Shown: positions 1 to 56,833 of the stretch, one piece after another | How positions within the stretch are numbered: the first letter of the stretch is position 1 | Layout of the letters: each line of letters begins with the position of its first letter | Source: a virus | Virus record (IMG/VR): IMGVR_UViG_3300013108_000466 | Coordinates: 1-56,833 of that record | Reading direction: 5' to 3' (one strand) | DNA: 56,833 nucleotides | Notes under the pieces: generated by a model | Seen by the model: only the letters and a program-made list of their open reading frames with translations | Database searches by the model: none | What the model was told of the DNA's origin: nothing | Translations under genes and position numbers: made by a program

Positions 1-1
1 A

Positions 2-1162
2 TTCGATAAAGGGTATCCGGATATGGATAATCCTAATGATGTAGCTTTACTAGAATCTTATATTAGTGAATTAACTGAAGAAAAATTCAGTTTAAAAGAA
101 GCATCTGTTACATCAAATACTAAAAAAGCAATTGAAAAAATATTAGACTCAGAAGAAGGTAAAAAAGCAGGTTTAGCTAAAATGGCTAATTCTGTTAGAA
201 TAGGTAATAAACAAAAAATATCAAGTGAAGAATTTATTGATATTATTAAAAAAGTTCATGTTGTAGATGATATTGAAGTAGTAGGTCCTAGAATTGGTGA
301 TAATAAAAGTGGTAAATTTAATTTATATAAATTTAAAACAGAAGATGGTGATGTAGCTATGTATTTAGCAGGTGGAGGAAATGAGGGAGAAAAATATGAA
401 CAAGATTTTGTAGGTCAAGCAAAATCACTTGCAGGGGAACCTAATGATGCATTACCAATAAGATTACAAACTTTATATAACAGTTTAGGAATAGACAATT
501 CAGAATTATCTGCAGATGATATTTCATTTGCTGGTGCTACTGATACAAAACGTAGTTTAAATTTTGAAGGCCCTAAAGACATAGGAAAAACAATATCAGA
601 TTTAACTATTAACTATAAAGGAAAAGATTACTATATATCATTAAAAAATAAAGCAGGATCAGGAATTTATAGTGGAAAGAATATACCATTCTTTGTTTAT
701 GAAGATGGAAAAGTAGTTTATGATTCTAGTAAAGATAGTGTTGCTCCTGCTATTGATGTTTTATTTAATATATTTAATATTGATAGAGAAAGAACAGCAC
801 AAGGTATAGATAATTATATTAACCAAACAGGAGATGTAGATGATTGGTCTGAAGTTAATATTAATGATGATAAATTTGAAGCATTTTTAGCATCATCTGT
901 TGGATATGGTTATTATTATGTAAAAGAAATTAAAGGAGATGATGTAAAAGTTGTCCCTATACTTACAGCTCAAGATGCTTTAGATGCTGTAGGACAAATA
1001 ACAAAGGCAGAAATAAAATACCCAGGTAAAAACACTAAAAATGTTAGTGTTAAACTACAAGCTGATAGTCCACTATTTGGACCTTCCCAGTATGATGTTG
1101 TAGGTAGAAACACTCAAGGTAAAATTTTACCAATGTCTTTAAGAATAACAAAATCTAAGTAA
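2..1162 (+). CDS. Hypothetical protein, 5'-partial, possible internal head protein
   Basis: The reading frame is open from base 2, so the gene probably begins upstream of the window; the first internal ATG is at 23 and gives 379 residues. I do not recognise the family. About residues 20-28 after that ATG read F-S-L-K-E-A-S, and L-K-E/A fits the cleavage consensus (L/I)-x-E/(A,G,S) of T4 gp21 prohead protease. Similar sites occur in the following genes, so a capsid-internal role is possible. The rest is soluble-looking and Lys/Asp-rich with no membrane segment. It is followed 20 nt later by the next gene, with a late-type promoter motif between. Coding is certain; function is unknown. Confidence 0.75.
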   Translation, partial: FDKGYPDMDNPNDVALLESYISELTEEKFSLKEASVTSNTKKAIEKILDSEEGKKAGLAKMANSVRIGNKQKISSEEFIDIIKKVHVVDDIEVVGPRIGDNKSGKFNLYKFKTEDGDVAMYLAGGGNEGEKYEQDFVGQAKSLAGEPNDALPIRLQTLYNSLGIDNSELSADDISFAGATDTKRSLNFEGPKDIGKTISDLTINYKGKDYYISLKNKAGSGIYSGKNIPFFVYEDGKVVYDSSKDSVAPAIDVLFNIFNIDRERTAQGIDNYINQTGDVDDWSEVNINDDKFEAFLASSVGYGYYYVKEIKGDDVKVVPILTAQDALDAVGQITKAEIKYPGKNTKNVSVKLQADSPLFGPSQYDVVGRNTQGKILPMSLRITKSK

Positions 1163-1176
1163 TATTTATAATAAAA
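1162..1176 (+). promoter_or_regulatory. Late-type promoter motif ATATTTATAATAAAA
   Basis: Exact copy of the 15-mer that recurs upstream of virion genes throughout the window. It overlaps the stop codon of the preceding gene and ends 6 nt before the next ATG, so the transcript leader would be very short. Assignment as a late promoter is inference from its distribution. Confidence 0.55.
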
Positions 1177-1182
1177 TAAGAT

Positions 1183-2664
1183 ATGTGTCAATGTGGATGT
1201 AATAAATGTGAAACAGTAAGGGGACCACTCTTAACTGAAGGTAAAGTTAAAAAACTTATATCTGAAAATTTATCTTACCATATTGATAATAACATATCAT
1301 TAATGGAAAACGTTTTCAGAATTGGTTCTGATGCTCATTTATCTATGATTAAAGAAGCTAGAAAATTATATTCTAGAGGTGTTCTTGATTTATGTGAAGA
1401 AGATGAAGCATTAATGGAAACAAATTTAGGTGAGTTTGATTTATATGAAAATGAAATCGTTCCATTAGATCTACCAATGATTCAATTAAACGAAGCAATG
1501 GATGGTGGTCGATTATTTGATTACTTTAACAAAGAATATATAGTAGATGATCACTTCCATAGTGATGATAGTTACATTGTTAAAAGAGAACCATCTGGAA
1601 AAGATCAATATGTAATATTTGATTACGATAAAGATAAAGATCAATTCCAAATTAGACAATTAGGTGGTTATCAAATTGATCAAAAAGAAGCTATAAAAGC
1701 TGGAATGAAAGAAACAAGCAGATTAGCTAGAGCAGGAATGGATGCTTATATGGTAGATGGTAATTATTCACCAACTCCTATTTCAATTGAAGGTTTAAAA
1801 GATATAGTTGATCACGTAATGGGTGGCTTAAGTAGAGAAGCAGCTGCTCAACAATCTTTTTATGCTAGAAGAGGCCCAACATCAGGAATTGGTAGTTTAG
1901 ACGAAGTATCAGATCAAAACTTTGTTAAAGGTATAGAGGTTATTAAACAAACATTATCTAAAGAAGGTGGTGCAGCTGGTTTAGAACCATTAGTTAAAGA
2001 ATTAGTTAAACTAGGATTTAATAAATACCAAGTTAAAGATCTTCTTAAAAAAATGACTACTGTTAAACAACATAGAGATGGTGATTATATTTTATTACCA
2101 TTAGAAGAAATGATTGATTATGATGAAGCTTTAACCTTAAGAGGTATGAAAGGTGAAATTGAAGATGAAATTGCTCAATTATACAGAGATATGGAGCAAG
2201 AAGCTGAACCAGAAGGAGGAGAGATAGCTGATTATTATGGTAACCAATTAAATAAATTAGAAGATCGTTTATATAAAATCAATAAACAACTTCGTGATTA
2301 TGACGAGGGTATTGATGAAGGTGAAGATAGAATTAGAGAAGCAGTAATAAGTGTACTTACTGAAGCTAAAAAGAAAAAGAAAAAAGAAAAAAAGGATCCA
2401 CCACTAGGTAAACCTAAAAGAGGTGGTTCTAAAGCATATTATGTTTATGTAAGAGATCCTAAAACTAAAAGAATTAAAAAAGTATCATTTGGCTCAGGTG
2501 GATTAAGAGCAAAAATTAGAAATTCTAAAGCAAGAAATGCATTTGCTAAAAGACATAGATGTAAAGAAAAAAATGATAGAACAAAACCATCTTACTGGTC
2601 TTGTAGACTACCAAGATATGCTAGTCAATTAGGATTAGGTGCTAACATGAATACTTTTTGGTAA
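1183..2664 (+). CDS. Putative internal head protein with Cys-rich N-terminus and basic C-terminal domain
   Basis: 493 residues. The N-terminus has Cys at 2, 4, 6 and 9 (CxCxCxxC), followed by L-L-T-E19/G20, a gp21-type cleavage site. A second such site is L-T-E394/A395, directly before a Lys run. Cleavage there would release a roughly 99-residue very basic C-terminal piece with motifs YVYVRDP and YWSCRLPR, a basic module I have seen in other marine phage proteins but cannot name. The middle is acidic and helical. Neighbours on both sides also carry apparent capsid-targeting sites. A DNA-binding internal capsid protein is the best inference. The stop overlaps the next start (TAATG). Confidence 0.7.
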
Positions 2665-2701
2665 TGGATAATTTTGATTTAAGAAAATATTTAGCTGAGG
2701 G
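2664..2701 (+). repeat. 38-bp direct repeat, copy 1 (capsid-targeting cassette)
   Basis: The first 38 nt of this gene match the first 38 nt of the gene at 3441 at 36 positions (differences at repeat positions 9 and 36). It encodes the shared 13-residue leader. The rest of the two proteins is unrelated, so only the leader module was duplicated or is under strong constraint. Confidence 0.85.
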
Positions 2702-3200
2702 CCATTTATATGAAAATGAAATGGGTTCATTAGGTAAGGAATTAGCTGATGAAATAGAAGATATCCTAAGTAAAGAAGATAAGGTAAATGAGGCAATTGA
2801 TCCTGTATCTATATTAGCAACTGTATTAGCAGGTACTACTTTAACTAATATATTATCTAAATGGGTAGGAAAAATATTTAAAAAATATGATTTTGGTAAA
2901 GGAGAAGAAGCTGCTAAAAAAATAGAAAGTTTTACTCATAGATTAGAAAAAGATTTTAAAAGTCCTATTAAAAGAGTAATGGGGTTATTTATTAAAAATG
3001 AAAAAGCCCTAGAAGTAACAACTGACGCTTTATATGCTGCAGTGATACTAACTTTAGGAGTTTTAGCAGGAGGTGGAGCAATACAAGCTTTATTAAAAGG
3101 TGATCTTAATAAGGGAGCTTTACAAACATTAAAGGCAGCTTTAAAAGGTAAAGACTTAAACACATTAATAAGAGATATAGCAACAAATATCCCAGGATAA
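2664..3200 (+). CDS. Putative internal head protein with capsid-targeting N-terminus
   Basis: The ATG at 2664 overlaps the upstream stop as TAATG and is preferred over the in-frame TTG at 2658. The 178-residue product begins [16 protein letters not shown]12/G13 matches the T4 prohead protease site, and the peptide resembles the MKTYQEFIAEA capsid-targeting sequence of T4 internal proteins (established for T4). The same 13 residues start the gene at 3441. Two hydrophobic stretches (about residues 50-65 and 120-145, the latter Gly/Ala-rich) could contact membranes, which would suit a protein delivered with the DNA. Function after ejection is unknown. The next gene again begins with a TAATG overlap. 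Confidence 0.7.
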   Translation: MDNFDLRKYLAEGHLYENEMGSLGKELADEIEDILSKEDKVNEAIDPVSILATVLAGTTLTNILSKWVGKIFKKYDFGKGEEAAKKIESFTHRLEKDFKSPIKRVMGLFIKNEKALEVTTDALYAAVILTLGVLAGGGAIQALLKGDLNKGALQTLKAALKGKDLNTLIRDIATNIPG

Positions 3201-3448
3201 TGAAGCCGTATAATGACGATGATAATATAAGAACATTCTCTAAAGATGTTGATCCAATGGAATTGGTTTGGCATCAAGATGATGAAGACAGAAAAATAGA
3301 AATCCTTGAAGGTGAAGGATGGTGTATTCAAAGAGATAATATGCTACCAAGAGCGATGAAGAAAGGAGAGACAATATTTATAACCAAAGGTGAAATTCAC
3401 CGAATATTAAAAGGTACAACCGATTTAAAAATTAAAATAAATGGATAA
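3200..3448 (+). CDS. Small cupin-like protein
   Basis: 82 residues with a compact beta-rich pattern: LVWHQDDEDR near the N-terminus, GWCIQRDNMLP in the middle and GEIHRILKG near the end. This resembles a small single-domain cupin-type protein seen in marine T4-like phages, by recollection of the pattern. Substrate is unknown, and the conserved His residues (WH and IHR) could hold a metal. It begins by TAATG overlap with the upstream gene and overlaps the next start by 8 nt, so translation of the cluster is coupled. Confidence 0.7.
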   Translation: MKPYNDDDNIRTFSKDVDPMELVWHQDDEDRKIEILEGEGWCIQRDNMLPRAMKKGETIFITKGEIHRILKGTTDLKIKING

Positions 3449-3478
3449 CTTTGATTTAAGAAAATATTTAGCTGAAGG
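3441..3478 (+). repeat. 38-bp direct repeat, copy 2 (capsid-targeting cassette)
   Basis: Partner of the repeat at 2664-2701, 36 of 38 bases identical. Confidence 0.85.
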
Positions 3479-3761
3479 TAAGCTATTTAAAGAAGGAATA
3501 GACCCAGATTCAGAAATTGCTGATTATGTAGAGGCAATGTTTAACGATTCTGTAGTAGAAAAAGAAGGATTTCAATCTGATATTTGGACAAAAGCAGAAT
3601 ATGCTGCTACTTCAAGAGGTGAAGGATCTGTATTTATGGATTTAGCTAACCACTTAAATTCAGTAGGTGGTAAGGATGTATTAGAAGGTAATCCTGATAT
3701 TAAATTAGAATTACTCCCCAATGGAGACATTAAATGGAGTGCTAACGTAACATTTGATTAA
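3441..3761 (+). CDS. Putative internal head protein with capsid-targeting N-terminus
   Basis: 106 residues starting with the same [13 protein letters not shown] leader as the gene at 2664, including the predicted L-A-E12/G13 cleavage. The mature part would be about 94 residues, acidic and soluble, with no recognised domain. It overlaps the upstream gene by 8 nt and is the last gene before a roughly 200-nt intergenic stretch with a terminator. The shared leader is directly visible; packaging into the head is inferred by analogy with T4 internal proteins. Confidence 0.7.
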   Translation: MDNFDLRKYLAEGKLFKEGIDPDSEIADYVEAMFNDSVVEKEGFQSDIWTKAEYAATSRGEGSVFMDLANHLNSVGGKDVLEGNPDIKLELLPNGDIKWSANVTFD

Positions 3762-3912
3762 AATAAAAAAATAAATTGAAAGAAAAAATTTGTATAGCAA
3801 TTTGTAAAATTACATTCAACAAAGTATGTCTAGGTTGGTGTAATGAAAGATGTTGTAAATAAACGGCACCTTTTAAGTTTTTACATATATGTATAATCAA
3901 CAAAAATGTTAT

Positions 3913-3937
3913 AGTTGGTGAAATACCAGCTTTTTAA
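3913..3937 (+). terminator. Probable rho-independent terminator
   Basis: Stem AGTTGGT (3913-3919) pairs with ACCAGCT (3925-3931) through a GAAAT loop with one G-U pair, followed by a run of five T. It ends the internal-protein block. The rest of the 3762-3962 gap is A/T-rich with no convincing ORF. Confidence 0.6.
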
Positions 3938-3962
3938 TAATTAAAAAAAGACAGCAAACATT

Positions 3963-4418
3963 ATGGCAATTAAATCAGCAAATTCTTGGTTAGACTTTCT
4001 AGTAAAAAGACCAGGACATGAATATTGGAATTCAAGAACTCTTGATTCAAAAGATTTCCTTTACAGCTACGTAGCTAAATATTTACCTAAACAACGAATG
4101 GCCCCAGTAACTATCACAGACGCAGATGGTGTAATTGGTGCTGCACTTTGGTTAGCTGAATATGGAACTTGTGCAAACACAAACACAAACACTTTAACAA
4201 CTGATACAGCAGCAAACCTAATTTCAAACTTAGGATTTACTGAAGATAATGATTCATTTGATACTGTTATTAATAACGGAAGTGGATCTAATGTATTAAC
4301 TTTAGCAGCAGGATCAGGTGTAACGGCATATGGTAATTTAGTAATTCCAGTTAGCAGAAGTGTAAGAGTAAGATTAAGAAGAGCTAGTGCAACTACTGTT
4401 CATATGTTTATATTGTAA
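3963..4418 (+). CDS. Virion surface/decoration-like protein, paralogue 1
   Basis: 151 residues. An N-terminal segment EYWNSRTLDSKDFLYSYV (about 20-37) is followed by a beta-rich domain ending in G-V-T-A-Y-G-N and a Val/Arg/Ser-rich strand. The same plan is repeated in the next two genes, so these are tandem paralogues. The C-terminal half resembles beta-sandwich modules common in phage structural proteins. A capsid decoration or fibre role is inferred from composition (Thr/Ser/Ala/Gly-rich, no Cys cluster) and neighbourhood. This copy is the shortest, with the most basic C-terminus. Confidence 0.65.
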   Translation: MAIKSANSWLDFLVKRPGHEYWNSRTLDSKDFLYSYVAKYLPKQRMAPVTITDADGVIGAALWLAEYGTCANTNTNTLTTDTAANLISNLGFTEDNDSFDTVINNGSGSNVLTLAAGSGVTAYGNLVIPVSRSVRVRLRRASATTVHMFIL

Positions 4419-4439
4419 AACTAAAAAAATTTAAAAATT

Positions 4440-4946
4440 ATGGCATACGCAAACGTATTAGGAACAAATGAAATGTTAGAACAGCAAGTAATTAGAGCTA
4501 GTCACTATTACTGGGATAACAGAGTAATGCAAGCAGATAGATTTATCTGGTCTTGGGTTAATAGAAAAGAACCATCTACATTTGGTGGTAATCAAGAAGG
4601 ATTAGCTGCTGGAGCAACTGCAATTACAGTTGCAAATTTATTTGACAGTACTGAATCTTTAAACTCTCAATATCATGCACACTTAGGTCAAACACCTACA
4701 GGACCAATTAGTGTAGCAATGCCTACAGCAGCACAATTAATCGCTGGATTAGGAATGATTGTTGGTGATTATTTTGAATTTTCATATACCAACTTATCAG
4801 GTAATGTAATTACAGTAACTGGAAACGCAGGTGGTCTTACAGAAGTAGGATTAATGACAATTGCTGCAAACACAACAGCAAGATTTAGAGTTTACATATC
4901 TGCAGTAGGTTCAGGTGTAGAAGCTGGATCATTAATAAGAATATAA
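4440..4946 (+). CDS. Virion surface/decoration-like protein, paralogue 2
   Basis: 168 residues, second of three tandem paralogues. The N-terminal signature is YYWDNRVMQADRFIWSWV (about 24-41). The C-terminal half has the beta pattern 'AAQLIAGLG...GDYFEF...N...TVTGNAG...' ending in an Arg-containing strand. This half closely resembles repeat modules in marine phage structural proteins in which hydrophobic strands alternate with Asn/Thr/Gly turns. Position in the virion is unknown; a surface-exposed role is inferred. Confidence 0.65.
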   Translation: MAYANVLGTNEMLEQQVIRASHYYWDNRVMQADRFIWSWVNRKEPSTFGGNQEGLAAGATAITVANLFDSTESLNSQYHAHLGQTPTGPISVAMPTAAQLIAGLGMIVGDYFEFSYTNLSGNVITVTGNAGGLTEVGLMTIAANTTARFRVYISAVGSGVEAGSLIRI

Positions 4947-4973
4947 TTTAATTTAAAATAAAAAAATAAAGCC

Positions 4974-5483
4974 ATGGCGGGAACAAGAGGAACAACATTA
5001 ACACCAAACGAATTATACTACGGTATTGAAAAAACATTCAGTGGTGGAGAAAGATATATTTGGAATAGCCAAGTATTAAAAGCAAACGATATAGTGTATA
5101 GTTTTCAAAACGTAGATACACCTATCAACTATCAACCAGCTCACGAAGCAGCTGCAGATGATGCTTTAACAGTTACACCAACAATAATTAAAAAACAAAT
5201 TATTGTGTGTACACCATCAGCAGCTAGAAATTTCACAACTTCTACAGCAGCAGTAATTATTGACGGATTATTTGGTGGATCTAGCGGAACAGCAAGTCAC
5301 CAAGTATATGAAATGTATAAATTACATATAATTAATGCAGCAGCTGCAACTCATGCAATCACATTAGTAGGTGGTTCAGGAGTAACAGTAGTAGGTAATG
5401 CAGTAGTAGCAGCTAATTCAGCAGCATCATTTGATATTTCATTAGCATCAGCAACAACTATTTCAGCATTAAGAGCTAGCTAA
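4974..5483 (+). CDS. Virion surface/decoration-like protein, paralogue 3
   Basis: 169 residues, third tandem paralogue. The signature YIWNSQVLKANDIVYSF (about 28-44) corresponds to the blocks in the two upstream genes. The C-terminal half is very Ala/Thr/Val-rich with G-V-T-V-V-G-N-A, matching the same strand in paralogue 1. It is followed by a strong terminator at 5545, which closes the three-gene unit. Paralogue divergence is high, so specialisation rather than recent duplication is likely. Confidence 0.65.
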   Translation: MAGTRGTTLTPNELYYGIEKTFSGGERYIWNSQVLKANDIVYSFQNVDTPINYQPAHEAAADDALTVTPTIIKKQIIVCTPSAARNFTTSTAAVIIDGLFGGSSGTASHQVYEMYKLHIINAAAATHAITLVGGSGVTVVGNAVVAANSAASFDISLASATTISALRAS

Positions 5484-5544
5484 AAATAAATTTTACAGTC
5501 TGATTCATAGCCAGACGATTATTATAAATTAAATTAAGAGATCT

Positions 5545-5576
5545 GTGGCCTCCATTTGGAGGTCACATTTTTTTTT
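5545..5576 (+). terminator. Strong rho-independent terminator overlapping the next promoter
   Basis: GTGGCCTCC (5545-5553) and GGAGGTCAC (5558-5566) form a 9-bp stem (one G-U) with loop ATTT, followed by nine T. The 3' arm begins with the last G of the TTGGA -33 element of the downstream promoter. Confidence 0.85.
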
Positions 5577-5584
5577 CGTATATT
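5556..5584 (+). promoter_or_regulatory. Bacteroidota-type promoter (TTGGA-N18-CG-TATATT)
   Basis: TTG at 5556-5558 and TATATT at 5579-5584, 20 nt apart, with CG directly before the -7 box. It is one of seven copies with identical spacing. It drives the FAD oxidoreductase gene. Confidence 0.75.
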
Positions 5585-5606
5585 GAAACATAAATTAAAT
5601 TCTAGA

Positions 5607-6896
5607 ATGGGCAAAAACGTAGTAATTATTGGAGCAGGAGTAGCAGGTGTAAACGCAGCTACAAAATTAGTTGATAATGACTTTGATGGTCAAATCACTA
5701 TTATTGATATGGGTAAAGATCCATACAAAAGACCTTATGAAGAGGTAATGACTGGATATCTAGGAGCAGGAGGTTGGTCTGATGGTAAATTAACTTATTC
5801 TACTCAAATTGGTGGACAATTATCTAAATATGTAGGTGATGAAAAGGCAATGGAGTTAATGAAGCAAGTAGTAGATAATTTTGAAAGATTTCACCCACAC
5901 CCAGAGCAAATAGTATTATCATCTCCAGATAAAGAACCAGATTTTATTAAACCATACTTTGGTTTAAGATTATTCCCAGTATGGCACATTGGTACTGATT
6001 ATTTACATGAAATTGGTAAAAGTTGGTATGACTATTTAGTATCTAAAGGTGTTCAATTTTATTGGGAAACTAAGGTTACAGATATTGATTTTGAGGGTCA
6101 AGTTGTATTTTTAGATGAAGAAGGAGATTCATATGAAGTATATGATACACTTATTTTTGGTGTAGGTAAATCAGGTATTGATTTTACTTCTGAAATAATG
6201 CAAAAATACGATTTGCCAACAGAAGAAAAACCAGCTCAAGTAGGTGTTAGATTTGAAGCACCACAAAAGCACTTTCAAAAATTAATTGATATTGCTTATG
6301 ATTTTAAGCTATATAGAAAAATGGATAATGTTAGTTTAAGATCATTTTGTACAAATAATAATGCTGCATATGTAGCAGTAGAAGAAACATATGGAGATCA
6401 TTCCTATAATGGGCACGCCAAAAAAGATGAAAGTTATAGGAATGATATGACGAATTTTGGTATTTTGATGGAAGTTAGAGGTATAGAAAAGCCATTTAAA
6501 TGGGCTAGAGAATTAGTAGGTAAAGTACAAGAAAATAGTACAGGTTTATTTTATAGTCCTACTAGAGAACCTTCAACAACATCAGAAGGAATAGATGTAT
6601 CAGCTACTAAAATAGATAATTTAGATGTAGTTAGAGATGCATTCCAAGGATATTTTAAATATATTGATGATTTTATCAATGATATGAAATTAGTATTTCC
6701 TACGTTGAAAGACGATTGGGGAATCTATGTACCTGAGGTAAAATATCTAGCTCCTGAACCGCTGGTTAATTATAATGACCTTTCATTAACCAAATACCCA
6801 AATGTTCACTTTGTAGGAGATGCCCTTTCTGCAAGAGGTATTTCGGTATCGGGAGCTCATGGTACATTAGTAGCTGAAAGCATTTTGGAAAATTAA
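5607..6896 (+). CDS. FAD-dependent oxidoreductase/dehydrogenase
   Basis: 429 residues from ATG 5607; the longer in-frame start at 5556 lies inside the terminator/promoter and is rejected. The N-terminus has a Rossmann dinucleotide-binding motif (VVIIGAGVAGVNAA, residues 4-17). The middle carries an FGVGKSG segment and a V-G-V-R-F-E motif typical of uncharacterised FAD-utilising dehydrogenases. The C-terminus reads V-G-D-A-L-S-A-R-G-I-S-V-S-G-A-H-G, where FAD families place the Gly-Asp that contacts the flavin. The substrate is unknown. It stands at the head of a metabolic operon with its own promoter. A full-length enzyme of this kind is unusual for a T4-like phage and suggests acquisition from a host. 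Confidence 0.8.
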   Translation: MGKNVVIIGAGVAGVNAATKLVDNDFDGQITIIDMGKDPYKRPYEEVMTGYLGAGGWSDGKLTYSTQIGGQLSKYVGDEKAMELMKQVVDNFERFHPHPEQIVLSSPDKEPDFIKPYFGLRLFPVWHIGTDYLHEIGKSWYDYLVSKGVQFYWETKVTDIDFEGQVVFLDEEGDSYEVYDTLIFGVGKSGIDFTSEIMQKYDLPTEEKPAQVGVRFEAPQKHFQKLIDIAYDFKLYRKMDNVSLRSFCTNNNAAYVAVEETYGDHSYNGHAKKDESYRNDMTNFGILMEVRGIEKPFKWARELVGKVQENSTGLFYSPTREPSTTSEGIDVSATKIDNLDVVRDAFQGYFKYIDDFINDMKLVFPTLKDDWGIYVPEVKYLAPEPLVNYNDLSLTKYPNVHFVGDALSARGISVSGAHGTLVAESILEN

Positions 6897-6913
6897 TAAA
6901 AATTACGTATATT
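6885..6913 (+). promoter_or_regulatory. Bacteroidota-type promoter abutting a start codon
   Basis: TTGGA at 6885, TTG-N20-TATATT with the -7 box at 6908-6913 preceded by ACG. The box touches the ATG at 6914, so the expected transcript start falls near 6919-6921. Confidence 0.7.
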
Positions 6914-7177
6914 ATGGATATGGAAAATAAATTTAAAGAATGGCCTAGGAGCCAAAGATTAAAAAAAGCTGATGGTACAATAGCTTATATTTGGGATAAT
7001 AAATTACACAATTGGGAGGGACCAGCTCTAATACCAGAGGGTAATGAAAAGAAAGCAGAATATTATCTCTATGGTATTCAATATAGTAAAGAAGAACATA
7101 AAGAAGCAATTCGAAATCAAACTGGATTACCTTGGTATAAACAACCAGCACCTAAAGGACAAAATCATAGAAATTAA
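6914..7177 (+). CDS. Small phage protein with WEGPA/EYYLYG motifs
   Basis: 87 residues from ATG 6914; a second ATG at 6920 is probably the true start because the promoter's -7 box ends at 6913, so the mRNA would begin near 6920 and be leaderless. The sequence has a pattern common in small phage proteins: a Trp-rich strand IWDNKLHNWEGPA, then EYYLYGIQYSKEEH, reminiscent of MORN-like 'GPA...YYxxG' units. Function is unknown. The gene is followed by a 1-nt overlap with the nucleotidyltransferase. Confidence 0.65.
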   Translation: MDMENKFKEWPRSQRLKKADGTIAYIWDNKLHNWEGPALIPEGNEKKAEYYLYGIQYSKEEHKEAIRNQTGLPWYKQPAPKGQNHRN

Positions 7178-7599
7178 TGAAGAAAAAAGCAGTTATAGTA
7201 AGTGGTTATTTTAATCCTTTACATAAAGGACATATAGAATACTTTCATAATGCTAAATCATTAGGAGGAGAACTTTGGGTTTTAGTTAATAATGATAAAC
7301 AAAGGGAATTAAAAGGTTCTAAAGAATTCCAAAATGAAGACGAAAGATGTTTAATAATTACTGAACTAACAGTAGTAGATAGATGTATATTGTCTTTAGA
7401 TGAAGATAGGACAGTTGTGGAATCATTAAAATCAATACACTATCAATTTAATGATGAATATGATTTATTCTTTGCTAATGGAGGAGATCAAAATAATGAA
7501 AGTATCCCAGAAAGCGTGATTTGTAATGAATTAGGCATTACATTGATAGATGGATTAGGTGATAAAATACAATCAAGTAGTTGGTTATTAAATAAATAA
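7177..7599 (+). CDS. Cytidylyltransferase-like nucleotidyltransferase
   Basis: 140 residues. The N-terminus SGYFNPLHKGHIEYF contains the H-x-G-H signature (HKGH) of the nucleotidylyltransferase superfamily. VNND followed by KG, an Arg-containing segment before VDR, FANGGDQ, and a C-terminal SSS match the layout of glycerol-phosphate cytidylyltransferase and RfaE/HldE-type domains more than that of NMN adenylyltransferases. It would transfer a nucleotide from CTP or ATP to a phosphorylated small molecule; the substrate is not deducible. It sits 1 nt from a P-loop kinase, so the pair may act in sequence. Confidence 0.75.
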   Translation: MKKKAVIVSGYFNPLHKGHIEYFHNAKSLGGELWVLVNNDKQRELKGSKEFQNEDERCLIITELTVVDRCILSLDEDRTVVESLKSIHYQFNDEYDLFFANGGDQNNESIPESVICNELGITLIDGLGDKIQSSSWLLNK

Positions 7600-7600
7600 T

Positions 7601-8131
7601 ATGAAAATAGGTTTATGTGGTACAATGAGTGTAGGTAAAACTACATTAGTTAATGCTTTAAAAGAAACAAAACAATTTAAGAAATACAATTTTGCTACAG
7701 AACGTAGTAAATATTTAAACGATTTAGGTATTCCATTGAATACTGATTCTACATTAAAAGGTCAAACTGTATTTTTAGCTGAAAGATGTGCTGAATTAAT
7801 GCAAGATAATATCATAACTGACAGAACTATTATTGATGTTATGGCATTTACTCAAAATGCTAAATCTATACCTTATCAAGATAAAGATAAATTCGTTGAT
7901 TATGCTAAAGAATTCATCAGAGAATATGATTATATTTTTTATATTTCTCCTGAAGGTCTTCCTATTGAAGATAATGGTGTAAGAGAAACTGATGAACATT
8001 ATAGAGATGTTATAGATTTTACTATAACAAGTTTTATAAGAAAATATGCTTATATGATGAATAATATAGAAACTATTAAAGGTAGTACAGAGGAGCGAGT
8101 TGAGCAAATTTTAAAGTTTACTAACCTTTAA
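7601..8131 (+). CDS. P-loop small-molecule kinase (NadR-kinase-like AAA family)
   Basis: 176 residues. Walker A is GTMSVGKTT (residues 7-15). ITDRTIIDVMAFT in the middle matches the substrate-side Asp-Arg motif of NadR ribosylnicotinamide kinase and related P-loop kinases. A lid-like Arg segment follows near the C-terminus. Likely ATP-dependent phosphorylation of a nucleoside or sugar; the substrate is unknown. The gene follows the nucleotidyltransferase by 1 nt. Together they recall the two enzymatic halves of NadR, but the upstream partner looks more like a cytidylyltransferase, so NAD salvage is only one option. Confidence 0.7.
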   Translation: MKIGLCGTMSVGKTTLVNALKETKQFKKYNFATERSKYLNDLGIPLNTDSTLKGQTVFLAERCAELMQDNIITDRTIIDVMAFTQNAKSIPYQDKDKFVDYAKEFIREYDYIFYISPEGLPIEDNGVRETDEHYRDVIDFTITSFIRKYAYMMNNIETIKGSTEERVEQILKFTNL

Positions 8132-8132
8132 C

Positions 8133-8147
8133 ATATTTATAATAAAA
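8133..8147 (+). promoter_or_regulatory. Late-type promoter motif ATATTTATAATAAAA
   Basis: Exact copy of the recurrent 15-mer, directly after the kinase stop and 11 nt before the ATG at 8159. It marks the change from metabolic to virion genes. Confidence 0.6.
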
Positions 8148-8158
8148 CCTTTATTGTA

Positions 8159-8548
8159 ATGAAAAAATCTGAATTAAAAGAGTTTATTAAAGAAAACATT
8201 ATTGAAACTTTATCTGAAGCTACAATTGAAACTGATGCGGCTAATATTGCTAAAGTAAAAGCATCAGCTGATGACGATGATATTATTAGAGTTGTAGGTG
8301 AAGACGAAGATATTGACGATAAAGATGCTATCAAAGCAGCTAAAAGTGCTAGAGGTAAATTTAAAAAATTAGATTTAGCTGTTAAAGCTCTTAAAAATAT
8401 TGAAACTGAAATGAAATCATTAGCTAGAAAATATAGTGCTGCTGATGAAGCTGAAAAAGAAAAGATTAAAGATATTTTAAGAGTTAAAACTCCTCAAAAG
8501 AAAGAATTAGAATCTTTAGTTGCAAAATTAGAAAAAGATGTCGTCTAA
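8159..8548 (+). CDS. Putative internal head protein, capsid-targeted
   Basis: 129 residues, strongly charged and helical. The N-terminal 20 residues form an amphipathic leader ending L-S-E20/A21, a gp21-type cleavage site. An acidic run (ADDDD, GEDEDIDD) precedes a Lys/Ala-rich coiled-coil region (about residues 60-128). It overlaps the start of the next gene by 11 nt. By analogy with T4 internal proteins and small core proteins, it probably assembles within the prohead. No homologue is named. Confidence 0.65.
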   Translation: MKKSELKEFIKENIIETLSEATIETDAANIAKVKASADDDDIIRVVGEDEDIDDKDAIKAAKSARGKFKKLDLAVKALKNIETEMKSLARKYSAADEAEKEKIKDILRVKTPQKKELESLVAKLEKDVV

Positions 8549-8918
8549 AGAAAGAGTAATTACATATAGTGTAATTTTTATCCTGTTAAGTACACTAATT
8601 TATTTTGTATTTTTAGGAGATGAACAGTATGTAGAAGATTATAGCCTTAAAATTGAAAGGTTAGAAGCAAAAGTTGATTCTCTACATCATATAAATGATG
8701 ATTTAGTATTTAAAATAGATACTTTAAATCAAGAAATTGTAAAATTAGATTCAGAAATTGAATCACAAGATAAAAAGATTGTCACTTTAAAATACAAAGT
8801 AAATGAAAAAGTTAATTCCATTGATAATTTTAACGATGATGAGCTTCTCAAGTTTTTCACAGACCGATACAGAAAGATCGATTCGATTGAAAGTGCCAAT
8901 AGCGAAGCTCGTAATTAA
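8538..8918 (+). CDS. Inner-membrane-anchored coiled-coil protein (i-spanin-like)
   Basis: 126 residues. One transmembrane helix (about 8-25) is followed by a long periplasmic coiled coil (about 35-100) with regular Leu/Ile heptads and alternating charges. This is the topology of an inner-membrane spanin (Rz-type). The C-terminal third overlaps the next gene by 116 nt in another frame, the arrangement known for Rz/Rz1 pairs. A spanin role is inferred from topology and overlap; the location beside terminase rather than the lysis genes is unusual. Confidence 0.55.
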   Translation: MSSKERVITYSVIFILLSTLIYFVFLGDEQYVEDYSLKIERLEAKVDSLHHINDDLVFKIDTLNQEIVKLDSEIESQDKKIVTLKYKVNEKVNSIDNFNDDELLKFFTDRYRKIDSIESANSEARN

Positions 8919-9210
8919 AGATTTAGTAATAGGAGACGGAGCACAAGAAGAATTAAGTTTATTAAATAATAAACTAAATTTATTAGAAAATAAAATTGTT
9001 TTAAAAGATAGTATTATTACTAATCTAAATAAAAGCGTTATGAATTTTGAAAGTATTTTATTAACAAAATCAGACCAATTAGCTTTATCACAAGAGCTAT
9101 CTTTAAAACTACAAACTGATTTAAAAAAACAAAAAGCTAAAACCAAATTGTTCCAATTAGGTTCAGGTGCATTAGTAGTTGGGGGATTAGTACTGTTATT
9201 AGCTAAATAA
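8803..9210 (+). CDS. Secreted coiled-coil protein with C-terminal membrane anchor, overlapping partner
   Basis: 135 residues. The N-terminal signal peptide ends ...SSFS with Gln next, the flavobacterial-style cleavage context; there is no lipobox Cys. A Leu/Asn-rich coiled coil (about 48-112) is followed by a C-terminal hydrophobic helix (about 118-133). The start is embedded in the upstream gene (116-nt overlap, different frame). It may pair with the i-spanin-like protein, but it is anchored by a C-terminal helix rather than lipid, so it is not a classical Rz1. Confidence 0.55.
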   Translation: MKKLIPLIILTMMSFSSFSQTDTERSIRLKVPIAKLVIKDLVIGDGAQEELSLLNNKLNLLENKIVLKDSIITNLNKSVMNFESILLTKSDQLALSQELSLKLQTDLKKQKAKTKLFQLGSGALVVGGLVLLLAK

Positions 9211-9211
9211 T

Positions 9212-10786
9212 ATGGCTGGAGACTTAAAGAAAGTAATAAGAAGTGAATACTTAAAATGTGCTAAAGACCCAGTACATTTTATGCGTAAATATTGTTATAT
9301 ACAGCACCCACAAAGGGGACGTATACAATTCAACTTATACCCATTCCAAGATAAAGTATTAACACTATGGAGAGATAATCCATATTCAATTGTCTTAAAA
9401 TCAAGACAGTTAGGAATTTCAACATTAGGTGCAGGTTATTCATTATGGTTAATGACATTCCATAAAGATAAAAACGTTTTGTGTATAGCGACAAAGCAAG
9501 AAACAGCTAAAAACATGGTTACAAAGGTAAAATTTATGTATGAGAATTTACCTTCATGGCTTAAAATTGATGCCCAAGAAAATAACAAATTAACATTACG
9601 ATTAGATAATGGATCTCAAATTAAAGCAACATCAGCAAGTAGTGATGCTGGTAGATCCGAAGCAGTATCTTTGCTATTAATTGATGAGGCAGCTTTTATT
9701 GAAAATATTGGTGAGATTTGGGCTTCAGCTCAACAAACATTAGCAACTGGAGGTGGTTGTATAGCATTAAGTACTCCTTATGGTACAGGTAATTGGTTTC
9801 ATCAAACTTGGAGTAGAGCAGAAGCGGCTGAAAACGATTTTTTACCTATAAAATTACCTTGGTATGTTCACCCAGATAGAGATGAAGCATGGAGAAAAAG
9901 ACAAGATGAATTACTAGGTGATCCTAGAATGGCGGCACAAGAATGTGATTGCGATTTTAGTACTTCAGGTGATATTGTTTTTTATCCTGAATACATTGAA
10001 TATTATGAAAAATCGTTTGTTAAAGATCCTTTAGAAAGAAGAGGTAATGACCAAAATTTATGGGTTTGGGAACAAGCTGATTATTCAAGAAGTTATATGG
10101 TAGTAGCTGATGTATCTAGAGGTGATGGTAAAGATTATTCTGCATGTCATGTAATAGATACAGAAACAAATGTACAAGTTGCTGAATATAAAGGACAAAT
10201 AGGTACTAAAGAATATGGTCACTTATTAGTTGGATTAGCTACAGAATATAATGAAGCAATGTTAGTAATTGAAAATGCTAATATTGGTTGGGCTACTATA
10301 CAAGTAGTAATTGATAGAGCATATCAAAACCTCTACTATTCACAAAAGAGTGGAGAAGCAAATGTTAATTCGTATTTTGATAAATATCAAGATCATTCAA
10401 AAATGGTTCCTGGATTTACTATGTCATCAAGAACAAGACCTATGGTAATTGGTAAATTTCAGGAATATATTAGTGATAAAGGAGTAACAATACAATCAAA
10501 AAGATTGATAGAAGAAATGAAAACATTTATATGGCGTAATGGAAGACCAGAAGCTCAATCAGGTTATAATGATGATTTAGTTATGGCTTTTAGTATTGCT
10601 ATGTATATTAGGGATACAGCTTTGAAATTTAAACAAAGAGGTATAGATTTAACAAGACAATCATTAAATAATATGCAGGTTAATAGATCAGCATATCAAG
10701 GTAGTTATGGTAACAACCCAGGCATGAAAAATCCTTATGAAATAAAAACCAAGGATGGTAAAGAAAACATTGATTGGTTATTATAG
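9212..10786 (+). CDS. terL: Terminase large subunit (gp17-like)
   Basis: 524 residues. The ATPase domain has a Walker-A-like SRQLGIST (about residues 64-71) and a Walker B LLLIDEAAF (about 155-163). The C-terminal nuclease domain shows three acidic positions: ADVSRGDG, LVIENAN and GYNDDLVMAF. The size fits T4 gp17. It pumps DNA into proheads through the portal encoded just downstream and cuts concatemers. No small terminase is recognisable upstream in the window. High confidence from motifs and position. Confidence 0.95.
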   Translation: MAGDLKKVIRSEYLKCAKDPVHFMRKYCYIQHPQRGRIQFNLYPFQDKVLTLWRDNPYSIVLKSRQLGISTLGAGYSLWLMTFHKDKNVLCIATKQETAKNMVTKVKFMYENLPSWLKIDAQENNKLTLRLDNGSQIKATSASSDAGRSEAVSLLLIDEAAFIENIGEIWASAQQTLATGGGCIALSTPYGTGNWFHQTWSRAEAAENDFLPIKLPWYVHPDRDEAWRKRQDELLGDPRMAAQECDCDFSTSGDIVFYPEYIEYYEKSFVKDPLERRGNDQNLWVWEQADYSRSYMVVADVSRGDGKDYSACHVIDTETNVQVAEYKGQIGTKEYGHLLVGLATEYNEAMLVIENANIGWATIQVVIDRAYQNLYYSQKSGEANVNSYFDKYQDHSKMVPGFTMSSRTRPMVIGKFQEYISDKGVTIQSKRLIEEMKTFIWRNGRPEAQSGYNDDLVMAFSIAMYIRDTALKFKQRGIDLTRQSLNNMQVNRSAYQGSYGNNPGMKNPYEIKTKDGKENIDWLL

Positions 10787-10788
10787 CA

Positions 10789-10803
10789 ATATTTATAACA
10801 ATA
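10789..10803 (+). promoter_or_regulatory. Late-type promoter motif (variant ATATTTATAACAATA)
   Basis: The first 10 bases match the recurrent late motif; it lies 13 nt upstream of the portal start. Confidence 0.5.
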
Positions 10804-10816
10804 ATAATATATAGAA

Positions 10817-12709
10817 ATGGCAAATAGAAGCGTATTTTCAAGACTACAAAGATTATTTTCAACAGATGTTGTAATAAGAAACGTAGGTGGAAACCAAATA
10901 AAAACAATAGACTCAGGTCATATTCAAGCAAGTGGAGAATATGAAACAAATGCCTTAGTTGATAGATTTAATAGAGTATATTCTACTGCTCCTTCCTCTT
11001 TATATGGAGCACAATTTAATTTAAATTATAATTATCTAAGACCTCAACTATATTCAGAGTATGATATAATGGATCAAGATGCTATTATCGCTTCAGCGCT
11101 TGATATCCTAGCCGATGAATCAACTCTTAAAAATGATATGGGTGAAGTACTTCAAATTAGAAGTTCAAATGAAGATATACAAAAAATTCTATATAATTTA
11201 TTTTATGATGTTTTAAACATTGAGTTTAATGCCTGGATGTGGATTAGACAAATGTGTAAATATGGTGACTTTTTCTTAAAAATGGAAATATCAGAAAAAT
11301 TTGGTGTTTATAATGTAATACCTTATACTGCTTATCATATTGAAAGAATGGAAGGTCAAAACCCAGAAAATCCAGCAGAAGTAAAATTTAGATGGAACCC
11401 AGATGGATTTGCGGGTGGTTCTTATGGTTACTATAATGTACCTAATCAAAATGTAAATGATGATAGAGGTGGTATTGTATTTGATAATTATGAAATGGCT
11501 CACTTTAGATTTGTAGCTGATGTTAATTATCTTCCTTATGGTAGAGCATACATTGAACCAGCAAGAAAATTATTTAAACAATATACATTAATGGAAGACG
11601 CGATGTTAATTCATAGAATTGCTCGTGCACCAGAAAAAAGAATATTTTATGTAAATGTTGGAGCTATTCCTCCAAATGAAGTAGAAGCATTTATGCAAAA
11701 AACTATTTCAAGTATGAAACGTACTCCTATGATAGATGAAAAAACAGGTGAGTATAACTTGAAATATAATATGCAAAATATGTTGGAAGACTTTTACATA
11801 CCAGTTAGAGGTAATGATAACGCAACTAAAATTGATACTACACCAGGTTTATCTTATGATGGTATTCAAGATGTAGAATATTTAAGAGATAAATTATTTG
11901 CAGCTCTAAAAATACCAAAAGCATTCTTAGGATATGATGAAAACACAGAAGGTAAAGCTACATTAGCTGCCGAAGACATCAGATTTGCTCGTACTATTGA
12001 TAGAATTCAAAGAATAATTTTATCTGAATTTAATAAAATTGCATTAGTACATTTATATACTCAAGGTTATACAGATGAAACATTGACTAATTTTGAATTA
12101 TCAATGACTACTCCATCAATTATATATGACCAAGAAAAAATTGAATTACTTAAAGCTAAAACAGAATTGGCAGGTTCATTATTAGAACAAGGGCTAGTAC
12201 CTTCAGATTGGATTTATCATAATGTATTCCACTTTAGTGAAGATCAATATGATGAATATAGAGATTTAGCTAGAGAAGATGCTAAACGTCAATTTAGATT
12301 AGATCAAATAAAAGCAGAAGGTAATGACCCAGTAGCAACAGGTAAATCTTATGGTACACCTCATGATTTAGCTTCATTATATGGTATGGGAAGAACAGTA
12401 TCAGATCCAGCTAATGTACCAGCTGGCTATGCTAAAGATGATCCTAAATTAGGAAGACCAATTGATTCAATGACTACTAGAGGTAAACAAGAAAACAACT
12501 TTGGGAAAGACCCATTAGGTGTAAAACGTATGAAAGATACTGATAAGAACGATGGTGATGGTAGACCAAGTTTAGGAGAAAGTGAGAGTGCTCAAGTAAC
12601 TTATTTAAAGAATAAAGATATCTTTAAATCTCTTAACAAAAAGAAGTTAATTTTTGAAGAAGATAAAAACACATCATCATTACTTGATGAATCTCAACTA
12701 AAGTCCTAA
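10817..12709 (+). CDS. gp20: Portal vertex protein (gp20-like)
   Basis: 630 residues. Internal patterns typical of T4-type portals include 'YSEYDIMDQDAIIASALDI' near residue 80, 'PYGRAYIEPARK' in the wing/clip region, and 'KIPKAFLGYDE' with 'EGKATLAAEDIRFARTI' toward the C-terminus. It forms the dodecameric channel for DNA entry and the platform for the neck. It lies between terminase and the core/protease genes, as in T4. The polar C-terminal tail (about 510-630) looks disordered. Confidence 0.93.
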   Translation: MANRSVFSRLQRLFSTDVVIRNVGGNQIKTIDSGHIQASGEYETNALVDRFNRVYSTAPSSLYGAQFNLNYNYLRPQLYSEYDIMDQDAIIASALDILADESTLKNDMGEVLQIRSSNEDIQKILYNLFYDVLNIEFNAWMWIRQMCKYGDFFLKMEISEKFGVYNVIPYTAYHIERMEGQNPENPAEVKFRWNPDGFAGGSYGYYNVPNQNVNDDRGGIVFDNYEMAHFRFVADVNYLPYGRAYIEPARKLFKQYTLMEDAMLIHRIARAPEKRIFYVNVGAIPPNEVEAFMQKTISSMKRTPMIDEKTGEYNLKYNMQNMLEDFYIPVRGNDNATKIDTTPGLSYDGIQDVEYLRDKLFAALKIPKAFLGYDENTEGKATLAAEDIRFARTIDRIQRIILSEFNKIALVHLYTQGYTDETLTNFELSMTTPSIIYDQEKIELLKAKTELAGSLLEQGLVPSDWIYHNVFHFSEDQYDEYRDLAREDAKRQFRLDQIKAEGNDPVATGKSYGTPHDLASLYGMGRTVSDPANVPAGYAKDDPKLGRPIDSMTTRGKQENNFGKDPLGVKRMKDTDKNDGDGRPSLGESESAQVTYLKNKDIFKSLNKKKLIFEEDKNTSSLLDESQLKS

Positions 12710-12723
12710 TATTTATAAATAAA
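12709..12723 (+). promoter_or_regulatory. Late-type promoter motif (variant ATATTTATAAATAAA)
   Basis: Directly follows the portal stop; 14 of 15 bases match the recurrent motif; 11 nt before the next ATG. Confidence 0.5.
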
Positions 12724-12734
12724 TATATTTTTTG

Positions 12735-13598
12735 ATGAAAATAAAACACTCAAAATTTAAAAATACTGGTATATTATTCGAATTACTAGTAAGACAGATA
12801 ACGGCAGACACATTAAAAGGAGGAGATTCTCCTGCAATTGATATACTTAAAGAATATTTTGTAAAAACAGAATTGGGACGTGAGTATAAATTGTATGAAT
12901 CAATTCTTAAATCAAAAGTCTTAAATGAAGGCAGAGCTAATTCTCTAATTTCAACTACTTTAGAAATGTCTAAAAAGTTTAATAGATCTGTACTTAGAAA
13001 ACAAAAGTATAATTTGATTAACGAAATCAAAAAACATTATAATTTAGAATCTTTCTTTGGTTCTAAAGTAAAAAATTATAAAGAAATAGCTTCTATTTAT
13101 ACTTTAATAGAAAGTTATAACTATAAGGAAGTTACTAATTTAGATCAAATTAATAATAATAAAGTTACATTACTAGAATTTTTAACTAAATCACCAGTTT
13201 CTAAAAAATCAAAAGATGAAGTAATTAATGAATTTTCTACTTATGACAAGGATTTGAGAACTTTAACATATAAAATATTGTTAGAAAAATTTAATGATAA
13301 GTACGATGGTCTAAGTATAGAACAAAAAGAAATACTTAAAGAATTTATATACTCAGTAGATTCAACACCATCATTAAGAGAATTTTATAATAATAAAGTT
13401 AATATATTAAAAGATAAATTAACTGAAATGTCTACAAATATAAAAGACAAAGCTACTAAAATTAAAATTACAGAAGTAGCTAAATTATTAACTGAGTTAA
13501 ATAAAACTGATAAAGTAGATAATGATAATTTAGTTGATTTGTTACAATATTACGAACTAGTAAAAGAAATACAAGTAGCAAATGGCGTACAAATATAA
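12735..13598 (+). CDS. Hypothetical protein downstream of portal
   Basis: 287 residues from ATG 12735; an in-frame TTG at 12732 is less likely. The product is entirely helical-looking and Lys-rich, with 'FELLVRQITADTL' near the N-terminus. No catalytic motif, membrane segment or targeting site is seen. Its position between portal and the core/protease genes suggests a role in prohead assembly, but this is inference from synteny only. It overlaps the next start by 17 nt. Confidence 0.75.
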   Translation: MKIKHSKFKNTGILFELLVRQITADTLKGGDSPAIDILKEYFVKTELGREYKLYESILKSKVLNEGRANSLISTTLEMSKKFNRSVLRKQKYNLINEIKKHYNLESFFGSKVKNYKEIASIYTLIESYNYKEVTNLDQINNNKVTLLEFLTKSPVSKKSKDEVINEFSTYDKDLRTLTYKILLEKFNDKYDGLSIEQKEILKEFIYSVDSTPSLREFYNNKVNILKDKLTEMSTNIKDKATKIKITEVAKLLTELNKTDKVDNDNLVDLLQYYELVKEIQVANGVQI

Positions 13599-14745
13599 AC
13601 TTAGTGAAATGTCTAAAACTGCTTCATCTGAAGAAGCAGCAAAAGAACTAAAGCGCAAACCAGGAGAAGGATTTGAGGTTGGGCAAGTCATGTATAGTGA
13701 TGATGGAACAAGAAAATCTACCATTACTAAAATTGACAGTGAAACCGGTGCAGTATCTTGGAGAATTGATCAATTACCTGGATTTGATAAGTTATATGAT
13801 GAAATGGATGATCTAGTTAATGTAGCTAAAAGAGTTTATACTAAAACTAAAGATGATAAGAAATTTAGAGAATTTTACGAAACTGCTCGTAAATTAAGAA
13901 ATGCAATTAGAACACATCTTAGAAACGAATACCCAGACGAATATAAAAATATAGTAGGTATAAATGAAGTAGATGTTGTAGATCTAGCTCCTGGTACTCA
14001 GGTAAAAGCTAAAAATTATATTAAAGATGCTCCAACATTTGCTGATACTATGTTAGATATTAGTGATGAAATATTAGATGGAGAAAGTGATACTATTATT
14101 AATAACCCACAAATTAAACAAGCACTAAATTTATTAAAAAAAGTTGGTACTGTAGAAGAAGCATTTGATGAATTAGATGATGGGTTTGATAAAAACATGG
14201 AAGATCTAATAAAAGCAGGATCTAGATTAAACCCAGAAAGATTTGAAGATGTAATTTACTATATCCATAATAATTGGATGGCAGGTAATTATGGTGATGA
14301 TTATGCTATAAGAAGAATAAGTAAATATCTTAATGAAAATGTAGACGAAGCTTCTATGTCAGGTGCGGCTGGTGCTTATTTAACTCCATATGCTTTTAGA
14401 TTACCTAAAAAAAAGAAAAAGAAAGAAATTAAAGAAGCATTACAATTAGTACATGTTTATGATAAAGATGGTAAAATGTATGGTACTGGTTCAGTTGAAA
14501 AAGTAGAAGGTGATAAAACAACAGTAAGATTTGATGGTAGTACAGTTAAAAGATTTCCTAGCGACAGAGTAAAACCGGTAAAAGAAGGAGTAGGAGCAAC
14601 ATTAGGTCCAGGCCCTAAGGCAGGTCCTGATGGAGTTACAGATAGTGCGTATGTAAAACAGTTTAAATATAAACTAGTTCCTAAAACTAAAAATGGTACT
14701 TATGTACAAAAAGGCTCAGGACTCGAAGTAAACAAACTTTTTTAA
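13582..14745 (+). CDS. Virion-associated hypothetical protein with Lys-rich linker
   Basis: 387 residues. The N-terminal part is mixed alpha/beta. A segment SGAAGAYLTPYAFRLPKKKKKK (about 255-276) combines a motif often seen in phage head-associated proteins with a poly-Lys stretch. A compact beta-domain about 287-330 (VHVYDKDGKMYGTGSVEKVEG) looks KOW/SH3-like. It sits where T4 encodes small core proteins (gp67/gp68) but is much larger. Probably incorporated in the prohead; function unknown. Confidence 0.7.
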   Translation: MAYKYKLSEMSKTASSEEAAKELKRKPGEGFEVGQVMYSDDGTRKSTITKIDSETGAVSWRIDQLPGFDKLYDEMDDLVNVAKRVYTKTKDDKKFREFYETARKLRNAIRTHLRNEYPDEYKNIVGINEVDVVDLAPGTQVKAKNYIKDAPTFADTMLDISDEILDGESDTIINNPQIKQALNLLKKVGTVEEAFDELDDGFDKNMEDLIKAGSRLNPERFEDVIYYIHNNWMAGNYGDDYAIRRISKYLNENVDEASMSGAAGAYLTPYAFRLPKKKKKKEIKEALQLVHVYDKDGKMYGTGSVEKVEGDKTTVRFDGSTVKRFPSDRVKPVKEGVGATLGPGPKAGPDGVTDSAYVKQFKYKLVPKTKNGTYVQKGSGLEVNKLF

Positions 14746-14755
14746 TACGTATAAT

Positions 14756-14983
14756 ATGAATATTAGAGAAGAAGAAGATAAATTAGAAAAATTTCAACAA
14801 AGCAGAATTGATGCGTTTGATGAAATTGAAAACGAATTAAAGTCTTTAATTAAACCATTAAGACAAGGAAAAATAGAAACAATTAAATATTACAGAGAAG
14901 AGCCTAAAAGCTATTCTGTAGTTGTTGGAACGGATTTAATTAAAGATTATATAAAAGATATTAAAACACTATTAGAAAACTAA
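14756..14983 (+). CDS. Small hypothetical protein in gp67/gp68 position
   Basis: 75 residues, charged, helical N-terminus (EEEDKLEKFQQSRIDAFDEIE) then a short beta segment around YYREEPKSYSVVVG. It lies 10 nt after the upstream gene and 5 nt before the next. T4 places small prohead core proteins here, so a core role is possible by position, with no sequence evidence for homology. Confidence 0.6.
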   Translation: MNIREEEDKLEKFQQSRIDAFDEIENELKSLIKPLRQGKIETIKYYREEPKSYSVVVGTDLIKDYIKDIKTLLEN

Positions 14984-14988
14984 ATAAG

Positions 14989-16302
14989 ATGAAGAAAACA
15001 GCAGAACAATTACATAAAGAATTAACTGATAGGTTAATTACTGAAAATTATGTTGATTTAAAACCATTAAATACTATAGAACCAACTGAAAAAGAAGGTT
15101 GGGAAGCTAAATATTTTAACTACATTAATGAAGCAGGAGATAAAAGTTTAAATCCTATCGTTAATAATGATATGAAAGTTAATACTAAGGAACAAGAAGA
15201 AAAAGTATCAGCAGATCCTAAGTATAAATTTGAAATGGATAACAAATTAGCTGGATCTTATAAATTATCAGATGGTGTTGAAAATGTAGCATCACATAAC
15301 TATGATTATTCACCTAAAGTAGATAACATTAATAATGTTAATGCTCAAGAAATGATGAATGGGGTATATTGTGAAATTAAAAACGATCCAAACTTAACTT
15401 TAGAAGAAGCTCAATCCAAAGTAATTGAAAATTTAGCTAAAGATTCTATGCATTATGTTAAAAATGGTCAATTTGGTGTTGAAGGATTAGGATACCAAGA
15501 ATCAGCTCCTGGTTTAGGTGAAGTTGATAACCAAATGGAAGTAGTAAAAGAATCTGTTGAAGAAAAAATTAAAAAAACACTTAAAGAACATTTTACTGGT
15601 GTATCAACATCAGGTAACCCAAATAGCTTTGCTGCAATGTCTGGTGAAGTAATTAATAAAATGTTAGAGGAAAATGGTTTAACTGAAAAACCTAATTCAT
15701 TAGATGAATTCGTGAATGAAATTAACGAAGATAAATTTGATGAAGCTAGACAAGAAGCAATAGAATCTTCTCAAGAAGCAGCAGGTATTGAAGAGAAAAA
15801 AGATCATGACGGTGATGGAGATATTGATTCAGATGATTATTTGGCTGCTAAAGATAAAGCAATTAAAGCTAACATGAAAAAGAAAAAACCTAAAAAAGAA
15901 TCAATTGAAACTAAATTAGCTGAAATAGGCAAAGAAGCTGAAGCTGTTAAATTAGAAGCTCAATTAAATTTCTTACATGATTTTATTGCTGAAAAAGTTG
16001 ATAGAGTAAATTCAATTAATGAAGATGAAAATCTTAAAGAATTAGTTGATAAAGGCAAGTTAAAAGAAATGACAAAAGAAATTAAGCTTTTAGAAAAAAG
16101 AAAAGCTAAAATGGAAAAAATTTACGAAAAATCTTGTGGTAAAAAATACTCTAAAAAAGAAATGGTAGACGAAACTGAAGAAGTTGATGAATCATTTGAT
16201 AGTGTTGTTGATAAAATCATGGATCAAGGTAAATCAAGAGAAGATGCAGAAAAAATTGCTGGAGCAATTAATCGTGATTACGTAGGCAATTATAAAGACT
16301 AA
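14989..16302 (+). CDS. Prohead-core-associated acidic protein with EF-hand-like loop
   Basis: 437 residues, very acidic and Lys/Glu-rich, with long helices. About residues 273-284 form a canonical EF-hand/dockerin-type calcium loop, DHDGDGDIDSDD, with Asp at the coordinating positions. The C-terminus (IMDQGKSREDAEKIAGAINRD) resembles a short helical motif repeated in many phage head proteins. Position directly before the protease gene and composition point to a prohead core component. Calcium binding is a sequence-based prediction. Confidence 0.65.
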   Translation: MKKTAEQLHKELTDRLITENYVDLKPLNTIEPTEKEGWEAKYFNYINEAGDKSLNPIVNNDMKVNTKEQEEKVSADPKYKFEMDNKLAGSYKLSDGVENVASHNYDYSPKVDNINNVNAQEMMNGVYCEIKNDPNLTLEEAQSKVIENLAKDSMHYVKNGQFGVEGLGYQESAPGLGEVDNQMEVVKESVEEKIKKTLKEHFTGVSTSGNPNSFAAMSGEVINKMLEENGLTEKPNSLDEFVNEINEDKFDEARQEAIESSQEAAGIEEKKDHDGDGDIDSDDYLAAKDKAIKANMKKKKPKKESIETKLAEIGKEAEAVKLEAQLNFLHDFIAEKVDRVNSINEDENLKELVDKGKLKEMTKEIKLLEKRKAKMEKIYEKSCGKKYSKKEMVDETEEVDESFDSVVDKIMDQGKSREDAEKIAGAINRDYVGNYKD

Positions 16303-16314
16303 TCAAGTTATTTT

Positions 16315-16914
16315 ATGAAGACATTACTAATTGAAACGCACGCGTTTAAGGCGTCACCACAACAACTAAAGGAATCAGTACATGAAAATGGTAATTTATT
16401 AGTTGAAGGGATTTTAGCTACTGCTGAAGTTAAAAATGGTAATGGTAGATATTACGCCAAAGAATTATGGAATAGAGAAATGGAAAAATATAAGGAACTT
16501 ATTGAACAAAGACGTTCAATGGGTGAATTAGATCATCCTGAATCTTCGGTTGTAAACTTAAAAAATGTATCTCACTTAATATCAGATTTTTGGTGGGATG
16601 GAGATAATGTAATGGGTAAAATAGAAATTTTACCTACACCTTCAGGAAACATACTTAGAGAATTAATTAATCATGGTGTTACAGTAGGTGTATCATCAAG
16701 AGGAATGGGTTCATTACAAGATATGGGTGGTGTAATGGAAGTACAAGATGACTTCGAATTATTATGTTGGGATTTTGTTTCAACACCATCTAACCCAGGT
16801 TCTTATATGCATACTATCAAAGAAGGAAAAGAAATGGTTAATTACGACTATACAAGAGTTAACCAAATAGTTACTGAGATCCTTTGTTCTAAAGGTTCTT
16901 GTCCAATAGTGTAA
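16315..16914 (+). CDS. gp21: Prohead core protease (gp21-like)
   Basis: 199 residues. GELDHPESS (about 65-73) carries the catalytic His, and VGVSSRGMGS (about 122-131) the catalytic Ser, of the T4 gp21/U9 serine protease family. Substrate-like sites L-K-E/S and L-V-E/G near residues 19-33 suggest autoprocessing. It should cleave the scaffold, the capsid protein N-terminus and the candidate internal proteins after (L/I)-x-E. Synteny with core, scaffold and capsid genes supports the call. Confidence 0.92.
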   Translation: MKTLLIETHAFKASPQQLKESVHENGNLLVEGILATAEVKNGNGRYYAKELWNREMEKYKELIEQRRSMGELDHPESSVVNLKNVSHLISDFWWDGDNVMGKIEILPTPSGNILRELINHGVTVGVSSRGMGSLQDMGGVMEVQDDFELLCWDFVSTPSNPGSYMHTIKEGKEMVNYDYTRVNQIVTEILCSKGSCPIV

Positions 16915-16949
16915 TTTTAAGATATTTCCATATACGTATAATCGTAATA

Positions 16950-17016
16950 CATCATGATTATCTTATATGATGTTAGACTATTAATAATTTTCTATTACGC
17001 TTCATGAATAAGCGTA
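16950..17016 (+). other. Two hairpins between protease and scaffold genes
   Basis: CATCAT/ATGATG (16950-16955 with 16967-16972) and a perfect 7-bp stem TACGCTT/AAGCGTA (16996-17002 with 17010-17016, loop CATGAAT). The second lies 24 nt upstream of the scaffold ATG and has only three T after it, so it is a weak terminator at most. It could control expression of scaffold relative to protease. An AT-rich TATACGTATAAT sequence precedes both. Confidence 0.45.
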
Positions 17017-17040
17017 TTTCACAAACTAAATTTTGGGATT

Positions 17041-18288
17041 ATGGCAACAAACAGAGATTTGCTAAAAGAGGCAATTGCTGATGCTAAAGCCGTTAAGGAA
17101 ACTGCAATCGCAAACGCCAAACTTGCTCTTGAAGAAGCTTTCACTCCACATTTAAAATCTATGCTAGCTGCAAAGTTAGAAGAAATGGACAAAGATGAGG
17201 ATGTAAAAGAAGAAAAAGAGGACAAAGTTGAAGAAATGGATGCTCCTAGTTTCGAAAGAAAAAATTCTCCAGCAGGTGATTCTTTAAAAGATCTTGCACC
17301 TAAAAAAGTAGGTCAATCTACAGTGCAAGAAGAAAAAGAAGAAGTTGATGAAGAAATTGATCTTGACGAATTATTAGCTGAACTCGAAGATTCCAAAGAT
17401 CTATCTGAAGAAAAAGATTCTAAAGAAGAAGTTAAAGAAGCAAAAGACGAAGACGACAAAATGGAAGAAGCTAAAAAAGCTGACGACAAAGAAGAAGTTA
17501 AGGAAGATGCTAGAACTGACGCTGAAGAAGAAGGATATTTAGATGGTATGAAGGACGAAAAAGAAGACATGGAAGACAAGATGGATGACGAAGAAATCGA
17601 TCTTGAAGATATGTCAGAAGACGACCTTAAAGGATTTATCGAGGATGTCATTAAAGACATGGTCGCTGATGGTGAAATTGAGCCAGGCGATGAATTCGTT
17701 GAAGACGAAGTTGAAGTTGAAGACGTTGAAGACGTAGAAGTTGAAGACGATGTAGACGTAGACGTAGAAATTAGCGAAGAAAAAGACGAAATGGATGAGA
17801 GTGAAAAAGTTGATGAAGCAAAAGAAGAGATTGACGAAAGAAAATCTCGAGTAAAAGGTGAAAAAGGTCCTGGAAACGAGGATGGTGACAAAGATGACAC
17901 TAAAATCGAAAAAGAGACTGAAAAAATGAGATTCAAAGAAGCAATGGATGAAATCCAGGAGCTTAAAAAAGAACTTCAAGAAGTTAACCTTTTAAATGCT
18001 AAGTTACTTTACACAAACAAAATTTTCAAAGCAAAAAACTTAACTGAAAGTAAAAAAGTTAAGGTATTAAAAGCATTTGATAATGCTAAGGATGTTAAAC
18101 AAGCAAAAACTATTTTCGAAACATTACAAACTGGTCTTGTAGACAAGTCTATTAATGAATCAAGAAACTTAGGGTCTGCATCGAAAGCTAGTGGTTTAGA
18201 ACCAACAGCGACGTCAAACACAAAACAGCCTATCATTGAATCAAATGACGTTTACAACCGTATGCGTAAGCTAGCGGGATTAATTTAA
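17041..18288 (+). CDS. gp22: Prohead scaffold/core protein (gp22-like)
   Basis: 415 residues. The N-terminus has a possible L-K-E9/A10 cleavage site. The centre (about 60-290) is an extreme Asp/Glu/Lys/Val low-complexity region. The C-terminus (about 310-415) contains 'LNAKLLYTNKIFKAKNLTE' and ends with NRMRKLAGLI, the conserved scaffold tail that contacts capsid protein in T4-like phages. It forms the assembly core and is degraded by gp21. It lies directly upstream of the capsid gene as in T4. The long reverse-strand frames here are shadows of the acidic repeats. Confidence 0.9.
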   Translation: MATNRDLLKEAIADAKAVKETAIANAKLALEEAFTPHLKSMLAAKLEEMDKDEDVKEEKEDKVEEMDAPSFERKNSPAGDSLKDLAPKKVGQSTVQEEKEEVDEEIDLDELLAELEDSKDLSEEKDSKEEVKEAKDEDDKMEEAKKADDKEEVKEDARTDAEEEGYLDGMKDEKEDMEDKMDDEEIDLEDMSEDDLKGFIEDVIKDMVADGEIEPGDEFVEDEVEVEDVEDVEVEDDVDVDVEISEEKDEMDESEKVDEAKEEIDERKSRVKGEKGPGNEDGDKDDTKIEKETEKMRFKEAMDEIQELKKELQEVNLLNAKLLYTNKIFKAKNLTESKKVKVLKAFDNAKDVKQAKTIFETLQTGLVDKSINESRNLGSASKASGLEPTATSNTKQPIIESNDVYNRMRKLAGLI

Positions 18289-18318
18289 AATTATTATTAA
18301 CAATTTAAACTATTTATT

Positions 18319-19959
18319 ATGAGCTTAAATACTCTTTTAGAAAGCGCAAACCCTTACCAATCACTACAGAGTGATGCTGCTAAATTAGCTGGTAAATGGG
18401 AAAAAACAGGTCTTTTAGAAGGTTTAAATGGTACTCACAAAAACAACATGGGTATTATTTTAGAAAACCAAGCTAAACAACTTGTAGTAGAATCTTCACA
18501 AACTGGTGGAGGTGCTGCGTCTTCAGGTACATTCTCAAGCCAAACTGCTGTTAACATCGGTGGTCAATGGGCTGGAGTTGCTTTACCATTAGTAAGAAAA
18601 GTATTTGGTCAAATCGCAGCAAAAGAATTTGTTAGCGTTCAACCAATGAACTTACCTTCTGGTCTAGTATTTTACCTAGATTTCCAATACGGAAATAACA
18701 AATCTCCTTTCGCTGCAGGTTCTTCATTATATGGAGATAGCGAAGCAGGAGTAACTGAACCATTTGGTAACACAAACTCAGGTGGTCTTTACGGTGCAGG
18801 AAGATTCGGATATTCTGTACAAAACACTTCATCTCAAGTAAACGTTGCTGCTAAAGCAGTAGCTACATGGGCTGACTTTAATTACGATTCTGATTACTCA
18901 TCTTCATTTGGAGATTACTTCAAATTAAGCTTTGCTAAGACAGGAATGGGTAATGGTGATTTTGCAGGTGTTCAAGGATTCCAATTATTCTCAGGTTCAG
19001 CAGCGGAGAGAGTTCCTGCTGACTTAGTAGTAACAGGATCTGCTGGTAAGCAATTATCTGCTTTCACAACTGTAGATTCTACTAACGTTAACTTTTTAGC
19101 ACTTGCGACTGAGTTCCCAAGTACTTCAGGTGACGTAGGAGAAGCACAATCTATCTTATTCCAAATCCAACCAACTGACAGATACAGAGGTGATTTTGAA
19201 GCTGGAAACAGCCAACCAAACGCTTGGAACGACTCAGGTTCGAATGGAAATAGCGGATGTTGCCCTCCACAAGTTATTCCAGAAATCAACATTCAGATGA
19301 AATCATCTGCAATCGTTGCTAAAACTAGAAAACTTAAAGCTGTATGGACTCCAGAATTCGCACAGGATTTAAATGCATACCATGCATTAGATGCTGAGGC
19401 AGAATTAACTTCTATCCTTAGTGAGTATATCTCATTAGAAATTGACTTAGAAATTCTTTCTATGTTAATCGAAGGAGCAGGAGCTGGAACTGAAAACTGG
19501 TCAGCTGTAAACAACACTTCAATTGACAGTGCTGGTGCAATTTCTGACTTAGGATTCTATAATAGCCAAGGACAATGGTTCCAAACTTTAGGAACTAAAA
19601 TCCAAAAACTAAGTAACATCATCCACCAGAAAACTTTAAGAGGTGGTGCTAACTTCTTAGTATGTTCTCCAACTGTAGGTACAATCTTAGAAAGTATTCC
19701 AGGATTTGCTGCTGATTCAGATGGTGATGCTGCTAAAGCAAGCTACGCTTTTGGTGTACAAAAAGTTGGATCTATCAACGGTAGATACAAAGTATACAAA
19801 AACCCTTACATGACTGAAAACAAAATCTTATTAGGATTTAGAGGTTCTCAGTTCCTAGAAAGTGGTGCTGTATTTGCTCCGTACATTCCGTTAATCATGA
19901 CTCCACTAGTATACGATCCAAATACTTTCACTCCAAGAAAAGGATTGTTAACTAGATAA
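18319..19959 (+). CDS. gp23: Major capsid protein (gp23-like), apparently truncated by an in-frame TAA
   Basis: 546 residues to the first stop. The N-terminal propeptide has candidate gp21 sites L-L-E8/S9, L-L-E34/G35 and V-V-E58/S59; the last matches the approximate location of T4 gp23 processing (residue 65). The body is HK97-fold-like, with ...INIQMKSSAIVAKTRKLKAVWTPE in the middle, typical of T4 gp23. The gene ends ...RKGLLTR-TAA, but the same frame continues for 21 more codons. It is followed by a strong terminator at 20055. Codon use is richer in C-ending codons than its neighbours, consistent with high expression. Confidence 0.95.
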   Translation: MSLNTLLESANPYQSLQSDAAKLAGKWEKTGLLEGLNGTHKNNMGIILENQAKQLVVESSQTGGGAASSGTFSSQTAVNIGGQWAGVALPLVRKVFGQIAAKEFVSVQPMNLPSGLVFYLDFQYGNNKSPFAAGSSLYGDSEAGVTEPFGNTNSGGLYGAGRFGYSVQNTSSQVNVAAKAVATWADFNYDSDYSSSFGDYFKLSFAKTGMGNGDFAGVQGFQLFSGSAAERVPADLVVTGSAGKQLSAFTTVDSTNVNFLALATEFPSTSGDVGEAQSILFQIQPTDRYRGDFEAGNSQPNAWNDSGSNGNSGCCPPQVIPEINIQMKSSAIVAKTRKLKAVWTPEFAQDLNAYHALDAEAELTSILSEYISLEIDLEILSMLIEGAGAGTENWSAVNNTSIDSAGAISDLGFYNSQGQWFQTLGTKIQKLSNIIHQKTLRGGANFLVCSPTVGTILESIPGFAADSDGDAAKASYAFGVQKVGSINGRYKVYKNPYMTENKILLGFRGSQFLESGAVFAPYIPLIMTPLVYDPNTFTPRKGLLTR

Positions 19960-20025
19960 GCTAAGAAAATGGTAAGACCAGAATTTTATGGTACTATCAA
20001 CATCTCAGGATTAAACACACTATAA
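19960..20025 (+). other. In-frame extension beyond the capsid gene stop codon
   Basis: After TAA (19957-19959) the same frame encodes A-K-K-M-V-R-P-E-F-Y-G and ten further residues before TAA at 20023-20025. The composition is protein-like and, from memory, resembles the C-terminal tail of related capsid proteins, where a Tyr codon (TAT/TAC) would replace this TAA. Readthrough would give 568 residues. Nonsense mutation, sequencing error and programmed readthrough are all possible. Confidence 0.55.
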
Positions 20026-20054
20026 TCAGAGATTAACTCTTAGTTAGTAAAATT

Positions 20055-20083
20055 AGCCCGAACTCACGTTCGGGCTTTTTTTT
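20055..20083 (+). terminator. Strong rho-independent terminator after the capsid gene
   Basis: AGCCCGAAC (20055-20063) and GTTCGGGCT (20068-20076) form a perfect stem with a TCAC loop and a run of eight T. Confidence 0.92.
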
Positions 20084-20086
20084 CTC

Positions 20087-20101
20087 ATATTTATAATAAA
20101 A
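20087..20101 (+). promoter_or_regulatory. Late-type promoter motif ATATTTATAATAAAA
   Basis: Exact copy of the recurrent motif, 4 nt after the capsid terminator and 9 nt before the neck-gene ATG, so it restarts late transcription. Confidence 0.65.
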
Positions 20102-20110
20102 TACTCAATT

Positions 20111-21607
20111 ATGAATGTACCTATTTATGATGGATGTCCAATTTGGAATGATAAATCAGTACCATTTGGATTCTATAATTCAGATGCAACATTTCAAGCT
20201 GACGCTATAAAAGTTACAAAATTCTGTGCTTCTAGATTAGGTTATCCTTTAGTAGATGTTGAATTACAATCAAGTTCGTTTTTTACGGCATTTGAAGAAG
20301 CTGTAACTACATATGGTAATGAATTATACGCATATAAAATACGTGATAATCAATTATCACTTGAAGGTATAACAACTGGATCTAGTTTAAATCAAGCATT
20401 AATAACACCAAGTTTTGAACCAATTGTAAGATTAACAGAACAATATGGTGAAGAAGCAGGTAGTGGTGGGAATGTACCTTACTATTCAGGTTCATTTACA
20501 TTAACATCTAGTGTTCAAGACTATGATTTCCAAACTTTTATGACAGGTAGTGGATTAACAGGTTCAGAATATATTCATGGAATTGAAGTTAAAAAAGTAT
20601 ACTATGAACCAAAATTCCCAGCATCAGCAAGATATTTAGATCCTTATAATGGATTTGGATTTGGAGGAGCAGTAGCAGCTGGTATTGTTGGATTTGGAGG
20701 ATTTGGTCAAGGAATGGGTTATTTAATGGCCCCATTAAATTATGACTTACAAGTAATACAACAAATTGAAATGAATGAAATGGTTAGAATGTCTAATTAT
20801 TCATTTAGAATTCAAGATGATAAATTAAGAATATTCCCAATCCCTAATTTTAATGATACTTACCCTTCAGGGTCATCTTTAGTTATAGGTAATAACTTAT
20901 CTTCATCATTAACACCAAATATTACATTTGCAGCAGATGTTACTTCATCTTTAATTGATTTAACAGCTGGAACAGGTGCTGGTAGTGGTGCTAAATTTGT
21001 AATTATAGGATCACAAGGTACAAATGATACTTATGCTTGTAAAGTAATGGAATCAGGTAGTGGATATACAGCAGGTGATGTAATTACAGTATCAGCAGCT
21101 ACTATAGATGGTTCAAGTGGTGATATAAGTAACACAACGGGAGAATTAAAATTTACATTAAAAGAATCAGATATTACAGCAATATGTGGTGGTGGAACTT
21201 TATGGTTTGATTATATTTTAAGAGATGAAAGAATAAATAGTGCAGTAAGACAAACTCCAACTCGAGTTACTAATGTATCAAATGCACCATATGAAAACCC
21301 AACATATGAATTTATCAACTCAGTTGGTAGACAATGGATATTTGAATACACATTAGCATTAGCAAAAGAAATGTTAGGATATGTAAGAGGAAAATATAGT
21401 AGTATTCCAATACCTAATGCTGAAGTTAATTTAAATCAGGGAGATTTAATATCAGCTGCAACAGCTGAAAAAGCAGCATTAATAGATAGATTAAGAACAT
21501 ATCTTGATGAAACATCAAGACAATCATTGTTAAATAGAAGAGCATCTGAAGCTGAATCAAAGATGGTTGAGTTACAACAAGTGCCCTACACAATATATAT
21601 AGCGTAA
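20111..21607 (+). CDS. Neck/head-completion protein (gp13-like) with inserted beta domain
   Basis: 498 residues. The C-terminal part (about 390-480) shows 'WIFEYTLALAKEMLGYVRGKYSSIP' followed by a long helix, a pattern of T4-type gp13 neck proteins. About residues 280-365 hold an inserted Gly/Ser/Thr-rich module with GSGYTAGDVITVSA that also occurs in the tail sheath gene of this window. A Gly/Phe-rich loop (about 178-205) is also present. T4 gp13 is near 300 residues, so the insertion explains the size. It closes the filled head and joins the tail. Confidence 0.65.
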   Translation: MNVPIYDGCPIWNDKSVPFGFYNSDATFQADAIKVTKFCASRLGYPLVDVELQSSSFFTAFEEAVTTYGNELYAYKIRDNQLSLEGITTGSSLNQALITPSFEPIVRLTEQYGEEAGSGGNVPYYSGSFTLTSSVQDYDFQTFMTGSGLTGSEYIHGIEVKKVYYEPKFPASARYLDPYNGFGFGGAVAAGIVGFGGFGQGMGYLMAPLNYDLQVIQQIEMNEMVRMSNYSFRIQDDKLRIFPIPNFNDTYPSGSSLVIGNNLSSSLTPNITFAADVTSSLIDLTAGTGAGSGAKFVIIGSQGTNDTYACKVMESGSGYTAGDVITVSAATIDGSSGDISNTTGELKFTLKESDITAICGGGTLWFDYILRDERINSAVRQTPTRVTNVSNAPYENPTYEFINSVGRQWIFEYTLALAKEMLGYVRGKYSSIPIPNAEVNLNQGDLISAATAEKAALIDRLRTYLDETSRQSLLNRRASEAESKMVELQQVPYTIYIA

Positions 21608-21608
21608 T

Positions 21609-22139
21609 ATGGCAATGTTTACTAGAAAAAGGGACTGGTCTCTTATGAGAAACCTAAATAGAGAATTGATGGGTAATATTATAACCCAACAATGTGCCTT
21701 TTACCAATTTCAGTTAGAAGAAACCAAAGTTAATATTTACGGTGAAGCAGCTGAAGAAAAATATTATAATGGTCCTTATTTATTTAATTGTTTAATAAAT
21801 AGATCAAACCAGGATTATGCTTTAGGAATTGAAGGTGTACAATTTGATCAACCTATTGAATTTTATCTTTTAAGAGATGATTTAGTAGAAAAAGATATTG
21901 TTCCTAGAGTAGGAGATATTATACTGTATGAAGAAGCATATTATGGAGTACAAAGTACAGTAGCAAACCAATATTGGGGAGGTAAAAACCCAGATTACCC
22001 TAATAATGATTCAGATGGAGAACTTAATCCACTTAATCCTGGGTTAGAAGAATTTGGAAATAATGTTTCAATTTTAGTATCAACTTATTATATACCTGCT
22101 GATAAAGTAGCTATTTCACCATATCAAGAAAGATTCTAA
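21609..22139 (+). CDS. Neck protein (gp14-like)
   Basis: 176 residues. KVNIYGEAAEEKYYNGPYLF (about 40-59) matches the pattern of T4 gp14-type neck proteins, with later beta segments (VGDIILYEEAYYGVQS) of connector type. It follows the gp13-like gene by 1 nt and overlaps the next start by 1 nt, as expected for a neck operon. The assignment relies on motif and order. Confidence 0.6.
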   Translation: MAMFTRKRDWSLMRNLNRELMGNIITQQCAFYQFQLEETKVNIYGEAAEEKYYNGPYLFNCLINRSNQDYALGIEGVQFDQPIEFYLLRDDLVEKDIVPRVGDIILYEEAYYGVQSTVANQYWGGKNPDYPNNDSDGELNPLNPGLEEFGNNVSILVSTYYIPADKVAISPYQERF

Positions 22140-23086
22140 TGGCAAAACCAAGAAAACCAATACCTAAATCACAATTAACTTTAAGCACAAGTAAACATAC
22201 TGCGTTTAAAGGTAGAGATAGAGAAGGAATACAGACTAATCCTAATGATGCTGTTATCCCAAATAATCCTAATTACTCAGAAACAGGTATTCAACATAAC
22301 AGATCAGCTCAAATGAGCTTTAGAGATGATGATACTAAACAATTTTCTGTAGGTGTTAAAGATATTGATGAAGCAGTATTTTATTATTTTGAAAATAAAA
22401 TTAAACCTTTTGTTTATCAAAATGGTGCAAGAAGAGAAGTACCAGTAATATATGGTGCTCCTGAGAGATGGAAATCATTTCAAAGAGATGGGTACTATAG
22501 AGATAAAAAAGGTGCTATTATGTTACCTATTATTGTAATTAAAAGAGATACAATTACAAAAGATAGAACAGTTGCAAATAAATTAGATGCAAATATGCCT
22601 AATTTATATGGTGTATTTTCTAAACAATTTAGCCAAAAGAATGTTTATAGTAATTTTGCTACATTAAATAATAGAATACCAGTTGAAACTTTTCATGCTG
22701 TAGCACAACCAGACTATGTTACTATGGAATATAGTTGTTTAGTTCAAACTTATTACATGGAACAATTAAACAAAATAATTGAAGCATGTGAATATGGATC
22801 AGATGCATATTGGGGAAATCCTGAAAGATTTATGTTTAGATCTTTTATAGATAGTTTTACTACTGCAACTGAATTAACAGTTAATAAAGATAGATTAGTT
22901 ACTGGAACCTTTAATATTAGATTACGTGGATACCTAATTCCTGATACAATTCAGAAAGACTTAGCATCAACTAAAAAATATAATTCAAAAGCAAAAGTTA
23001 CTATTGGTGTAGAAACAGTTAGCAATATAGAAACAGCAGGTATTCCTACTCAAAACCCTACAACAGACCATAGAAGTAGAGATTAA
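22139..23086 (+). CDS. Tail completion/sheath-stabiliser-like protein (gp15-like, tentative)
   Basis: 315 residues. A disordered N-terminus (about 1-60) is followed by a domain with 'YYFENKIKPFV', 'YMEQLNKIIEACEYGSDAYWG' and a terminal 'RLVTGTFNIRLRGYLIP' strand. The QLNKIIE segment and closing strand recall T4 gp15. It lies between the neck genes and the sheath gene. It could equally be another head-tail joining protein. Confidence 0.55.
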   Translation: MAKPRKPIPKSQLTLSTSKHTAFKGRDREGIQTNPNDAVIPNNPNYSETGIQHNRSAQMSFRDDDTKQFSVGVKDIDEAVFYYFENKIKPFVYQNGARREVPVIYGAPERWKSFQRDGYYRDKKGAIMLPIIVIKRDTITKDRTVANKLDANMPNLYGVFSKQFSQKNVYSNFATLNNRIPVETFHAVAQPDYVTMEYSCLVQTYYMEQLNKIIEACEYGSDAYWGNPERFMFRSFIDSFTTATELTVNKDRLVTGTFNIRLRGYLIPDTIQKDLASTKKYNSKAKVTIGVETVSNIETAGIPTQNPTTDHRSRD

Positions 23087-23103
23087 TTTTAGAAAACAAT
23101 AAC

Positions 23104-23118
23104 ATATTTATAATAAAT
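23104..23118 (+). promoter_or_regulatory. Late-type promoter motif (ATATTTATAATAAAT)
   Basis: 14 of 15 bases match the recurrent motif; 16 nt upstream of the ATG at 23135. Confidence 0.6.
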
Positions 23119-23134
23119 TAAAAACCAAAAAATT

Positions 23135-23386
23135 ATGGCTAGTAAAAAGTTATCAGAAAGCGAGTTGCAAATTTTAGAAGATTTCCAATCTAGAAACAAT
23201 GAAATTGTAGTACAGGTAGGAGCAACAGAATTAAGAATTGATGCCTTAGAAAGGCAAAAAGAGGATTTATTAGAAAAATTCCAAAAGTTAACTGAGGACC
23301 AAACAAAATTTGGTCAAGAGTTACAAGAAAAGTATGGTGATGGTAATATCAATTTAGAAAAAGGAGAGTTTACCGCAGCAGAATAA
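23135..23386 (+). CDS. Small coiled-coil protein upstream of tail sheath
   Basis: 83 residues, an almost continuous coiled coil (about 5-70) with Leu/Ile heptads and a GDGNINLEKGEF tail. It has its own late-type motifs on both sides. Small helical proteins at this position occur in other T4-like marine phages; the function is unknown but may be in tail assembly. Confidence 0.65.
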   Translation: MASKKLSESELQILEDFQSRNNEIVVQVGATELRIDALERQKEDLLEKFQKLTEDQTKFGQELQEKYGDGNINLEKGEFTAAE

Positions 23387-23405
23387 ATTTTTGAAATATT
23401 TTCTA

Positions 23406-23420
23406 ATATTTATAATAAAA
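23406..23420 (+). promoter_or_regulatory. Late-type promoter motif ATATTTATAATAAAA
   Basis: Exact copy, 24 nt upstream of the tail sheath ATG. Confidence 0.65.
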
Positions 23421-23444
23421 CAATATTAAATATAATATAAGACA

Positions 23445-25460
23445 ATGGCAGAAACATTAATATCTCCAGGTGTATTAGCAAGAGAAAATGATCAATCCTT
23501 TATTGGGTCTGCACCAATTACATTTGGAGCAGCAATAATTGGACCAGCTATTCAAGGTCCAGTTGGTATTCCAACAGCGGTATCTTCATTCTCGCAATAC
23601 GAAGCTATATTCGGAGGGTCAGTAGAAAGTGGCTCACGATATTACTCATACCTAAACTCAGCAGCAGCATCAAATTATTTCCAACAAGGCGGCGAATCAT
23701 TATTAGTCGTAAGAGTAGTTAGTGGATCAGCAGGATGGTCTGAAGCTTCTTCTTCAATTGCAAATAATTTAGAAGGAACAGCAGGAACTCTTAAAACTAA
23801 CGTTAATGTAAGTGCTTCAATAGGTACAAATGGTATCACAGGTGCAGTAGCAGGAACACATGCATTAGGAACTGTAACCGGTGGTGGTGGAAGTAACAGT
23901 GCAGCAGGTGTATTTACAATTGATGCAAATAATGTAATTTCAAGCATTGTATTTTCAGCAGGAGCAGGATATGCAGCAGGTGAAACTCTTACATTCCAAG
24001 GTTCAGAAGCAGGTGGATCAGGTACTTGTACAATAGTATTAAAAGTTGGTGATATAGTAGGACAAGATGCATTTTCATTAAAAACTATTTCTGAAGGTGC
24101 TGTAATGAATAATTACCAATCAGGAGTAGATGGTGCAAATGGTACATTAACAAATGGTACTAGAAATAACGTAAGATGGGAAATTACAGGTGCTAATACA
24201 GGATCAGGTCAATTTTCATTGTCAATTAGACGTGGTAATGATACAAATTCACAAAAAGCAGTATTAGAACAATATAATAACTTATCAATGGACCCAACAG
24301 CTGCAAATTATGTAGCAAAAGTTATTGGTAATACTTACTATACAGTAGAACAAGATGGTGTTGATTATTATGTAAAATCAAATGGTGAATATCCAAATAG
24401 CAGTGCTTACGTATTTGTAAATGCAGTTAATTCACCAACTCCAGATTACTTTGATAATAATGGAGCAGCTAAAAGTGAATATACTAGTAGTATACCAGTA
24501 ATAGGATCAGGTTCATTCCAAGGTGGAAACGGTACAAATGTTAATTCCGATAATTCACCTGTGAAATTTAATGAAAATATCACGAATACAAACATTCAAG
24601 GATTAATTGCAGCAGAGTATACACAATCATTAAATTTATTATCAAATACCGATGCTTACAGCTTTAATGTAATATCAGCTCCTGGATTAATTAATTCATT
24701 ATCTGATCACTCTTCAGTAGTATCACAGATGGTAAGTTTAGCAGAATCAAGAACTGACTGTATAGCAGTAGTTGATTTAGTACCTTACAACAGTACAGTA
24801 AATACTGTAGTAACACAAGCGTCAGCATTTGATAGTTCTTATGCAGCAACATATTGGCCTTGGTTACAATCAATTGATGCAAACGCACAATATGTTTGGT
24901 CACCAGCTTCTGTGTTTATACCAGGTGTATACGCATTTACAGATGCTTCTTCAGACCCATGGTTCGCACCAGCAGGTCTAGTTAGAGGTGCGTTAGGTAA
25001 CGTAGTTAAAGCAGAAAGAAAATTAACATCAGGTAACAGAGATTCTTTATATGAAGCAAATGTTAACCCAATCGCAACATTCCCAGGAAGTGGAGTTGTA
25101 GTATTTGGTCAGAAAACATTACAGAAAAGAGCAAGTGCTTTAGATAGAGTAAATGTACGTAGATTGTTAATAGCATTAAAATCTTATATAGTACAAGTAT
25201 CAGATAACTTAGTATTTGAACAAAATACAATCAGCACAAGAAATAATTTCTTAGCACAAGTTAATCCATACTTAGAATCAGTACAACAAAGACAAGGATT
25301 ATACGCGTTTAAAGTTGTAATGGATGCTACAAACAACACACCAGATGTGATAGATAGAAACGAGTTAGTAGGACAAATTTACCTACAACCAACTAAAACA
25401 GCTGAATTCATTATATTAGATTTCAATGTTTTACCAACTGGAGCAACGTTTCCATCATAA
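23445..25460 (+). CDS. gp18: Tail sheath protein (gp18-like)
   Basis: 671 residues. The N-terminus (SPGVLARENDQSFI) and the C-terminal domain with 'KALSxxRRLLIALK'-type and 'FNVLPTGATFPS' segments are characteristic of contractile sheath proteins. About residues 130-205 carry an inserted Gly/Ser/Thr-rich module with GAGYAAGETLTFQG, related to that in the gp13-like gene. The C-terminus includes 'APAGLVRGALGNVVKAERKLT'. It forms the contractile outer tube around the gp19-like tube encoded next. Confidence 0.93.
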   Translation: MAETLISPGVLARENDQSFIGSAPITFGAAIIGPAIQGPVGIPTAVSSFSQYEAIFGGSVESGSRYYSYLNSAAASNYFQQGGESLLVVRVVSGSAGWSEASSSIANNLEGTAGTLKTNVNVSASIGTNGITGAVAGTHALGTVTGGGGSNSAAGVFTIDANNVISSIVFSAGAGYAAGETLTFQGSEAGGSGTCTIVLKVGDIVGQDAFSLKTISEGAVMNNYQSGVDGANGTLTNGTRNNVRWEITGANTGSGQFSLSIRRGNDTNSQKAVLEQYNNLSMDPTAANYVAKVIGNTYYTVEQDGVDYYVKSNGEYPNSSAYVFVNAVNSPTPDYFDNNGAAKSEYTSSIPVIGSGSFQGGNGTNVNSDNSPVKFNENITNTNIQGLIAAEYTQSLNLLSNTDAYSFNVISAPGLINSLSDHSSVVSQMVSLAESRTDCIAVVDLVPYNSTVNTVVTQASAFDSSYAATYWPWLQSIDANAQYVWSPASVFIPGVYAFTDASSDPWFAPAGLVRGALGNVVKAERKLTSGNRDSLYEANVNPIATFPGSGVVVFGQKTLQKRASALDRVNVRRLLIALKSYIVQVSDNLVFEQNTISTRNNFLAQVNPYLESVQQRQGLYAFKVVMDATNNTPDVIDRNELVGQIYLQPTKTAEFIILDFNVLPTGATFPS

Positions 25461-25475
25461 AAACTAGAAAATAGA

Positions 25476-25490
25476 ATATTTATAATAAAA
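25476..25490 (+). promoter_or_regulatory. Late-type promoter motif ATATTTATAATAAAA
   Basis: Exact copy, 16 nt upstream of the tail tube ATG. Confidence 0.65.
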
Positions 25491-25506
25491 TAAATAAAAT
25501 AATAAA

Positions 25507-25995
25507 ATGGCAGTATTAGACCCAAACGAAATATTTTTCACAGCTTTTGAGCCAAAGCAAAAGAATAGATTTATTCTTTATGTAGATGGAATCCCATCAT
25601 ACCAAATTAAAGGTATGGGAGCTGTAACATTAAACCAAGGTACAGTAGCTTTAAATCATATTAACGTTCAGAGATTTGTTAAAGGTAAATCTACTTGGAA
25701 CCCAATATCAATGACGTTATTTGATCCAATAACTCCATCAGGTGCACAAGCAGTAATGGAATGGGTTAGATTACACCACGAATCAGTAACAGGTAGAGAT
25801 GGTTATAGTGATTTCTATAAGAAAGATCTTACATTAGATGTATTAGGACCTGTAGGAGATATCGTATCTGAATGGATTATTAAAGGTGCTTTAATCACTT
25901 CAGCTGATTTTGGAGATTTCAATTGGGATACTGAAAATGCTGCTCAAGAAATTAGTTTAGAAGTACAACCAGATTATTGTATTTTAAATTTCTAA
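25507..25995 (+). CDS. gp19: Tail tube protein (gp19-like)
   Basis: 162 residues, the usual T4 gp19 size (163). Features are 'EPKQKNRFILYVDGIPSYQIKG' at the N-terminus, 'WNPISMTLFDPITPSGAQAVMEWVRLHHE' in the middle and 'FGDFNWDTENAAQEISLEVQPDYCIL' at the end, all typical of T4-like tube proteins. It forms the inner tail tube. It is followed by a perfect terminator at 26022. Confidence 0.93.
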   Translation: MAVLDPNEIFFTAFEPKQKNRFILYVDGIPSYQIKGMGAVTLNQGTVALNHINVQRFVKGKSTWNPISMTLFDPITPSGAQAVMEWVRLHHESVTGRDGYSDFYKKDLTLDVLGPVGDIVSEWIIKGALITSADFGDFNWDTENAAQEISLEVQPDYCILNF

Positions 25996-26021
25996 GAAAA
26001 TTTCAACATATTTTTAAAAAT

Positions 26022-26048
26022 AGCTTGGCTTTGCCAAGCTTTTTTTTT
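26022..26048 (+). terminator. Perfect rho-independent terminator after the tail tube gene
   Basis: AGCTTGGC (26022-26029) and GCCAAGCT (26033-26040) pair perfectly around a TTT loop, with an eight- to nine-T tail and an A run upstream. Confidence 0.93.
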
Positions 26049-26098
26049 ACATTAATATGTATAACTAGAAACAACGTTATAAACTAAATAAAGATTAT

Positions 26099-26827
26099 AT
26101 GAGCGATTTTAAATTTCCAACGGAAACTATTGATTTACCCTCAAAAGGTATAGTATACCCTAAAGATCATCCTTTATCTAAGGGTAAAATAGAAATTAAA
26201 TATATGACTGCTAGAGAAGAAGATATTCTTTCTAACCAATCTTATATTCAAAAAGGTATTGTTTTAGATAAACTATTAAATTCATTGATTGTTACTGAAG
26301 GAGTAAAAATTGATGATTTAATTGTTGGAGACAAAAATGCAGTATTTATTGTATCTAGAATTTTAGGTTATGGTAAATATTATGAAGTAAGTATTAATGG
26401 TGTAGAACATAAAATCGATTTAACTGAGTTAAATAATAAAGAATTTGATACCAAAGGTTTAGAACAAGGTCAAAATGAATTTACTTATAAAATAGAATCA
26501 ACAGGTACTGTTCTAACATATAAAATTCTAACAGGAAAAGACGAAAAAGCTATTGATAGAGAATTAGCTGGATTAAAAAAGATTAATAAAGAATCAAATC
26601 CTGCACTTACTACTAGATTAAAACATATGATTACATCAGTAGATGGAAAGGATGAGAAAAAAGATATTAGGGAATTTGTAGATAATTATTTATTAGCTAG
26701 AGATTCTAGGGCATTTCGAGAACACGTAAAAAACACACAACCCGATGTTAATATGAATTATGTTCTTGAGAGTGGAGAGGAGGTAACAGTCCCTATAGGA
26801 CTTAACTTTTTTTGGCCTGACATCTAA
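26099..26827 (+). CDS. Tail assembly chaperone / gp26-like protein, 0-frame product
   Basis: 242 residues. The N-terminus 'LPSKGIVYPKDHPLSKGKIEIKYMTAREEDIL' matches the protein encoded before the tape measure in many marine T4-like phages, often labelled gp26-like baseplate hub. The fold and position are those of a tail assembly chaperone. The gene ends soon after a seven-T run, and the +1 frame across that run continues into the next reading frame, which has no start codon covering its conserved first third. A frameshift fusion of about 339 residues is therefore likely. Confidence 0.75.
   Translation: MSDFKFPTETIDLPSKGIVYPKDHPLSKGKIEIKYMTAREEDILSNQSYIQKGIVLDKLLNSLIVTEGVKIDDLIVGDKNAVFIVSRILGYGKYYEVSINGVEHKIDLTELNNKEFDTKGLEQGQNEFTYKIESTGTVLTYKILTGKDEKAIDRELAGLKKINKESNPALTTRLKHMITSVDGKDEKKDIREFVDNYLLARDSRAFREHVKNTQPDVNMNYVLESGEEVTVPIGLNFFWPDI
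26799..26827 (+). other. Candidate +1/-2 ribosomal frameshift site
   Basis: The 0 frame reads AAC-TTT-TTT-TGG and stops at 26825-26827. The frame used by the downstream ORF is open only from 26799, so any slip must happen in this window. The T7 run at 26807-26813 is the obvious slippery stretch. Shifting there joins 237 codons to 102 codons. A homopolymer sequencing error is the main alternative. Confidence 0.6.
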
Positions 26828-27119
26828 GACCGCACCCCTAGCCAGGAAGAAACTTTTTAAAGATATTCATGATATAGTATTCCATGGAAATGGTGGATTT
26901 GATTATCACACTGTTTACAATATGCCTATTTGGTTAAGGAAATTTACTTTTAAAGAAATCCAAGACCATTTTGATGACCAACAAAGACAACACAAGGAAG
27001 CTATGGAAAGACGTAAAAATCAAGGTAAAAAATCCTTAGTAAGCTCTGATGGTAAAGTAAATGTACCAGCATTTACTGAAGCTAGTAAGCCATATAAAGG
27101 TAAAACAAGTTATAAGTAA
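26828..27119 (+). CDS. Tail assembly chaperone, frameshift extension (gp51-like position)
   Basis: The frame encodes A-R-K-K-L-F-K-D-I-H-D-I-V-F-H-G-N-G-G and then VYNMPIWLRKFTFKEI before a basic, polar tail. The first ATG in this frame is at 26922 (65 residues), but the conserved-looking HDIVFHGNGGFDYHTVY segment lies before it, with no ATG, GTG or TTG start that would include it. This makes it most likely the C-terminal extension of the upstream gene made by frameshifting, as for tail chaperone pairs upstream of tape measure genes in other tailed phages. Start coordinate given is after the 0-frame stop. Confidence 0.65.
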
Positions 27120-27121
27120 TA

Positions 27122-27136
27122 ATATTTATAATAAAA
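27122..27136 (+). promoter_or_regulatory. Late-type promoter motif ATATTTATAATAAAA
   Basis: Exact copy, 7 nt upstream of the tape measure ATG. Confidence 0.65.
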
Positions 27137-27143
27137 CCTATTT

Positions 27144-29486
27144 ATGGCTACCCCAGAGGAATTAAAAAGACAGAAAGAAATTACTAGACTTAAAAAGTTA
27201 GAATTAGAGTATGATAAACAATCATCTCAAATTTCTAGAGCTGATGTAGCTAATAGTGATGATTTTAGCTCCTTATTAAGGGAAAACCTAAAAAGTCTTA
27301 AATTAGTACAAGCTGCAAAATCAGAAATCCTTAGTATTGATAGACGTATAACAAAGCAAGTTAATGATGCTTTTGCTTTTGATATAAAACAATTAGGTAA
27401 TGCTAAAGCTAGTCAAGATTTAGCTAAACAAAGAGTACAATTAGAAAGGGATAGAGTAGTCTTGATGCAAAAGTCAGGAGCTGAACTTACTACAGATAAA
27501 AAACTTCAAGCACAAATTAATGCTACAATAAAACAAAGAGTAAAAACAGCTGAAGAATTATTAAAGGTAAACCAGAAAAATCAAGACATTTCCAAAGAAA
27601 TACAAGGCAATTTAAGTGTTAGATCATTTTCAGGTTTAGCTGGTATAGCAGATAAAGTAGGTTTAGGTGATTTTGTTGGAGAATTAAATGATGCAGCTCA
27701 AGCGGCTAGAGAAGCTGTAGCAGACAATATAGAAGGTAGAGAACTTACGAAGAATTTTGGGTTAGAAAATGCTGATTTAGGTGCTTTAAGTGATGAAGAA
27801 AAAAATATAATCTCAAAAGCCACAGCTGGAGAAGCAGGTGATAAAGGATTTGGAAAAGGCCTTACTAAGGACCTTATGGAAAAAGCTGGTCTAGGTAACA
27901 TGGGACAAGGAGTAGGGGCAGCAGCTAAAATAAAAGGAGCAGGAGGATTAGAAGGGATTGAAAAAGCAACTAAAAAATTAAACCCATTAATAAAGGGACT
28001 TAAAGCGCTAGGTCCAGCACTTAAAAAATTATTAGGTCCATTAGCTATATTAGCAGAAATAATAGCATTAGATAAACAGACTGCTGACATGGCTAAAAAC
28101 ATGAATATGACCTACAAAGAAGCTCAAAAACTAAGAGCTGAAATGCAAAGTATAGCCAATTCTTCTGGTGAAAATTTTGTTACAGGTAAAAAATTAGTAG
28201 AGTCATTTGTAGAATTAAATAAGGAACTAGGAACTTCAGGTACTAAATTAGTTGGTGAACTTTTAACTTCTATGACACAGTTAAGAGAAATGGCTGGGTT
28301 TACCAATGAAGAAATGATGGGGTTAGCTAAATTAGCTTTAACCACAGATGATAACATGGAAGACATTACTGGTGAATTTATGGCTGCTGCTAAGGCAGCT
28401 GGAGTTCAAAATGGAGTAATGGTTAATACTAAAACTTTATCTAAAGATATATCAAATTTATCAGCTGCAACAACATTATCATTAGGAAAAAATCCAAAAT
28501 TATTAGGTGAAGCATTAGCTGTAACTAAAGCTCTAGGCATGGAAATGGAGCAATTAGAAGGTATTGCTAGTGGATTAATGAATTTTGAAGAAAGTATTAA
28601 AAATGAATTAGAAGCAGAATTATTATTAGGTAAAAATATTAATTTAGAAAAAGCAAGACAAGCAGCCCTAAATAATGATTTAGCTACTTTAGCCCAAGAA
28701 ATAGCAGAACAAGCAGGTACATCAGCTGAGTTTGCTGAAATGAATAGAATCCAACAAGAAGCATTAGCTAAATCTGTTGGTATGTCTAGAGAAGAACTAG
28801 CAAATACTTTATTTGTACAAGAACAATTAGCTGGATCAACAGGAGAAGAAGCAGAAGAACAAGAAAGACTATTGAATGCTAGAATAGCAGAAGTAGGTTT
28901 AGCTCAAGCTCAAAAAGAAATGGCTGATCAAGGATTTGAAGGATTAAAAAAACAAGTAGGAATGGCTGATAGATTAACAGCAACTATGGATAAATTAAAT
29001 GAAGTATTTGTTTCATTAATAGAACCTTTAATGCCTATATTAGATGTTTTTGTAATGTTATTTGGTCTTCTTGGAAAAATTGTTGCATTAGTAAAACCAT
29101 TGCTTGATGCCGCAAGTTTTGTAGGTAATTTAATAGGTGATTCAATAGGTTCAGTAGTTGGAGGAGTAGGTAGCATGTTAGAAGGAGGATCATTTTCAGA
29201 AGGAGTTGATTTTTCTGCAACTAAAGCTTCTGGACAAAGGTTACAAGATGATAATTGGATGGGTAAAGGTTTACAAATGGCAGGAGTACCTACAGCATTT
29301 GCAAAAGGTGGAATAGTAACAGGCCCAACTAATGCTATAATTGGTGAAGCAGGTCCTGAAGCAGTAATACCTTTAAATAAAGAAATAAATGTAGATAATT
29401 CTAAAATGGAAGCTATATTATCAAATATTGATAAAAACTTATCAAAACAAAAACCAATGACTCCATTTATGGTATCAGTAGGATAA
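27144..29486 (+). CDS. Tail tape measure protein
   Basis: 780 residues. A long charged coiled-coil N-terminal half (to about 160) is followed by hydrophobic, Gly-rich helices (about 285-320 and 635-690) typical of tape measures. The C-terminal 'FAKGGIVTGPTNAIIGEAGPEAVIPL' is the common phage tape-measure end motif. T4 gp29 is shorter (590). It sets tail length and is likely handled by the chaperone pair encoded directly upstream. Confidence 0.85.
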   Translation: MATPEELKRQKEITRLKKLELEYDKQSSQISRADVANSDDFSSLLRENLKSLKLVQAAKSEILSIDRRITKQVNDAFAFDIKQLGNAKASQDLAKQRVQLERDRVVLMQKSGAELTTDKKLQAQINATIKQRVKTAEELLKVNQKNQDISKEIQGNLSVRSFSGLAGIADKVGLGDFVGELNDAAQAAREAVADNIEGRELTKNFGLENADLGALSDEEKNIISKATAGEAGDKGFGKGLTKDLMEKAGLGNMGQGVGAAAKIKGAGGLEGIEKATKKLNPLIKGLKALGPALKKLLGPLAILAEIIALDKQTADMAKNMNMTYKEAQKLRAEMQSIANSSGENFVTGKKLVESFVELNKELGTSGTKLVGELLTSMTQLREMAGFTNEEMMGLAKLALTTDDNMEDITGEFMAAAKAAGVQNGVMVNTKTLSKDISNLSAATTLSLGKNPKLLGEALAVTKALGMEMEQLEGIASGLMNFEESIKNELEAELLLGKNINLEKARQAALNNDLATLAQEIAEQAGTSAEFAEMNRIQQEALAKSVGMSREELANTLFVQEQLAGSTGEEAEEQERLLNARIAEVGLAQAQKEMADQGFEGLKKQVGMADRLTATMDKLNEVFVSLIEPLMPILDVFVMLFGLLGKIVALVKPLLDAASFVGNLIGDSIGSVVGGVGSMLEGGSFSEGVDFSATKASGQRLQDDNWMGKGLQMAGVPTAFAKGGIVTGPTNAIIGEAGPEAVIPLNKEINVDNSKMEAILSNIDKNLSKQKPMTPFMVSVG

Positions 29487-29504
29487 TTAATTTCGATTCC
29501 TCTA

Positions 29505-29519
29505 ATATTTATAATAAAT
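29505..29519 (+). promoter_or_regulatory. Late-type promoter motif (ATATTTATAATAAAT)
   Basis: 14 of 15 bases match; 22 nt upstream of the ATG at 29542. Confidence 0.6.
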
Positions 29520-29541
29520 TAATTAATTAAAAATTTTAATC

Positions 29542-29778
29542 ATGAGCAATAGTTTATTAAATAAATTAAAGAACGGTGGATCTCAACTATCTAGTTTAAA
29601 TGGTGGTACACCTAATATTCCTAATTTTCAACAATCTACTTTGCATAAAGAATATTCTACTATAGGAGATCCTGATGCAATGAGTGTAAAACCAGAAAAT
29701 GGAGTGTTACCTCAACCATCTGTATTAGAAAGAAATGTTGGAGAACAAGACAAGTATTTAAATAATCTGCCAAACTAA
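29542..29778 (+). CDS. Small baseplate-region hypothetical protein
   Basis: 78 residues, Asn/Ser/Gly/Pro-rich with LLNKLKNGGSQLSSLNGG at the N-terminus and likely little fixed structure. It lies 6 nt upstream of a baseplate/tube-cap gene and behind a late motif. Probably a minor structural component; no homologue is recognised. Confidence 0.6.
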   Translation: MSNSLLNKLKNGGSQLSSLNGGTPNIPNFQQSTLHKEYSTIGDPDAMSVKPENGVLPQPSVLERNVGEQDKYLNNLPN

Positions 29779-29784
29779 TATAAC

Positions 29785-31695
29785 ATGCCATTAGTTACAA
29801 TGACAACTAACCTTAAGTCTTTAAGGTATGGCAAAGATACAGTAGGTGGTGGTAATAGTAATCAACCTTATGTAACTAGGTCAATTCCTAAAGATCTAGA
29901 CGATGTAGGAAGAACAGGAGGGCCTGACTTTTTATTACGTGGGGGAACTTTATTGCCTAGAAGAATTGGTAATGATGTGTCTAGATTGTCACAAATGTTT
30001 TTTGACTTTAAATCACCATCCGGACCTTTATTTATAGCAAAACAAAATGTATTATCATTAGTAAATGTTAATGGTGAAGCTGGATTTGCAGACCCAGCAA
30101 AATTAGTAATGAACCAAGGAGTTTATACTCCTTTAGAAGCAATTATTCAAGCAGGTACTAACGCAGTAGGAATGCACGTACCAAAACAAGGTTATAATCC
30201 ATTTGATAATTTAAACCCTGATGGACCTAAAAACTTTGGTTTTAGTTCAAATAGAAACCAACCATTAGCATTTCCAACTTATTTACGTACAATAGCTCCT
30301 GATGGGCAATTAAGAAGTAGATTAACAAATTTATTAGATACAAAAATAGCTAGTTTAGTAGCTCCACAAGAACAAAATATACTAACATATTCGGGAGGAC
30401 CTGGATCCACTTTAGGTGTAGGTAAAACACAAATTCCAATTAATAGTAGAACAACATTTAAACCGGATGATATTGGTTTTTATGGTAGTGGAATTAGTAC
30501 TAGTGTAGGTAAATCAGCATTATCTTATAATGAATTATTTAATGTGTCAAGTGATCCATTGAATGCTCAAACAACATGGATTAATGCTAGATTAACAAAT
30601 TTATTAGGTACTGGTCTATTTGGATATAGTAATCCAATTCCTTTAATCCCAGGTGCAACAACTCCAAGAGTACCTAATAGCCAAGGTGGATCACATTTAA
30701 CTAATCCTAATTTCCAAGAAACTTTAGGTTCAAGTCAAACTAGACCTGCAACTTTAGCTTGGACACCTGGAAAACAATTTGAACAAAGAGTAAATCTAGG
30801 TAATCCTGGTAAAAGAGGAAATATATCAAGTTATACTATAGGTAAAAGAGACATCAATGCACCAATATCAGGTTCAGTAAGTGCTAATTCATCTTATTTA
30901 GCTGCTGTAGATAAAGTTAATGCTTTTCCTTTATACAGATCAAACTCAGTAACTGGGAATAATGATAAAAATGATTTTGTAAAATTTAGAATTGGAGTTA
31001 TAAATAATAATAATCCACTTGAAAAAACGTATATTCATTTTAGAGCATTAATTAATGGAATGAGTGATGCTTATACTTCAAATTGGGAACCTCATAAATT
31101 TATGGGTAGATCTGAAGAGTTTTATACATATAGTGGGTTTGGTAGAACACTTTCATTAGATTGGACAGTAGCAGCACAATCAAAACAAGAATTAATACCA
31201 ATGTACCAAAAATTAAATTATTTAGCTTCAGTATGTGCGGGTGATTTTTCAGATGTTGGATATATGAGAGGTAATTTAATATCATTATCTGTAGGAGGTT
31301 GGTTCCAAGAACAAATTGGAATTATGCAAGGTATAACTTTAGATGTGCCTGGAGAATCTCCATGGGAAATTGGAATAACTGATGCCAATAATTTAACATC
31401 TATAGGTACAGGAGATAGAGCAAGAGAAATAAACTCAGATCCAAGTGTACAAGAAATGCCTATGATTATTAATGTAACAGGGTTTACATTTATTCCAATT
31501 CATGACTTTGTTCCTAGAGTACAAAGAAATTCATTTAATGGAGGTAAAATTGAAGGAGGAGGAACATTTATCTCTGATTACGGACCAGAAAGGTATATTA
31601 ATTTAAAAGGTGGATTAGGATCTAACTATGATGGAGGACCAGGTAATGAAAATGTTTCTAATGGTAGTTTAAACTATATGCCTAAAAAACAATAA
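29785..31695 (+). CDS. Baseplate/tail-tube initiator-like structural protein
   Basis: 636 residues. The C-terminal domain (about 415-600) has 'KFMGRSEEFYTYSGFGRTLSLDWTV', 'KLNYLASVCAGDFSDVGYMRG' and 'GESPWEI', patterns typical of T4-type baseplate tube-cap proteins (gp54/gp48 class) in marine phages. The N-terminal part is Asn/Gly-rich and extended. It is encoded directly before a LysM-like baseplate gene and the hub protein. Confidence 0.6.
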   Translation: MPLVTMTTNLKSLRYGKDTVGGGNSNQPYVTRSIPKDLDDVGRTGGPDFLLRGGTLLPRRIGNDVSRLSQMFFDFKSPSGPLFIAKQNVLSLVNVNGEAGFADPAKLVMNQGVYTPLEAIIQAGTNAVGMHVPKQGYNPFDNLNPDGPKNFGFSSNRNQPLAFPTYLRTIAPDGQLRSRLTNLLDTKIASLVAPQEQNILTYSGGPGSTLGVGKTQIPINSRTTFKPDDIGFYGSGISTSVGKSALSYNELFNVSSDPLNAQTTWINARLTNLLGTGLFGYSNPIPLIPGATTPRVPNSQGGSHLTNPNFQETLGSSQTRPATLAWTPGKQFEQRVNLGNPGKRGNISSYTIGKRDINAPISGSVSANSSYLAAVDKVNAFPLYRSNSVTGNNDKNDFVKFRIGVINNNNPLEKTYIHFRALINGMSDAYTSNWEPHKFMGRSEEFYTYSGFGRTLSLDWTVAAQSKQELIPMYQKLNYLASVCAGDFSDVGYMRGNLISLSVGGWFQEQIGIMQGITLDVPGESPWEIGITDANNLTSIGTGDRAREINSDPSVQEMPMIINVTGFTFIPIHDFVPRVQRNSFNGGKIEGGGTFISDYGPERYINLKGGLGSNYDGGPGNENVSNGSLNYMPKKQ

Positions 31696-31697
31696 CT

Positions 31698-32018
31698 ATG
31701 GGACGATATACAAGAAGAAAAATAGTTAGAAAAATTAAATCTAGCCAAGAAGCAGGAGTTAGAAATTATGTAGGTACTAAATACCCTAGAATTCCTCTAT
31801 CTCCAGAAGACACTTATGTATATGCAGAACAAGGAGATCGTTTTGATACTTTAGCTTTACAATATTACGGAAATTCTGATTACTGGTGGGTTATATCTAT
31901 TGCAAATGAAGACTTAAAACAAGATTCATATTACTTACCATTAAACCAACAAATTAGAATTCCTGCAAATATTGGAGCTATTGAAAGTCAATATAATGCA
32001 ATAAATGGAGTTATCTAA
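31698..32018 (+). CDS. LysM-like baseplate wedge protein (gp53-like)
   Basis: 106 residues. EQGDRFDTLALQYYGNSDYWWVI followed by IANEDLKQDSYYLPLNQQIRIP is a classical LysM fold pattern as in T4 gp53 and small LysM tail proteins. It is shorter than T4 gp53 (196), having only a short basic N-terminal extension. It likely helps join wedge to hub; peptidoglycan binding is possible but unproven. It lies 2 nt after and before its neighbours. Confidence 0.7.
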   Translation: MGRYTRRKIVRKIKSSQEAGVRNYVGTKYPRIPLSPEDTYVYAEQGDRFDTLALQYYGNSDYWWVISIANEDLKQDSYYLPLNQQIRIPANIGAIESQYNAINGVI

Positions 32019-32020
32019 TT

Positions 32021-35000
32021 ATGGGAAATATTGTAGGAGAAAGATTTGAAGGATATGTATTAAACCAAATTAATAGTAGACAAAAACTATTAGGTGCTGG
32101 TTATGCTAAAGACTCCATTAGAACTCCTCAGCAGATGCAATTAATCAACAATAAAAATGCTTGGTTAAAAATGGCTTCATCTGTATCTGTATTACAAGAC
32201 CAAACACCAGCTGTTTATAATAGAGAACAAGGTAAATACATAGATGATAGTGTTAATCCTGGAGAACAAAGATTAAAAAATATTGGCATTGAAGATACAG
32301 CTAACTTTACAGGAATGAGGTTAGCAAAACAAACAGTATTATTTAATACCCTTTCTCAAGTAAACCCAACAACAGAATTTAATGAACAAACAAATGTTGG
32401 ACTAAACGGGGATTATAATTTTAGATCAGGAGTAGCAACTTCAAATGCTTTATGGAATAGTAGTAGATCATATGGTTTAGGAGGTACAAATCAAGGTTTA
32501 GTACCAGCTCCTGGATTAATATCATTTTCAGTAGAATCACAAAATAGAGGTTCTATTAGAAAAGGTACTGTAGAATTAAAATGTTTTAATAAATTTCAAT
32601 TTGAATTGATAGAATTAGTATATCTTAGATTAGGTTATACTATGATGATAGAATGGGGTTGGGATAAGTACACTACCAATAGTGAAAATCTTTTAGAAAT
32701 GGGTAATACTATTATTGAAGATATTTGGTTTAATAACTCATCTCAAGATATTACCCAACTTCAAATGATAAAAAACATTGAAAAATATAGAAGATTATAT
32801 CATGGAAATTATGATGGTTTTTATGGTAAAGTAACTAATTTTAATTGGACTTTTGAACCTGATGGAACCTATAATATTACTATAGATTTGTATTCTGTTG
32901 GAGATGTAATAGAATCAATTAAAGTAGACACTAGGTCTTCAGCTTTATCTTTAGATAAAATTAAAAGTGTAGTAAGTGGATCAACTTTCCCAAAAGGACT
33001 AGGTTCATCACCAATAGTAACAAATGCTGGCTCTACAGCTTTATCCCAAGCTATGTTTACAGACATAGTAAATAGAAAATGGGATGAAAAAAATAGTGAT
33101 TATTTAAATCCATCTTTATTCTTTAAAGAAAAAAAGACAGAAAAAGGTGATTCTTCTGCTTCAACAGATAGATATAATTACTATATGACTTTTGGAGCTT
33201 TAATAGCTAAAATAAAAGAATTTGTTGTTCCTAAAATAATAAACGAGCATGGTGAAGCTCAAGAAATGATTTATTTTGATGAGGGTAGTGAAGAATATTG
33301 TGCTATTTACCCAAACCAAATAGCCTTAGATCCTAGAATATGTTTAATTAAACCACCATTAACAGCAAACACAAAACCAGATTCAGATTCAAGATCAACA
33401 GAAGGTTATGTTTATTTCGACCCAGGATGGGAACGATTTAAAGAATTTGCAGTAGCAGAACCTATAGGTGCAAATACTACTTGTAATTATGGAAAAATTA
33501 GAAATATATATCTTAATTATGATTTTGTATCTCAACAACTTGCTAAAGCAACAAAATCAGTTGGATTAGAAAACCAACTTACTTTATTTAAATTTTTAAG
33601 TGCTATATGTACTGGAATTAATCAATCTTTAGGTGGTATAAATAATTTAGAAGTTATTATAAAAGATGATAATTTAATCACAATTAATGAACAAAATCCT
33701 ATACCAGGATTAGAAAATATACCTGGATTAAAAAGCAGAATGCTTGAAGTCCCTTCATTTGAATTATTTGGTTTTAATCCTGCAAATAACACATCAAACT
33801 TTGTTAAAGATTTTTCATTTGATACTTCAATTACTCCTGAATTAGCAAGTATGATTACTATAGGAGCAACAGCTAATGGAGGAAGTACTAAAAATTACGA
33901 TGGGACTGCATTTTCAAAATGGAATGTAGGCTTATTTGACAGATTTAACACAGAAATGATAGATCCTTCTACTTCTGCTATTATTATAAATCAAATAGCA
34001 TTATCTGAAAGGGCTACTGAATTAGGTATAATTCCAAATGGAGAAATAACAGCACAAGAAGGGGTTGTTTTATATGATGCTTTTGCATCTGCTTCATTAG
34101 ATCATGATATTGAATCCTTTACTTCAGATTTAATTTTAACTTACACAGATGTTGCTCTTACAACTGTTGAAAATGTAGGTTATGCAGTAGACGCTGTAGC
34201 AGAATTTGGAGCAGATATATGGAATTCAGCTACAAATTTATTTAGAAGTAAGGAGAACAAAAAACCAACATGGGGTACAGATAATGTTTCAAACATAACT
34301 AATCCTGATTTATCTGAAGCGGTAGACCCTTATTATATGGCAAATAGATCATCAACAGCCTTAGGTGTATCGTTTACAGGTCAAAGGGAAGTACCAGCTA
34401 ACTCTGTTTATGGAAAAGAAGCATTAGCAGTAACATGGAGTGAGTACATACAAATGATTACAGATAAAAGAATTGCTAAGAGAATAAAAGAAGGTGAGGG
34501 AAAATTTACTAAAGAAGAATTATTAGAAAGATTTGGAAACAATTATCAATTTTATCTCACTAGAGTTTTTGGAGGAGATTTTGTAGCTGGATCAAATGAT
34601 AGTGATGATACATTAACAGATCCATCTAAAGCAACATATTTTCAATATAACTCTAATATTATAAACAATGGAAAAAATGCTTTTAAAGCATATGTAGACA
34701 CATTAAATAATTATATTTACGCTAAAACAAAAGGATTAGTACCTTCAAATACTATAGGTTTTATCCCAGTAAGTTTAAATATAAACTTTGAAGGGATGTC
34801 TGGTGTTAAAATTTATAATCAAATAAATGTTAGACAAGGATTTTTACCATCTCAATACCCAAAAACATTTAAATTTTTAATTAAAACTGTCAATCATACA
34901 ATATCAGATAATAAATGGGATTCTAATATTGATACTGTTTCAACACCAAGAACATTTGCTGTAGGTGCTTATTCATTTAAAGATTTAGAATCATCAGCAG

Positions 35001-35608
35001 ATACTTACATAAGATCACAAGGTGGTGGAGGTGGAGGAAGACAAGAATATTTTGGGCCTGCTCCAAATGCTGCTAGAGTAAGAGAATACATGGGAACAAC
35101 AGGTGGATTTATAACAGAAAAAAGATCAGGTCAAACTGGTAATGGAGGGTATACAATAGGTCTTAACCCTGAAACAGAAGAAGCAAGAGGAGAATTAACA
35201 AGTGGAGGAGATATATCAAATGATGCAGCTAATATGACTATAGCAGTAATGAAAGCTATTAGAGAAAAATCCCCTACAATGAGAATAACTTTAACAGGAG
35301 GTAATGATTTATATCACCACAATAAACCAAAATCATACACTAGTAGACATGAAAGTGGTAATGGTGTTGATTTTGTTATAGATAATCCATCAGCAGAAAA
35401 TTTAGATATTTGTAAAATGGTATTAAATAGTTTCCTTGTAGGACCTAAAAATTGGTGGTATATAGATGAGTATGGAAACCCAACAGCAATAGCAAGTGGA
35501 GCACATTTCCATATGTCTGTAGGTGCAACTCCTGAAAAATCTGGAAAAGCTCAAATACCTATAGCTGAACAACAATTAAAAGAAGGAAAAATAACTAAAT
35601 TACCATAA
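32021..35608 (+). CDS. Baseplate hub protein with C-terminal M15-type peptidase domain
   Basis: 1195 residues. The N-terminal half contains hub-type segments 'SFSVESQNRGSIRKGTVELKC' and 'LRLGYTMMIEWGWDKY' (about 165-215), typical of gp27-like hub proteins in marine T4-like phages. The C-terminal about 130 residues form a D-Ala-D-Ala-peptidase-like zinc domain: S-R-H1110-E-S-G-N-G-V-D1117 and A-H1162-F-H1164 give the HxxxxxxD...HxH signature. It would cut peptide bridges during infection, replacing T4's gp5 lysozyme. A poly-Gly linker (about 1004-1010) separates the two parts. Confidence 0.75.
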   Translation: MGNIVGERFEGYVLNQINSRQKLLGAGYAKDSIRTPQQMQLINNKNAWLKMASSVSVLQDQTPAVYNREQGKYIDDSVNPGEQRLKNIGIEDTANFTGMRLAKQTVLFNTLSQVNPTTEFNEQTNVGLNGDYNFRSGVATSNALWNSSRSYGLGGTNQGLVPAPGLISFSVESQNRGSIRKGTVELKCFNKFQFELIELVYLRLGYTMMIEWGWDKYTTNSENLLEMGNTIIEDIWFNNSSQDITQLQMIKNIEKYRRLYHGNYDGFYGKVTNFNWTFEPDGTYNITIDLYSVGDVIESIKVDTRSSALSLDKIKSVVSGSTFPKGLGSSPIVTNAGSTALSQAMFTDIVNRKWDEKNSDYLNPSLFFKEKKTEKGDSSASTDRYNYYMTFGALIAKIKEFVVPKIINEHGEAQEMIYFDEGSEEYCAIYPNQIALDPRICLIKPPLTANTKPDSDSRSTEGYVYFDPGWERFKEFAVAEPIGANTTCNYGKIRNIYLNYDFVSQQLAKATKSVGLENQLTLFKFLSAICTGINQSLGGINNLEVIIKDDNLITINEQNPIPGLENIPGLKSRMLEVPSFELFGFNPANNTSNFVKDFSFDTSITPELASMITIGATANGGSTKNYDGTAFSKWNVGLFDRFNTEMIDPSTSAIIINQIALSERATELGIIPNGEITAQEGVVLYDAFASASLDHDIESFTSDLILTYTDVALTTVENVGYAVDAVAEFGADIWNSATNLFRSKENKKPTWGTDNVSNITNPDLSEAVDPYYMANRSSTALGVSFTGQREVPANSVYGKEALAVTWSEYIQMITDKRIAKRIKEGEGKFTKEELLERFGNNYQFYLTRVFGGDFVAGSNDSDDTLTDPSKATYFQYNSNIINNGKNAFKAYVDTLNNYIYAKTKGLVPSNTIGFIPVSLNINFEGMSGVKIYNQINVRQGFLPSQYPKTFKFLIKTVNHTISDNKWDSNIDTVSTPRTFAVGAYSFKDLESSADTYIRSQGGGGGGRQEYFGPAPNAARVREYMGTTGGFITEKRSGQTGNGGYTIGLNPETEEARGELTSGGDISNDAANMTIAVMKAIREKSPTMRITLTGGNDLYHHNKPKSYTSRHESGNGVDFVIDNPSAENLDICKMVLNSFLVGPKNWWYIDEYGNPTAIASGAHFHMSVGATPEKSGKAQIPIAEQQLKEGKITKLP

Positions 35609-35609
35609 C

Positions 35610-36299
35610 ATGCCATATTATCCGTCATCCCAAGTAAAAACAAATCTCTATACTAATGGAGATGAGTTTACTGACAGCAGAGGGGCTCCTTATGTTGGTT
35701 ATTATTTTATTAACTCTAAAGGGGAAACATATACAGGTAAAACCCCTCAAGATACCCAAGTAAGACGTTTATACGCTGCACCTAACTCAGATAATGAAAA
35801 CCCAGTTTATATAGCAGATAAATTTAAAGTATCAACTCCAGATGGCAATTATTCATTTTATAATATAGATTATCCTTACTATGATGCAATAGGTAGAGAT
35901 TGGAAACAATCAACAAATGCACCATTAAAACCAGTACAAGAGATAAACTTACCAACAGAGAATGATTATAATGTAGGTGAATTTCAAAGATATTTCCTAA
36001 GAAAAAACAACGAAATACAATTTATAGAAGTAAACTTTAAACAATATCAAATGTTTAATGATCAAAATGCAAAAGTACAATGGCAAACCTATACACCAAT
36101 ACAAATAAGTTGGGTAATAGTAGGTGATCTTGAGGACGTATATAATACAAATAAAAACATAGTAAAATTATACGAAACAAGAAATAAAATGGTTGGTTTT
36201 GTAAGTTATTTTAATAATAGGTTCGCTAAATTCTGTAGAAAAGAAACTGAAGAAGAAAGAAGTACGTCTACTCCTACAAGTATAATTGGAGGTTACTAA
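35610..36299 (+). CDS. Baseplate-region structural protein, unknown
   Basis: 229 residues, rich in Tyr/Asn/Thr and beta-forming segments such as 'APYVGYYFINSKGETYTGKTPQDT'. It follows the hub gene by 1 nt and ends the structural operon; the next base pairs hold a non-late promoter. Probably a virion component by position; I cannot name the family. Confidence 0.65.
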   Translation: MPYYPSSQVKTNLYTNGDEFTDSRGAPYVGYYFINSKGETYTGKTPQDTQVRRLYAAPNSDNENPVYIADKFKVSTPDGNYSFYNIDYPYYDAIGRDWKQSTNAPLKPVQEINLPTENDYNVGEFQRYFLRKNNEIQFIEVNFKQYQMFNDQNAKVQWQTYTPIQISWVIVGDLEDVYNTNKNIVKLYETRNKMVGFVSYFNNRFAKFCRKETEEERSTSTPTSIIGGY

Positions 36300-36314
36300 A
36301 TCATTTCGTATATT
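36286..36314 (+). promoter_or_regulatory. Bacteroidota-type promoter (TTGGA-N18-CG-TATATT)
   Basis: TTG 36286-36288 and TATATT 36309-36314 with 20-nt spacing; upstream of the polymerase gene and the whole replication block. Confidence 0.75.
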
Positions 36315-36335
36315 TAAGGCAAATTAGGTTATATT

Positions 36336-37604
36336 ATGTACTGGCTAGTAGAAGAAGAACAGCAGTTAGATGTTCTATTAAATAGTGGTTTTAAACAAGC
36401 ATTTATTGAGGTTATCCCTTATAGTGACCACATACACCCAACGTTAAATAGCGTTAGTTTGGTGTATATTAGACCGATAAATGCAAGTAAAGGCTATATG
36501 TTATGCGTTTCACATAGTGAAACTTTAAGTGTGTTAAAAACGCGTATAGACCAATTAATAGATAATTTTGATATTTTGTTTTGTCGCGATAAAAAAGAGA
36601 TGTTACATTACTACCCAAGCAAAGCTCTTTACGACATAAATGTGCCTCCTACTACGTATATACGACCATACACAAAAGCACATGAATTACTTAATTATAA
36701 ACATAAAGATAACCCAAAAGTAAATACATTTATCCCAGTTGTTAAACACTATGAGATGTGTGAGCAAATGTATTGGGATTTAAAAGATAATATAAACAAA
36801 ACCAAAACAGATTATGATGAATTCTTTAACCATAGAGTATCCGTGGTATTCAACGCCATCGAAAGGATGGGAATACAAATTCAACCCGAGCGATTCAAAG
36901 AATACTTTTACGATGAAGCAGGACCCAAGGTTTACACTCAATACAACCTTAAAACTACAACAACAAGACCAAGTAATAAATTCAAAGGAGTAAATTATGC
37001 AGCACTTAATAAAGAAACGGGATGTAGGAAAGCTTTTATACCAAGCAATGATAGCTTTTACGAGATTGATATTAGCGCTTATCATCCTAGTTTGTCTTGT
37101 CGTCTCGTCGATTATAATTTTCCCACTGTGGATATTCACGCGCATATGGCGAAACTTTATGGGGTAAGTTATGGCAAGTCAAAAGAGTTAACATTCAAGC
37201 AATTATACGGAGGTGTCTTTGACAATTATAGACATCTGGAATTTTTTCAAAAAGTAGAAGAATACGTAGGAAAGACGTGGAGTAAATTTCAAAGCGAAGG
37301 GAAGATTCAATGTCCGATTTCTGGGTATGTATTTGAAAAAGAAAAATTAGATAATATGAATCCGCAAAAGTTATTTAATTATTTGTTACAAAACTTGGAG
37401 ACATCAATGAACGTTCGTATACTGTGGGACGTACTTCGTTTGTTAAGAGGTAAGAAAACAAAAATTGTATTATATACTTATGATTCGTTTTTGTTTGATT
37501 TGGATGAAGAAGAAGCCGACTTAATTGACAATGTAAAGAAAATATTTAAAAAATATAAATTTAATATAAAAACCAAACAAGGAAATGATTACGACTTTAG
37601 ATAG
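36336..37604 (+). CDS. Divergent family A DNA polymerase, exonuclease-less
   Basis: 422 residues. Palm/finger motifs of Pol I type are visible: TTTTRPSNKFKGVNYAALN (template-grip region), motif A Y-E-I-D245-I-S-A-Y-H-P, an O-helix-like K-E-L-T-F-K-Q-L-Y-G-G, and motif C Y-T-Y-D383-S. The second catalytic Asp is kept, but the usual H-D-E is Y-D-S. The N-terminal about 150 residues do not show a 3'-5' exonuclease. T4-like phages normally encode family B gp43, so this is atypical; it may be the main polymerase or an accessory one. The end overlaps the next gene by 20 nt. Confidence 0.7.
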   Translation: MYWLVEEEQQLDVLLNSGFKQAFIEVIPYSDHIHPTLNSVSLVYIRPINASKGYMLCVSHSETLSVLKTRIDQLIDNFDILFCRDKKEMLHYYPSKALYDINVPPTTYIRPYTKAHELLNYKHKDNPKVNTFIPVVKHYEMCEQMYWDLKDNINKTKTDYDEFFNHRVSVVFNAIERMGIQIQPERFKEYFYDEAGPKVYTQYNLKTTTTRPSNKFKGVNYAALNKETGCRKAFIPSNDSFYEIDISAYHPSLSCRLVDYNFPTVDIHAHMAKLYGVSYGKSKELTFKQLYGGVFDNYRHLEFFQKVEEYVGKTWSKFQSEGKIQCPISGYVFEKEKLDNMNPQKLFNYLLQNLETSMNVRILWDVLRLLRGKKTKIVLYTYDSFLFDLDEEEADLIDNVKKIFKKYKFNIKTKQGNDYDFR

Positions 37605-38052
37605 ACCTTCAAATACGTATAAGGTGAACTATGATGTGATTACATCATTAAATAACTTAGGAGATTTGAATAATAAACTGTTTTGTACTTTTACTGATCT
37701 AGATAACCTAGATGCATTGATTGAAGAAATTACTTCAAAATATGTTATTATCTATAACAAAATGTTTGTTTTAGAAATAGTAGGCAGTGACGAATATGTA
37801 GTTACTTATAATGTAGATCAAGGAAATGTACACACCATACCAGATAATACTATCCTAGTCCATAGGAAAAAGGAATCTAACACCTTGTATACTATTAACG
37901 CTTTAAATGAATTAATTAAAAAGCTTAATAATGGTGTTGTTGATACCAAATATAAAGTGGATTGGCAACACTACAGAAATTGTGTTTTACTTACCCAACA
38001 CAATGAACTCAACCAATTAAATACAAAAATTCACAAAATAATTGAAGTATAG
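37585..38052 (+). CDS. Hypothetical protein between polymerase and SSB genes
   Basis: 155 residues, Asn/Asp/Leu-rich, mixed alpha/beta, no motif recognised. It overlaps the polymerase end by 20 nt, so it is probably translationally coupled and co-expressed with replication genes. A polymerase accessory function is possible but only by position. Confidence 0.65.
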   Translation: MITTLDRPSNTYKVNYDVITSLNNLGDLNNKLFCTFTDLDNLDALIEEITSKYVIIYNKMFVLEIVGSDEYVVTYNVDQGNVHTIPDNTILVHRKKESNTLYTINALNELIKKLNNGVVDTKYKVDWQHYRNCVLLTQHNELNQLNTKIHKIIEV

Positions 38053-38053
38053 T

Positions 38054-38082
38054 TTGGCTCCCCAAATTATGGTTCGTATATT
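38054..38082 (+). promoter_or_regulatory. Bacteroidota-type promoter (TTGGC-N18-CG-TATATT)
   Basis: TTG 38054-38056, TATATT 38077-38082, spacing 20 nt. A small TTTGG/CCAAA inverted repeat (38053-38057 with 38062-38066) covers the -33 element. It precedes the SSB/UvsX operon. Confidence 0.75.
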
Positions 38083-38125
38083 GTGTGCATAAACAAAAGT
38101 TATAAATAAAAATTAGTTACAAATT

Positions 38126-38962
38126 ATGGATTTATCAATGCTTAAACAGAAGTTGGACACGCTCCAACAAAAAACACCTGCAGGTGGACAAAAGAGAGAT
38201 TATAGTCTTACATTTTGGAGACCAACAGTAGGTAAACAACAAATTAGAATTGTACCATCAGCGTATAATGCTAAAAACCCATTTACGGAATTAAAATTCT
38301 ATTATGGGATTACAAACAAGGTTATGATTTCACCTGAGAATTTTGGTGAAAAAGACCCAATTGCTCTATTTGCTAAGAAGCTTAGAGAAGAGTATAGTAA
38401 AGAGAATTATCTATTAGCTAAAAAATTAGATGCTAAAACTAGAATCTTTGCACCTGTTATCGTTAGAGGAGAGGAGGACAAAGGTGTTAGATTATGGCAA
38501 TTTGGAAAGTTAATTTATGAAGAATTACTTTCATTAGCTGTGGATGAAGAAATCGGTGATTATACTGATATTGTAAACGGTAGAGATCTTACAATTGAAA
38601 CAGTAGGTCCTGAATCTACAGGTACTCAATATAATAAGTCTTCAGTTAGAGTTAGATTAAAAGAAACACCACTTAGTAGTGATGCTGCTCAAGTAGAAGA
38701 GTGGAAAAAAGACCAACCAGACCCAACTGCTGAATTTAAAAGATTTACATTTGATGAAATGAAATCAGCATTAGAAAAATGGTTAGCTCCTGAGGAATCA
38801 GAAGGTGAAGGTGATATCATTTCAGAACCAGCAAGTGATTTTGATGATGAGAAAAAATCGAATTTTAGTTTAGATACATCAAACGTTAAAAAAGGTAAAT
38901 CAGATCAATTTGATTCACTATTTGATGGAGATGAAAATAAACCTGACGATTTACCCTTCTAA
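38126..38962 (+). CDS. gp32: Single-stranded DNA-binding protein (gp32-like)
   Basis: 278 residues. The N-terminus 'MDLSMLKQKLDTLQ' is a helical self-association leader as in gp32-like proteins; an OB-fold core with 'FWRPTVGKQQIRIVPS' and 'FGKLIYEELLSLA' follows. The acidic Asp/Glu/Ser C-tail ends D-D-L-P-F, resembling the partner-binding tip of SSB. The zinc-ribbon Cys residues of T4 gp32 are absent. It protects ssDNA and recruits replication and recombination proteins, and is encoded directly before UvsX. Confidence 0.85.
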   Translation: MDLSMLKQKLDTLQQKTPAGGQKRDYSLTFWRPTVGKQQIRIVPSAYNAKNPFTELKFYYGITNKVMISPENFGEKDPIALFAKKLREEYSKENYLLAKKLDAKTRIFAPVIVRGEEDKGVRLWQFGKLIYEELLSLAVDEEIGDYTDIVNGRDLTIETVGPESTGTQYNKSSVRVRLKETPLSSDAAQVEEWKKDQPDPTAEFKRFTFDEMKSALEKWLAPEESEGEGDIISEPASDFDDEKKSNFSLDTSNVKKGKSDQFDSLFDGDENKPDDLPF

Positions 38963-38964
38963 AT

Positions 38965-40035
38965 ATGGCGAGACAGAAAAAATCATTATCGGCGGCAGTC
39001 TCTAAAGAAATCCAATCTAAATTTGATTTATCAAGTTTTAAGAATAAGAAAGGACTAGATAAGAATGTTAAATTTAAGGACCAAGAATGGTTACCTTTAT
39101 CAAAAGCATTCCAAGATGTTACTTCTATTCCTGGTATTCCTATGGGACACATTGTGTTACTAAGAGGACACTCCGATACAGGTAAGACAACAGCATTAAT
39201 TGAAGCAGCAGTATCTGCGCAAAAGCGTAGAATACTGCCTGTATTCATTATTACTGAGATGAAATGGAATTGGGAACATGCAATCCAAATGGGATTAGAC
39301 ATTAATATTGAAAGAGATGAAAATGGTGAAGTTGTAGATTATGATGGTAATTTTCTTTATGTTGATAGAGAAACTATTCACTCAATTGAAGACGTAGCTG
39401 GATTTATTTTAGATTTATTAGATGAACAAAAGAAAGGTAATTTACCTTATGATTTATTATTCTTATGGGATAGTATTGGATCAGTACCTTGTGAAATGTC
39501 TATTAAATCAAATAAAAATAATAATGAATGGAATGCAGGTGCAATGTCAACTCAATTTGGAAATAATGTAAATCAAAGAATTACATTGTCAAGAAAAGAG
39601 TCATCACCATTTACTAATACATTAGTTTGTATTAATAAGGTATGGACAGCTAAAGCAGAATCACCTATGGGACAACCTAAATTAATGAATAAAGGTGGAT
39701 TTGCTATGTGGTTTGATTCAACATTTGTAGTTACATTTGGTAATATTTCAAATGCTGGAACATCTAAAATTAAAGCAATTAAAGATGGTAAACAAGTTGA
39801 ATTTGCTAAAAGAGTAAATATTCAAATTGACAAGAATCACATTAATGGTGTTACTACGAGGGGAAAAATTGTTATGACTCCACATGGTTTCATTAATGAT
39901 AACGACAAAGAACTAAAACAATACAAGTCAGATAATTCAACTGAATGGGCTAAAGTATTAGGTGGAGGTGATTTTGATATCATTGAAGAAAATTATGTAG
40001 AGAACATTTCACATTTCGAAAAAGAACCAGAATAA
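38965..40035 (+). CDS. uvsX: UvsX/RecA-like recombinase
   Basis: 356 residues. Walker A is G-H-S-D-T-G-K-T-T (about 65-73) and Walker B LLFLWDSIGSVP (about 165-176), followed by RecA-type L1/L2 regions with FGNNVNQRI and the 'NHINGVTTRG' segment. It forms filaments on ssDNA for strand exchange and recombination-dependent replication. Its place beside the gp32-like protein and helicase fits T4 logic. Confidence 0.9.
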   Translation: MARQKKSLSAAVSKEIQSKFDLSSFKNKKGLDKNVKFKDQEWLPLSKAFQDVTSIPGIPMGHIVLLRGHSDTGKTTALIEAAVSAQKRRILPVFIITEMKWNWEHAIQMGLDINIERDENGEVVDYDGNFLYVDRETIHSIEDVAGFILDLLDEQKKGNLPYDLLFLWDSIGSVPCEMSIKSNKNNNEWNAGAMSTQFGNNVNQRITLSRKESSPFTNTLVCINKVWTAKAESPMGQPKLMNKGGFAMWFDSTFVVTFGNISNAGTSKIKAIKDGKQVEFAKRVNIQIDKNHINGVTTRGKIVMTPHGFINDNDKELKQYKSDNSTEWAKVLGGGDFDIIEENYVENISHFEKEPE

Positions 40036-40039
40036 AATT

Positions 40040-41080
40040 ATGAAGCAAAAAGAATTATTTAAGTTGCTGGATGAAGTCCAGGAGCAAGGGGAGGAAACTG
40101 TACAGAATAGACATGATAAAGTATTATTGATAGATGGTTTAAATCTATTTTTTAGGAACTTTGCTATGATGAATATGGTAAATCCTGATGGAATCCACAT
40201 TGGAGGGTTAGGTGGGTTCTTTCGTTCTTTAGGCGCAATGATTAGACAAACTAACCCTACTTCTGTTTATGTGGTATTCGATGGTGCAGGTTCTACGGCT
40301 AGCCGAAAGAACTTGCACTCCGAGTACAAACAAGATCGTGATATTAGAAGGATTACTAATTGGGATGCATTTGATAATTTAGAAGAAGAACATGATTCAA
40401 AAGTAGATCAAATAGTTCGTATAATCCAATATTTAAAATTATTACCTGTTAAAACAACAGTCATTGATAAAGTTGAGGCAGATGATATTATCGCAGTATT
40501 GGCTGAAAAATTAGTAGAAAAGCATAATTCAACGTGTTTTATTGTTTCAAGCGATAAAGATTTTGTACAGTTAGTTACTGATAAAATTATTCTATATAGA
40601 CCAATGGAAAAAGAATATTATACTCCAAAGGTAGTAAAAGAAAAATTTGGTGTATTAACTGAAAATTTTATTCTATATAAAACATTATTAGGAGACAATT
40701 CAGATAAAATTCCAGGTGTTAAAGGGTTAGGTGTAAAAGGTATATTTAAAAAATTTCCTGAATTACAAACCCAACCTCTTACATTAGATGATATTTTTGA
40801 TATTTCTACTAGGAAATTTAAAGATCATGTTGTATATTCACGCATAGTTCAAGATCAAAATAGATTAGAGACTAACTATAAAATTATGGATCTAAGTACT
40901 CCCATGATTGATGATAGAGAGAAGGATTATTTAGATGATTTAATTACAGAAGACATACCTGAATTTAACCCAGATATGTTTGTTCAGTTTTACAACGAAG
41001 ACAAATTAGGTGGGATGATTAGGAATTTAGAAACATGGTTAAAAGATATATTTTTACATTTTAAAGGTTATAAAAATTGA
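40040..41080 (+). CDS. rnh: 5'-3' exonuclease / flap nuclease (T4 RNase H-like)
   Basis: 346 residues. Acidic metal-site motifs are LLIDGLNLFFR (about 30-40), VVFDGAGS (about 75-82), KVEADDIIAVLAE (about 150-162) and IVSSDKDFVQL; the helix-hairpin-helix region is 'LLGDNSDKIPGVKGLGVKG' (about 220-238). It removes RNA primers and 5' flaps. The TGA stop overlaps the next gene's TTG start as TTGA. Confidence 0.9.
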   Translation: MKQKELFKLLDEVQEQGEETVQNRHDKVLLIDGLNLFFRNFAMMNMVNPDGIHIGGLGGFFRSLGAMIRQTNPTSVYVVFDGAGSTASRKNLHSEYKQDRDIRRITNWDAFDNLEEEHDSKVDQIVRIIQYLKLLPVKTTVIDKVEADDIIAVLAEKLVEKHNSTCFIVSSDKDFVQLVTDKIILYRPMEKEYYTPKVVKEKFGVLTENFILYKTLLGDNSDKIPGVKGLGVKGIFKKFPELQTQPLTLDDIFDISTRKFKDHVVYSRIVQDQNRLETNYKIMDLSTPMIDDREKDYLDDLITEDIPEFNPDMFVQFYNEDKLGGMIRNLETWLKDIFLHFKGYKN

Positions 41081-42462
41081 CACTACAAACATTAAATCAA
41101 TACGGACCCGATTTTCAAATTAAAGCAATTTCATCATTGCTTACTCACAAAGAATTTTTAACTAATATCCATGATATTATTAGTGAAGATTTTTTTGAAA
41201 ATAGTGCTCACAAATGGGCAATTAAAGAAATTTTAAAGTATTATGATAAGTATCATACTACACCTTCATTAGAAGTATTAAAAGTTGAATTACAAAAAGT
41301 AGATAATGATGTTTTACAAGTATCTATTAAAGAACAGTTAAAACAAGCTTACGTAGCATCAGATGAAGATCTAAAATATGTTCAGGAAGAATTTACTAAT
41401 TTTTGTAGAAATCAACAATTAAAGAAAGCATTAATGTCATCTGTAGATTTATTAAAAGCAGGTGATTTTGAAGCTATTAGAACAATAGTAGACGGAGCTT
41501 TAAGAGCTGGTCAAGATAAAAACGTAGGACATGAATATATTAAAGATATTGAAGAACGATATAGAGAAAACTCTCGTACAACTATACCTACACCTTGGGA
41601 CAAAATTAATGATTTACTACAAGGTGGATTGGGAAATGGAGATTTTGGTCTTATTTTTGGTAATCCTGGAGGCGGTAAATCATGGTCTCTTGTAGCATTA
41701 GGAGGTAATGCTGTTAGATTAGGTTACAATGTAATTCATTATACTTTAGAATTAGGTGAAGATTATGTTGGAAAGCGATATGACGCCTTCTTCACCCAAA
41801 TTCCAGTTAATAAAACTTCGTTACTTAGACCAAAAGTCGAAGAGATCATACCTCAATTACCAGGTAGGTTAATAATTAAAGAATTTCCAACAGGACGTGC
41901 AACTATGTCAACAATTGAATCACATATTAAGAAAGTTGAAAGTATGGGGATTAAAGCTGATTTAGTAATTATTGATTACGTTGATCTTCTTTCGTCAAGA
42001 AAGAAAAATAGGGAGCGTAAGGACGAAATTGATGATATTTATGGAAGCACAAAAGGCTTAGCTCGAGAACTTGACATTCCTATTTGGTCAGTTTCTCAAG
42101 TAAACAGAGCCGGGTCGAACGATGACATTATAGAAGGAGATAAAGCAGCTGGTTCTTATGATAAGCTGATGATCACTGACTTTTGTATGTCTCTTTCAAG
42201 AAAAAAAGAAGATAAAGTAAAAGGAACAGGTAGATTTCATATTATGAAAAACAGATACGGTACAGATGGTTTGACTTTTGCAGTTAAAGCAGATACAGCA
42301 ACTGGCCACTTTGAAGTACATAATTATAATACAGACCTAGACGAAGAAGAAACTTTTACTCCAGCGGTTAAAACAAATAAGTTTGATACTGATACAGACA
42401 AATTTGATAAGCAAAAACTCCGCAGCTTATATGACCCAGGTTTTTTTGAACTGAGTAAATAA
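41077..42462 (+). CDS. gp41: Replicative DnaB-type helicase (gp41-like)
   Basis: 461 residues starting at TTG 41077, which overlaps the upstream stop; no closer ATG gives a complete N-terminal domain. The RecA-type motor has Walker A GNPGGGKSW (about 195-203) and Walker B DLVIIDYVDLL (about 299-309), with an arginine finger region 'GRFHIMKNRYG' near the C-terminus. The N-terminal helical domain is of the DnaB type. It unwinds the fork ahead of the polymerase. Confidence 0.9.
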   Translation: MTLQTLNQYGPDFQIKAISSLLTHKEFLTNIHDIISEDFFENSAHKWAIKEILKYYDKYHTTPSLEVLKVELQKVDNDVLQVSIKEQLKQAYVASDEDLKYVQEEFTNFCRNQQLKKALMSSVDLLKAGDFEAIRTIVDGALRAGQDKNVGHEYIKDIEERYRENSRTTIPTPWDKINDLLQGGLGNGDFGLIFGNPGGGKSWSLVALGGNAVRLGYNVIHYTLELGEDYVGKRYDAFFTQIPVNKTSLLRPKVEEIIPQLPGRLIIKEFPTGRATMSTIESHIKKVESMGIKADLVIIDYVDLLSSRKKNRERKDEIDDIYGSTKGLARELDIPIWSVSQVNRAGSNDDIIEGDKAAGSYDKLMITDFCMSLSRKKEDKVKGTGRFHIMKNRYGTDGLTFAVKADTATGHFEVHNYNTDLDEEETFTPAVKTNKFDTDTDKFDKQKLRSLYDPGFFELSK

Positions 42463-42483
42463 CTAATTAAAACACATTTTAAA

Positions 42484-43470
42484 ATGGCAAAAACATCATT
42501 ATTACAAGAACGTATCGTTTATAAACCCTTTGAATATCCAGAAGCACATGACTATTGGATGAAACAACAACAAGCACATTGGCTTCATACTGAAGTACCA
42601 ATGATGTCAGATGTAAATGACTGGAAACAAAATCTTAGTGAAACCGAAAAAACTATTATTGGTTCGATACTAAAAGGTTTTGCCCAAACGGAAACTGTAG
42701 TAAATGATTATTGGTCATCATTAGTAACTAAATGGTTTAGAAAACCAGAAGTAATTAAAATGGCTGTTACATTTGGAGCATTTGAAACAATTCATGCTGA
42801 AGCTTATTCTTTATTAAACGAAGAATTAGGTTTAGATGATTTTGCTGAATTTTTAGAAGATGAAGCAACAATGGCTAAAATTGAAACATTAATGAATGTT
42901 AGAGATAGTCATGATGGTACTCCTAATTGGCATGAAAGAGCTAAATCATTAGCAATCTTTTCTGCGTTTACAGAAGGAGTTAATTTATTTTCTTCTTTTG
43001 CTGTTTTATTATCATTTAAATTAGATAATAAACTTAAAGGTGTAGGTCAAATTGTAGAATGGAGTATTAGAGACGAATCATTACATTCAGATGCAGGATG
43101 TTGGTTATTTAGAACTTTACTAAAAGAACACCCTGAATTAGATACACCTGAATTAAGAGCTGATATTGAAGAAGCAGCTCGTTTATCTTTAAAATTAGAA
43201 TTAGATTTTATTGATAAAGTTTATGAAATGGGAGACTTAAATGGGTGTCCAAAATATGATTTAATATCTTTTATTAAGCATAGAGTAAATACTAAAATGA
43301 GTGATTTAGGATATGGAGCAATAGTAAATGGTATAGATCAAGAAGCAGTACAAAGAATGAGTTGGTTTGATAATCTTTCAGGTGGAAAACAACATACAGA
43401 TTTCTTTGCAAATAGAGTAACAAATTATAGTAAAGGTGTTCAAAATTGGGATGCCGCAGCAATGTTTTAA
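42484..43470 (+). CDS. nrdB: Ribonucleotide reductase beta subunit (class I NrdB)
   Basis: 328 residues. Di-iron ligand motifs E-T-I-H-A-E-A-Y (with the radical Tyr) and R-D-E-S-L-H-S-D (ExxH) are present, plus an EGVNLFSSFA ligand helix. It makes the tyrosyl radical used by NrdA, encoded 3 nt downstream in the unusual beta-alpha order. It supplies dNTPs for phage replication. The C-terminus NWDAAAMF would dock to NrdA. Confidence 0.93.
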   Translation: MAKTSLLQERIVYKPFEYPEAHDYWMKQQQAHWLHTEVPMMSDVNDWKQNLSETEKTIIGSILKGFAQTETVVNDYWSSLVTKWFRKPEVIKMAVTFGAFETIHAEAYSLLNEELGLDDFAEFLEDEATMAKIETLMNVRDSHDGTPNWHERAKSLAIFSAFTEGVNLFSSFAVLLSFKLDNKLKGVGQIVEWSIRDESLHSDAGCWLFRTLLKEHPELDTPELRADIEEAARLSLKLELDFIDKVYEMGDLNGCPKYDLISFIKHRVNTKMSDLGYGAIVNGIDQEAVQRMSWFDNLSGGKQHTDFFANRVTNYSKGVQNWDAAAMF

Positions 43471-43473
43471 GAT

Positions 43474-45186
43474 ATGGATAATAATTTAATAGCAGATTAT
43501 AGTAATTGGACACCAGGAAAAGAATATCCTGAGTGGATGGATGAAATTTCTTTAGCAACAATTTCTAAAGGATACTTACTTCCAGGTGAAACAGTAAAAA
43601 CAGCATATAAAAGAGTAGCAAATGCATCAGCAGCTAGACTTAAAAAACCAGAATTAGCAAATAAATTTTTTAAATATATTTGGAATGGTTGGATTGGATT
43701 AGCATCACCTGTTATTTCAAATATGGGAACTGATAGGGGTTTACCAATATCATGTTTTGGTATTGATACTCCTGATTCTATACGTGGAATTGGTTTAACT
43801 AATGCAGAACTAATGAAATTAACAGCATCTGGTGGAGGTGTAGGTATTAGTGTATCTCGCATTAGAAAACGTGGAGAATATATTTCAGGTAATGGTAAAA
43901 GTGAAGGTGTAGTTCCATGGTGTAAAATTTATGATTCTGCAATTATTGCTACAAACCAAGGTAATGTTAGAAGAGGTGCTGCATCAGTTAATTTAGATAT
44001 TGAACATGGTGATATAGATGAATTTTTAGAAATTAGAAGACCTAAAGGTGATCCTAACAGACAATGTTTAAATTTACATCAATGTGTTGTTGTAGGAGAT
44101 AGCTTTATGAGAAAATTAGAAGCTAGGGACCCAGAATCAATGAATAGATGGGCTAAAGTTCTTAAATCAAGAATGGAAACAGGAGAACCTTATATCATGT
44201 ATAAGGATAATGTAAATAAAAATAATCCTATAGCTTATAGAATGCACAATTTAGATGTTTCTATGACTAATATTTGTTCTGAAATCACATTATTTACAGA
44301 TGAAGAACATTCATTTATTTGTTGTTTATCTTCTTTAAACTTAGCTAAATGGGAAGAATATAAGGACACAGATTGTATTCAAACTGCAATTTGGTTTTTA
44401 GATGGTGTAATGCAAGAGTTTATAGATAAATCTAATGGTAAAGAATCATTAAAAAGAACTCATAAACATGCTGCTAAAGGTAGAGCATTAGGATTAGGTG
44501 TAATGGGTTGGCATACATTCTTACAACAAAAAGGATTACCATTTAACTCAGTAGCTTCTACAGTTCATACTAGAAATATATTTAATAAAATTAGAAGTGA
44601 AGCAGAAAGTGCTTCAATGAATTTAGCTGCTGAATATGGAGAACCTTTATGGTGTAGAGGAACTGGTATGAGAAATACTCATTTATTAGCCGTTGCTCCT
44701 ACAGTTTCAAATTCTGTTATTTGTGGTGGTATTTCTGCTGGTATTGAACCTTTACCTGCTAATGTTTATACTTTTAATGGTGCTAAAGGTACTTTTATTA
44801 GAAAAAATAAATCATTAGAAGCTTTACTTGAGTCTAAAGGTGAAAATAAGGAAAAATGGTGGAAACAAATGTTACAAGAAGGAGGATCTGTTCTAGGTTT
44901 ACCAGATAGTGTTTTATCTGCAGACGAAAAAGAAGTATTCTTAACATTTTCAGAAACAAATCAATTAGAATTAGTAAAACAAGCAGCTGAAAGACAAAAA
45001 TATATTGACCAAACTCAATCATTAAATTTATCATTTGACCCTAATGATTCACCAAAATGGATTAATCAAGTGCATATGGAAGGTTGGAAACTTGGTGTCA
45101 AAACGTTCTACTATTTGCGAACTGATTCAGTAATTAAAGGAGATTTGGGAAGTAGGCAAGCAGATTGTCTTTCTTGCGATGGATAG
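43474..45186 (+). CDS. nrdA: Ribonucleotide reductase alpha subunit (class I NrdA, no ATP cone)
   Basis: 570 residues, shorter than E. coli NrdA because no N-terminal ATP-cone is seen. Active-site pattern: first redox Cys in ISCFG; catalytic Cys-x-Glu in TNICSEI; second redox Cys in CCLSSLN; Tyr pair near the C-terminus in TFYYLRTD; terminal C-L-S-C-D-G for reduction by thioredoxin or glutaredoxin. A thioredoxin is encoded at 54910. Lack of the cone implies weak or no dATP feedback. Confidence 0.93.
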   Translation: MDNNLIADYSNWTPGKEYPEWMDEISLATISKGYLLPGETVKTAYKRVANASAARLKKPELANKFFKYIWNGWIGLASPVISNMGTDRGLPISCFGIDTPDSIRGIGLTNAELMKLTASGGGVGISVSRIRKRGEYISGNGKSEGVVPWCKIYDSAIIATNQGNVRRGAASVNLDIEHGDIDEFLEIRRPKGDPNRQCLNLHQCVVVGDSFMRKLEARDPESMNRWAKVLKSRMETGEPYIMYKDNVNKNNPIAYRMHNLDVSMTNICSEITLFTDEEHSFICCLSSLNLAKWEEYKDTDCIQTAIWFLDGVMQEFIDKSNGKESLKRTHKHAAKGRALGLGVMGWHTFLQQKGLPFNSVASTVHTRNIFNKIRSEAESASMNLAAEYGEPLWCRGTGMRNTHLLAVAPTVSNSVICGGISAGIEPLPANVYTFNGAKGTFIRKNKSLEALLESKGENKEKWWKQMLQEGGSVLGLPDSVLSADEKEVFLTFSETNQLELVKQAAERQKYIDQTQSLNLSFDPNDSPKWINQVHMEGWKLGVKTFYYLRTDSVIKGDLGSRQADCLSCDG

Positions 45187-45208
45187 ATAAATCTAAGAAT
45201 ATCCTCAC

Positions 45209-45223
45209 ATATTTATCGTCAAA
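45209..45223 (+). promoter_or_regulatory. Weak late-type motif (ATATTTATCGTCAAA)
   Basis: The first eight bases match the late motif; 17 nt upstream of the outer-membrane protein gene. Low confidence. Confidence 0.3.
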
Positions 45224-45240
45224 CATAAATAGATACATAC

Positions 45241-46476
45241 ATGAGGATTTTAGTGTTAATTGTTGTATTATTCCTAGCAATTCCTGCTACGGCTCAAGAA
45301 AAGGATAAGAAAAATATTTTTAAAGAATTCTACAATGATTTCTTTAAATATTCTACTATTTACGGAGCTGGTGATTATAGATCAGCATACGAATCATCAG
45401 ACAAAAAATATTTAATTAGAACTCCAGATGGTGCTGGAATTTATGATGTGCCAGAAGTAGTAGATGTAACTGAATACTTCCCTTCAGATTATAGAATTGG
45501 ATTCGGTATTCGTAAATTAGGTAGATTTGATTACGAAAGAAAACCAGGCAACTTTTGGACTGGAGATCAAAATTTAGAAAGACAAAACGCTTTATTAGCC
45601 CCTAGTTCAGCTGTAATGGGTTGGGAATATCTATTCCATTGGGAAAAAGAAAGACGTAGAGGTGAAGAGTGGGAAAATCAAAGATACTTTTTAAGACATA
45701 CTGGAAAACATCACATTGTAAAATTAGAGTCTCGATTTCAGGGCGCCTATGATTTCAATTACAATTCTGCTGATGTAAGAGCTAGATTACCAATTGGAAA
45801 GAAATTCTCTCTTTCAGCTGGTGCTGCTTATAGAACACACGAAAGAGTTTATGGTGTTAATCCTTATGAAATTTGGGTTAGTGCTTTAGATGCTGATGGG
45901 AACCAAGAAAATTATTGGTACGAATTAGCTTATGAATATGGTTATCAAGATGCTTATTACACTACAGAAATTTATAACCCAGTAACTGGAGAACAACAAA
46001 ACGTTGGAGGATATTTTTGGTGGGATCCAAATGGAAATAGAATTGCATCTTCAGATTTAGAATTTAGAGATGGACCTTACAAAAGATTAATTTCAAGATA
46101 TAATGCAGAAGTTTTAGGTAATACATCCCAATTTGGATTAATAAGTCCAGTAGTGGGATTTGATTTTTACCATTATAAATCTAACTTCTGGTTACACTTA
46201 TATGGAACCGCATATTTACCTTATCACAACTATATAAAAGGTGATAAAGATGAACAAGGCAGAGTTCCATTATCTTACTTATTTAGAGATAGTTGGGATC
46301 AATACGGATTAGCTGATGCAGCTGAAGGTGATCAATGGTGGGACTATCAAGCCGGAGCAAATTTTGGTTGGAAAATAAGTAAGTCATTAGGAATCTTCGC
46401 AGACACAGAATATACAAGAATGTGGGATTCTGAAATGTTTATAACTTCATTTGGATTAAATTATACATTTAGATAA
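45241..46476 (+). CDS. Predicted outer-membrane beta-barrel protein
   Basis: 411 residues. The signal peptide (1-18) ends ATA with Gln next. The mature chain has many alternating aromatic/hydrophobic strands (for example FSLSAGAAYRTHERVYG, FWLHLYGTAYLPYH, FGWKISKSLGIFADTEYTRMW) and ends in a strand closing ...FGLNYTFR, the usual aromatic C-terminal signal of outer-membrane barrels shifted by one residue. Likely inserted in the host outer membrane. A role in receptor masking, lysis or transport is only inference. First gene of the envelope island. Confidence 0.7.
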   Translation: MRILVLIVVLFLAIPATAQEKDKKNIFKEFYNDFFKYSTIYGAGDYRSAYESSDKKYLIRTPDGAGIYDVPEVVDVTEYFPSDYRIGFGIRKLGRFDYERKPGNFWTGDQNLERQNALLAPSSAVMGWEYLFHWEKERRRGEEWENQRYFLRHTGKHHIVKLESRFQGAYDFNYNSADVRARLPIGKKFSLSAGAAYRTHERVYGVNPYEIWVSALDADGNQENYWYELAYEYGYQDAYYTTEIYNPVTGEQQNVGGYFWWDPNGNRIASSDLEFRDGPYKRLISRYNAEVLGNTSQFGLISPVVGFDFYHYKSNFWLHLYGTAYLPYHNYIKGDKDEQGRVPLSYLFRDSWDQYGLADAAEGDQWWDYQAGANFGWKISKSLGIFADTEYTRMWDSEMFITSFGLNYTFR

Positions 46477-46477
46477 A

Positions 46478-46759
46478 ATGGCAAAACAAATAGGCGAAGA
46501 TACTAAGGTTACCTTAGATTTAAAAACAATTGGAATGATAGCAACTTTCATAGTCATGCTAGCTGGTATGTGGTTTACACTACAAGCAGATATAGCACGT
46601 GCAATGGAAATGCCTGAACCAGTTATTGACAGGGTTGAATACGATTTAAAAGATGAATTGGTTCGACAAACAATAATGGATACTCAAGACGACGTAGACA
46701 AAATTTTAGAGGAATTAGAAAAGATAGATGAACGTCTTTATGAGTTACAGAAAAAATAA
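46478..46759 (+). CDS. Single-TM coiled-coil protein, paralogue A
   Basis: 93 residues: short N-terminus, one TM helix (about 18-38) ending in W-F-T-L-Q-A, then a charged coiled coil (about 50-93). The TM boundary (VTLDLKTIGM...GMWFTLQADI) is repeated in the gene at 47823 (VSLDVKALIGM...GVWFTLQAEI), so the two are paralogues. Inner-membrane location with a soluble helical tail. It could be a lysis regulator or part of a membrane complex; unknown. Confidence 0.7.
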   Translation: MAKQIGEDTKVTLDLKTIGMIATFIVMLAGMWFTLQADIARAMEMPEPVIDRVEYDLKDELVRQTIMDTQDDVDKILEELEKIDERLYELQKK

Positions 46760-46762
46760 CAC

Positions 46763-47188
46763 ATGAAAAACCTTCTTTTTTTACTAGTAGCAATCCCCTC
46801 AATTTTATTTGGACAACAAGACGTACCTGAAAAATATTGGCTAGATGATTCAAATTACGAAGACGTAATAAATGGAAAATCTGCATTTGGGGATGATGAA
46901 AATAAAGTTATAGTAGTTGAATATTGGGCTAAATTTAATGAAGCTAATTGTTACCCTCATTGGAAAGAATTAGCAGATAACCCAGATATAGATTATTATA
47001 GAGTAAATATTGCTAATGCTCCTGTAGCAACTAAAAAATATAGAGTTAGAATGGCTCCAACAATTTTTATCATATTAGATGGTATAATTGAAACTAAATT
47101 TAAAGCAGGGTTAGACCTAGAATTCCCAGCAGATAAATCAGAAGTTGAAGAAGCTATTAAAGAGGTACAAAGCTCTGATAAATTCTAA
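46763..47188 (+). CDS. Secreted thioredoxin-fold protein lacking the CxxC
   Basis: 141 residues. The signal peptide (1-17) is followed by Gln-Gln. The thioredoxin-like strand-helix start is V-V-E-Y-W55-A-K-F-N-E-A-N-C63: the usual W-C-x-x-C is replaced by F-N-E-A-N, leaving one displaced Cys. The cis-Pro strand is present as R-M-A-P-T-I. It is probably periplasmic and not a disulfide oxidoreductase; it may be a binding or chaperone domain. It sits between two membrane-protein genes in the envelope island. Confidence 0.7.
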   Translation: MKNLLFLLVAIPSILFGQQDVPEKYWLDDSNYEDVINGKSAFGDDENKVIVVEYWAKFNEANCYPHWKELADNPDIDYYRVNIANAPVATKKYRVRMAPTIFIILDGIIETKFKAGLDLEFPADKSEVEEAIKEVQSSDKF

Positions 47189-47202
47189 TATTTATAATCA
47201 CA
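47188..47202 (+). promoter_or_regulatory. Late-type promoter motif (variant ATATTTATAATCACA)
   Basis: The first 11 bases match the late motif; overlaps the preceding stop codon and lies about 50 nt upstream of the holin-like gene. Confidence 0.5.
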
Positions 47203-47253
47203 ATAATAATAAGGTTCCATTAATAGTTTTACTAATTTTTAAAAACTAGAAAT

Positions 47254-47490
47254 ATGGCATTTAAAGATTTGTTTAAAGACGACAACAACATTAACGAAAA
47301 ATCAGTAGTAGGATTTGCATCCTTTCTGGTTATGGTCATTTTTGCAGTAGTAGATATTATTACTGGAGTTTATGGCAAAGAACTTCAAATACAAGATTAC
47401 ATTTATAATTCTTTCGTAATCATAACTCTCGGCTCCTTTGGTATAGCTGAGGTAGGCAAAATCTTCGGTAAGAAAAAAGACGAAGAATAA
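47254..47490 (+). CDS. Holin-like small membrane protein
   Basis: 78 residues. A charged N-terminus is followed by two hydrophobic segments (about 20-38 and 47-66) and a Lys/Asp/Glu tail. This two-TM layout, with 'NEKSVVGFASFLVMVIFAV', is frequent in phage holin candidates of Bacteroidota phages. A position near a peptidoglycan-active gene and a lipoprotein supports lysis. Holin function is inferred. Confidence 0.6.
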   Translation: MAFKDLFKDDNNINEKSVVGFASFLVMVIFAVVDIITGVYGKELQIQDYIYNSFVIITLGSFGIAEVGKIFGKKKDEE

Positions 47491-47533
47491 TTAGTTGCTA
47501 GTTATCGTATTGTTTAACTAAAACCCCAATTAT

Positions 47534-47764
47534 ATGGAAATTCTAAACAAGATCGGCTCTTGGGCTGACAAACTGACTCACATAGGTGTGTCTTTAATCG
47601 CTTTAGGAGTAGTACTTGAAGTACTATTCAACGGAGCCGGAATACCTTTTTGGCCAGAAATATCTGTAGTAGATAATATTATGGCAATTCTTGGATCATT
47701 GAACGCAGAAGGACTACTAGGTCTAGTAGGTGCTTTTGTTTTATATCACATAGTTAAAAAATAG
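47534..47764 (+). CDS. Small membrane protein, possible second holin/antiholin
   Basis: 76 residues with two hydrophobic segments (about 15-32 and 55-74) separated by a Gly/Pro-containing loop. It is followed by a near-perfect AGGAGGTG and a strong terminator. It may pair with the upstream holin-like protein; no family is recognised. Confidence 0.6.
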   Translation: MEILNKIGSWADKLTHIGVSLIALGVVLEVLFNGAGIPFWPEISVVDNIMAILGSLNAEGLLGLVGAFVLYHIVKK

Positions 47765-47780
47765 GAGGTGTTTAATATTT

Positions 47781-47811
47781 ATCCCCGTACCGCATGGTGC
47801 GGGGATTTTAT
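47781..47811 (+). terminator. Strong rho-independent terminator
   Basis: ATCCCCGTACC (47781-47791) and GGTGCGGGGAT (47796-47806) form an 11-bp stem (one T-G) with a GCAT loop and a T-rich tail, directly upstream of the gene at 47823. Confidence 0.88.
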
Positions 47812-47822
47812 ATTTTAAAACA

Positions 47823-48152
47823 ATGGAAGAACAAAAACAATTAGAATTAAACGAGGGGTCTAAAGTAAGTTTAGACGTGAAAGCCTTAATAGGTATGGTT
47901 ATTGGAATTGTTTCTATTGCTGGAGTATGGTTTACTCTACAAGCTGAAATTTCACAATTACAATTAGATGTAATTAGAATGCAGGATGACGTTGAATTAA
48001 ATCATGAATTTAGAGTCAAATGGCCTAGAGGTGAAATGGGTGCGTTACCTGATGACGCAAAACAAGATCTTAGAATCGAATATCTACAAAAAGAAGTAGA
48101 TGTTTTGAGAGAGGTAGTAAAAAAATTAGAAATTGAAAATGCTAAAAAATGA
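47823..48152 (+). CDS. Single-TM coiled-coil protein, paralogue B
   Basis: 109 residues, paralogue of the protein at 46478. The TM helix (about 22-41) ends in W-F-T-L-Q-A-E-I; a periplasmic or cytoplasmic region (about 45-75) has a WPRGEMGALPDD insert; a C-terminal coiled coil (about 78-107) closes it. The stop TGA overlaps a downstream ATG as ATGA. Confidence 0.7.
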   Translation: MEEQKQLELNEGSKVSLDVKALIGMVIGIVSIAGVWFTLQAEISQLQLDVIRMQDDVELNHEFRVKWPRGEMGALPDDAKQDLRIEYLQKEVDVLREVVKKLEIENAKK

Positions 48153-48202
48153 AAAAATTAAAATCAATATTCTATGAATATTGGATAAAACCATGGGCAT
48201 GA
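48149..48202 (+). CDS. Possible 17-residue micro-ORF coupled to both neighbours
   Basis: ATG 48149 overlaps the upstream stop as ATGA, and its own TGA (48200-48202) overlaps the ATG of the next gene as ATGA. The product MKKLKSIFYEYWIKPWA is basic and amphipathic. Perfect coupling at both ends argues it is translated, but its shortness leaves chance open. Confidence 0.4.
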   Translation: MKKLKSIFYEYWIKPWA

Positions 48203-48378
48203 AAAAGAAAATAGTAACACTAGCATTAAGCACAGCTTTATTATATGGATGTGGAACAAGCAAACCAGCATCTGATGGCTGTTGCCAACCAAAAACTGAA
48301 CAACACCAAGAAAAAGCACTAAATGGCTTACTTTTTGGATTGATAACCTACGCTATATTTAGCGTTGTAAAATTATAA
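48199..48378 (+). CDS. Small lipoprotein with C-terminal hydrophobic helix (u-spanin-like?)
   Basis: 59 residues from ATG 48199 (in-frame ATG 48193 and TTG 48181 are alternatives). The signal peptide has lipobox L-Y-G-C (Cys about 18). The mature part has a Cys-Cys pair and a Gln/Glu/Lys stretch, then a C-terminal hydrophobic helix (about 43-58). Lipid anchor plus C-terminal TM is the topology of unimolecular spanins, although the linker is short (about 24 residues). It lies between holin-like and peptidoglycan-active genes. Confidence 0.6.
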   Translation: MKKKIVTLALSTALLYGCGTSKPASDGCCQPKTEQHQEKALNGLLFGLITYAIFSVVKL

Positions 48379-48381
48379 GAT

Positions 48382-48855
48382 ATGAAACTAGAAGTATTAA
48401 GAGTAAGTTCACAAAAAGATAGTACTAATGGACTATTATTTGATGTAACAACCGATAGAAAATTTTTATGCTATACATTAGAGGATGAATATAGAGATGA
48501 TAAAGTAATGCATGAAACAAGAATCCCAGAAGGAACGTACAAAGTTACACTTAGAAAAGTAGGAGGATTTCATAAAAGATATTCTTCAAAATATGGTTCT
48601 ATGCATAAAGGAATGTTATGGGTAAGAGACGTACCCGGATTCGAATACATTTTAATTCACACTGGAAATACTGATGAACATACATCAGGTTGCTTATTAG
48701 TTGGGGATACTCAACAACAAAATATTACAAAATCAAAAAGTGGATTTATAGGAGCATCAACAGATGCCTATAAAAGAATTTACCCTGCTATAGCTGAAGT
48801 ACTTGAGCGTGGAGATGAGGTAGAGATTTCGTATATTGACTACGATACAGTGTAA
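48382..48855 (+). CDS. DUF5675-type / L,D-transpeptidase-like lysis-region protein
   Basis: 157 residues. IPEGTYKV in the middle, then I-H-T-G-N-T-D-E-H-T-S-G-C-L-L-V-G, a His...Ser-Gly-Cys pattern like the active site of L,D-transpeptidase-type folds and characteristic of a small phage family beside lysis genes (DUF5675, by recollection). It probably acts on peptidoglycan or its peptides. No signal peptide; export would need the holin. Confidence 0.65.
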   Translation: MKLEVLRVSSQKDSTNGLLFDVTTDRKFLCYTLEDEYRDDKVMHETRIPEGTYKVTLRKVGGFHKRYSSKYGSMHKGMLWVRDVPGFEYILIHTGNTDEHTSGCLLVGDTQQQNITKSKSGFIGASTDAYKRIYPAIAEVLERGDEVEISYIDYDTV

Positions 48856-48865
48856 AAACTAAATT

Positions 48866-49936
48866 ATGTTTGGAAAGATAAAAAAGGGAATGTTTCCATT
48901 TCTTATCGCATTTTCTGCTTTGTCAGTAAGTGCGTCGGCTGCATTCTACTCAGTTTATGGATTAAGTAAGTTATTTGCTGGAGCTCAATTACAAGTTATT
49001 ATAATGGCTGGTTCATTAGAATTTGCTAAATTAGTAACTGCATCTCTATTATATCAATATTGGGATACAATTAATAAAACATTAAGAACTTATTTATCTA
49101 TAGCAACAGTTATATTAGTATTAATTACTAGTATGGGTATTTATGGATTTTTAAGTGCAGCTTATCAAGATACTTATAGTAAATTAAGTATAGCTGAAAA
49201 CGAAGTTAAATTCTTAGAAAATAAAAAAGATTTCTATGCTGAAGATGTAGCAAGATTTGATAAAGAATTAGAACGAATATCAGAAAATATTACAATTTTA
49301 TCAAATGCTAAGGCAACTGGTATACAAGTTAGGGATACAACATCATCTACTGGATTTAGAAATACTATTTCTACAACAGAATTAAGATTATCAGCAGCTA
49401 GAATAGAAGCTGAAGAAGAAAATAGAAAAAATGTGTATGAAAAGCGAACTATTGCAGCAGATTCGCTTCAAAAATATCAATTAAAAATATTGGAACTAGA
49501 AAGCAACAATGAAGTTGCTGCTGAATTAGGACCACTGCAGTATTTATCGGGTTTAACCGGTGTATCAATGGATAAAATCATAAATATTTTATTACTTATT
49601 ATAATTTTTGTGTTTGATCCATTAGCTATTTCATTAGTAGTGGCAGCTAACTTTGCATTTGCACAAGCTTATCCTCCTAAAAGATATAGAGAAAATTTAT
49701 ACGAAGAACAAGTAGAAGTAAAAGAAGAACCTAGTGTATTCGATACATACTCAGAATCACTTCCTGATGAAGCAAGAGGATTTCCTCCTAATTATGATGA
49801 AGATGATGAAAAAAGAATGGATATTATCGGACAAAATGGAAATGATGGTGAACACTATGATGAAGATAGTGAAATGATAAAAGGAGATATTGTCAGAAAT
49901 AACTATTTAGACGATAATACTGAAAAGACTTATTAA
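48866..49936 (+). CDS. Polytopic membrane protein with central coiled coil
   Basis: 356 residues. Three hydrophobic segments (about 10-28, 38-60, 75-100), a long charged coiled coil (about 105-215), a fourth TM region (about 232-262) containing FDPLAISLVVAANFAFA, and an acidic C-tail. The FDPLA motif recurs in phage membrane proteins I have seen but cannot name. It may be a membrane sensor or superinfection-exclusion factor (inference). Followed by a class-A promoter inside an inverted repeat. Confidence 0.7.
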   Translation: MFGKIKKGMFPFLIAFSALSVSASAAFYSVYGLSKLFAGAQLQVIIMAGSLEFAKLVTASLLYQYWDTINKTLRTYLSIATVILVLITSMGIYGFLSAAYQDTYSKLSIAENEVKFLENKKDFYAEDVARFDKELERISENITILSNAKATGIQVRDTTSSTGFRNTISTTELRLSAARIEAEEENRKNVYEKRTIAADSLQKYQLKILELESNNEVAAELGPLQYLSGLTGVSMDKIINILLLIIIFVFDPLAISLVVAANFAFAQAYPPKRYRENLYEEQVEVKEEPSVFDTYSESLPDEARGFPPNYDEDDEKRMDIIGQNGNDGEHYDEDSEMIKGDIVRNNYLDDNTEKTY

Positions 49937-49941
49937 ATTAC

Positions 49942-49976
49942 TTGGAGACATGAACAATTTGTCGTATATTGTTCAT
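49942..49976 (+). promoter_or_regulatory. Bacteroidota-type promoter embedded in a 9-bp inverted repeat
   Basis: TTGGA at 49942, TATATT at 49965-49970 (20-nt spacing). ATGAACAAT (49950-49958) and ATTGTTCAT (49968-49976) are perfect inverted repeats flanking and overlapping the -7 box, a plausible operator. It drives the small outer-membrane protein gene. Confidence 0.75.
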
Positions 49977-50064
49977 CGTTCTTAAAATTATTGACGATAA
50001 AGTCCAGTCTTACCTGGCTGGCGTTTTCACAATTAAAACAAATATTAACCAAAACAATTAAATT

Positions 50065-50475
50065 ATGAGAAAATTGATGATTTTGCTTGCTTTTGTATTT
50101 ACAATTTCAGCAAGCGCACAGGTAAAAGGTGACTGGTACGTAGGTACTGGTGACGTTGCAAATGTAGCATGGACAGAATGGTCTATAGCTCCAACAGTTG
50201 GATACGGATTTACTGATAACCTAATGGTAGGTTTGAATGTATCTCAAGCTGATTCATCTGATGACTTAGGAGTAGACGTTCACGCAAGATATTTCTTTGG
50301 AGAAAAGAGATTCTTTGGATATGCTTCAGTAGAAGATTTCGATACTGACCTATTAAAAGTAGGTGTTGGAAAAATGTTTACATTTCACAAAAATGTATTT
50401 ATCGATCCTAAAGTAGTATACGATGTTAATGCAAAAACAACAAATCTAACATTAGGATTTGGTCTTAAATTCTAA
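50065..50475 (+). CDS. Small outer-membrane beta-barrel protein
   Basis: 136 residues. The signal peptide (1-18) ends ASA with Gln next. The mature chain of about 117 residues has eight alternating strands (SIAPTVGYGFTDNLMVGLNV, VDVHARYFFGEKRFFGYASVE, LKVGVGKMFTF and others) and ends L-G-F-G-L-K-F with a terminal Phe, the standard outer-membrane insertion signal. This is the size of an OmpX/OmpA-type 8-strand barrel. A superinfection-exclusion or surface-masking role is inferred. It has its own promoter and a terminator after it. Confidence 0.8.
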   Translation: MRKLMILLAFVFTISASAQVKGDWYVGTGDVANVAWTEWSIAPTVGYGFTDNLMVGLNVSQADSSDDLGVDVHARYFFGEKRFFGYASVEDFDTDLLKVGVGKMFTFHKNVFIDPKVVYDVNAKTTNLTLGFGLKF

Positions 50476-50508
50476 AAATAGATTAAGATATAGTTAAGAA
50501 ATATGCGA

Positions 50509-50535
50509 GGGGGCTTGGATTACCAAGTCCCCTTT
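50509..50535 (+). terminator. Terminator hairpin that contains the next promoter's -33 element
   Basis: GGGGGCTTGG (50509-50518) and CCAAGTCCCC (50523-50532) pair over 10 bp (one G-U) with loop ATTA and three T. The TTGGA -33 element at 50515 spans the end of the 5' arm and the start of the loop. Confidence 0.75.
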
Positions 50536-50543
50536 CGTATATT
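50515..50543 (+). promoter_or_regulatory. Bacteroidota-type promoter overlapping a terminator
   Basis: TTG 50515-50517, TATATT 50538-50543, spacing 20 nt, CG before the box. It serves the small membrane protein at 50569 and probably the dpdA operon. Confidence 0.75.
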
Positions 50544-50568
50544 TACAGGGTAAATAAAAATAAAAGTT

Positions 50569-50691
50569 ATGTTTAAAAAGTTCAGAAACAAATTCAAACA
50601 AGAAATCGACGCAATTACTGGATTTCTATTTATCGCTTTAGTATTTTATATGTTATATTTTAGTTTATGGGTTTTTTGCCCTTGTGGATAA
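50569..50691 (+). CDS. Small single-TM protein (40 residues)
   Basis: ATG 50569 to TAA 50689-50691. A basic N-terminus (MFKKFRNKFKQE) is followed by one hydrophobic helix (about 15-36) ending C-P-C-G. It lies 25 nt downstream of a promoter -7 box and 1 nt before the next ATG, so it is very likely translated. Function unknown; last gene of the envelope island. Confidence 0.6.
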   Translation: MFKKFRNKFKQEIDAITGFLFIALVFYMLYFSLWVFCPCG

Positions 50692-50692
50692 T

Positions 50693-51190
50693 ATGTTTAA
50701 AGTAGCTCATAGTAGAAAATTTATTGAAAAGCGTTTAACTGAATTCCAAAAGTTGAATTATAATCAGTTTAGATGGTGGAGATGGTATGAAGCAAAAAAC
50801 AAACCATTACCAAATAAAGCTGATTTAAGGGATAAAATAATGAATGGTGACTTTGAATGTGGTCCTTATTCATTACAAGCTCAGTTATGTGAGCATATGT
50901 TAAATGATATCTATGAAGAATGTGTACCTGATTTGCAAATGTATTTAGAAAAATCTAAATTACTAAGTGCAAGAAGGAAGAGGTTATGGGAAGATCATGA
51001 AAAGGATGAAAATGGGAAGATTAATGATCTTATAAGTGAATTCAAGAAAAACTTTCGTATCACGAAAGATGAAATATATCAGGAGATTGATATATGTATG
51101 GGTACAATATTAGATTTGTATTATCAAATCGAAGAGAAGTATAGTAAAATTTATATAAAAAGTCGCAGAGGGCGACCGGCAAAAAAATGA
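50693..51190 (+). CDS. Hypothetical protein with AT-hook-like C-terminus
   Basis: 165 residues from ATG 50693; the GTG at 50684 is less likely. Helical, charged, with a Trp/Arg-rich patch (QFRWWRWYE, about 25-33) and a terminal R-R-G-R-P-A-K-K, an AT-hook core. DNA binding is plausible. The stop overlaps the next start as ATGA. Confidence 0.65.
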   Translation: MFKVAHSRKFIEKRLTEFQKLNYNQFRWWRWYEAKNKPLPNKADLRDKIMNGDFECGPYSLQAQLCEHMLNDIYEECVPDLQMYLEKSKLLSARRKRLWEDHEKDENGKINDLISEFKKNFRITKDEIYQEIDICMGTILDLYYQIEEKYSKIYIKSRRGRPAKK

Positions 51191-51333
51191 TTAATAACCA
51201 AGACCAACAAAACGGAAATACTCAACTTAATCAGATTAGGGGTGAGTTTAACGATAGGGTTTCGAAAAAGAAGTTTATGGGTAATTCACCTAGACAACAT
51301 TGGAACGCATCGAGAAGATTTAGAACAATTTAA
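51187..51333 (+). CDS. Small hypothetical protein (48 residues)
   Basis: ATG 51187 overlaps the previous stop (ATGA). The product is polar, Asn/Gln-rich at the start and basic at the end (SPRQHWNASRRFRTI). No family recognised; the overlap supports translation. Confidence 0.5.
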   Translation: MINNQDQQNGNTQLNQIRGEFNDRVSKKKFMGNSPRQHWNASRRFRTI

Positions 51334-51375
51334 AGATTGTTTGGAGAATCGAATTAAAATTATTAAATTAGTTAT

Positions 51376-52182
51376 ATGAAAGTAAGTCACGAAGTACCTC
51401 GCTGTTTATTAACAGCATCCCCTGAATTTAATGACTATGACTACTGTCTGCCTCATTTATTAGATCAGGATGAAGAATATAAACAATATTTTTATGATGC
51501 TAAAAAATCAGGACGATATATCATTATGGATAATTCGTTACATGAATTAGGAGAAGCATATAAATGGGATAGATTACACCATTGGATTAAAGAATTAGAA
51601 CCAGATGAATTTATAGTACCTGATGTTTGGATGAATTATGCCCAAACACATGCTCAAGCAAAGTATTGGATACAACATAGTTATCCAGAAAATACTACAC
51701 CAGTAGCTGTAGTACAAGGAGAAGATAAAGGTAAAGCATTTCAGTGTTATAGAGCTTTAAAAGAATTAGGTTATAAAAAATTAGCAATATCTTATGGTGC
51801 TGATTGGTATAATGATTTACATCCTCACCCAAATAAGGATTTAGGTAAAGCATTAGGTAGAATAAATTTTGTAAGTAGTTTATATTCTGGAGGATTAATT
51901 GATAAGTATGACAGAATACATTTACTTGGTTGTTGTGTACCACAAGAATTTGGATGGTATAGAGGATACAAGGAAATAGAATCAATTGATACTTCAAACC
52001 CAGTAATGGCTGCTTTAGAAGGAACTTTATATTGGGAAGATGGTTTATCATCAAAACCCAAAGCAAATATGAATGATCATTTTGATATTGATTTTAAAGA
52101 AATTACTTATGAGGATGTTATTCATAATACAACATTATTTAGAGAAATTAATGGAATACCAAAAATAGAAAATTATGGCTAA
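51376..52182 (+). CDS. dpdA: DpdA-like DNA guanine transglycosylase (TGT fold)
   Basis: 268 residues. TGT/DpdA-type features in order: Y-I-I-M-D-N-S-L-H-E-L-G (about 48-59), E-F-I-V-P-D-V-W (about 77-84), V-A-V-V-Q-G (about 109-114), H-L-L-G-C (about 190-194) and I-D-T-S-N-P-V (about 214-220), where TGTs keep their catalytic Asp residues and substrate pocket. The tRNA-TGT zinc motif is absent, as in phage DpdA proteins. It would exchange guanine in phage DNA for a 7-deazaguanine base made by the FolE, QueD, QueE and QueC homologues in this window. The subfamily cannot be set from sequence reading alone. Confidence 0.75.
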   Translation: MKVSHEVPRCLLTASPEFNDYDYCLPHLLDQDEEYKQYFYDAKKSGRYIIMDNSLHELGEAYKWDRLHHWIKELEPDEFIVPDVWMNYAQTHAQAKYWIQHSYPENTTPVAVVQGEDKGKAFQCYRALKELGYKKLAISYGADWYNDLHPHPNKDLGKALGRINFVSSLYSGGLIDKYDRIHLLGCCVPQEFGWYRGYKEIESIDTSNPVMAALEGTLYWEDGLSSKPKANMNDHFDIDFKEITYEDVIHNTTLFREINGIPKIENYG

Positions 52183-52372
52183 ATTAACAAGAACAGTAAA
52201 TTATTGCAACTTCAGATGGGAAGAATATATCTTAACAGAAGAAGAATTAGCAAAATGGAAAACAGGTGATGAAGACCTTCAACAAGAAATTATAGATGAT
52301 GCAGATTGGGACCTGGTAAGAGATAAACCGATTGATGATTACGGTGACGTAGAATTTAAAGAAGAAGATTAA
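52175..52372 (+). CDS. Small acidic hypothetical protein in the modification cluster
   Basis: 65 residues; overlaps the dpdA stop by 8 nt. Glu/Asp-rich C-terminus (DYGDVEFKEED); N-terminus NYCNFRWEEYILTEEELAKW. Strong acidity suggests a protein partner or DNA mimic, but nothing identifies it. Confidence 0.6.
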   Translation: MAKLTRTVNYCNFRWEEYILTEEELAKWKTGDEDLQQEIIDDADWDLVRDKPIDDYGDVEFKEED

Positions 52373-52373
52373 T

Positions 52374-52571
52374 ATGGTAGAAGTAATAAAACATGCATTA
52401 GGATTTTGTGGAGAACATTGGCATCCAAATATTTGGACCCTTCTTACAGGAGGATTTGGATTAGCAGCAATCTATTCGTATACTATATCCTATATAAAAT
52501 GTAGATATAATAAATTTAAAAAAGCGTTTGCCTATACGCTTAATAATACCTGGCAAAAATTTAAATTTTAA
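52374..52571 (+). CDS. Small membrane protein in the modification cluster
   Basis: 65 residues; starts 1 nt after the previous stop. One hydrophobic helix (about 21-41, LLTGGFGLAAIYSYTISYI) then a basic aromatic tail ending WQKFKF. Function unknown. Confidence 0.6.
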   Translation: MVEVIKHALGFCGEHWHPNIWTLLTGGFGLAAIYSYTISYIKCRYNKFKKAFAYTLNNTWQKFKF

Positions 52572-52576
52572 TTAAA

Positions 52577-53371
52577 ATGGCAAAACATTGTGTAGTTTCG
52601 TTAAGTGGTGGAATGGATAGCAGCACCCTATTGTTAAGAGCTATCAGCGAATATGATACTGTAACAGGTATCTCTTTTGATTACGGTCAAAAGCATAGAG
52701 TAGAGCTTCAAAAAGCTCAATCTTTAATTGATTACCTTGCTAGTAAAGGTCATAAAGTAAATTATAGACAAATTAAACTAGATGGTTTAGTAGACTTACT
52801 AGATTCAGCTTTAGTTCAAGGAGGAGATGATGTACCAGAAGGACATTATGAGCAAGACAATATGAAAGAAACAGTTGTTCCTAATAGGAATAAAATGTTT
52901 GCTTCTATTACTCAAGCAGTAGCTTTATCTATTGCTAATAGAACACAAGAACCAACAGATATCGCTTTAGGTATTCATGCTGGTGATCATGCAGTTTACC
53001 CTGACTGTAGACAAGAATTTAGAGATGCAGATGATGCAGCTTTTAGAATCGGTAATTGGGAAGCCGATAGAGTAGGTTACTTTACACCTTATTTAGATAC
53101 AGATAAATTAGGAATTTTACAAGATGGAGAAAAATTGGTTGAAACGTTGGGTATTGACTTTAATGAAGTCTATAAAAGAACGAATACATCATACAAACCC
53201 TATCCTAGTGGAAATTCTGATTATAAGTCTGCTTCTAGTGTTGAGAGGATTGAGGCATTTATTGCTTTGGGTAGAAAAGATCCTGTCACTTATGAGGATG
53301 AAAGTGGAGTGGTTCCTTACGAAGTAGCTGAAGCTCACGTAAAACAAGTATTAGCTGAATATTCAGCTTAA
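52577..53371 (+). CDS. queC: QueC-like ATP-pyrophosphatase without the zinc-cysteine site
   Basis: 264 residues. PP-loop S-G-G-M-D-S-S (about 9-15), D-Y-G-Q-K-H (about 34-39), V-P-N-R-N-K (about 103-108) and G-I-H-A-G-D-H match QueC (7-cyano-7-deazaguanine synthase). The C-terminal zinc site of standard QueC, T-x-S-C-Y ... C-G-x-C-x-x-C-x-x-R, aligns with T-N-T-S205-Y ... D215-Y-K-S218-A-S-S221-V-E-R, so all four Cys are replaced. The overall spacing is kept, so the fold is probably intact. It may make preQ0 without zinc, or stop at the amide, or act on another carboxylate. A tRNA-Ala follows 7 nt later. Confidence 0.8.
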   Translation: MAKHCVVSLSGGMDSSTLLLRAISEYDTVTGISFDYGQKHRVELQKAQSLIDYLASKGHKVNYRQIKLDGLVDLLDSALVQGGDDVPEGHYEQDNMKETVVPNRNKMFASITQAVALSIANRTQEPTDIALGIHAGDHAVYPDCRQEFRDADDAAFRIGNWEADRVGYFTPYLDTDKLGILQDGEKLVETLGIDFNEVYKRTNTSYKPYPSGNSDYKSASSVERIEAFIALGRKDPVTYEDESGVVPYEVAEAHVKQVLAEYSA

Positions 53372-53378
53372 TACAGGA

Positions 53379-53452
53379 GGGGGATTAGCTCAGCTGGCTA
53401 GAGCACTTGATTTGCATTCAAGAGGTCATCGGTTCGACTCCGATATCCTCCA
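53379..53452 (+). tRNA. tRNA-Ala (anticodon TGC)
   Basis: 74 nt. Acceptor GGGGGAT/ATCCTCC includes the G3-U70 pair that specifies alanine. The anticodon loop is TTTGCAT with stem CTTGA/TCAAG; T-arm ATCGG-TTCGACT-CCGAT; discriminator A. CCA is not fully encoded. All canonical arms are present. Confidence 0.95.
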
Positions 53453-53473
53453 CAAATTTTTAAACTAGAAATT

Positions 53474-53953
53474 ATGAGTAAATTAAAAGAGAAGTTTGGT
53501 AAGTACTTTCAATTCAAAAATACCATTAATGGAACAGATTATTTCCTAAGAGGATTAGCAATGTTACTATTTATTATTCCAATTGGAATCCTTATTGGAG
53601 TTGGAATAGGAATAATGGCAGCAGGTGGAAATGGGCTTTTAGCTGGTATTCTTGTTTTATTAGGAGCGTTATTAGTTATACCAATGATGTGGTTTTCACT
53701 AGCAACAACTTATAAAAGAATCAATTCATTCTTTCCTAAGAAAGCAACATTACTAACAGTACTAACATTTTTATTCTCGTTTGTTCTTGAAGGAGTTAAT
53801 CCTAATAGTACAAATGGTTTAGATTTTGAAAATCCATCACCAATGGTTAGTCCTTTAGAAAGTCCTATCTACATAGTACTTTTATTGGTATCATTAGTAT
53901 GGAGTTTCTATTTACTATTTGGTAATTCAAAAGTTAAGAAACATATAGGATAG
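53474..53953 (+). CDS. Polytopic membrane protein (DUF805-like)
   Basis: 159 residues with about four hydrophobic segments (about 29-50, 53-75, 93-107, 129-147). 'FQFKNTINGTDYFLRGLAMLL' and 'MMWFSLATTYKRINSFFP' resemble DUF805-family inner-membrane proteins. It sits between two tRNA genes. Function unknown. Confidence 0.65.
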   Translation: MSKLKEKFGKYFQFKNTINGTDYFLRGLAMLLFIIPIGILIGVGIGIMAAGGNGLLAGILVLLGALLVIPMMWFSLATTYKRINSFFPKKATLLTVLTFLFSFVLEGVNPNSTNGLDFENPSPMVSPLESPIYIVLLLVSLVWSFYLLFGNSKVKKHIG

Positions 53954-53959
53954 TACAAA

Positions 53960-54032
53960 TGGCTCGTGGTGTAACTGGCAACACGTCTGGTTTTGGTCCA
54001 GAAGAGTCTAGGTTCGATCCCTAGCGAGCCAA
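53960..54032 (+). tRNA. tRNA-Gln (anticodon TTG)
   Basis: 73 nt. Acceptor TGGCTCG/CGAGCCA with T1-A72, D-arm GTGT/ACAC, anticodon loop TTTTGGT on stem TCTGG/CCAGA, T-arm CTAGG-TTCGATC-CCTAG, discriminator A. Canonical cloverleaf. Confidence 0.95.
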
Positions 54033-54043
54033 CGTAAAAAATA

Positions 54044-54185
54044 TGCCCAGTAGAGCAGTAGGTAGCTCGCTTTGGCTTAACTCGACGCGAAGTTGAACTT
54101 TAACGTGAAGGGTAACTTGTAATACAATCGATCGTGAAAAGCAAAGAGGTCAAAGAGGTCACAGGTTCGAGTCCTGTCTGGGTCA
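54044..54185 (+). tRNA. tRNA-like gene with a ~69-nt insertion in the anticodon arm
   Basis: Acceptor halves TGCCCAG (54044-54050) and CTGGGTC (54178-54184), D-arm GAGC-AGTAGGTA-GCTC with GG and A11-U24, and T-arm ACAGG-TTCGAGT-CCTGT are all intact. Pair 1-72 is T-C (mismatch), which together with A11-U24 recalls initiator tRNA. The anticodon stem CTTTG (54070-54074) can pair with either of two tandem copies of CAAAGAGGT (54142-54159), and 76 nt separate the stem halves instead of 7. No conventional anticodon can be read. It may be an intron-containing tRNA of unknown type, a regulatory tRNA-like RNA or a decayed gene. Confidence 0.6.
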
Positions 54186-54190
54186 ACAAA

Positions 54191-54276
54191 GTAGTAGTTC
54201 CTGAAAGTCTGTAAAAAGACGAATGAGAGAATAAAAATAGTCCTATGACTTCCCTTTCAGGTCTCTCCGCTACTAC
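54191..54276 (+). ncRNA. Structured RNA with nested stems and a pseudoknot
   Basis: P1 GTAGTAG (54191-54197) with CTACTAC (54270-54276), 7 bp. P2 CCTGAAAG (54200-54207) with CTTTCAGG (54254-54261), 8 bp. Inside P2: P3 TCT/AGA (54208-54210 with 54217-54219) and P4 AGTC/GACT (54239-54242 with 54247-54250). GAGAGA in the P2 loop (54225-54230) can pair with TCTCTC (54262-54267), exactly the strand between P2 and P1, forming a 6-bp pseudoknot. It lies 5 nt after the tRNA-like gene and 16 nt before an ATG. I cannot assign it to a known class. Confidence 0.65.
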
Positions 54277-54292
54277 CTATTTAAATATTATT

Positions 54293-54496
54293 ATGAGAAA
54301 ATTTTTAGAAAATAAATACACAAAGTTAATATTTAGTATAGCAATTATGGGCTCTGCTATTCCTTCTATTTACAAAGACTTTACTTATGGTCATAGTGGT
54401 GAATGGACACATTATGGAATGATGTTAGTTGGAGTTTTATATTTTATTGAATCATTACTTTGGACATTAGACTTATGGCAACAAAAAAACAATTAA
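54293..54496 (+). CDS. Small two-TM membrane protein
   Basis: 67 residues from ATG 54293; the upstream in-frame ATG 54245 would lie inside the structured RNA. Two hydrophobic segments (about 11-27 and 42-60). It directly follows the pseudoknotted RNA and overlaps the CorA-like gene by 22 nt. Function unknown; it could be controlled by that RNA. Confidence 0.6.
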   Translation: MRKFLENKYTKLIFSIAIMGSAIPSIYKDFTYGHSGEWTHYGMMLVGVLYFIESLLWTLDLWQQKNN

Positions 54497-54858
54497 AAAG
54501 AGCATTAGAATATTACGAAGTTGTAATTTTTGAAAATAAAGATTATGATACTGATGATTTCTATAATTTAAAAAGAGAATTATTAAGAGGAGAACATTTA
54601 GATTTAATTCAAATATTTGAAGTGCTAGAAGACATTATTGAAAAAAGACATAATGATCTAATGAATCGTAGATTAAATTTATTAACAATATGGTCTACAA
54701 TATTCTTACCACTATCTTTTTATACTGGACTTTGGGGAATGAATTTTGATGATGTTCCTTTAATATCAGATGATCATGGATTTTGGATATTTGCAGTTTT
54801 AACTGTAGGTACAATAGTAGGAATGTGGTATTATTTTAAAAAGAATAAATGGATTTAG
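54475..54858 (+). CDS. CorA-like mini magnesium-channel protein
   Basis: 127 residues from ATG 54475. The long helix (about 30-62) leads into TM1, followed by Y-T-G-L-W-G-M-N-F, the G-M-N selectivity motif of CorA Mg2+ channels, a short acidic loop and TM2 (about 97-118) with a Lys-rich end. The large N-terminal cytoplasmic sensor domain of CorA (over 200 residues) is almost absent. It may be an unregulated or modified ion channel in the inner membrane. Confidence 0.7.
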   Translation: MATKKQLKRALEYYEVVIFENKDYDTDDFYNLKRELLRGEHLDLIQIFEVLEDIIEKRHNDLMNRRLNLLTIWSTIFLPLSFYTGLWGMNFDDVPLISDDHGFWIFAVLTVGTIVGMWYYFKKNKWI

Positions 54859-54887
54859 TTGGATTAGCTAATTCCATTTCGTATATT
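54859..54887 (+). promoter_or_regulatory. Bacteroidota-type promoter (TTGGA-N18-CG-TATATT)
   Basis: TTG 54859-54861, TATATT 54882-54887, spacing 20 nt. An imperfect inverted repeat (TGGATTAG/CTAATTCCA) covers the -33 end and spacer. It drives the thioredoxin-queD-queE-folE operon. Confidence 0.75.
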
Positions 54888-54909
54888 AACGTTAAACAAT
54901 AAAAATCAA

Positions 54910-55158
54910 ATGGCAAAAATTATTTATTTTACAGCTCCGTGGTGTGGTCCTTGTAAAGCATTAGGCCCAGTAATGGAAAAATTAAGTCATTCAATTCCTA
55001 TTCATAAAGTGAATATTGATAATGACACAAATAAGGCAACTCATTATTCTGTTAGAAGTGTTCCTACTCTAATTAAAGTAGATGAACAAAATAATGAAAT
55101 AAAGAGAACAGTAGGTAATCAATCAGAACAAGATATATTAAATTGGTATAATGGGTAA
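54910..55158 (+). CDS. Thioredoxin
   Basis: 82 residues, a short thioredoxin. Active site A-P-W11-C12-G-P-C15 and cis-Pro motif R-S-V-P-T-L are intact. It could reduce the class I ribonucleotide reductase encoded at 42484-45186 or keep biosynthetic enzymes reduced. It overlaps the QueD-like gene by 8 nt. Confidence 0.88.
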   Translation: MAKIIYFTAPWCGPCKALGPVMEKLSHSIPIHKVNIDNDTNKATHYSVRSVPTLIKVDEQNNEIKRTVGNQSEQDILNWYNG

Positions 55159-55615
55159 ATTTCAATCAAGTAAAGTATTTGACGGATTTAGTACAGTGTT
55201 CCGTCAGTGGAAAGCAACGACAACACACTGTAGATTTGTACATGGTTATGGAATATCTTTTAAAGTATATTTTGAAGGAGAATTAGATGAAAGAAATTGG
55301 GTGTGGGATTTTGGTGGTATGAAAAGAGCAAAAACTAAAATCGATGGTAAATCACCTAAAGAATGGATGGATTATATGTTTGACCACACTTTAGTAGTGG
55401 CAGAAGATGATCCTGAATTATTAGCATTTCAACAAATGGATAAAGCGGGTGTAGCTCAAGTAAGAGTAATTCCAGCTACTGGCGCAGAGAAATTTGCTGA
55501 ATATATTTATAACAAGCTTAACGAGTTCGTTGATACTGAAACTGAAGGTAGAGTTAGAGTTACCAAAGTTAAGTTCATGGAACATGGTAAAAACGCAGCT
55601 TGTTACGTAGAATAA
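55151..55615 (+). CDS. queD: QueD-like 6-carboxytetrahydropterin synthase family protein
   Basis: 154 residues. Family features: H26-C27-R-F-V-H31-G-Y33 (catalytic Cys and zinc region), V-W-D-F-G-G-M-K (about 66-73, the DF...K motif), F-D-H-T-L-V-V (about 93-99) and A-E-K-F-A-E-Y-I (Glu). The usual H-G-H zinc pair is H-G-Y here, and the first His ligand is not at its standard spacing (only H26, adjacent to the Cys). It likely acts after FolE in the 7-deazaguanine pathway; altered chemistry is possible. Confidence 0.75.
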   Translation: MGKFQSSKVFDGFSTVFRQWKATTTHCRFVHGYGISFKVYFEGELDERNWVWDFGGMKRAKTKIDGKSPKEWMDYMFDHTLVVAEDDPELLAFQQMDKAGVAQVRVIPATGAEKFAEYIYNKLNEFVDTETEGRVRVTKVKFMEHGKNAACYVE

Positions 55616-55657
55616 GTTATAACAGTGAATGAAAAACCACTTTAAAAAATTAACAAT

Positions 55658-56443
55658 ATGCACAAACAATTGAAACGTATCGAGGATTACGATAAAAACC
55701 TCCCCATTGTAGAAATTTACACTGCAGTACAATCAGAAGGCTCAAGAGCAGGATACCCAACAGTAGTTATTAGAACAACAGGATGCACCCACAGATGCTA
55801 TTTTGGCGAAGGTGGATGGTGTGACAGTTGGTATACAAGTATCCACCCAGAAAAAGGTCATTTTAACTTTAAAGACATTATTGCCATGTATGAGAAAAAC
55901 CCTCATATAAAGGAAATGATGTTGACTGGAGGTTCACCTACTATGCATGCTGCTTTAGTAAATGAATTAACTCACTTCGCACATGAAAACGATATATTCA
56001 TTACTATTGAAACTGAAGGATCACATTTCCTTCCTACTGATTATCCTATTAATCTCCTGTCAATTTCTCCTAAGTTTAGTAATAGTGTCCCCGTTGTTGG
56101 TACTCTTACTCCTCAAGGAAAAGTTACAGACGAAAAAATGGTAAAACAACATAATAAGTTAAGACTTAATTATGATGCAATTAAACAATCAATAGCTTAT
56201 CATTCTGACTTTCATATTAAACCAGTATGGGATGGTAAAGATCAAAAAGCATTAGCTGAAATTATGGATTGTCTAGCTCAATTAGAAGTTAAACCTGAAA
56301 AAGTATGGTTTATGCCAGCAGGTGATTCTAGAGAAGCGTTATTTAAATCTTATCCTGTATTATTTGATTGGGTAAGAGATAATGGTTATAGAATGACTTG
56401 GAGACCACATATTATTGCTTTTGAAGATAAACGAGAAGTATAG
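55658..56443 (+). CDS. queE: QueE-like radical SAM 7-carboxy-7-deazaguanine synthase
   Basis: 261 residues. The N-terminal substrate strand I-Y-T-A-V-Q-S-E-G matches QueE. The Fe-S Cys motif is C43-x3-C47-x7-C55 rather than Cx3Cx2C, a five-residue expansion; variant spacings are known in QueE. The SAM motif is T-G-G-S-P (usually T-G-G-E-P). The C-terminal 'KPEKVWFMPAG' and 'WRPHIIAF' fit QueE. It makes 7-carboxy-7-deazaguanine for the QueC-like step. The stop overlaps a GTG-started small ORF by 1 nt. Confidence 0.85.
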   Translation: MHKQLKRIEDYDKNLPIVEIYTAVQSEGSRAGYPTVVIRTTGCTHRCYFGEGGWCDSWYTSIHPEKGHFNFKDIIAMYEKNPHIKEMMLTGGSPTMHAALVNELTHFAHENDIFITIETEGSHFLPTDYPINLLSISPKFSNSVPVVGTLTPQGKVTDEKMVKQHNKLRLNYDAIKQSIAYHSDFHIKPVWDGKDQKALAEIMDCLAQLEVKPEKVWFMPAGDSREALFKSYPVLFDWVRDNGYRMTWRPHIIAFEDKREV

Positions 56444-56580
56444 TGGATAAGCAAGAAGCTCTTCGTATATTAGAAGATATCAAAGAAAATGTACACGTTT
56501 GTTGTGCCATAACAATGGAACCAGATGAAGTACTAGTATTAATAGATAAATTAGAAAGTTATATAAATGAACAATCGTAG
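56443..56580 (+). CDS. Small ORF between queE and folE
   Basis: GTG at 56443 shares one base with the queE stop; 45 residues to TAG 56578-56580, overlapping the folE ATG by 14 nt. The product starts VDKQEALRILEDIKENV and has a Cys-Cys pair and a helical acidic second half (EPDEVLVLIDKLES). Tight packing supports translation, but the GTG start and lack of a known family keep confidence modest. Confidence 0.5.
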   Translation: MDKQEALRILEDIKENVHVCCAITMEPDEVLVLIDKLESYINEQS

Positions 56581-56833
56581 AAAAAACCACAAAGATTTAG
56601 AGGTAGTACAAGAGGGATTCGCAAATGGAGTTGCACCCGGGTTTCCTCTAAACGATAAAGAAAAACAAAAAATGATAAATAAGGCTACTAAAGCCTATGC
56701 TCGATTTTTAGAAGCATTAAAATGTGATTGGCAGAATGATCCCAACTCAGCTGATACTCCTATGAGAGTAGCTAAAGCATATGTAAATGATTTATGGGCT
56801 GGTAGATACACACAGATGTCTCCAATTACATCA
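56567..56833 (+). CDS. folE: GTP cyclohydrolase I, 3'-partial
   Basis: 89 codons from ATG 56567 to the window end, still open. D-P-N-S-A-D-T-P-M-R-V-A-K-A-Y-V (about 61-76) is the conserved N-terminal FolE motif, followed by D-L-W-A-G-R-Y. FolE converts GTP to dihydroneopterin triphosphate, the first step of both folate and 7-deazaguanine synthesis. With QueD, QueE and QueC homologues upstream it completes the modification pathway. The catalytic zinc residues lie beyond the window. Confidence 0.85.
   Translation, partial: MNNRRKNHKDLEVVQEGFANGVAPGFPLNDKEKQKMINKATKAYARFLEALKCDWQNDPNSADTPMRVAKAYVNDLWAGRYTQMSPITS

Follow-up and report, generated by a model that had tools for sequence, protein, structure and literature searches.

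How does a single tail gene come to be continued in a second reading frame, and which way would the ribosome have to move to follow it? The stretch of DNA analysed here, the 56,833 bases of an IMG/VR virus record, is referred to throughout as the window. In it, a gene situated between those for the tail tube and tape measure proteins reaches its stop codon shortly after a run of seven T's (T7), and the +1 frame is open across the same place (Table 1). An earlier sequence-only reading proposed a programmed frameshift here, in the +1 or -2 direction, and its coordinates for the 0-frame stop (26827), the T run (26807-26813) and the opening of the +1 frame (26799) are all right. The frames overlap as AAC TTT TTT TGG CCT GAC ATC TAA, and the +1 frame opens directly past a TAG at 26796-26798. 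From comparison with relatives, we consider it likely that this one gene gives rise to two tail assembly chaperones by +1 ribosomal frameshifting, possibly aided by an upstream hairpin. The tape measure gene is recognized by its match to the protein annotated as tape measure in Flavobacterium phage immuto, with 31% of 417 aligned positions identical (E 1e-46). The position of the chaperone gene between tail tube and tape measure is that of the frameshifted chaperones of the lambda G/GT type.

Table 1. Features of the chaperone locus, by position in the window
Feature	Position	Strand	Basis
Tail tube protein gene, before the chaperone gene	25507..25995	+	PHROG 4542, E 4e-23
0-frame gene, short tail assembly chaperone of the T4 gp26/gp51 family, 242 aa	26099..26827	+	PHROG 150, fold match
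Upstream hairpin AGTCC-CTATA-GGACT, putative stimulator, 4 nt before the T run	26788..26802	+	Synonymous covariation
+1-frame extension including stop, predicted C-terminal domain of the long form	26799..27119	+	Open frame, dN/dS, tblastn matches
Shift site TTT TTT TGG (T7 run 26807-26813); predicted +1 slip on UUU_U, leading into the +1-frame codon GGC	26807..26815	+	Conserved in relatives
GGCCTGA, nearly invariant, after the T run	26814..26820	+	Aligned loci
0-frame stop TAA, 3 codons past TGG	26825..26827	+	Direct reading
Tape measure protein gene, after the chaperone gene	27144..29486	+	Match to annotated immuto tape measure

The window gene belongs to the T4 gp26/gp51 family of tail assembly chaperones. 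Its 0-frame protein matches PHROG 150, the family that holds both T4 gp26 and gp51, at E 3.7e-6, and its relatives do so at E 8e-9 to 2e-25. The PF12322 profile matches the relatives L084, L085, L086 and L088 and gave no match to the window protein. A structural model of the 0-frame protein (mean pLDDT 90) has T4-like baseplate hub assembly proteins among its top fold matches, with E values down to 1e-17. A Foldseek search of the PDB with this model returned no match at E <= 0.001; over residues 1-93 the two best-scoring solved structures are YqbN, at Z 5.7, and the HK97 tail assembly chaperone, at Z 5.0, followed by one at 3.7, all of them middling scores below Z 8. YqbN we take to be a phage-type tail chaperone. 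Within T4 itself gp26 and gp51 are paralogues (hhalign 98.7%), gp51 carrying about 45 extra C-terminal residues.

Conservation of the shift site was followed in about 260 loci, gathered from viral contigs with the 0-frame protein and distant relatives as queries; the shift-site region was located in 253 of these, phage RM378 being present twice (L086 and L271). The comparison with homologues that the sequence-only reading had suggested returns T7GG, TTTTTTTGG, in 196 of the 253 loci and variants compatible with a +1 shift in the rest, chiefly TTTCTTTGG (35 loci, the immuto group) and TTCTTTTGG (14), with TTTCTATGG (4), CTTTTTTGG (3) and TTCCTTTGG (1) as rarer forms. Within the window's clade T7GG is without exception (78 of 78 loci). 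Across the 253 loci the 0-frame stop lies 2-9 codons past TGG, and the A-site codon in the aligned loci is UGG or, rarely, UAC. The nearly invariant heptamer behind the T run encodes W-P-D/E when read in the 0 frame and G-L-T when read in the +1 frame, and it puts a TGA into the -1 frame. Three independent contigs (L003-L005), about 98% identical in protein, all carry the same T7, which excludes a homopolymer error, and the site recurs in hundreds of relatives; sequencing error as the source of the frame change is ruled out. The same relatives answer the worry, raised with the original proposal, that reads with six or eight T's might restore one continuous gene.

Two loci scored at first as lacking the +1 extension (L209 and L238) proved on inspection to have it, and the others so scored are contig ends. 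True exceptions are few: L087 and L270 resemble -1 sites, and L260 and L265 have the extension in another frame, beginning at its own ATG just past the 0-frame stop. The slip site is lost in L260 and altered to TTCCTTTGG in L265, a natural swap of frameshift for separate gene. The codon that precedes T7 ends in T in 1 of 109 representatives against 54.8 expected from the codon usage of the same genes. With a T there, the classical -1 heptamer U UUU UUU would form and RNA polymerase would be offered a longer T run; this avoidance fits a site selected for +1 and against -1 movement.

Judged from its substitution pattern, the +1-frame extension is a translated protein under purifying selection. 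Over the 23 codons from LF to the internal Met, the median dN/dS among 42 window-clade representatives is 0.17, as compared with 1.4 and 2.2 for the same stretch of the same 42 sequences in the other two frames; pooled synonymous differences over the stretch amount to 0.72 per site. Searches by tblastn with the +1 segment find matches in immuto, Mel-JY01 and LR756508. Together with the presence of the site in 253 loci, a recurrence well beyond chance, these dN/dS values uphold, at the level of sequence comparison, the proposed programmed frameshift in a tail chaperone upstream of the tape measure. The accompanying statement that no start codon covers the segment is also correct, since direct reading of the window's +1 frame finds no ATG, GTG or TTG before 26922, the ATG of MPIWLRKF, which lies downstream of the conserved block KLFKDIHDIVFHGNGG. 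Similarly, in 30 of 122 representatives no ATG, GTG or TTG follows the last +1-frame stop ahead of this block. A conserved shift site joined to an extension in a second frame is also what characterizes the lambda G/GT-type chaperones.

The extension possibly corresponds to the C-terminal extension of T4 gp51. An hhalign comparison with the gp51 C-terminus covers it in register, in an alignment that is weak (E 4e-4, probability 35%), and with the fusion of locus L084 the match to PHROG 150 lengthens from profile position 233 to 273. PF20546 (DUF6760) was considered as a family for the extension and rejected, its E of 0.14 falling far below the cut-off. Modelled from a single sequence, the 339-aa fusion reaches a pLDDT of 36, too low for any use. 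Small genes annotated as hypothetical in immuto (L002 4839-4949), SP-15 (L282 2821-2940) and RM378 (L086 3674-3850), with immuto26A_233, SP15_046 and Rm378p030 as names of such genes behind a gp26-like gene, probably encode the C-terminal end of the long chaperone fusion.

In the mechanism that we propose, both products would be made from one start codon, like lambda G and GT. The majority of ribosomes would remain in the 0 frame and stop at 26825, releasing the short form of 242 aa. In a minority, Phe-tRNA would occupy UUU in the P site with UGG in the A site and slip by +1 with full re-pairing (UUU_U), after which GGC would be entered in the +1 frame and a 101-residue extension added to give a long form of 339 aa. 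By analogy with lambda, the short form would coat the tape measure protein and the rarer long form would tie the tape measure to the tail tube protein. Lying 4 nt upstream, the hairpin would refold behind the decoding site, favouring forward movement and blocking -1 slippage, and would serve instead of a Shine-Dalgarno stimulator. We infer from sequence that the shift is ribosomal and +1, and likewise the ratio of the two products and the role of the hairpin.

The T7 run alone is compatible with a +1 shift, a -2 shift or the loss of one U from the transcript, and it is the variant sites that separate these possibilities. TTT CTT TGG (35 loci) allows +1 slippage on CUU_U, the prfB codon, or on UUU_C; TTC TTT TGG (14 loci) allows it on UUU_U, and TTT CTA TGG (4 loci) on UUU_C. 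None of the three permits P-site re-pairing at -2 at the expected codon, and their homopolymers are no longer than 4. The variants thus misfit both a -2 shift and RNA-polymerase slippage as a common mechanism, leaving a +1 ribosomal frameshift as the best supported. A -2 ribosomal shift on T7, which would reach the same frame with one extra Phe, is accordingly rated very improbable. Such shifts occur in other systems, and within T7 the UUU codon re-pairs perfectly two bases back; against this stand the homologous sites TTTCTTTGG and TTCTTTTGG of the same family, where no P-site re-pairing exists two bases back, and both the upstream hairpin and the avoided T before the run, which oppose backward movement. 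Of the two directions named in the sequence-only reading, +1 is therefore the better supported and -2 fails at these two variants; its 339-residue fusion is likewise correct for +1, a -2 shift giving 340. Slippage of RNA polymerase on T7, in which a nascent hairpin would help to produce six-U transcripts and the long form would arise by ordinary translation, we also consider improbable. In its favour, a hairpin precedes a T run, the loss of one base gives exactly the +1 frame, a terminator scan flags the upstream hairpin too, and a Roseiflexus insertion sequence makes its transposase in this manner (PMC5009743). A single rC:dA mismatch, however, stops realignment of RNA polymerase and is inviable (PMC5009743), and one-base realignment at TTTCTTTGG, TTCTTTTGG and TTTCTATGG needs such a mismatch. 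An uninterrupted homopolymer able to realign, as in Roseiflexus, is therefore not shared by all members, being absent from these 53 loci, and slippage is implausible at variants whose T runs of 3-4 are broken by C. Moreover, T8, on which polymerase would slip better, is the very run that is avoided, and the window hairpin stands 4 nt from its T run, whereas that of Roseiflexus is adjacent.

The extension might instead be a separate protein, made without fusion by internal initiation (for example at ATG 26922) or by coupled re-initiation. The residue at the 26922 position is M in 71 of 122 representatives, L260 and L265 do use a separate ATG, and the Pseudomonas phage Cygsa01 has a TAATG coupling; of the 97 relatives readable at the same position, however, 26 have L, F or N. 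The conserved part of the extension lies upstream of 26922; it evolves under purifying selection in the +1 frame, and the window offers no start codon for it. Initiation would also leave the invariant T7GG and its variants unexplained. We therefore give this explanation very little credence and retain the +1 ribosomal frameshift. A stimulator downstream of the shift was considered and rejected, since folding signals in the +1-frame region are weak and inconsistent (z about +0.7 to -4.4), with some folding excess at +1 codons 8-24 in the immuto group and the Mel-JY01 clade.

Upstream of the shift the picture is different in the window's clade. The near-constant peptide VPIGL is encoded in five hairpin registers (GTGCCCATTGGGC, GTCCCTATAGGAC, GGCCATTCCAATTGGCC, ATCCCAATAGGGAT and AGGTCCCTATTGGCCT), each with matching third codon positions, and stem pairs are compensated, as in GGCCA/TGGCC versus GACCA/TGGTC. 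When synonymous codons were shuffled among sequences within each alignment column (300 shuffles), the mean folding energy at the site was -6.17 kcal/mol as against -3.84 kcal/mol in the shuffled sets, with 0 of 300 shuffles as low. Kinship among the sequences inflates the z values of such shuffles, which are not probabilities (some non-site windows also reach z -6), and the other folding windows of the same gene are the better guide. By this measure the site is the most extreme of 114 folding windows along the gene, with a difference of -2.30 kcal/mol; the other 113 average -0.08 +/- 0.20 kcal/mol, the lowest being -1.05. In the Mel-JY01 clade, which has a different peptide there, the site again stands out most, among 130 folding windows (-1.04 versus -0.10 +/- 0.20 elsewhere). 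In the immuto group (peptide IPIGV) the folding window at the site is not exceptional, and its T7 members give z -0.1, a weak or absent signal from which it follows that not every site requires the hairpin. In 101 of 131 representatives the 27 nt before the site hold a hairpin of <= -3.5 kcal/mol, as do 96 of 655 windows taken elsewhere; the gap between stem and site is 0-5 nt in 94 of those 101. Stimulation by a Shine-Dalgarno helix of the prfB type was considered and rejected, anti-Shine-Dalgarno pairing in the window's clade showing no excess over synonymous shuffles (z 0.3). Weaker synonymous folding signals are present elsewhere in the chaperone gene, at codons -20 to -13 and about -222 counted from the site, in the window-clade and immuto-group alignments.

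The frameshift could be real and the hairpin signal nonetheless a by-product of codon linkage around the conserved VPIGL, without a role of its own. The sequences do share ancestry, the immuto group lacks an exceptional signal despite its similar peptide, and a weaker signal occurs at codons -20 to -13. Linkage alone does not readily account for the near-zero values of the 113 other folding windows, for five pairing registers with matching third positions beneath one peptide, or for the likewise extreme position of the site in the Mel-JY01 clade with its other peptide, and we regard a by-product as unlikely. The hairpin as a stimulator may be the most interesting part of the proposal and is also its least certain.

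No Shine-Dalgarno signal was found at 52 window gene starts, which show a strong preference for A near -3, -5 and -11 to -14, as expected for a Bacteroidota host. Such a host is probable on two grounds, the nearest cultured phage and the missing Shine-Dalgarno signals. Bacteroidota ribosomes sequester their anti-Shine-Dalgarno sequence (PMC9976891), for which a hairpin could stand in. Elsewhere in the window, tRNA genes for Ala (TGC) and Gln (TTG) lie at 53379-53453 and 53960-54033. A strong intrinsic terminator, AGCTTGGC-TTT-GCCAAGCT followed by a T run, occupies 26022-26040, between the tail tube and chaperone genes. Terminator-like structure is present there in 30 of 44 window-clade relatives as opposed to 0 of 44 control stretches, and in SP-15 a terminator is annotated at the corresponding position. 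The terminator at 26022-26040 may set the level of tube protein above that of the chaperone.

Reviews name T4 as an exception to the chaperone frameshift of the lambda type (PMC5009743), and the sequence-only reading held that such shifts are not standard for T4-like phages. This is accurate for T4, which uses genes 26 and 51, and Aes508 likewise has two genes; it does not extend to the superfamily, many members of which carry shift sites at the junction. A -1 junction, T TTT TTC or T TTT TTT, is found in the cyanophages Sf-FS3, S-CAM7, MED4-213 and S-SM1 and in pf16, Mendera, AsFcp_1, D483, a Variovorax phage, Atu_ph07, XacN1 and IC12. SP-15, LIS04 and GXN1 look +1, and Rhodothermus phage RM378 has TTTTTTTGG and is +1. 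In our collection, -1 sites at the gp26 junction are those of L283, L284, L285, L286, L290-L294, L296, L298 and L299, and the small gene annotated as 'baseplate hub assembly catalyst' in -1 phages is the -1-frame extension. S-SCSM1 (L289, around 1410) has T TTT TTC, yet its extension is in the +1 frame in the deposited sequence, either a sequencing error or a real switch.

Parts of this are already known, namely the chaperone family, its duplication and the -1 shifts. T4-like chaperone genes were identified by Vladimirov, Gautam and Davidson (Virology 2022), as citing papers report; short and long copies are described there as separate genes in the account given by PMC10885494, and in that of PMC12846349 the same study is credited with poly-T -1 signals in these genes. 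The +1 direction with T7GG and a covarying hairpin ending 0-5 nt upstream looks new, no earlier description having been found in the accessible literature. An open-access literature search for natural phage cases of +1 shifting with an upstream hairpin returned nothing relevant, which is weak evidence of novelty. T4 relatives would then use at least three solutions, namely a pair of paralogues, a -1 shift or a +1 shift. More tentatively, and with slightly less than even confidence, we suggest that a large group of T4-superfamily phages, probably infecting Bacteroidota, shifts +1 under stimulation by a natural hairpin. This hairpin would refold on the exit side of the mRNA channel, behind the ribosome, and would replace the Shine-Dalgarno helix that host ribosomes largely sequester; with -1 shifting in other hosts, direction would have been reversed within one orthologous gene. 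The family would constitute a natural, many-times-varied test of an upstream hairpin driving a forward shift, an effect demonstrated in the accessible literature with designed or transplanted elements only. The frameshift itself is open to direct testing in a cultured relative, Flavobacterium phage immuto 2-6A, whose slip site reads AGC TTT CTT TGG.

The closest precedents for such a hairpin are synthetic. Huang et al. report that, in an E. coli 70S system, a hairpin adjacent to the E site promotes +1 movement at CUUUGA, with an effect about 60% of that of an internal Shine-Dalgarno sequence and with RF2 absent; synthetic upstream hairpins also attenuate -1 shifting (PMC6321510), and widening the spacing from 2 to 5 nt halves the attenuation of shifting by a hairpin (PMC3639245). 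These systems (PMC6321510, PMC3639245) resemble the phage sites in placing a hairpin just 5' of the slip site, where close spacing matters. They differ in that their hairpins are designed or coronavirus-derived and studied in test systems, whereas those of the phages are natural, spread over many loci and smaller in the stem. The 70S precedent, moreover, shifted only without RF2 and with a stop codon in the A site, where the phage site has UGG.

Among natural +1 sites, that of prfB (RF2) shares with the window the direction, an upstream element near the P site and, at immuto-type sites, a possible CUU_U slip. It differs in its UGA stop codon in the A site and its Shine-Dalgarno-like stimulator; the phage sites have a hairpin, and an A-site stop is absent from them, UGG or rarely UAC standing there instead. 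In Bacteroidia prfB, as in F. johnsoniae, the +1 site retains an AGGAGG that resembles a Shine-Dalgarno sequence (PMC8710568), so that the replacement of such pairing by a hairpin is not compelled and is suggestive only. The tail chaperone of the haloarchaeal myovirus HSTV-2 is very likely also expressed by a +1 shift (PMC5009743); its host is unrelated, and the accessible portion of that article describes no upstream hairpin. Lambda gpG/gpGT (Xu et al. 2004; PMC5009743) typifies the -1 shift on a heptamer, in contrast to the putative +1 shift of the window gene on UUU_U (CUU_U in relatives) behind an upstream hairpin. The -1 poly-T sites of the T4 superfamily are nearer still, with a U run at the same place in the same gene; in the window type, T almost never precedes the run and the frame is +1. 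T4 gp26 and gp51, finally, belong to the same family as the window gene (PHROG 150), but in T4 they are separate paralogues, transcribed divergently, and no shift is involved, whereas in the window one gene and a shift would give both.

Follow-up and report, generated by a model that had tools for sequence, protein, structure and literature searches.

Background

All of the dG in the DNA of phages CP220 and CPt10 (100%) is present as dADG (PMC8306585). Phages CAjan, 9g and Rosebush carry dPreQ0 or dG+, which in CAjan and Rosebush amounts to about 28-32% of G (PMC6884629). We have analysed a window of 56,833 nucleotides, the whole stretch of IMG/VR record IMGVR_UViG_3300013108_000466, whose source is a marine, T4-like phage. 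Its last 5.5 kb correspond, in all probability, to a phage operon for 7-deazaguanine modification of DNA, to which guanine recycling by a phosphoribosyltransferase (PRTase) would be added in the relatives. The gene set, the fold of the transglycosylase, the conservation of catalytic residues and the grouping with the CP220 family all support the operon.

Gene content and conservation of the cluster

An initial annotation described a complete 7-deazaguanine pathway at this locus. The genes that it named are indeed there, with the DpdA-like, QueC, QueD and QueE genes and the first third of FolE all located within positions 51376-56833 on the + strand (Table 1), but the word complete has to be qualified because the record ends inside FolE. 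Only 89 of about 230 amino acids of FolE are encoded, the zinc and catalytic residues fall beyond the end, and the five-gene pathway is complete in relatives only. The elements described between the enzymes were all recovered, including tRNA-Ala, tRNA-Gln, the thioredoxin and the mini-CorA, which is a C-terminal CorA (PF01544, 1.4e-20), and the RNA that had been noted as unusual is a tRNA-like gene with an enlarged anticodon loop. The window also encodes NrdAB and a dNMP-kinase-like gene.

The cluster was found again in 80 IMG/VR loci, in most of which the order DpdA-QueC-Trx-QueD-QueE-FolE is kept. All five genes are present in 41 fetched loci, with their order mostly unchanged, and the thioredoxin gene adjoins QueD in most relatives. 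This recurrence, together with the purifying selection acting on the five enzyme genes (dN/dS well below 1), indicates that the cluster is not a product of chance. The conserved hypothetical protein encoded directly upstream of DpdA, for which a family search gave no match, is possibly a further member.

Table 1. Features of the 7-deazaguanine cluster and their positions in the window
Feature	Coordinates	Strand	Remarks
Conserved hypothetical protein	50684..51190	+	Directly upstream of DpdA; present in 74 loci
DpdA-type DNA guanine transglycosylase (predicted), compact	51376..52182	+	268 aa; CP220/immuto family phrog_19058
QueC, zinc-less subfamily	52577..53371	+	Pfam PF06508, 1.2e-37
tRNA-Ala (TGC)	53379..53453	+	Not a queuosine (GUN) target
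tRNA-Gln (TTG)	53960..54033	+	Not a queuosine (GUN) target
tRNA-like RNA	54044..54185	+	67-nt insert in anticodon loop; within the cluster
Thioredoxin (WCGPC)	54910..55158	+	4.8e-17; 3' end overlaps QueD start
QueD-like (PTPS fold family)	55151..55615	+	PTPS 2.5e-14; phrog QueD-like 5e-40
QueE-like radical SAM enzyme	55658..56443	+	NCBIfam QueE 1.3e-15; phrog QueE-like 3e-53
FolE (GTP cyclohydrolase I)	56567..56833	+	5' third only; NCBIfam 8.7e-6, phrog 2.1e-8

Altered metal sites in QueC, QueD and QueE

Three of the enzymes had been reported to depart from consensus, with a consequent doubt about the exact base. The departures are present, but they represent conserved traits of the clade and not a sign of uncertain function. 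The window QueC, in which no Gat domain was found, has in common with canonical QueC (PF06508 cluster 1, PMC13329287) the motifs SGGxDS, YxQxHxxE, VPxRN and YPDC as well as the equivalent of the essential Tyr189, whereas the CX8CXXCXXC zinc motif of the canonical enzyme is wholly replaced, the four cysteines being substituted by Ser205, Asp215, Ser218 and Ser221. The same S/D/S/S set stands in place of all four zinc cysteines in every one of 54 phage QueC copies. The zinc-less form occupies one side of the QueC tree (89/93). It also serves 16 cellular genomes as their only full-length QueC, and a TGT is encoded in 15 of them. These results suggest that a widespread marine lineage can do without the zinc motif by which the family is defined, a point of relevance to both the annotation and the mechanism of QueC.

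In the window QueD, for which a PDB search retrieved only a spurious kinase, the E. coli zinc ligands H16 and H33 are replaced by F17 and Y33, while C27, H31, the D-H pair and the Glu residue are retained. The positions of the H16/H31/H33 triad are occupied in relatives by F, I or L, by H and by Y, respectively, and Cys27, the Asp-His pair and the C-terminal Glu are invariant (54/54). Phages phiST, phiSM, MA9V-3 and immuto have this altered pattern in common. Given such conservation, we assume that the window QueD would still make CPH4. The QueE cluster motif, canonically CX3CX2C, reads CX3CX7C in the window as a result of a five-residue insert between the second and third Cys; CX3CX7C was found in 49 sequences and CX3CX8C in three, with all three Cys retained, and inserts in this motif also occur in CP220, phiSM and HVTV-1.

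It might be argued that the loss of four zinc Cys in QueC and of two of the three zinc ligands in QueD, together with the non-canonical spacing in QueE, reflects degeneration of a pathway that no longer makes the base. However, these substitutions have become fixed, or almost fixed, in 52-54 relatives, dN/dS is low, and the cellular genomes mentioned above have no other full-length QueC, all of which makes such a decay scarcely credible. We also considered a wholly zinc-free pathway, since QueC, QueD and DpdA are without canonical zinc ligands, and dropped it in view of FolE, whose zinc ligands (Cys, His, Cys) are retained in relatives, namely in 34 of the 35 rows of an alignment that includes the truncated window row.

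A compact transglycosylase of the CP220 family

The DpdA-like identity proposed for the first enzyme of the cluster is upheld by its structure and by its relatives. The predicted structure (pLDDT 93) has a TGT-type TIM-barrel fold, for which Foldseek returned the TGT 2ash (1.5e-7) and, as second match, the solved DNA preQ0 insertase DpdA 7ui4 (6.1e-7). The matches from a sequence-profile search of the PDB, limited to designed TIM barrels and a single weak hit to a chaperone, were set aside. Two residues, Asp52 and Asp205, correspond in the alignment to the active-site Asp residues of E. coli TGT and are invariant in 70 of 70 homologues. The NCBIfam DpdA model matches the protein at 1e-4 only, which corresponds to 21.2 bits against a cut-off of 200 bits for the NF041059 equivalog, a 406-position model of longer DpdA. 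On the other hand, phrog_19058 takes in the proteins of CP220 (1.5e-181), immuto (3e-56) and the window (6.7e-41), and the closest named relatives are encoded by Flavobacterium phage immuto and by Firehammerviruses including CP220, whose enzyme we take to be DpdA3 (Cui 2023). HVTV-1 gene 83, which had been included tentatively when the DpdA proteins were aligned, is not a DpdA and was disregarded.

Bacteria produce preQ0 for their tRNA with FolE, QueD, QueE and QueC, and tRNA genes lie within the cluster, so that the pathway could be thought to feed queuosine or preQ1 and to raise translation of phage mRNA, with the TGT-like protein acting on tRNA. This seems very improbable, since neither of the cluster anticodons is of the queuosine type and the protein is devoid of the region that holds the TGT zinc site. 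Moreover, the grouping with non-DNA enzymes that the initial annotation had named as decisive against a DNA role was not what we found, the protein falling instead with those of the CP220 family. We infer from these features that the window DpdA exchanges guanine in the phage DNA.

A guanine phosphoribosyltransferase beside FolE in related phages

A guanine-type PRTase is encoded in the cluster of all 39 relatives that have a complete FolE and enough flanking sequence, belonging to the Gpt type in 33 and to the HPRT type in six, never both. These proteins, identified as xanthine-guanine or hypoxanthine-guanine PRTases, are about 32 distinct ones at 85% identity. The corresponding position lies beyond the window end, outside this record, but the gene is probably present in this phage too, judging from locus L010, whose FolE and QueE are each 97% identical to those of the window. 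CP220, immuto and phiST also encode a PRTase. In immuto it is of the Gpt type and immediately upstream of FolE, whereas those of CP220 and phiST do not adjoin FolE, that of CP220 being distant (29-31% identity). In three other deazaguanine phages the PRTase is fused to FolE; a Stenotrophomonas phage has a Gpt-FolE fusion, and in PaMx25 it forms an N-terminal extension of FolE, gp38 as annotated being in the wrong frame. Near-constant presence, replacement of one family by another and fusion to FolE all support a link between the PRTase and the pathway.

Because PF00156 alone under-detects the Gpt type and missed CP220, a protein query was added. The search with the Gpt-like protein found matches in only 56 of 50,697 phage records and, among the matches listed, 46 of 50 could be assigned to deazaguanine-pathway phages from their gene content or an overlap with FolE, so that this protein can serve as a marker for finding such pathways; no Gpt-type PRTase was found in seven DpdA-less T4-like phages. 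The PRTase is not universal in 7-deazaguanine phages, since it was not found in CAjan, 9g, HVTV-1 or Godines (a Rosebush relative), and its proximity to the replication genes MazG and PolB makes a role in general purine salvage possible. In the literature searched, no link of a PRTase to the 7-deazaguanine pathway was found, which is weak evidence of novelty.

According to the mechanism that we propose, FolE, QueD, QueE and the zinc-less QueC would convert GTP into 7-amido- or 7-cyano-7-deazaguanine, and the compact DpdA would swap guanines of the replicated phage DNA for this base with release of free guanine, a step modelled on that deduced for CP220-type phages. One guanine would be released per modified residue and, as the 56.8 kb window has about 17,800 G residues over its two strands, near-complete replacement would set free a large guanine pool. 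The PRTase beside FolE in relatives would return this guanine, via GMP and GTP, to FolE, and would thereby help to push the exchange towards completion, while the modified base would conceal the phage DNA from host nucleases. We find it reasonably likely that the PRTase recycles the guanine expelled by DpdA, and lean, with somewhat less assurance, to the wider view that a PRTase of Gpt/HPRT type, coupled or fused to FolE, is a dedicated guanine-recycling component of phage 7-deazaguanine systems, which the marine clade pairs with a zinc-free QueC. If true, a FolE-tied PRTase would explain how replacement could be driven far in some phages, as in CP220.

It could also be the case that the PRTase makes a deazaguanine nucleotide, which kinases and ribonucleotide reductase would turn into a modified dGTP for incorporation by the polymerase, DpdA being accessory. 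According to a quotation in PMC6884629, Campylobacter phages were proposed to use a modified-dGTP route, and the NrdAB and dNMP-kinase-like genes of the window and the PRTases of CP220, immuto and relatives would fit it. We consider this route improbable, however, as every relative keeps a DpdA with both catalytic Asp residues, and the PRTase is fused to FolE, the GTP entry enzyme, and not to QueC or a kinase. Moreover, the PRTases are of the guanine/xanthine and hypoxanthine-guanine types, which use contacts to the purine N7, an atom missing from 7-deazaguanines. Recycling of guanine is the role that we prefer.

The modified base

The exact base had been regarded as uncertain owing to the enzyme departures, a doubt that the gene set reduces. 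No QueF (PF14489) was found in the window or in 15 relatives, no PF03883 and no DpdC-type domain in the window or relatives, and no formyltransferase in the window clade. The markers of dPreQ1 or dG+, namely QueF/QueF-L or Gat-QueC, are thus missing from the window cluster, and the lack of QueF, of a DpdC-type domain and of Gat-QueC narrows the base to the ADG or preQ0 level. We would give dADG about an even chance, and dPreQ0 is a possible but distinctly less favoured candidate. A high degree of dG replacement would be expected in this phage, whose virion DNA would be modified and protected from restriction.

Comparison with known systems

The DpdA systems of CAjan, 9g and Rosebush follow the same pathway logic, with the same enzyme set, as the window. 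They have, however, a DpdA of another family, to which tblastn with the window protein gave no match, and a canonical QueC or a Gat-QueC instead of the zinc-less form; unlike the relatives of the window, CAjan, 9g and Godines have no Gpt-like PRTase. Flavobacterium phage vB_FspM_immuto_2-6A, a culturable relative, is much closer, with identities to the window of 60% for the terminase, 68% for QueC, 72% for QueD, 83% for QueE and 36% for DpdA, and its QueC is also zinc-less. In contrast to the window clade, it carries QueF and a formyltransferase near DpdA, and hence its base is likely to be reduced or further decorated. The pathway genes of the Firehammervirus CP220 are scattered, whereas those of the window clade form a single cluster, and CP220 keeps the zinc Cys of QueC and, at their canonical places, the His ligands of QueD, which are altered in the window clade. 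In spite of these differences, its DpdA is of the same family as that of the window (phrog_19058, 37% identity over 97%), it has FolE, QueD, QueE and QueC with neither QueF nor a PF03883 domain, as does the window clade, and it encodes a Gpt-like PRTase, as do the relatives of the window.

Organization of the cluster and its relatives

The right end of the window carries, on the plus strand, genes for a DpdA-like transglycosylase, QueC, two tRNAs, a tRNA-like RNA, a small CorA, a thioredoxin, QueD, QueE and FolE; the tRNAs, unusual RNA, small CorA and thioredoxin that the initial annotation had placed among the pathway genes were all found. Its description of a complete pathway in one cluster held for DpdA, QueC, QueD and QueE, but not for FolE, of which only the first 89 codons are present, since the whole IMG/VR record (56,833 bases) ends within this gene. 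Portal, sheath, NrdAB and DnaB-like genes, together with a terminase that shares 60% identity with its counterpart in Flavobacterium phage vB_FspM_immuto_2-6A (immuto), fit a T4-like myovirus, and the host is probably a member of the Flavobacteriia.

When viral contigs were searched with the DpdA protein, 80 loci were recovered (55-86% identity), most of them with the order DpdA-QueC-Trx-QueD-QueE-FolE. All five enzyme genes are found in 41 loci, and dN/dS is low for all five enzymes. The tRNA-like gene is conserved in several relatives (11 stretches in IMG/VR), with inserts of 37-69 nt whose ends are near-invariant; the insert may represent a short intron, or else lengthen the anticodon arm, of a phage tRNA. 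A search of Rfam matched only the two ordinary tRNAs.

Coordinates and characteristics of individual features
Feature	Sequence	Coordinates	Remarks
Nucleotidyltransferase-like gene, then dNMP/thymidylate-kinase-like gene	Window	7177-8128	
tRNA-like gene	Window	54044-54185	Leu-UAA by ARAGORN; 67-nt insert in anticodon loop
Mini-CorA	Window	54460-54858	C-terminal membrane part only, with GMN motif; in few relatives
Thioredoxin	Window	54910-55158	Overlaps QueD start in most relatives, yet fast-evolving (44-79% identity)
MazG/PRA-PH pyrophosphohydrolase	L067 (relative)	13113-13754	About 1 kb after FolE
Gpt-FolE fusions	L228, L229, L230 (Stenotrophomonas, Sphingomonas and Pseudomonas phages)	4923-5816, 4941-5828, 4893-5786	

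The DpdA-like transglycosylase

The DpdA-type reading was sustained. One PHROG takes in the DpdA proteins of Campylobacter phage CP220, immuto and the window, and the residues aligned to the catalytic aspartates of TGT, Asp52 and Asp205, do not vary across 70 sequences. An AlphaFold2 model (56-sequence alignment, pLDDT 93) matched, in order, Thermotoga TGT (1.5e-7), 7ui4, the solved structure of the DNA preQ0 insertase DpdA (6.1e-7), and many TGTs; among viral models, a close named match was the phiST protein (1.1e-17). The best matches in isolated phages were immuto, at 36% (1e-46), and fourteen Campylobacter records, at 37% (1e-38), followed by weaker ones in phiST, MA9V-3 and Bacillus BSP7, and none in CAjan or 9g. 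The CP220-type subfamily has reportedly been named DpdA3 by Cui et al. in 2023 and tied to complete replacement.

Departures from consensus in QueC, QueD and QueE

The initial annotation had noted departures in three of the enzymes, and they were observed in QueC, QueD and QueE. QueC retains SGGxDS, YxQxHxxE, VPxRN, YPDC and the counterpart of E. coli Tyr189, a signature probed by mutation (PMC13329287), but its four zinc cysteines are replaced by S, D, S and S in 54 of 54 relatives. They are likewise gone in immuto, whereas CP220, phiSM, CAjan, Godines, HVTV-1 and 9g retain them. Scanning of bacterial and archaeal genomes located zinc-less QueC in marine archaea (Poseidoniales), Planctomycetes and some Gammaproteobacteria (stretches L113-L192), the archaeal genes often adjoining QueE. 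It is the sole full-length QueC in 16 of these genomes, 15 of which encode TGT, so that loss of the zinc site appears compatible with function. In the QueC tree the zinc-less sequences fall on one side (89/93), and the phage clade is nested there beside Legionella gresilensis, Cysteiniphilum and Thiotrichales sequences; deeper joins are unsafe owing to the long branches of the canonical references.

Two of the three zinc ligands are missing from QueD, as in phiST, phiSM and MA9V-3; its His26, Cys27, His31 and Tyr33 are invariant. The QueE cluster motif is CX3CX7C, and CP220, phiSM and HVTV-1 have inserts at the same place as the window QueE.

A guanine phosphoribosyltransferase beside FolE

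Clustering of neighbouring genes revealed a guanine-type phosphoribosyltransferase (PRTase) adjoining FolE in 40 loci. Among solved structures it is closest to purine PRTases of archaea and to xanthine-guanine PRTases (Gpt type), and NCBIfam assigns it to the xanthine PRTase type; at loci without it, a textbook HPRT lies next to FolE or nearby. Among the 39 loci in which FolE is complete and followed by more than 700 nt, some from related contigs and about 32 distinct at 85% identity, 33 have the Gpt type and 6 the HPRT type, none both and none neither, most of them overlapping FolE or at most 60 nt from it. At the base of the QueE tree, loci of the HPRT and Gpt types are interspersed. The PRTase is not within the window, whose record stops inside FolE; it is present in the relative L010, which shares 97% identity with the window in both FolE and QueE.

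A Gpt-like gene also occurs in immuto, CP220 and phiST. A tblastn search of 50,697 phage records with the Gpt-like protein matched only 56, and among the 50 listed, 46 are deazaguanine-gene phages, judged by earlier matches or overlap with a FolE annotation. Two phages, Stenotrophomonas phage ply2008005c and Sphingomonas phage MMDA13, have the PRTase as the N-terminal portion of FolE itself, directly adjoining DpdA; the MMDA13 paper describes FolE and nowhere mentions a phosphoribosyltransferase. The FolE frame of Pseudomonas phage PaMx25 stays open upstream across a PRTase, so the annotated folE start is too far downstream. The Gpt type was absent from seven terminase-related T4-like phages without a DpdA match (one of them carries a different PRTase, and another gives a weak match), and CAjan, 9g, HVTV-1, Godines, phiSM, BSP7 and MA9V-3 likewise lack it.

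Judged from sequence, the PRTase belongs to the operon, and a function with FolE is favoured both by its fusion to FolE and by the replacement of one guanine PRTase family with another at the same position. Base exchange with guanine release is established for the TGT family. DpdA would exchange DNA guanine for deazaguanine, and the PRTase would convert the released guanine to GMP, which host kinases would turn into GTP for FolE; such recycling would clear a competing product and return the purine to the pathway. It is unlikely that the PRTase instead produces deazaguanine nucleotides as a source of modified dGTP, a route suggested earlier in general terms for phages of Campylobacter (PMC6884629); its link to the PRTase is ours.

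In two records of 122-156 kb (L073, L079), DpdA, QueC, QueD and QueE are present and neither FolE nor PRTase was detected, which suggests that the two were possibly lost together. A MazG/PRA-PH pyrophosphohydrolase gene after FolE is conserved across 45 loci, and phiST and immuto have comparable genes close to FolE or DpdA; the enzyme is a possible pathway partner.

The modified base and comparison with known phages

Neither the window nor 15 relatives (five of 119-156 kb) showed a QueF domain, which immuto does have; a DpdC-type PF03883 domain was likewise absent, as was a formyltransferase outside immuto. Since some of these records are fragments, the absences are tentative. CP220 has the same set as the window clade, namely FolE, QueD, QueE, QueC and DpdA, without QueF and PF03883, and dADG has been reported to replace 100% of dG in the DNA of CP220 and CPt10 (PMC8306585). 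By analogy with CP220, our first guess for the modified base would be dADG, and our second dPreQ0.

Follow-up and report, generated by a model that had tools for sequence, protein, structure and literature searches.

A predicted zinc-independent QueC subfamily that probably still makes preQ0 for phage DNA modification

We describe a QueC homologue from a marine phage (IMG/VR record IMGVR_UViG_3300013108_000466; the window, that is, the whole stretch of 56,833 nucleotides analysed) that lacks the zinc cysteines of the family, and we propose that it belongs to a predicted zinc-independent QueC subfamily whose members have retained preQ0 synthesis and, in phages, supply DNA modification, a reading to which we assign a probability of about 0.78. 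Judged by its sequence, the window protein is QueC-like, but it lacks the zinc motif of canonical QueC and scores below the NCBI equivalog cut-off.

The open reading frame matches the Pfam QueC family (PF06508) with an E-value of 1.2e-37 and 129.9 bits, above the curated cut-off of 22, and PHROG 1550 as a QueC-like protein; its 129.4 bits against the NCBIfam equivalog TIGR00364 lie below the cut-off of 150.3. Canonical QueC is defined by a C(x)8CxxCxxC zinc motif (PMC13329287). At these positions the window protein has S205, D215, S218 and S221, as placed by alignment to the nearest cysteine-bearing relatives, the Bacteroidales sequences L168 (TCYSPTQTGAACGKCGSCQER) and L173. The protein has two cysteines in all, C5 and, within the YPDC motif, C144, and since none follows C144 anywhere in the 264 residues, a cysteine hidden elsewhere by the alignment is ruled out. 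Thus, the Pfam match and the alignment to Bacteroidales QueC confirm what an earlier note on this DNA had claimed, a QueC homologue with all four zinc cysteines replaced, and the check for other cysteines at a zinc site that it proposed found none past C144. Its statement that the PP-loop and substrate motifs are intact also holds: SGGxDS (S10-S15), YxQxHxxE (Y36/Q38/H40/E43), VPxRN (V101-N105) and YPDC are all kept. The first zinc position is followed by an invariant tyrosine, Y206, which matches Y189 of E. coli QueC, a residue found to be essential (Y189A, PMC13329287).

Table 1. Features of the window around the queC homologue. Locus counts refer to the best 80 of at least 599 relatives.
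Feature	Position	Strand	Remarks
TGT/DpdA-fold protein, candidate DNA guanine transglycosylase	51376..52182	+	fold, homologues
Small ORF just upstream of queC	52374..52571	+	present in 31/80 loci
queC homologue without zinc cysteines, 264 aa	52577..53371	+	ATG start, PF06508 match
PP-loop SGGMDS, residues 10-15	52604..52621	+	invariant in alignments A1/A2
YPDC substrate motif, residues 141-144	52997..53008	+	conserved
Former zinc region S205-YKPYPSGNS-D215-YK-S218-AS-S221-VER224	53189..53248	+	every zinc Cys replaced
queD (PTPS family)	55151..55615	+	near queC in 64/80 loci
queE (radical SAM, 7-carboxy-7-deazaguanine synthase)	55658..56443	+	near queC in 61/80 loci
folE (GTP cyclohydrolase I), cut by window end	56567..56833	+	near queC in 49/80 loci

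An AlphaFold2 model built from 57 relatives and predicted without zinc reached a pLDDT of 91 and a pTM of 0.90, with a pLDDT of about 89-90 across the former zinc region. Its best solved matches were Cap9 (9nto, Z 19.6), Bacillus subtilis QueC (3bl5, Z 19.4) and 2pg3 (Z 18.3), with scores that are tied or nearly so, and the comparison with bacterial QueC structures that the earlier note had suggested returned a QueC fold. Canonical QueC (3bl5, 2pg3) and the window protein share this fold, the four motifs, the essential tyrosine and the neighbours FolE, QueD and QueE; the window protein differs in lacking the zinc site and in having inserts and a longer C-terminus. The fold is also shared with Cap9 of type IV CBASS and with QatC (9y01, 9y02; Z 17.7), both of which retain a zinc site built from cysteines and have another protein as the target that they modify (PMC13329287, PMC13279940). 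Cap9 has a CE(x)6CxxCxxCxD motif, is around 185 residues long and lies beside a CD-NTase, whereas the window QueC has 264 residues and no C-terminal cysteine. No partner protein of the Cap9/QatC type was seen around the window queC, whose neighbours are preQ0 genes. In LarE, three conserved cysteines replace the zinc motif, unlike the window protein, which has C5 and C144 only.

The earlier note called for a survey of this cysteine-less form in other phages, and the form proved to be widespread there. A scan of IMG/VR matched at least 600 stretches, of which 599 were verified relatives; in the best 80 of these (74-91% identity, picked by closeness to the query) the four zinc positions are S-D-S-S in 80/80. 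A nearly invariant stretch, RTNTSYKPxxSGNSDYKSASSVERIEAF, spans the zinc positions in the same best 80 of at least 599 relatives, and a DNA pattern for DYKSASSVER[IV]EAF matches at least 120 stretches in IMG/VR. This form of QueC is shared by a cultured virus, Flavobacterium phage immuto, which has QueF and the DpdA-like gene as well, and exactly one QueC, the cysteine-less one, was found in each of 17 large phage records (16 large viral contigs and phage immuto). The catalytic residues of QueC are kept in 147-149 of 149 cysteine-less homologues. A marine Bacteroidetes T4-like virus has been listed with queF, queE, queD and folE and without queC (PMC7198788), which would fit a cysteine-less QueC overlooked by annotation. 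As a side observation, two distinct QueC-like genes adjoin each other in Vibrio phage GR11A (L270:2477-4043).

This form of QueC is not confined to viruses. The nearest relatives in bacterial and archaeal genomes, at around 55% identity, are the QueC proteins of Cysteiniphilum, Facilibium and other Francisellales (L104-L111, L198-L203, L243-L249), which are cellular but share S-D-S-S with the window protein in 21/21 sequences. Next, at 43-54% identity, come Poseidoniales archaea, Pirellulaceae, Verrucomicrobia and Marinimicrobia, in which the zinc positions are occupied by S-S-S-D, S-H-T-D (the set of many Pirellulaceae) and similar sets. All four cysteines are kept in 30 other Planctomycetota QueC sampled, in E. 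coli and in two other members of the order of Cysteiniphilum. The earlier note had raised a separate subfamily of 7-deazaguanine enzymes as one possibility, and a large, conserved cysteine-less lineage in phages and cells speaks in its favour. In eight Poseidoniales (L112, L113, L116, L122, L127, L131, L139 and L141), QueC is around 380 residues long, with a C-terminal extension that resembles a methionine sulfoxide reductase B domain and has CxxC pairs of its own; this apparent QueC-MsrB fusion is located inside a folE-queE-queC-queD cluster.

The zinc cysteines have been lost separately in two QueC lineages. They are also absent from the QueC of Pseudomonas Iggyvirus (Knedl, PBPA162, PaP002), Rhizobium phage RHEph06, Dinoroseobacter phage R26L and a Stenotrophomonas phage. 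Like the window gene, the Iggyvirus and RHEph06 genes lie beside a FolE/QueD/QueE/DpdA gene set, but their replacement motif, HT[SA]YDGxYPP..xxHxxxLRA, is unlike that of the window lineage. In a tree built with the zinc-region columns excluded, Iggyvirus-type QueC groups with the QueC of Queuovirinae and with E. coli-like QueC, at a great distance from that of the window. The AU test rejects one clade for the cysteine-less sequences as a whole (p = 6.65e-91), but not for the window lineage alone (p 0.131). One common origin for all cysteine-less QueC is thus ruled out. The DNA of phage Iggy is reported as dPreQ0 in a title cited in PMC11008142. Thus, the genus with the second cysteine-less form includes a phage for which dPreQ0 is reported. 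P. aeruginosa normally has its own QueC, and therefore the dPreQ0 of Iggy need not stem from the phage enzyme.

What the cysteine-less enzyme makes can be approached through the genes that accompany it. QueF is a preQ0 nitrile reductase, and QueA and TGT need nitrile preQ0 or its product. Among 24 cellular genomes from Francisellales/Cysteiniphilum, Pirellulaceae, Verrucomicrobia, Marinimicrobia and Poseidoniales, each carries exactly one full-length QueC, the cysteine-less one, a count that is weakened by the fact that several of them are MAGs, in which a second QueC may be missed, although those of Cysteiniphilum and Facilibium belong to named strains. QueF exceeds the Pfam cut-off in 17 of the 24, namely the six from Francisellales and the 11 from Planctomycetota, Verrucomicrobia and Marinimicrobia, without exception, and QueA and TGT are each found in 16 of these 17. 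The six Poseidoniales genomes have a large TGT, consistent with archaeosine. Gene order points the same way: queF, queC and queE are adjacent in two Verrucomicrobia (L115 and L132), queD and queE adjoin queC in Cysteiniphilum, and the four genes cluster in Poseidoniales as mentioned above. Since its genomes carry QueF, TGT and QueA, the Francisellales protein probably serves tRNA queuosine rather than DNA modification. Furthermore, because a zinc-less protein is the sole full-length QueC in genomes with preQ0-dependent enzymes, the zinc of QueC is probably structural rather than catalytic, and dispensable.

In the window, a candidate for the DNA-modifying step is the gene upstream of queC whose product has a predicted TGT/DpdA fold. 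It has no Pfam match, and its similarity to NCBIfam NF041059 (DpdA) is weak (E 1e-4, 21.2 bits, short of the cut-off of 200). Its model (pLDDT 95) resembles DpdA (7ui4; Z 17.3, rmsd 3.2, 231 residues aligned) and TGT (2pwv; Z 17.3), and a homologue is present in 17/17 of the large phage records tested. It may exchange guanine for a 7-deazaguanine in DNA. The CxCxxC motif occurs in 0/41 of its relatives, and so the usual TGT zinc site seems to be absent from this family too. QueD of the window and of related loci presents HCxxxHGY instead of the CxxxHGH of E. coli, a form common to phages BcepGomr, phiSM and Knedl and to a Poseidoniales archaeon. A coordinated loss of zinc across the pathway is ruled out, however, as BcepGomr and phiSM share HCxxxHGY but keep the cysteines in QueC. 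Directly downstream of queC lie genes for tRNA-Ala (TGC, 53379-53453) and tRNA-Gln (TTG, 53960-54033), and positions 54460-54858 encode a short CorA-like protein with only the C-terminal membrane part of that family.

QueF also accompanies the cysteine-less enzyme in viruses, exceeding the cut-off in 11 of the 17 large phage records. The sampled phage QueF proteins keep the catalytic Cys/Asp motif SNCRVTNQPD and score 252-263 bits against TIGR03138, just below the cut-off of 293, and a phage that makes QueF needs the nitrile. Five large contigs of the window type (G135, G136, G139, G142 and G146) gave no QueF match, and these carry the DpdA-like type that scores closest to that of the window. 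A two-domain QueF of around 300 residues is found in the large phage relatives L275-L278 and is confined to contigs with the more distant DpdA-like type. This gene content suggests that the phage relatives split into a dPreQ0 branch and a dPreQ1 branch. For the window phage, dPreQ0 would be the first guess, as the QueF-less contigs share its closest DpdA-like type, and dPreQ1 would be the corresponding first guess for the sister type with QueF. Given that the record is a fragment of 56,833 bases, the window phage may encode QueF elsewhere.

In the pathway that we propose, FolE, QueD and QueE of the same gene set would make 7-carboxy-7-deazaguanine, which the window QueC would activate with ATP via its PP-loop and convert to the amide and then to the nitrile preQ0 in the manner of ordinary QueC. 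In the canonical enzyme, the four-cysteine zinc would pin a C-terminal loop bearing the essential tyrosine, and the Ser/Asp-rich stretch TSYKPxxSGNSDYKSASSVER may hold the Y206 loop without zinc. The TGT/DpdA-like enzyme, whose gene lies 0.4 kb upstream, would then insert the resulting preQ0 into the phage DNA, possibly after its reduction to preQ1 by QueF in the case of sister phages. We infer both the final phage DNA modification and, from the co-occurrence with QueF, QueA and TGT and the sole-QueC status, the product. At 43-56% identity to their cellular counterparts, the phage proteins could have come to make another product.

The earlier note had considered that a zinc-free variant could stop at the amide, and of the readings other than preQ0 this one survives best, although we regard it as unlikely. 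The enzyme would then release ADG (7-amido-7-deazaguanine), which the DpdA-like enzyme would insert as dADG. In its favour, the window DpdA-like protein is related to that of Campylobacter phages CP220 and CPt10 (37% identical, with 97% of its length aligned), in which guanines are fully replaced by dADG (PMC8306585), and the five window-type contigs without QueF would also fit. Nevertheless, CP220, unlike the window phage, keeps all four zinc cysteines in QueC, so its ADG does not come from zinc loss, an amide as end product and the absence of zinc cysteines do not go together, and zinc loss is ruled out as the cause of dADG phages. Moreover, sister phages with the same cysteine-less QueC encode QueF, which needs the nitrile, and the cellular form occurs with QueF, even adjoining queC in Verrucomicrobia. 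An amide end product is thus unsupported by the genomes in which this protein is the sole full-length QueC beside QueF, QueA and TGT. It is correspondingly doubtful that QueF-less, DpdA-carrying marine phages possess a natural half-QueC that releases ADG, with DNA made extensively dADG through loss of the zinc site.

Considerably less probable is another carboxyl-modifying activity on 7-carboxy-7-deazaguanine, for example that of a decarboxylase such as DpdL, which a 2023 paper reportedly presents as a predicted CDG decarboxylase in phages. Within PF06508 there is precedent for new chemistry in LarE, QatC and Cap9 (PMC13329287), but the window protein, unlike QatC or LarE, has YGQKHxxE, VPNRN, YPDC and Y206 intact. 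The use of another carboxylate, which the earlier note had also proposed, finds no support either, as genomes with QueF, QueA and TGT have no full-length QueC other than the cysteine-less form in the set examined. Just as improbable is a role of the Ser/Asp positions as ligands of another metal (Mg, Ca, Mn or Fe) instead of zinc: all four positions are polar, with one Asp in nearly every homologue, but the acidic residue stands at position 2 in phages and Francisellales and at position 4 in the other cells, and the lineage as a whole shares no typical ligand set. Decay into an inactive gene with a mere resemblance to QueC would explain the lost zinc motif but is scarcely credible for a gene within a conserved pathway neighbourhood, with the catalytic residues kept and the replacement stretch invariant in the best 80 of at least 599 relatives.

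In the literature searched, we found no description of this cysteine-less QueC, with an earlier mention possible in the 2023 paper on phage 7-deazaguanine enzymes, and the available part of the 2026 survey of the QueC family (PMC13329287) mentions no cysteine-less canonical lineage. A link between QueC and zinc supply was noted earlier, as Zur controls both queC and queF in Neisseria meningitidis (PMC6103462).

Thus, although the zinc motif is regarded as a hallmark of QueC in the literature (PMC13329287), a widespread lineage does without it, and its members are ready-made proteins for testing whether the zinc is structural or catalytic. The lineage also explains why standard equivalog cut-offs can miss queC in marine phages. 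In addition, it draws attention to numerous phages, so far little studied, that are likely to have 7-deazaguanine DNA.

Follow-up and report, generated by a model that had tools for sequence, protein, structure and literature searches.

A conserved tRNA-like element with a rebuilt anticodon arm in marine phages

A tRNA-like element in which the anticodon arm has been rebuilt is encoded at positions 54044-54185 of the window, the whole 56,833-nt stretch of virus DNA that was analysed (IMGVR_UViG_3300013108_000466) and to which all element coordinates refer. Its architecture is shared by 34 distinct sequences from phage contigs, the window's included, together with one sequence whose insert is divergent (L272), and this architecture is under selection. 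The element is carried by marine phages related to the window phage, whose contig is myovirus-like, with PHROGs matches to a terminase, portal, major head protein and tail sheath. We consider its best explanation, with a probability of roughly 0.6, to be a phage non-coding RNA family that arose from an initiator tRNA, had its anticodon arm replaced and retains the insert in the mature RNA. The element probably represents a new regulatory RNA of phages and not a working tRNA; we infer that the arm is retained, that the RNA acts in trans and to which class of target it may be directed. An earlier note on this DNA had raised either a new type of insertion or a regulatory tRNA-like RNA, of which the latter fits best and is conserved, whereas a removable insert is disfavoured.

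The tRNA finder used (ARAGORN) either misses the element or labels it a tRNA-Leu with an intron. Neither plain ARAGORN nor the Rfam gathering cut-off calls it, tRNA-Ala and tRNA-Gln being the only calls in the window; with introns allowed, the exact interval is returned as 'tRNA-Leu(taa)' with a 67-nt intron. The acceptor, D and T arms, described in the earlier note as well formed, are all found, with six of seven acceptor pairs (1:72 being U.C), 4/4 D-stem and 5/5 T-stem pairs, and CTTTG/CAAAG pairs at 5/5. The sequence also agrees with the description of an anticodon loop replaced by 76 nt, which lie between positions 31 and 39, where the loop would be expected, and the call with introns allowed has the same coordinates. 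Folding of the single window element is uninformative (z -0.39), so that the case for the element rests on comparison. The element and its surroundings comprise:

52577-53371, + strand: queC, which usually lies upstream in one of two genomic contexts (Pfam QueC, 1.2e-37)
53379-53453: tRNA-Ala (plain ARAGORN, Rfam gathering cut-off)
53960-54033, + strand: ordinary tRNA-Gln(TTG), a neighbour (plain ARAGORN, Rfam)
54044-54185, + strand: whole element, a tRNA-like RNA with a rebuilt anticodon arm (ARAGORN -i; covariation; 163.9 bits with model R1, among whose sequences is the window sequence itself)
54044-54050, + strand: acceptor stem, 5' strand TGCCCAG, pairing with 54178-54184; 1:72 mismatch, 2:71 G.U
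54053-54068, + strand: D arm GAGC-AGTAGGTA-GCTC (stem 100% paired with covariation; loop almost invariant)
54070-54076, + strand: extended anticodon stem, 5' strand CTTTG + N32 + C33, partner 54149-54155 (covariation)
54077-54080, + strand: UUAA bulge, nearly invariant (alignment A1)
54081-54083, + strand: insert helix, 5' strand CTC, partner GAG at 54146-54148 (100% paired)
54091-54119, + strand: internal hairpin, optional, found in long inserts (where present, pairing is 78.9% in the outer and 100% in the inner helix)
54129-54142, + strand: conserved core CGATCGTGAAAAGC, terminal part of the arm (in 30/30 type A, at most one base changed)
54146-54155, + strand: insert helix and extended anticodon stem, 3' strand GAG-G-T-CAAAG (alignment, covariation)
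54156-54160, + strand: variable loop AGGTC (alignment)
54161-54177, + strand: T arm ACAGG-TTCGAGT-CCTGT (loop invariant; stem 100% paired with covariation)
54178-54185, + strand: acceptor stem, 3' strand, and A73; CCA not encoded (sequence, alignment)
54191-54276, + strand: downstream hairpin, possible terminator or processing stem (fold z -2.98)
5575, 36305, 38073, 48828, 50534, 54878 and 56462, + strand: exact TTCGTATATT motif

The downstream hairpin is shared by the window and L002 only, a different strong hairpin occupying this place in L121 and L135. A small protein encoded at 54478-54858 has a Pfam match (1.6e-20) to CorA Mg2+ transporters that is confined to their C-terminal membrane part. 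A cluster at 51376-56443 contains the preQ0 genes queC and PTPS/queD-like (Pfam), an adjoining queE-like gene that groups with its relatives, and a 268-aa protein of uncertain family; its gene content suggests 7-deazaguanine chemistry in DNA or tRNA.

An interrupted-arm tRNA scan with generic criteria (D, T and anticodon stems complete, no more than one of the five inner acceptor pairs missing, insert no shorter than 15 nt) covered 2.9 Mb of loci, many of them fetched by family patterns and several only via the neighbouring queC, and yielded 34 distinct sequences, every one from the element family. The same scan of 6.1 Mb of Markov-1 random sequence gave two matches, which indicates that the element is more than a product of chance. 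When IMG/VR was searched by queC and membrane-protein neighbours, with the element unused, contigs were recovered in which queC is followed by the same architecture. Further members were added by pattern scans, L273 and L275 through a pattern not requiring the core, which is present in both although it had not been demanded; L286 matched a pattern and was rejected as a family member. Thirty of the 34 sequences are of type A and four of type B, with L272 constituting a third type (C) in a different tRNA body. Type A inserts measure 45-48 nt, in which case the internal hairpin is missing, or 74-78 nt, and carry the core CGATCGTGAAAAGC, either exact or with a single-base change; type B inserts are 71 nt long and have another core. 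The larger member contigs searched each hold a single copy.

In the collections searched, the family is restricted to phages. No homologue was found by blastn among 50,697 records of cultured phage genomes; the family model found no match in Flavobacterium phage immuto, the closest cultured queC phage, and only ordinary tRNAs in Cellulophaga phi4:1. When 84,980 host species genomes were scanned with the core pattern, 115 stretches matched, with no members among the matches listed, and the family model, run with a stricter filter and without a positive control, had no hit at E 1e-14 in 148 Flavobacteriales genomes. The sole Rfam match of the family is tRNA, and three members (L132, L270 and L272) pass the cut-off of that model, so parts of the family may already carry a tRNA annotation. 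No description of such an RNA was found in the open-access literature searched, whose coverage excluded a 2017 survey of 224 candidate RNAs.

Covariation was assessed on a 30-sequence type A alignment (A1) with a 36-pair structure, against shuffled and slid controls. Paired cells amounted to 94.9%, compared with 79.6 +/- 0.8 in shuffled and 34-54% in slid alignments; two-sided changes were seen in 154 cells against 47 +/- 6 after shuffling, and the covariation score was 0.431 against 0.164 for the control. Compensatory changes occur in 23 of the 36 pairs, some of them in a helix internal to the insert. Both-sided changes are found at six of seven pairs of the acceptor stem, and the D stems vary between GAGC/GCTC, CCTC/GAGG and GTTC/GAAC while remaining 100% paired. 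The check proposed in the earlier note, a covariance search in related phages, has thus revealed strong conservation, the lack of which would have pointed to decay.

The rebuilt arm begins with an anticodon stem extended to seven pairs (27-33), which is 100% paired in the 30 sequences with both-sided changes at five of the seven. Positions 32 and 38 pair in 34/34 (as GU, AU or CG) and position 33 pairs with the last G of the insert, again in 34/34, which argues that the extended stem is the functional form. The stem is separated from the insert helix by a UUAA bulge on the 5' strand, 4 nt long in 33/34; its sequence departs from UUAA as UAAA (L115, L147) and as UUAUAA (L132). The insert helix is likewise 100% paired, appearing as CTC/GAG, CCT/AGG, CCC/GGG, CTT/AAG, CCG/CGG and CCA/TGG: the first pair is C-G, and the next two covary freely with at least four and at least seven changes on the tree, alignment columns 42:108 showing all four Watson-Crick pairs with at least seven changes. 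Beyond this helix lie a 3x3 internal loop, a near-constant GC/GC step and the conserved core (GC...CGAUCGUGAAAAGC); on the pairing of this terminal region single-sequence MFE folds disagree, and the hairpin of long inserts displays some covariation. Comparison changes the pairing first proposed for the window. An extended stem formed by CTTTGGCTT and AAGCAAAG gives way to CTTTGGC/GTCAAAG, the UUAA bulge and then CTC/GAG. CTTTG had been thought able to pair with either of two CAAAG copies; the second (54151-54155) is its partner by comparison, whereas the first is CTAAG, CAAAA or absent elsewhere in the family, and the tandem copies are therefore incidental.

Kinship with initiator tRNAs is supported by the family-model search, in which ordinary initiator tRNAs score highest after the members themselves (L086, 65.9 bits; L062, 58.3 bits). 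In L086 a normal fMet(CAT) tRNA lies a few hundred nt past queC, in the slot that the element takes in others. The element and tRNA-fMet have in common this similar position after queC, the 8-nt D loop AGTAGGTA, the T-arm sequence and, in part of the family, a mismatched 1:72; they differ in that the element has a variable D stem and no anticodon loop, CAU or three G-C pairs, its anticodon stems being CTTTG/CAAAG, CTCTA/TAGAG and others. The acceptor end is weak throughout: 1:72 and 2:71 are never both Watson-Crick (34/34), at least one of them is mismatched in all but one of the 34, and 1:72 is mismatched in about two thirds, the remainder having a 2:71 mismatch or wobble. In L272 the acceptor end is fully paired. 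Of the initiator-like features proposed for the window, a weak acceptor end is conserved, whereas the A11-U24 pair varies with the D stem. Each of the acceptor, D and T arms is present in the family, with the D loop containing GG and the T loop TTCRA; a 7-nt anticodon loop with the U33 of a decoding tRNA is lacking, C33 being present in 33/34. Among side observations on tRNA-like genes, a large tRNA array (25 genes in L062 by ARAGORN) includes odd ones (L062 18459-18730; L082 19850-20080): one has a GTTTAAC stretch and receives no plain tRNA call, and the next along has a long hairpin in its 5' half and a GGTTTAAC stretch.

The family is modular and, in some phages, has a promoter-like motif of its own. 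At 17 of the 34 loci queC lies within about 1.5 kb upstream, the remaining copies standing in unrelated gene contexts. In seven loci away from queC (L097, L115, L132, L135, L147 and L275, with L121 having one base changed), the motif TTCGTATATT ends ~10 nt before position 1; it is probably a phage promoter, and in the window its exact form occurs seven times, always on the coding strand. L097 shares its locus and tRNA body with L115, L132, L147 and L275, but its insert is of type B in place of type A and almost the same as that of L063, which lies in the queC context; it follows that bodies and inserts reassort as modules. In the type B inserts (L063, L097, L270 and L271) the loop palindrome ATGCAT changes to GTGCAC as a unit, a hint of loop-loop dimerisation. 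A kissing-loop dimer via CGATCG (type A) or ATGCAT/GTGCAC (type B) is suggested, but some 6-nt palindrome is present in 60% of shuffled inserts, and this evidence was accordingly left unused.

The modular exchange of inserts between bodies is also what an intron might display, and one possible, if unlikely, reading is that the element is a pre-tRNA with a mini-intron of about 38-71 nt at the canonical 37/38 site, either self-splicing or excised by an endonuclease and ligase of phage or host origin. It would constitute a phage-specific class, dependent on machinery not known in bacteria. The 4-nt bulge (33/34) suits this reading, as cuts after A37 and before N38 would leave an exact 7-nt loop, N-C-U-U-A-A-N, with the anticodon UUA; ARAGORN also models an intron, but in another register (UAA). 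The resulting loop would, however, be unusual. It would contain C33 in place of the near-universal U33, its predicted anticodon would be UUA in most members and UAA in two, and in L132 it would comprise 9 nt; moreover, UUA would read UAA, the stop codon of 55 of the 66 window ORFs. A search of IMG/VR with one exact pattern gave no intronless version, and RtcB was not found in 16 records; in a search for T4 Rnl1 the control itself was silent. The earlier judgement that the insert is too short for a group I intron stands, inserts being at most 78 nt with no Rfam match to a group I or II intron up to E 10. Together with the pairing of 32:38, these observations lead us to favour the extended arm as the functional form, and the insert is probably retained. 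Should it be spliced after all, it would represent a new kind of tRNA intron for bacteria and phages.

Under the preferred reading of a retained arm, a phage initiator tRNA would have been the ancestor, its acceptor, D and T arms and elbow being kept and its anticodon loop exchanged for a 7-bp stem (27-33), the UUAA bulge, a helix of at least 3 bp and a terminal region built around any of several conserved cores. With the insert remaining in the mature RNA, the tRNA body could be processed at its 5' and 3' ends by host tRNA enzymes, stabilise the RNA and dock to tRNA-binding factors, while the rebuilt arm would be the effector site, its bulged helix and terminal core shown to a protein or an RNA. 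The client would likely be host translation or RNA-processing machinery, and the family points to a route by which phages may address RNA decay or translation in the host. The searches gave neither a partner protein nor a target, and the core is no more complementary to flavobacterial rRNA than shuffled sequences are.

Tailed phages deploy tRNA genes against anticodon nucleases, as in the T4 and T5 systems, and the element might similarly be a tRNA-body decoy against a host anticodon nuclease or other tRNA-targeting defence, its altered arm permitting binding without productive cleavage. Arms-race selection could also yield the observed swapping of inserts. This explanation is nevertheless improbable, as no defence system or nuclease is linked to the element, the bulge and core are conserved beyond arms-race expectation and, L272 excepted, the tRNA bodies are all initiator-like. 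A role in cis within the queC/preQ0 operon, as a riboswitch-like element or a processing stem, would account for queC upstream at 17/34 loci, but is very unlikely given that other copies stand among unrelated genes, in some cases behind a promoter-like motif of their own, and that Rfam gives no preQ1 riboswitch match. A decayed or chimeric tRNA gene, to which the mismatched acceptor end and the failure of plain ARAGORN and the Rfam gathering cut-off to call the window element might point, is refuted by the strong conservation, with compensatory changes in every arm across 30 sequences and a single copy kept in larger contigs.

The design of the element resembles that of tmRNA and YrlA, and it belongs to neither. 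Like tmRNA, it has a tRNA-like body and a lengthened anticodon stem that bears another domain; it differs in its complete D arm, its length of less than 150 nt and the lack of both G3.U70 and a conserved tag reading frame, and ARAGORN -m makes no tmRNA call for it. A tmRNA identity was rejected on these grounds. YrlA, a bacterial Y RNA, has D, T and acceptor-like arms and another stem replacing the anticodon arm (PMC8394870), an exchange that the element shares; the element, however, ends at its acceptor and not in the other stem. A YrlA identity was rejected as there is no Rfam Y RNA match and no TROVE/Rsr gene in 16 records, which may be fragments and whose hosts could supply TROVE. Group I introns also interrupt the anticodon arm in bacterial tRNA genes, but the insert here has no group I core, and a group I or II identity was rejected because the search for a catalytic core gave no Rfam match up to E 10; the phage introns known to a 2014 review were in protein genes only (PMC3984707). 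With the BHB introns of archaeal and eukaryotic tRNAs the element shares the canonical 37/38 site and a bulged helix, but its 4-nt bulge on the 5' strand faces a continuous 3' strand and is followed by the 3x3 internal loop; the two 3-nt bulges on opposite strands flanking 4 bp are absent from the covariation-derived structure, and a BHB identity was likewise rejected. Natural RNAs in which a tRNA chassis carries a replaced anticodon arm are few, namely tmRNA and YrlA, and a phage family derived from initiator tRNA would add a further design.

Follow-up and report, generated by a model that had tools for sequence, protein, structure and literature searches.

A pseudoknotted RNA element inserted behind the tRNA genes of a flavophage: a candidate passenger RNA

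R86 is a pseudoknotted RNA element encoded in a 56,833-base virus record (IMGVR_UViG_3300013108_000466, analysed as a whole and hereafter called the window), and the host of the virus that carries it is a marine bacterium. The element is real and well structured, being improbable by chance at this spot, yet not unmatched in the genome. Comparison with related records indicates that R86 is an insertion filling a variable slot behind a tRNA-like gene in this lineage, and not a leader of the gene that follows. We put at about even the chance that it is a free-standing passenger RNA, which would be released from the operon and act in trans; that it serves as a decoy or inhibitor is a guess.

Genomic context and architecture of R86

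The features of the locus are listed in table 1. R86 is a non-coding sequence with RNA genes on one side and an ORF on the other, in an intergenic space of about 106 nt. It starts 5 nt (ACAAA) past the discriminator base of the interrupted tRNA-like gene and ends 16 nt before the start codon of the membrane protein gene at 54293. The CorA-like gene overlaps the latter, and beyond it lie a thioredoxin gene and then queD- and queE-like genes, labels that rest on PTPS and radical-SAM matches.

Table 1. Features of the R86 locus, with positions counted from the first base of the window
Feature	Positions	Strand	Remarks
queC	52577-53371	+	upstream of R86, same presumed transcript
tRNA-Ala(TGC)	53379-53453	+	ARAGORN
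DUF805-like membrane protein gene	53474-53953		between tRNA-Ala and tRNA-Gln
tRNA-Gln(TTG)	53960-54033	+	ARAGORN
Interrupted tRNA-like gene	54044-54185	+	upstream of R86; conserved insert in anticodon arm
R86	54191-54276	+	pseudoknotted RNA element, ~86 nt
P1, 5' strand GTAGTAG	54191-54197	+	7 bp with P1'
P2, 5' strand CCTGAAAG	54200-54207	+	8 bp with P2'
Hairpin 1, TCT-GTAAAA-AGA	54208-54219	+	4 bp when P2 frays at its end
Pseudoknot, 5' strand GAGAGA	54225-54230	+	6 bp
Hairpin 2, AGTC-CTAT-GACT	54239-54250	+	
P2', 3' strand CTTTCAGG	54254-54261	+	
Pseudoknot, 3' strand TCTCTC	54262-54267	+	contiguous with P2'
P1', 3' strand CTACTAC	54270-54276	+	
Membrane protein gene, 67 aa	54293-54496	+	downstream of R86; no assigned family
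CorA-like gene (C-terminal domain)	54481-54858	+	PF01544, E 1.6e-20

We read the sequence from 54188 to 54280 and checked every base pair singly. The two nested stems, the pseudoknot and the two hairpins of the original prediction were all found where it had placed them, in the strand order A-B-hp-C-hp-B'-C'-A'. P1 gains an eighth pair if the T at 54198 adds a U-G pair. The 3' strand of the pseudoknot occupies the space between P2' and P1', abutting the first and stopping 2 nt short of the second. Put differently, CTTTCAGGTCTCTC is complementary in a single run to GAGAGA plus CCTGAAAG, which stand upstream in swapped order, and CUUUCAGGUCUCUC can pair without a break with CCUGAAAG plus GAGAGA. 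The helices are nearly all Watson-Crick and geometrically compatible, and in our model P2 and the pseudoknot can stack coaxially into a 14-bp core closed by P1.

Folding strength and distribution

Without the pseudoknot, the minimum free energy fold of R86 is a three-way junction of -21.5 kcal/mol (z -3.2). The nested fold plus the best extra helix amounts to -28.4 kcal/mol, a value reached by none of 6000 dinucleotide shuffles (z -5.6). A descriptor scan, which allowed G-U pairs and loose spacing, found the same topology at equal score twice in 2.3 Mb of shuffled sequence, or roughly once per Mb, and brought up no neighbour of interest. In all, 24 overlapping 90-nt segments on both strands of the whole record fold as strongly as R86, compared with 3.5 in shuffles. 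The earlier view that the fold is unlikely by chance is therefore supported by the shuffles, but other places in the window attain the same raw score.

Judging from our searches, R86 is almost unique to one phage lineage. The sole certain other carrier is the record IMGVR_UViG_3300009130_001283 (L082/L109), which represents the same phage (99.3% identical to the window over 3.4 kb); both copies of R86 are identical and so carry no covariation. Searches with blastn returned chance matches only, both from 50,697 named phages and from plasmids. Exact-match seeds recovered with certainty only the L082/L109 copy among 2.9 million viral contigs, the remaining matches being coding or devoid of the topology, and no certain homologue among 84,980 bacterial and archaeal genomes, although a diverged homologue could escape seed patterns that demand exact matches. 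A cmscan of 371 bases against Rfam at E <= 5 gave no family match for R86, which, with the adjoining tRNA genes, bears out its original description as unassigned and next to tRNAs.

A covariance model (R1) was built from the single R86 sequence and run on the window, 50 related viral records, the phage immuto and tRNA arrays; its best non-self matches look like chance. The search by covariance model put forward with the original prediction, as run on the 50 related viral records, thus yielded no homologue. An exact-looking GTAGTAG...CTACTAC match in L129 was rejected because it lies inside an ORF. In the window, R1 found R86 in single copy, and a MITE or attC-like DNA element was discarded for this reason and for want of a supporting motif. 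The longest antisense match of R86 in the window is at chance level, and no target or partner came to light.

One apparently non-coding region (L144, positions 3766-3880 of IMGVR_UViG_3300012667_000413) contains an identical 19-nt hairpin, AGTCTGTAAAAAGACGAAT, and shares with R86 the order P2-hairpin-PK-P2'-PK', with a P2 of 15 bp and a pseudoknot of 9 bp of different sequence. It differs from R86 in lacking P1, in an insertion of 27 nt that separates P2 from the hairpin, and in a T-rich stretch after PK'. A topology of this type occurs at around 0.4-0.6% of control sites, and by our estimate chance alone should yield a handful of occurrences of the 17-base seed in a collection of this size. 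Since the similarity of its flanks to those of R86 ranks 45th of 78 control sites, that is, at chance level, homology between the two is not established. On the minus strand, positions 3389-3880 of L144 comprise the pseudoknot, then the T-rich stretch and some 370 nt that seem to be non-coding.

The presence of R86 in a single lineage is equally expected of a useless insertion. It might accordingly be a non-functional hitchhiker, either a recently acquired structured piece or a spacer that folds by chance, as suggested by its orphan sequence and by a raw folding score that does not stand out as extreme within the window. The composition-controlled z of -5.6 and the compatible, almost entirely Watson-Crick helices argue in the opposite direction. 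We regard this reading as a serious rival, though an unlikely one.

A variable slot behind the tRNA-like gene

Relatives of the virus carry the same tRNA-like gene and the downstream membrane protein gene with no R86 between them. In L095 and L085, whose proteins are 96% and 91% identical to that of the window, the start codon of the gene lies about 18-20 nt past the tRNA-like gene, too close for R86 to fit in. Unrelated ORFs separate the two genes in L086 (a small one) and in L057 (one of 225 codons); L057 has the whole pair of membrane protein and CorA-like genes. Behind the tRNA-like gene there is therefore a variable slot, empty in some relatives and taken by other ORFs in others, and R86 is what fills it in the lineage studied here.

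This finding weighs on two readings in which R86 works in cis. According to the first, R86 is a processing or stability block that splits the tRNA part from the mRNA part of the transcript, stops exonucleases or shields the 5' end of the mRNA for the membrane and CorA-like proteins after excision of the tRNA. R86 does sit exactly at the boundary between tRNA and mRNA, 5 nt past the one and 16 nt short of the other, and in other tRNA arrays several structured spacers have long closing helices that directly adjoin the tRNAs. Such a block is, however, not needed, since relatives have the same boundary without R86, and the site shows no conserved sequence or shape. A boundary element of this kind is thus a second serious rival that we hold to be improbable, to the same degree as the hitchhiker.

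The second is a riboswitch, proposed in the original prediction for the membrane protein gene with a deazaguanine intermediate as possible ligand; it would control this gene and the overlapping CorA-like gene in response to such an intermediate or to Mg2+. CorA proteins are a family of Mg2+ transporters. The short distance to the start codon, the pseudoknot shape and the proximity of queC, queD, queE and the CorA-like gene would be in agreement with it. Nevertheless, the membrane protein gene occupies the same place in relatives without R86 (L095 and L085, and L057 with the whole gene pair), which makes a riboswitch for either gene unlikely. In addition, there is no terminator after R86, its helices do not sequester the start region, and it would be unusual for a riboswitch to have no homologues. 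No Rfam riboswitch was matched even at E 5, in particular none of the preQ1 families (RF00522, RF01054 and RF02680) in the cmscan of 371 bases. Like the preQ1 riboswitches of types I, II and III, R86 is a small pseudoknot, and it lies near deazaguanine genes; unlike them, it has no Rfam match, no expression platform and no conserved gene association. We consider this reading very improbable, and that deazaguanine control of the membrane protein gene is very unlikely is in itself a useful negative result.

Comparison with known RNA families

R86 belongs to none of the known families with which we compared it, as judged by Rfam matches, size, repeats and toxin genes. In the hammerhead core, CUGANGA and GAAA surround a three-way junction, and positions 15.1 and 16.1 form an A-U pair. 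The proposal of a small self-cleaving ribozyme, also contained in the original prediction, could draw on the compact nested pseudoknot and on a pseudoknot-free three-way junction in which CUGAAA / GUCU-AGAC / GAA follow one another as in a hammerhead, but is hardly to be credited, given that R86 has CUGAAA and GAAU with G8 missing and an unpaired U at position 15.1, that the perfect P2 would occupy the hammerhead core, that no Rfam ribozyme was matched, and that the known strand orders of twister and HDV differ from that of this strand (the HDV order fits the minus strand only, without the conserved J4/2 residues).

A tRNA was rejected as well, as neither ARAGORN nor RF00005 detects one in R86, and only a 7-bp closing stem is shared. 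Two stable RNAs of phage T4, RNAs C and D, are small non-tRNA RNAs without assigned function that lie within its tRNA cluster; R86 resembles them in this setting. ROOL and GOLLD are non-coding RNAs of phages and prophages found near tRNA islands (PMC12286853). They resemble R86 as phage-encoded, pseudoknotted RNAs beside tRNA genes with no assigned function, but they are hundreds of nucleotides long, widely conserved and form oligomeric cages, whereas R86 is an orphan of 86 nt. Both were discarded, with no Rfam match and an intergenic space too small for several hundred nucleotides.

ToxI and the pseudo-ToxI of phages are type III antitoxin decoys, those of phages being trans-acting pseudoknots (PMC3475682). 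If our preferred reading is right, R86 would work in the manner of these phage-borne pseudoknots or of the ROOL and GOLLD RNAs. ToxI itself consists of short tandem repeats and has ToxN as partner, whereas R86 is single and has the extra P1 stem. R86 was therefore rejected as a type III antitoxin: its neighbours encode membrane and CorA-like proteins, with no ToxN-like gene among them.

Exchanged spacers in related tRNA arrays

Two related records, G021 (array L133, 41500-48200) and G051 (array L254, 18800-25700), have arrays of 24-25 tRNAs. Their tRNA blocks reach 99.6% identity, yet a number of the spacers between the tRNAs have been exchanged wholesale. The Ser-Gln spacers (97 vs 86 nt) are unrelated, the Gln-Pro spacer measures 70 nt in one record and almost nothing in the other, and the Leu-Arg (4 vs 90 nt) and Ala-Asp (216 vs 67 nt) spacers differ, as do others. 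Strong folds are seen in several spacers that were exchanged (z -5.7, -5.3, -4.1, -3.4 and -3.2), the most structured ones being among them. Taken together, the spacers of tRNA arrays are modestly enriched in structure, with z <= -3 in 7 of 25 spacers compared with 14 of 141 control gaps (rank test, p 0.08). R86 fits this picture, in which structured cassettes among the tRNA genes are open to exchange.

The Flavobacterium phage immuto (L131) has an unannotated structured spacer between tRNA-Glu and tRNA-Gln (10557-10634; z about -3) with the closing stem AGCAGG/CCTGCT. A hairpin TCCTCAAGAGAAA...CTCTTGGGGA recurs in the intergenic DNA of L025 (406), L018 (409), L050 (101) and L049 (101).

A possible role in trans

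Neither a promoter for R86 alone, whether of the Bacteroidota type or convincingly sigma-70-like, nor a terminator of its own was found, and R86 would be made within a longer RNA. Promoter-like TTTCGTATATT boxes at 50537 and 54881 flank the operon.

We propose that R86 was inserted as a cassette between the tRNA-like gene and the gene pair downstream, and that it is transcribed within a long polycistronic queC-tRNA-corA RNA. Maturation of the 3' end of the tRNA-like RNA at 54185 would set the 5' end of R86, leaving a 5-nt leader, and the P1-closed pseudoknot would protect its 3' end. The coaxial core closed by P1 may be a shape suited to a long-lived, stable RNA. Once released, R86 would act in trans; our guess, and the most plausible option, is that during infection it serves as a decoy for a protein or RNA of the host or inhibits it. 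The free-standing small RNA was one of three options in the original prediction and is the one that is left, with the circumstantial support of a fold stronger than chance, of its insertion in the slot, of the absence of its own promoter, of the spacer exchange in G021 and G051 and of the precedent set by ROOL and GOLLD.

In a broader and more tentative version, which we find doubtful, R86 would belong to a large reservoir of modular passenger RNAs that are swapped rapidly and lie among the tRNA genes of flavophages, comparable to protein morons and in part counter-defence decoys, and L144 would be a distant relative in which both strands of the pseudoknot were replaced. If R86 truly acts in trans, the tRNA clusters of phages dock exchangeable small RNAs as well as tRNAs, and there are untapped RNA effectors that gene-based annotation overlooks.

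The box TTTCGTATATT(TA) is found at both positions given above and in L129, where GTTGCCTA precedes it; it is possibly a promoter motif of this phage group's own.

The interrupted tRNA upstream of R86

The tRNA-like gene upstream of R86 encodes a conserved RNA and is, from its alignment, a stronger novelty than R86. In 18 distinct flavophage sequences (the window, L057, L037, L049, L050, L022, L014, L066, L086, L102, L105, L110-L113, L116, L120 and L121), 94.5% of cells are paired, and compensatory changes on both sides were found in 22 of 35 pairs, a figure as high as this occurring in none of 500 shuffles. The anticodon stem extends to 7 bp and is followed by a TTAA bulge and then by the insert, of about 45-75 nt and with an invariant core (GC ... 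CGATCGTRAAAAGCA). Positions 1:72 form a non-standard pair in 13 of the 18 sequences, and A11-U24 is present in most; a mismatch at 1:72 is also a trait of initiator tRNAs.

ARAGORN does not call this gene. Named phages lack it, their matches being confined to the T arm, and a scan of bacterial genomes with the core pattern gave unrelated matches only. The RNA may be either a tRNA with a tiny intron of a new type or a natural tRNA-scaffolded RNA. The same tRNA body is present in L055 (4801-4944), with a different insert without the conserved core.
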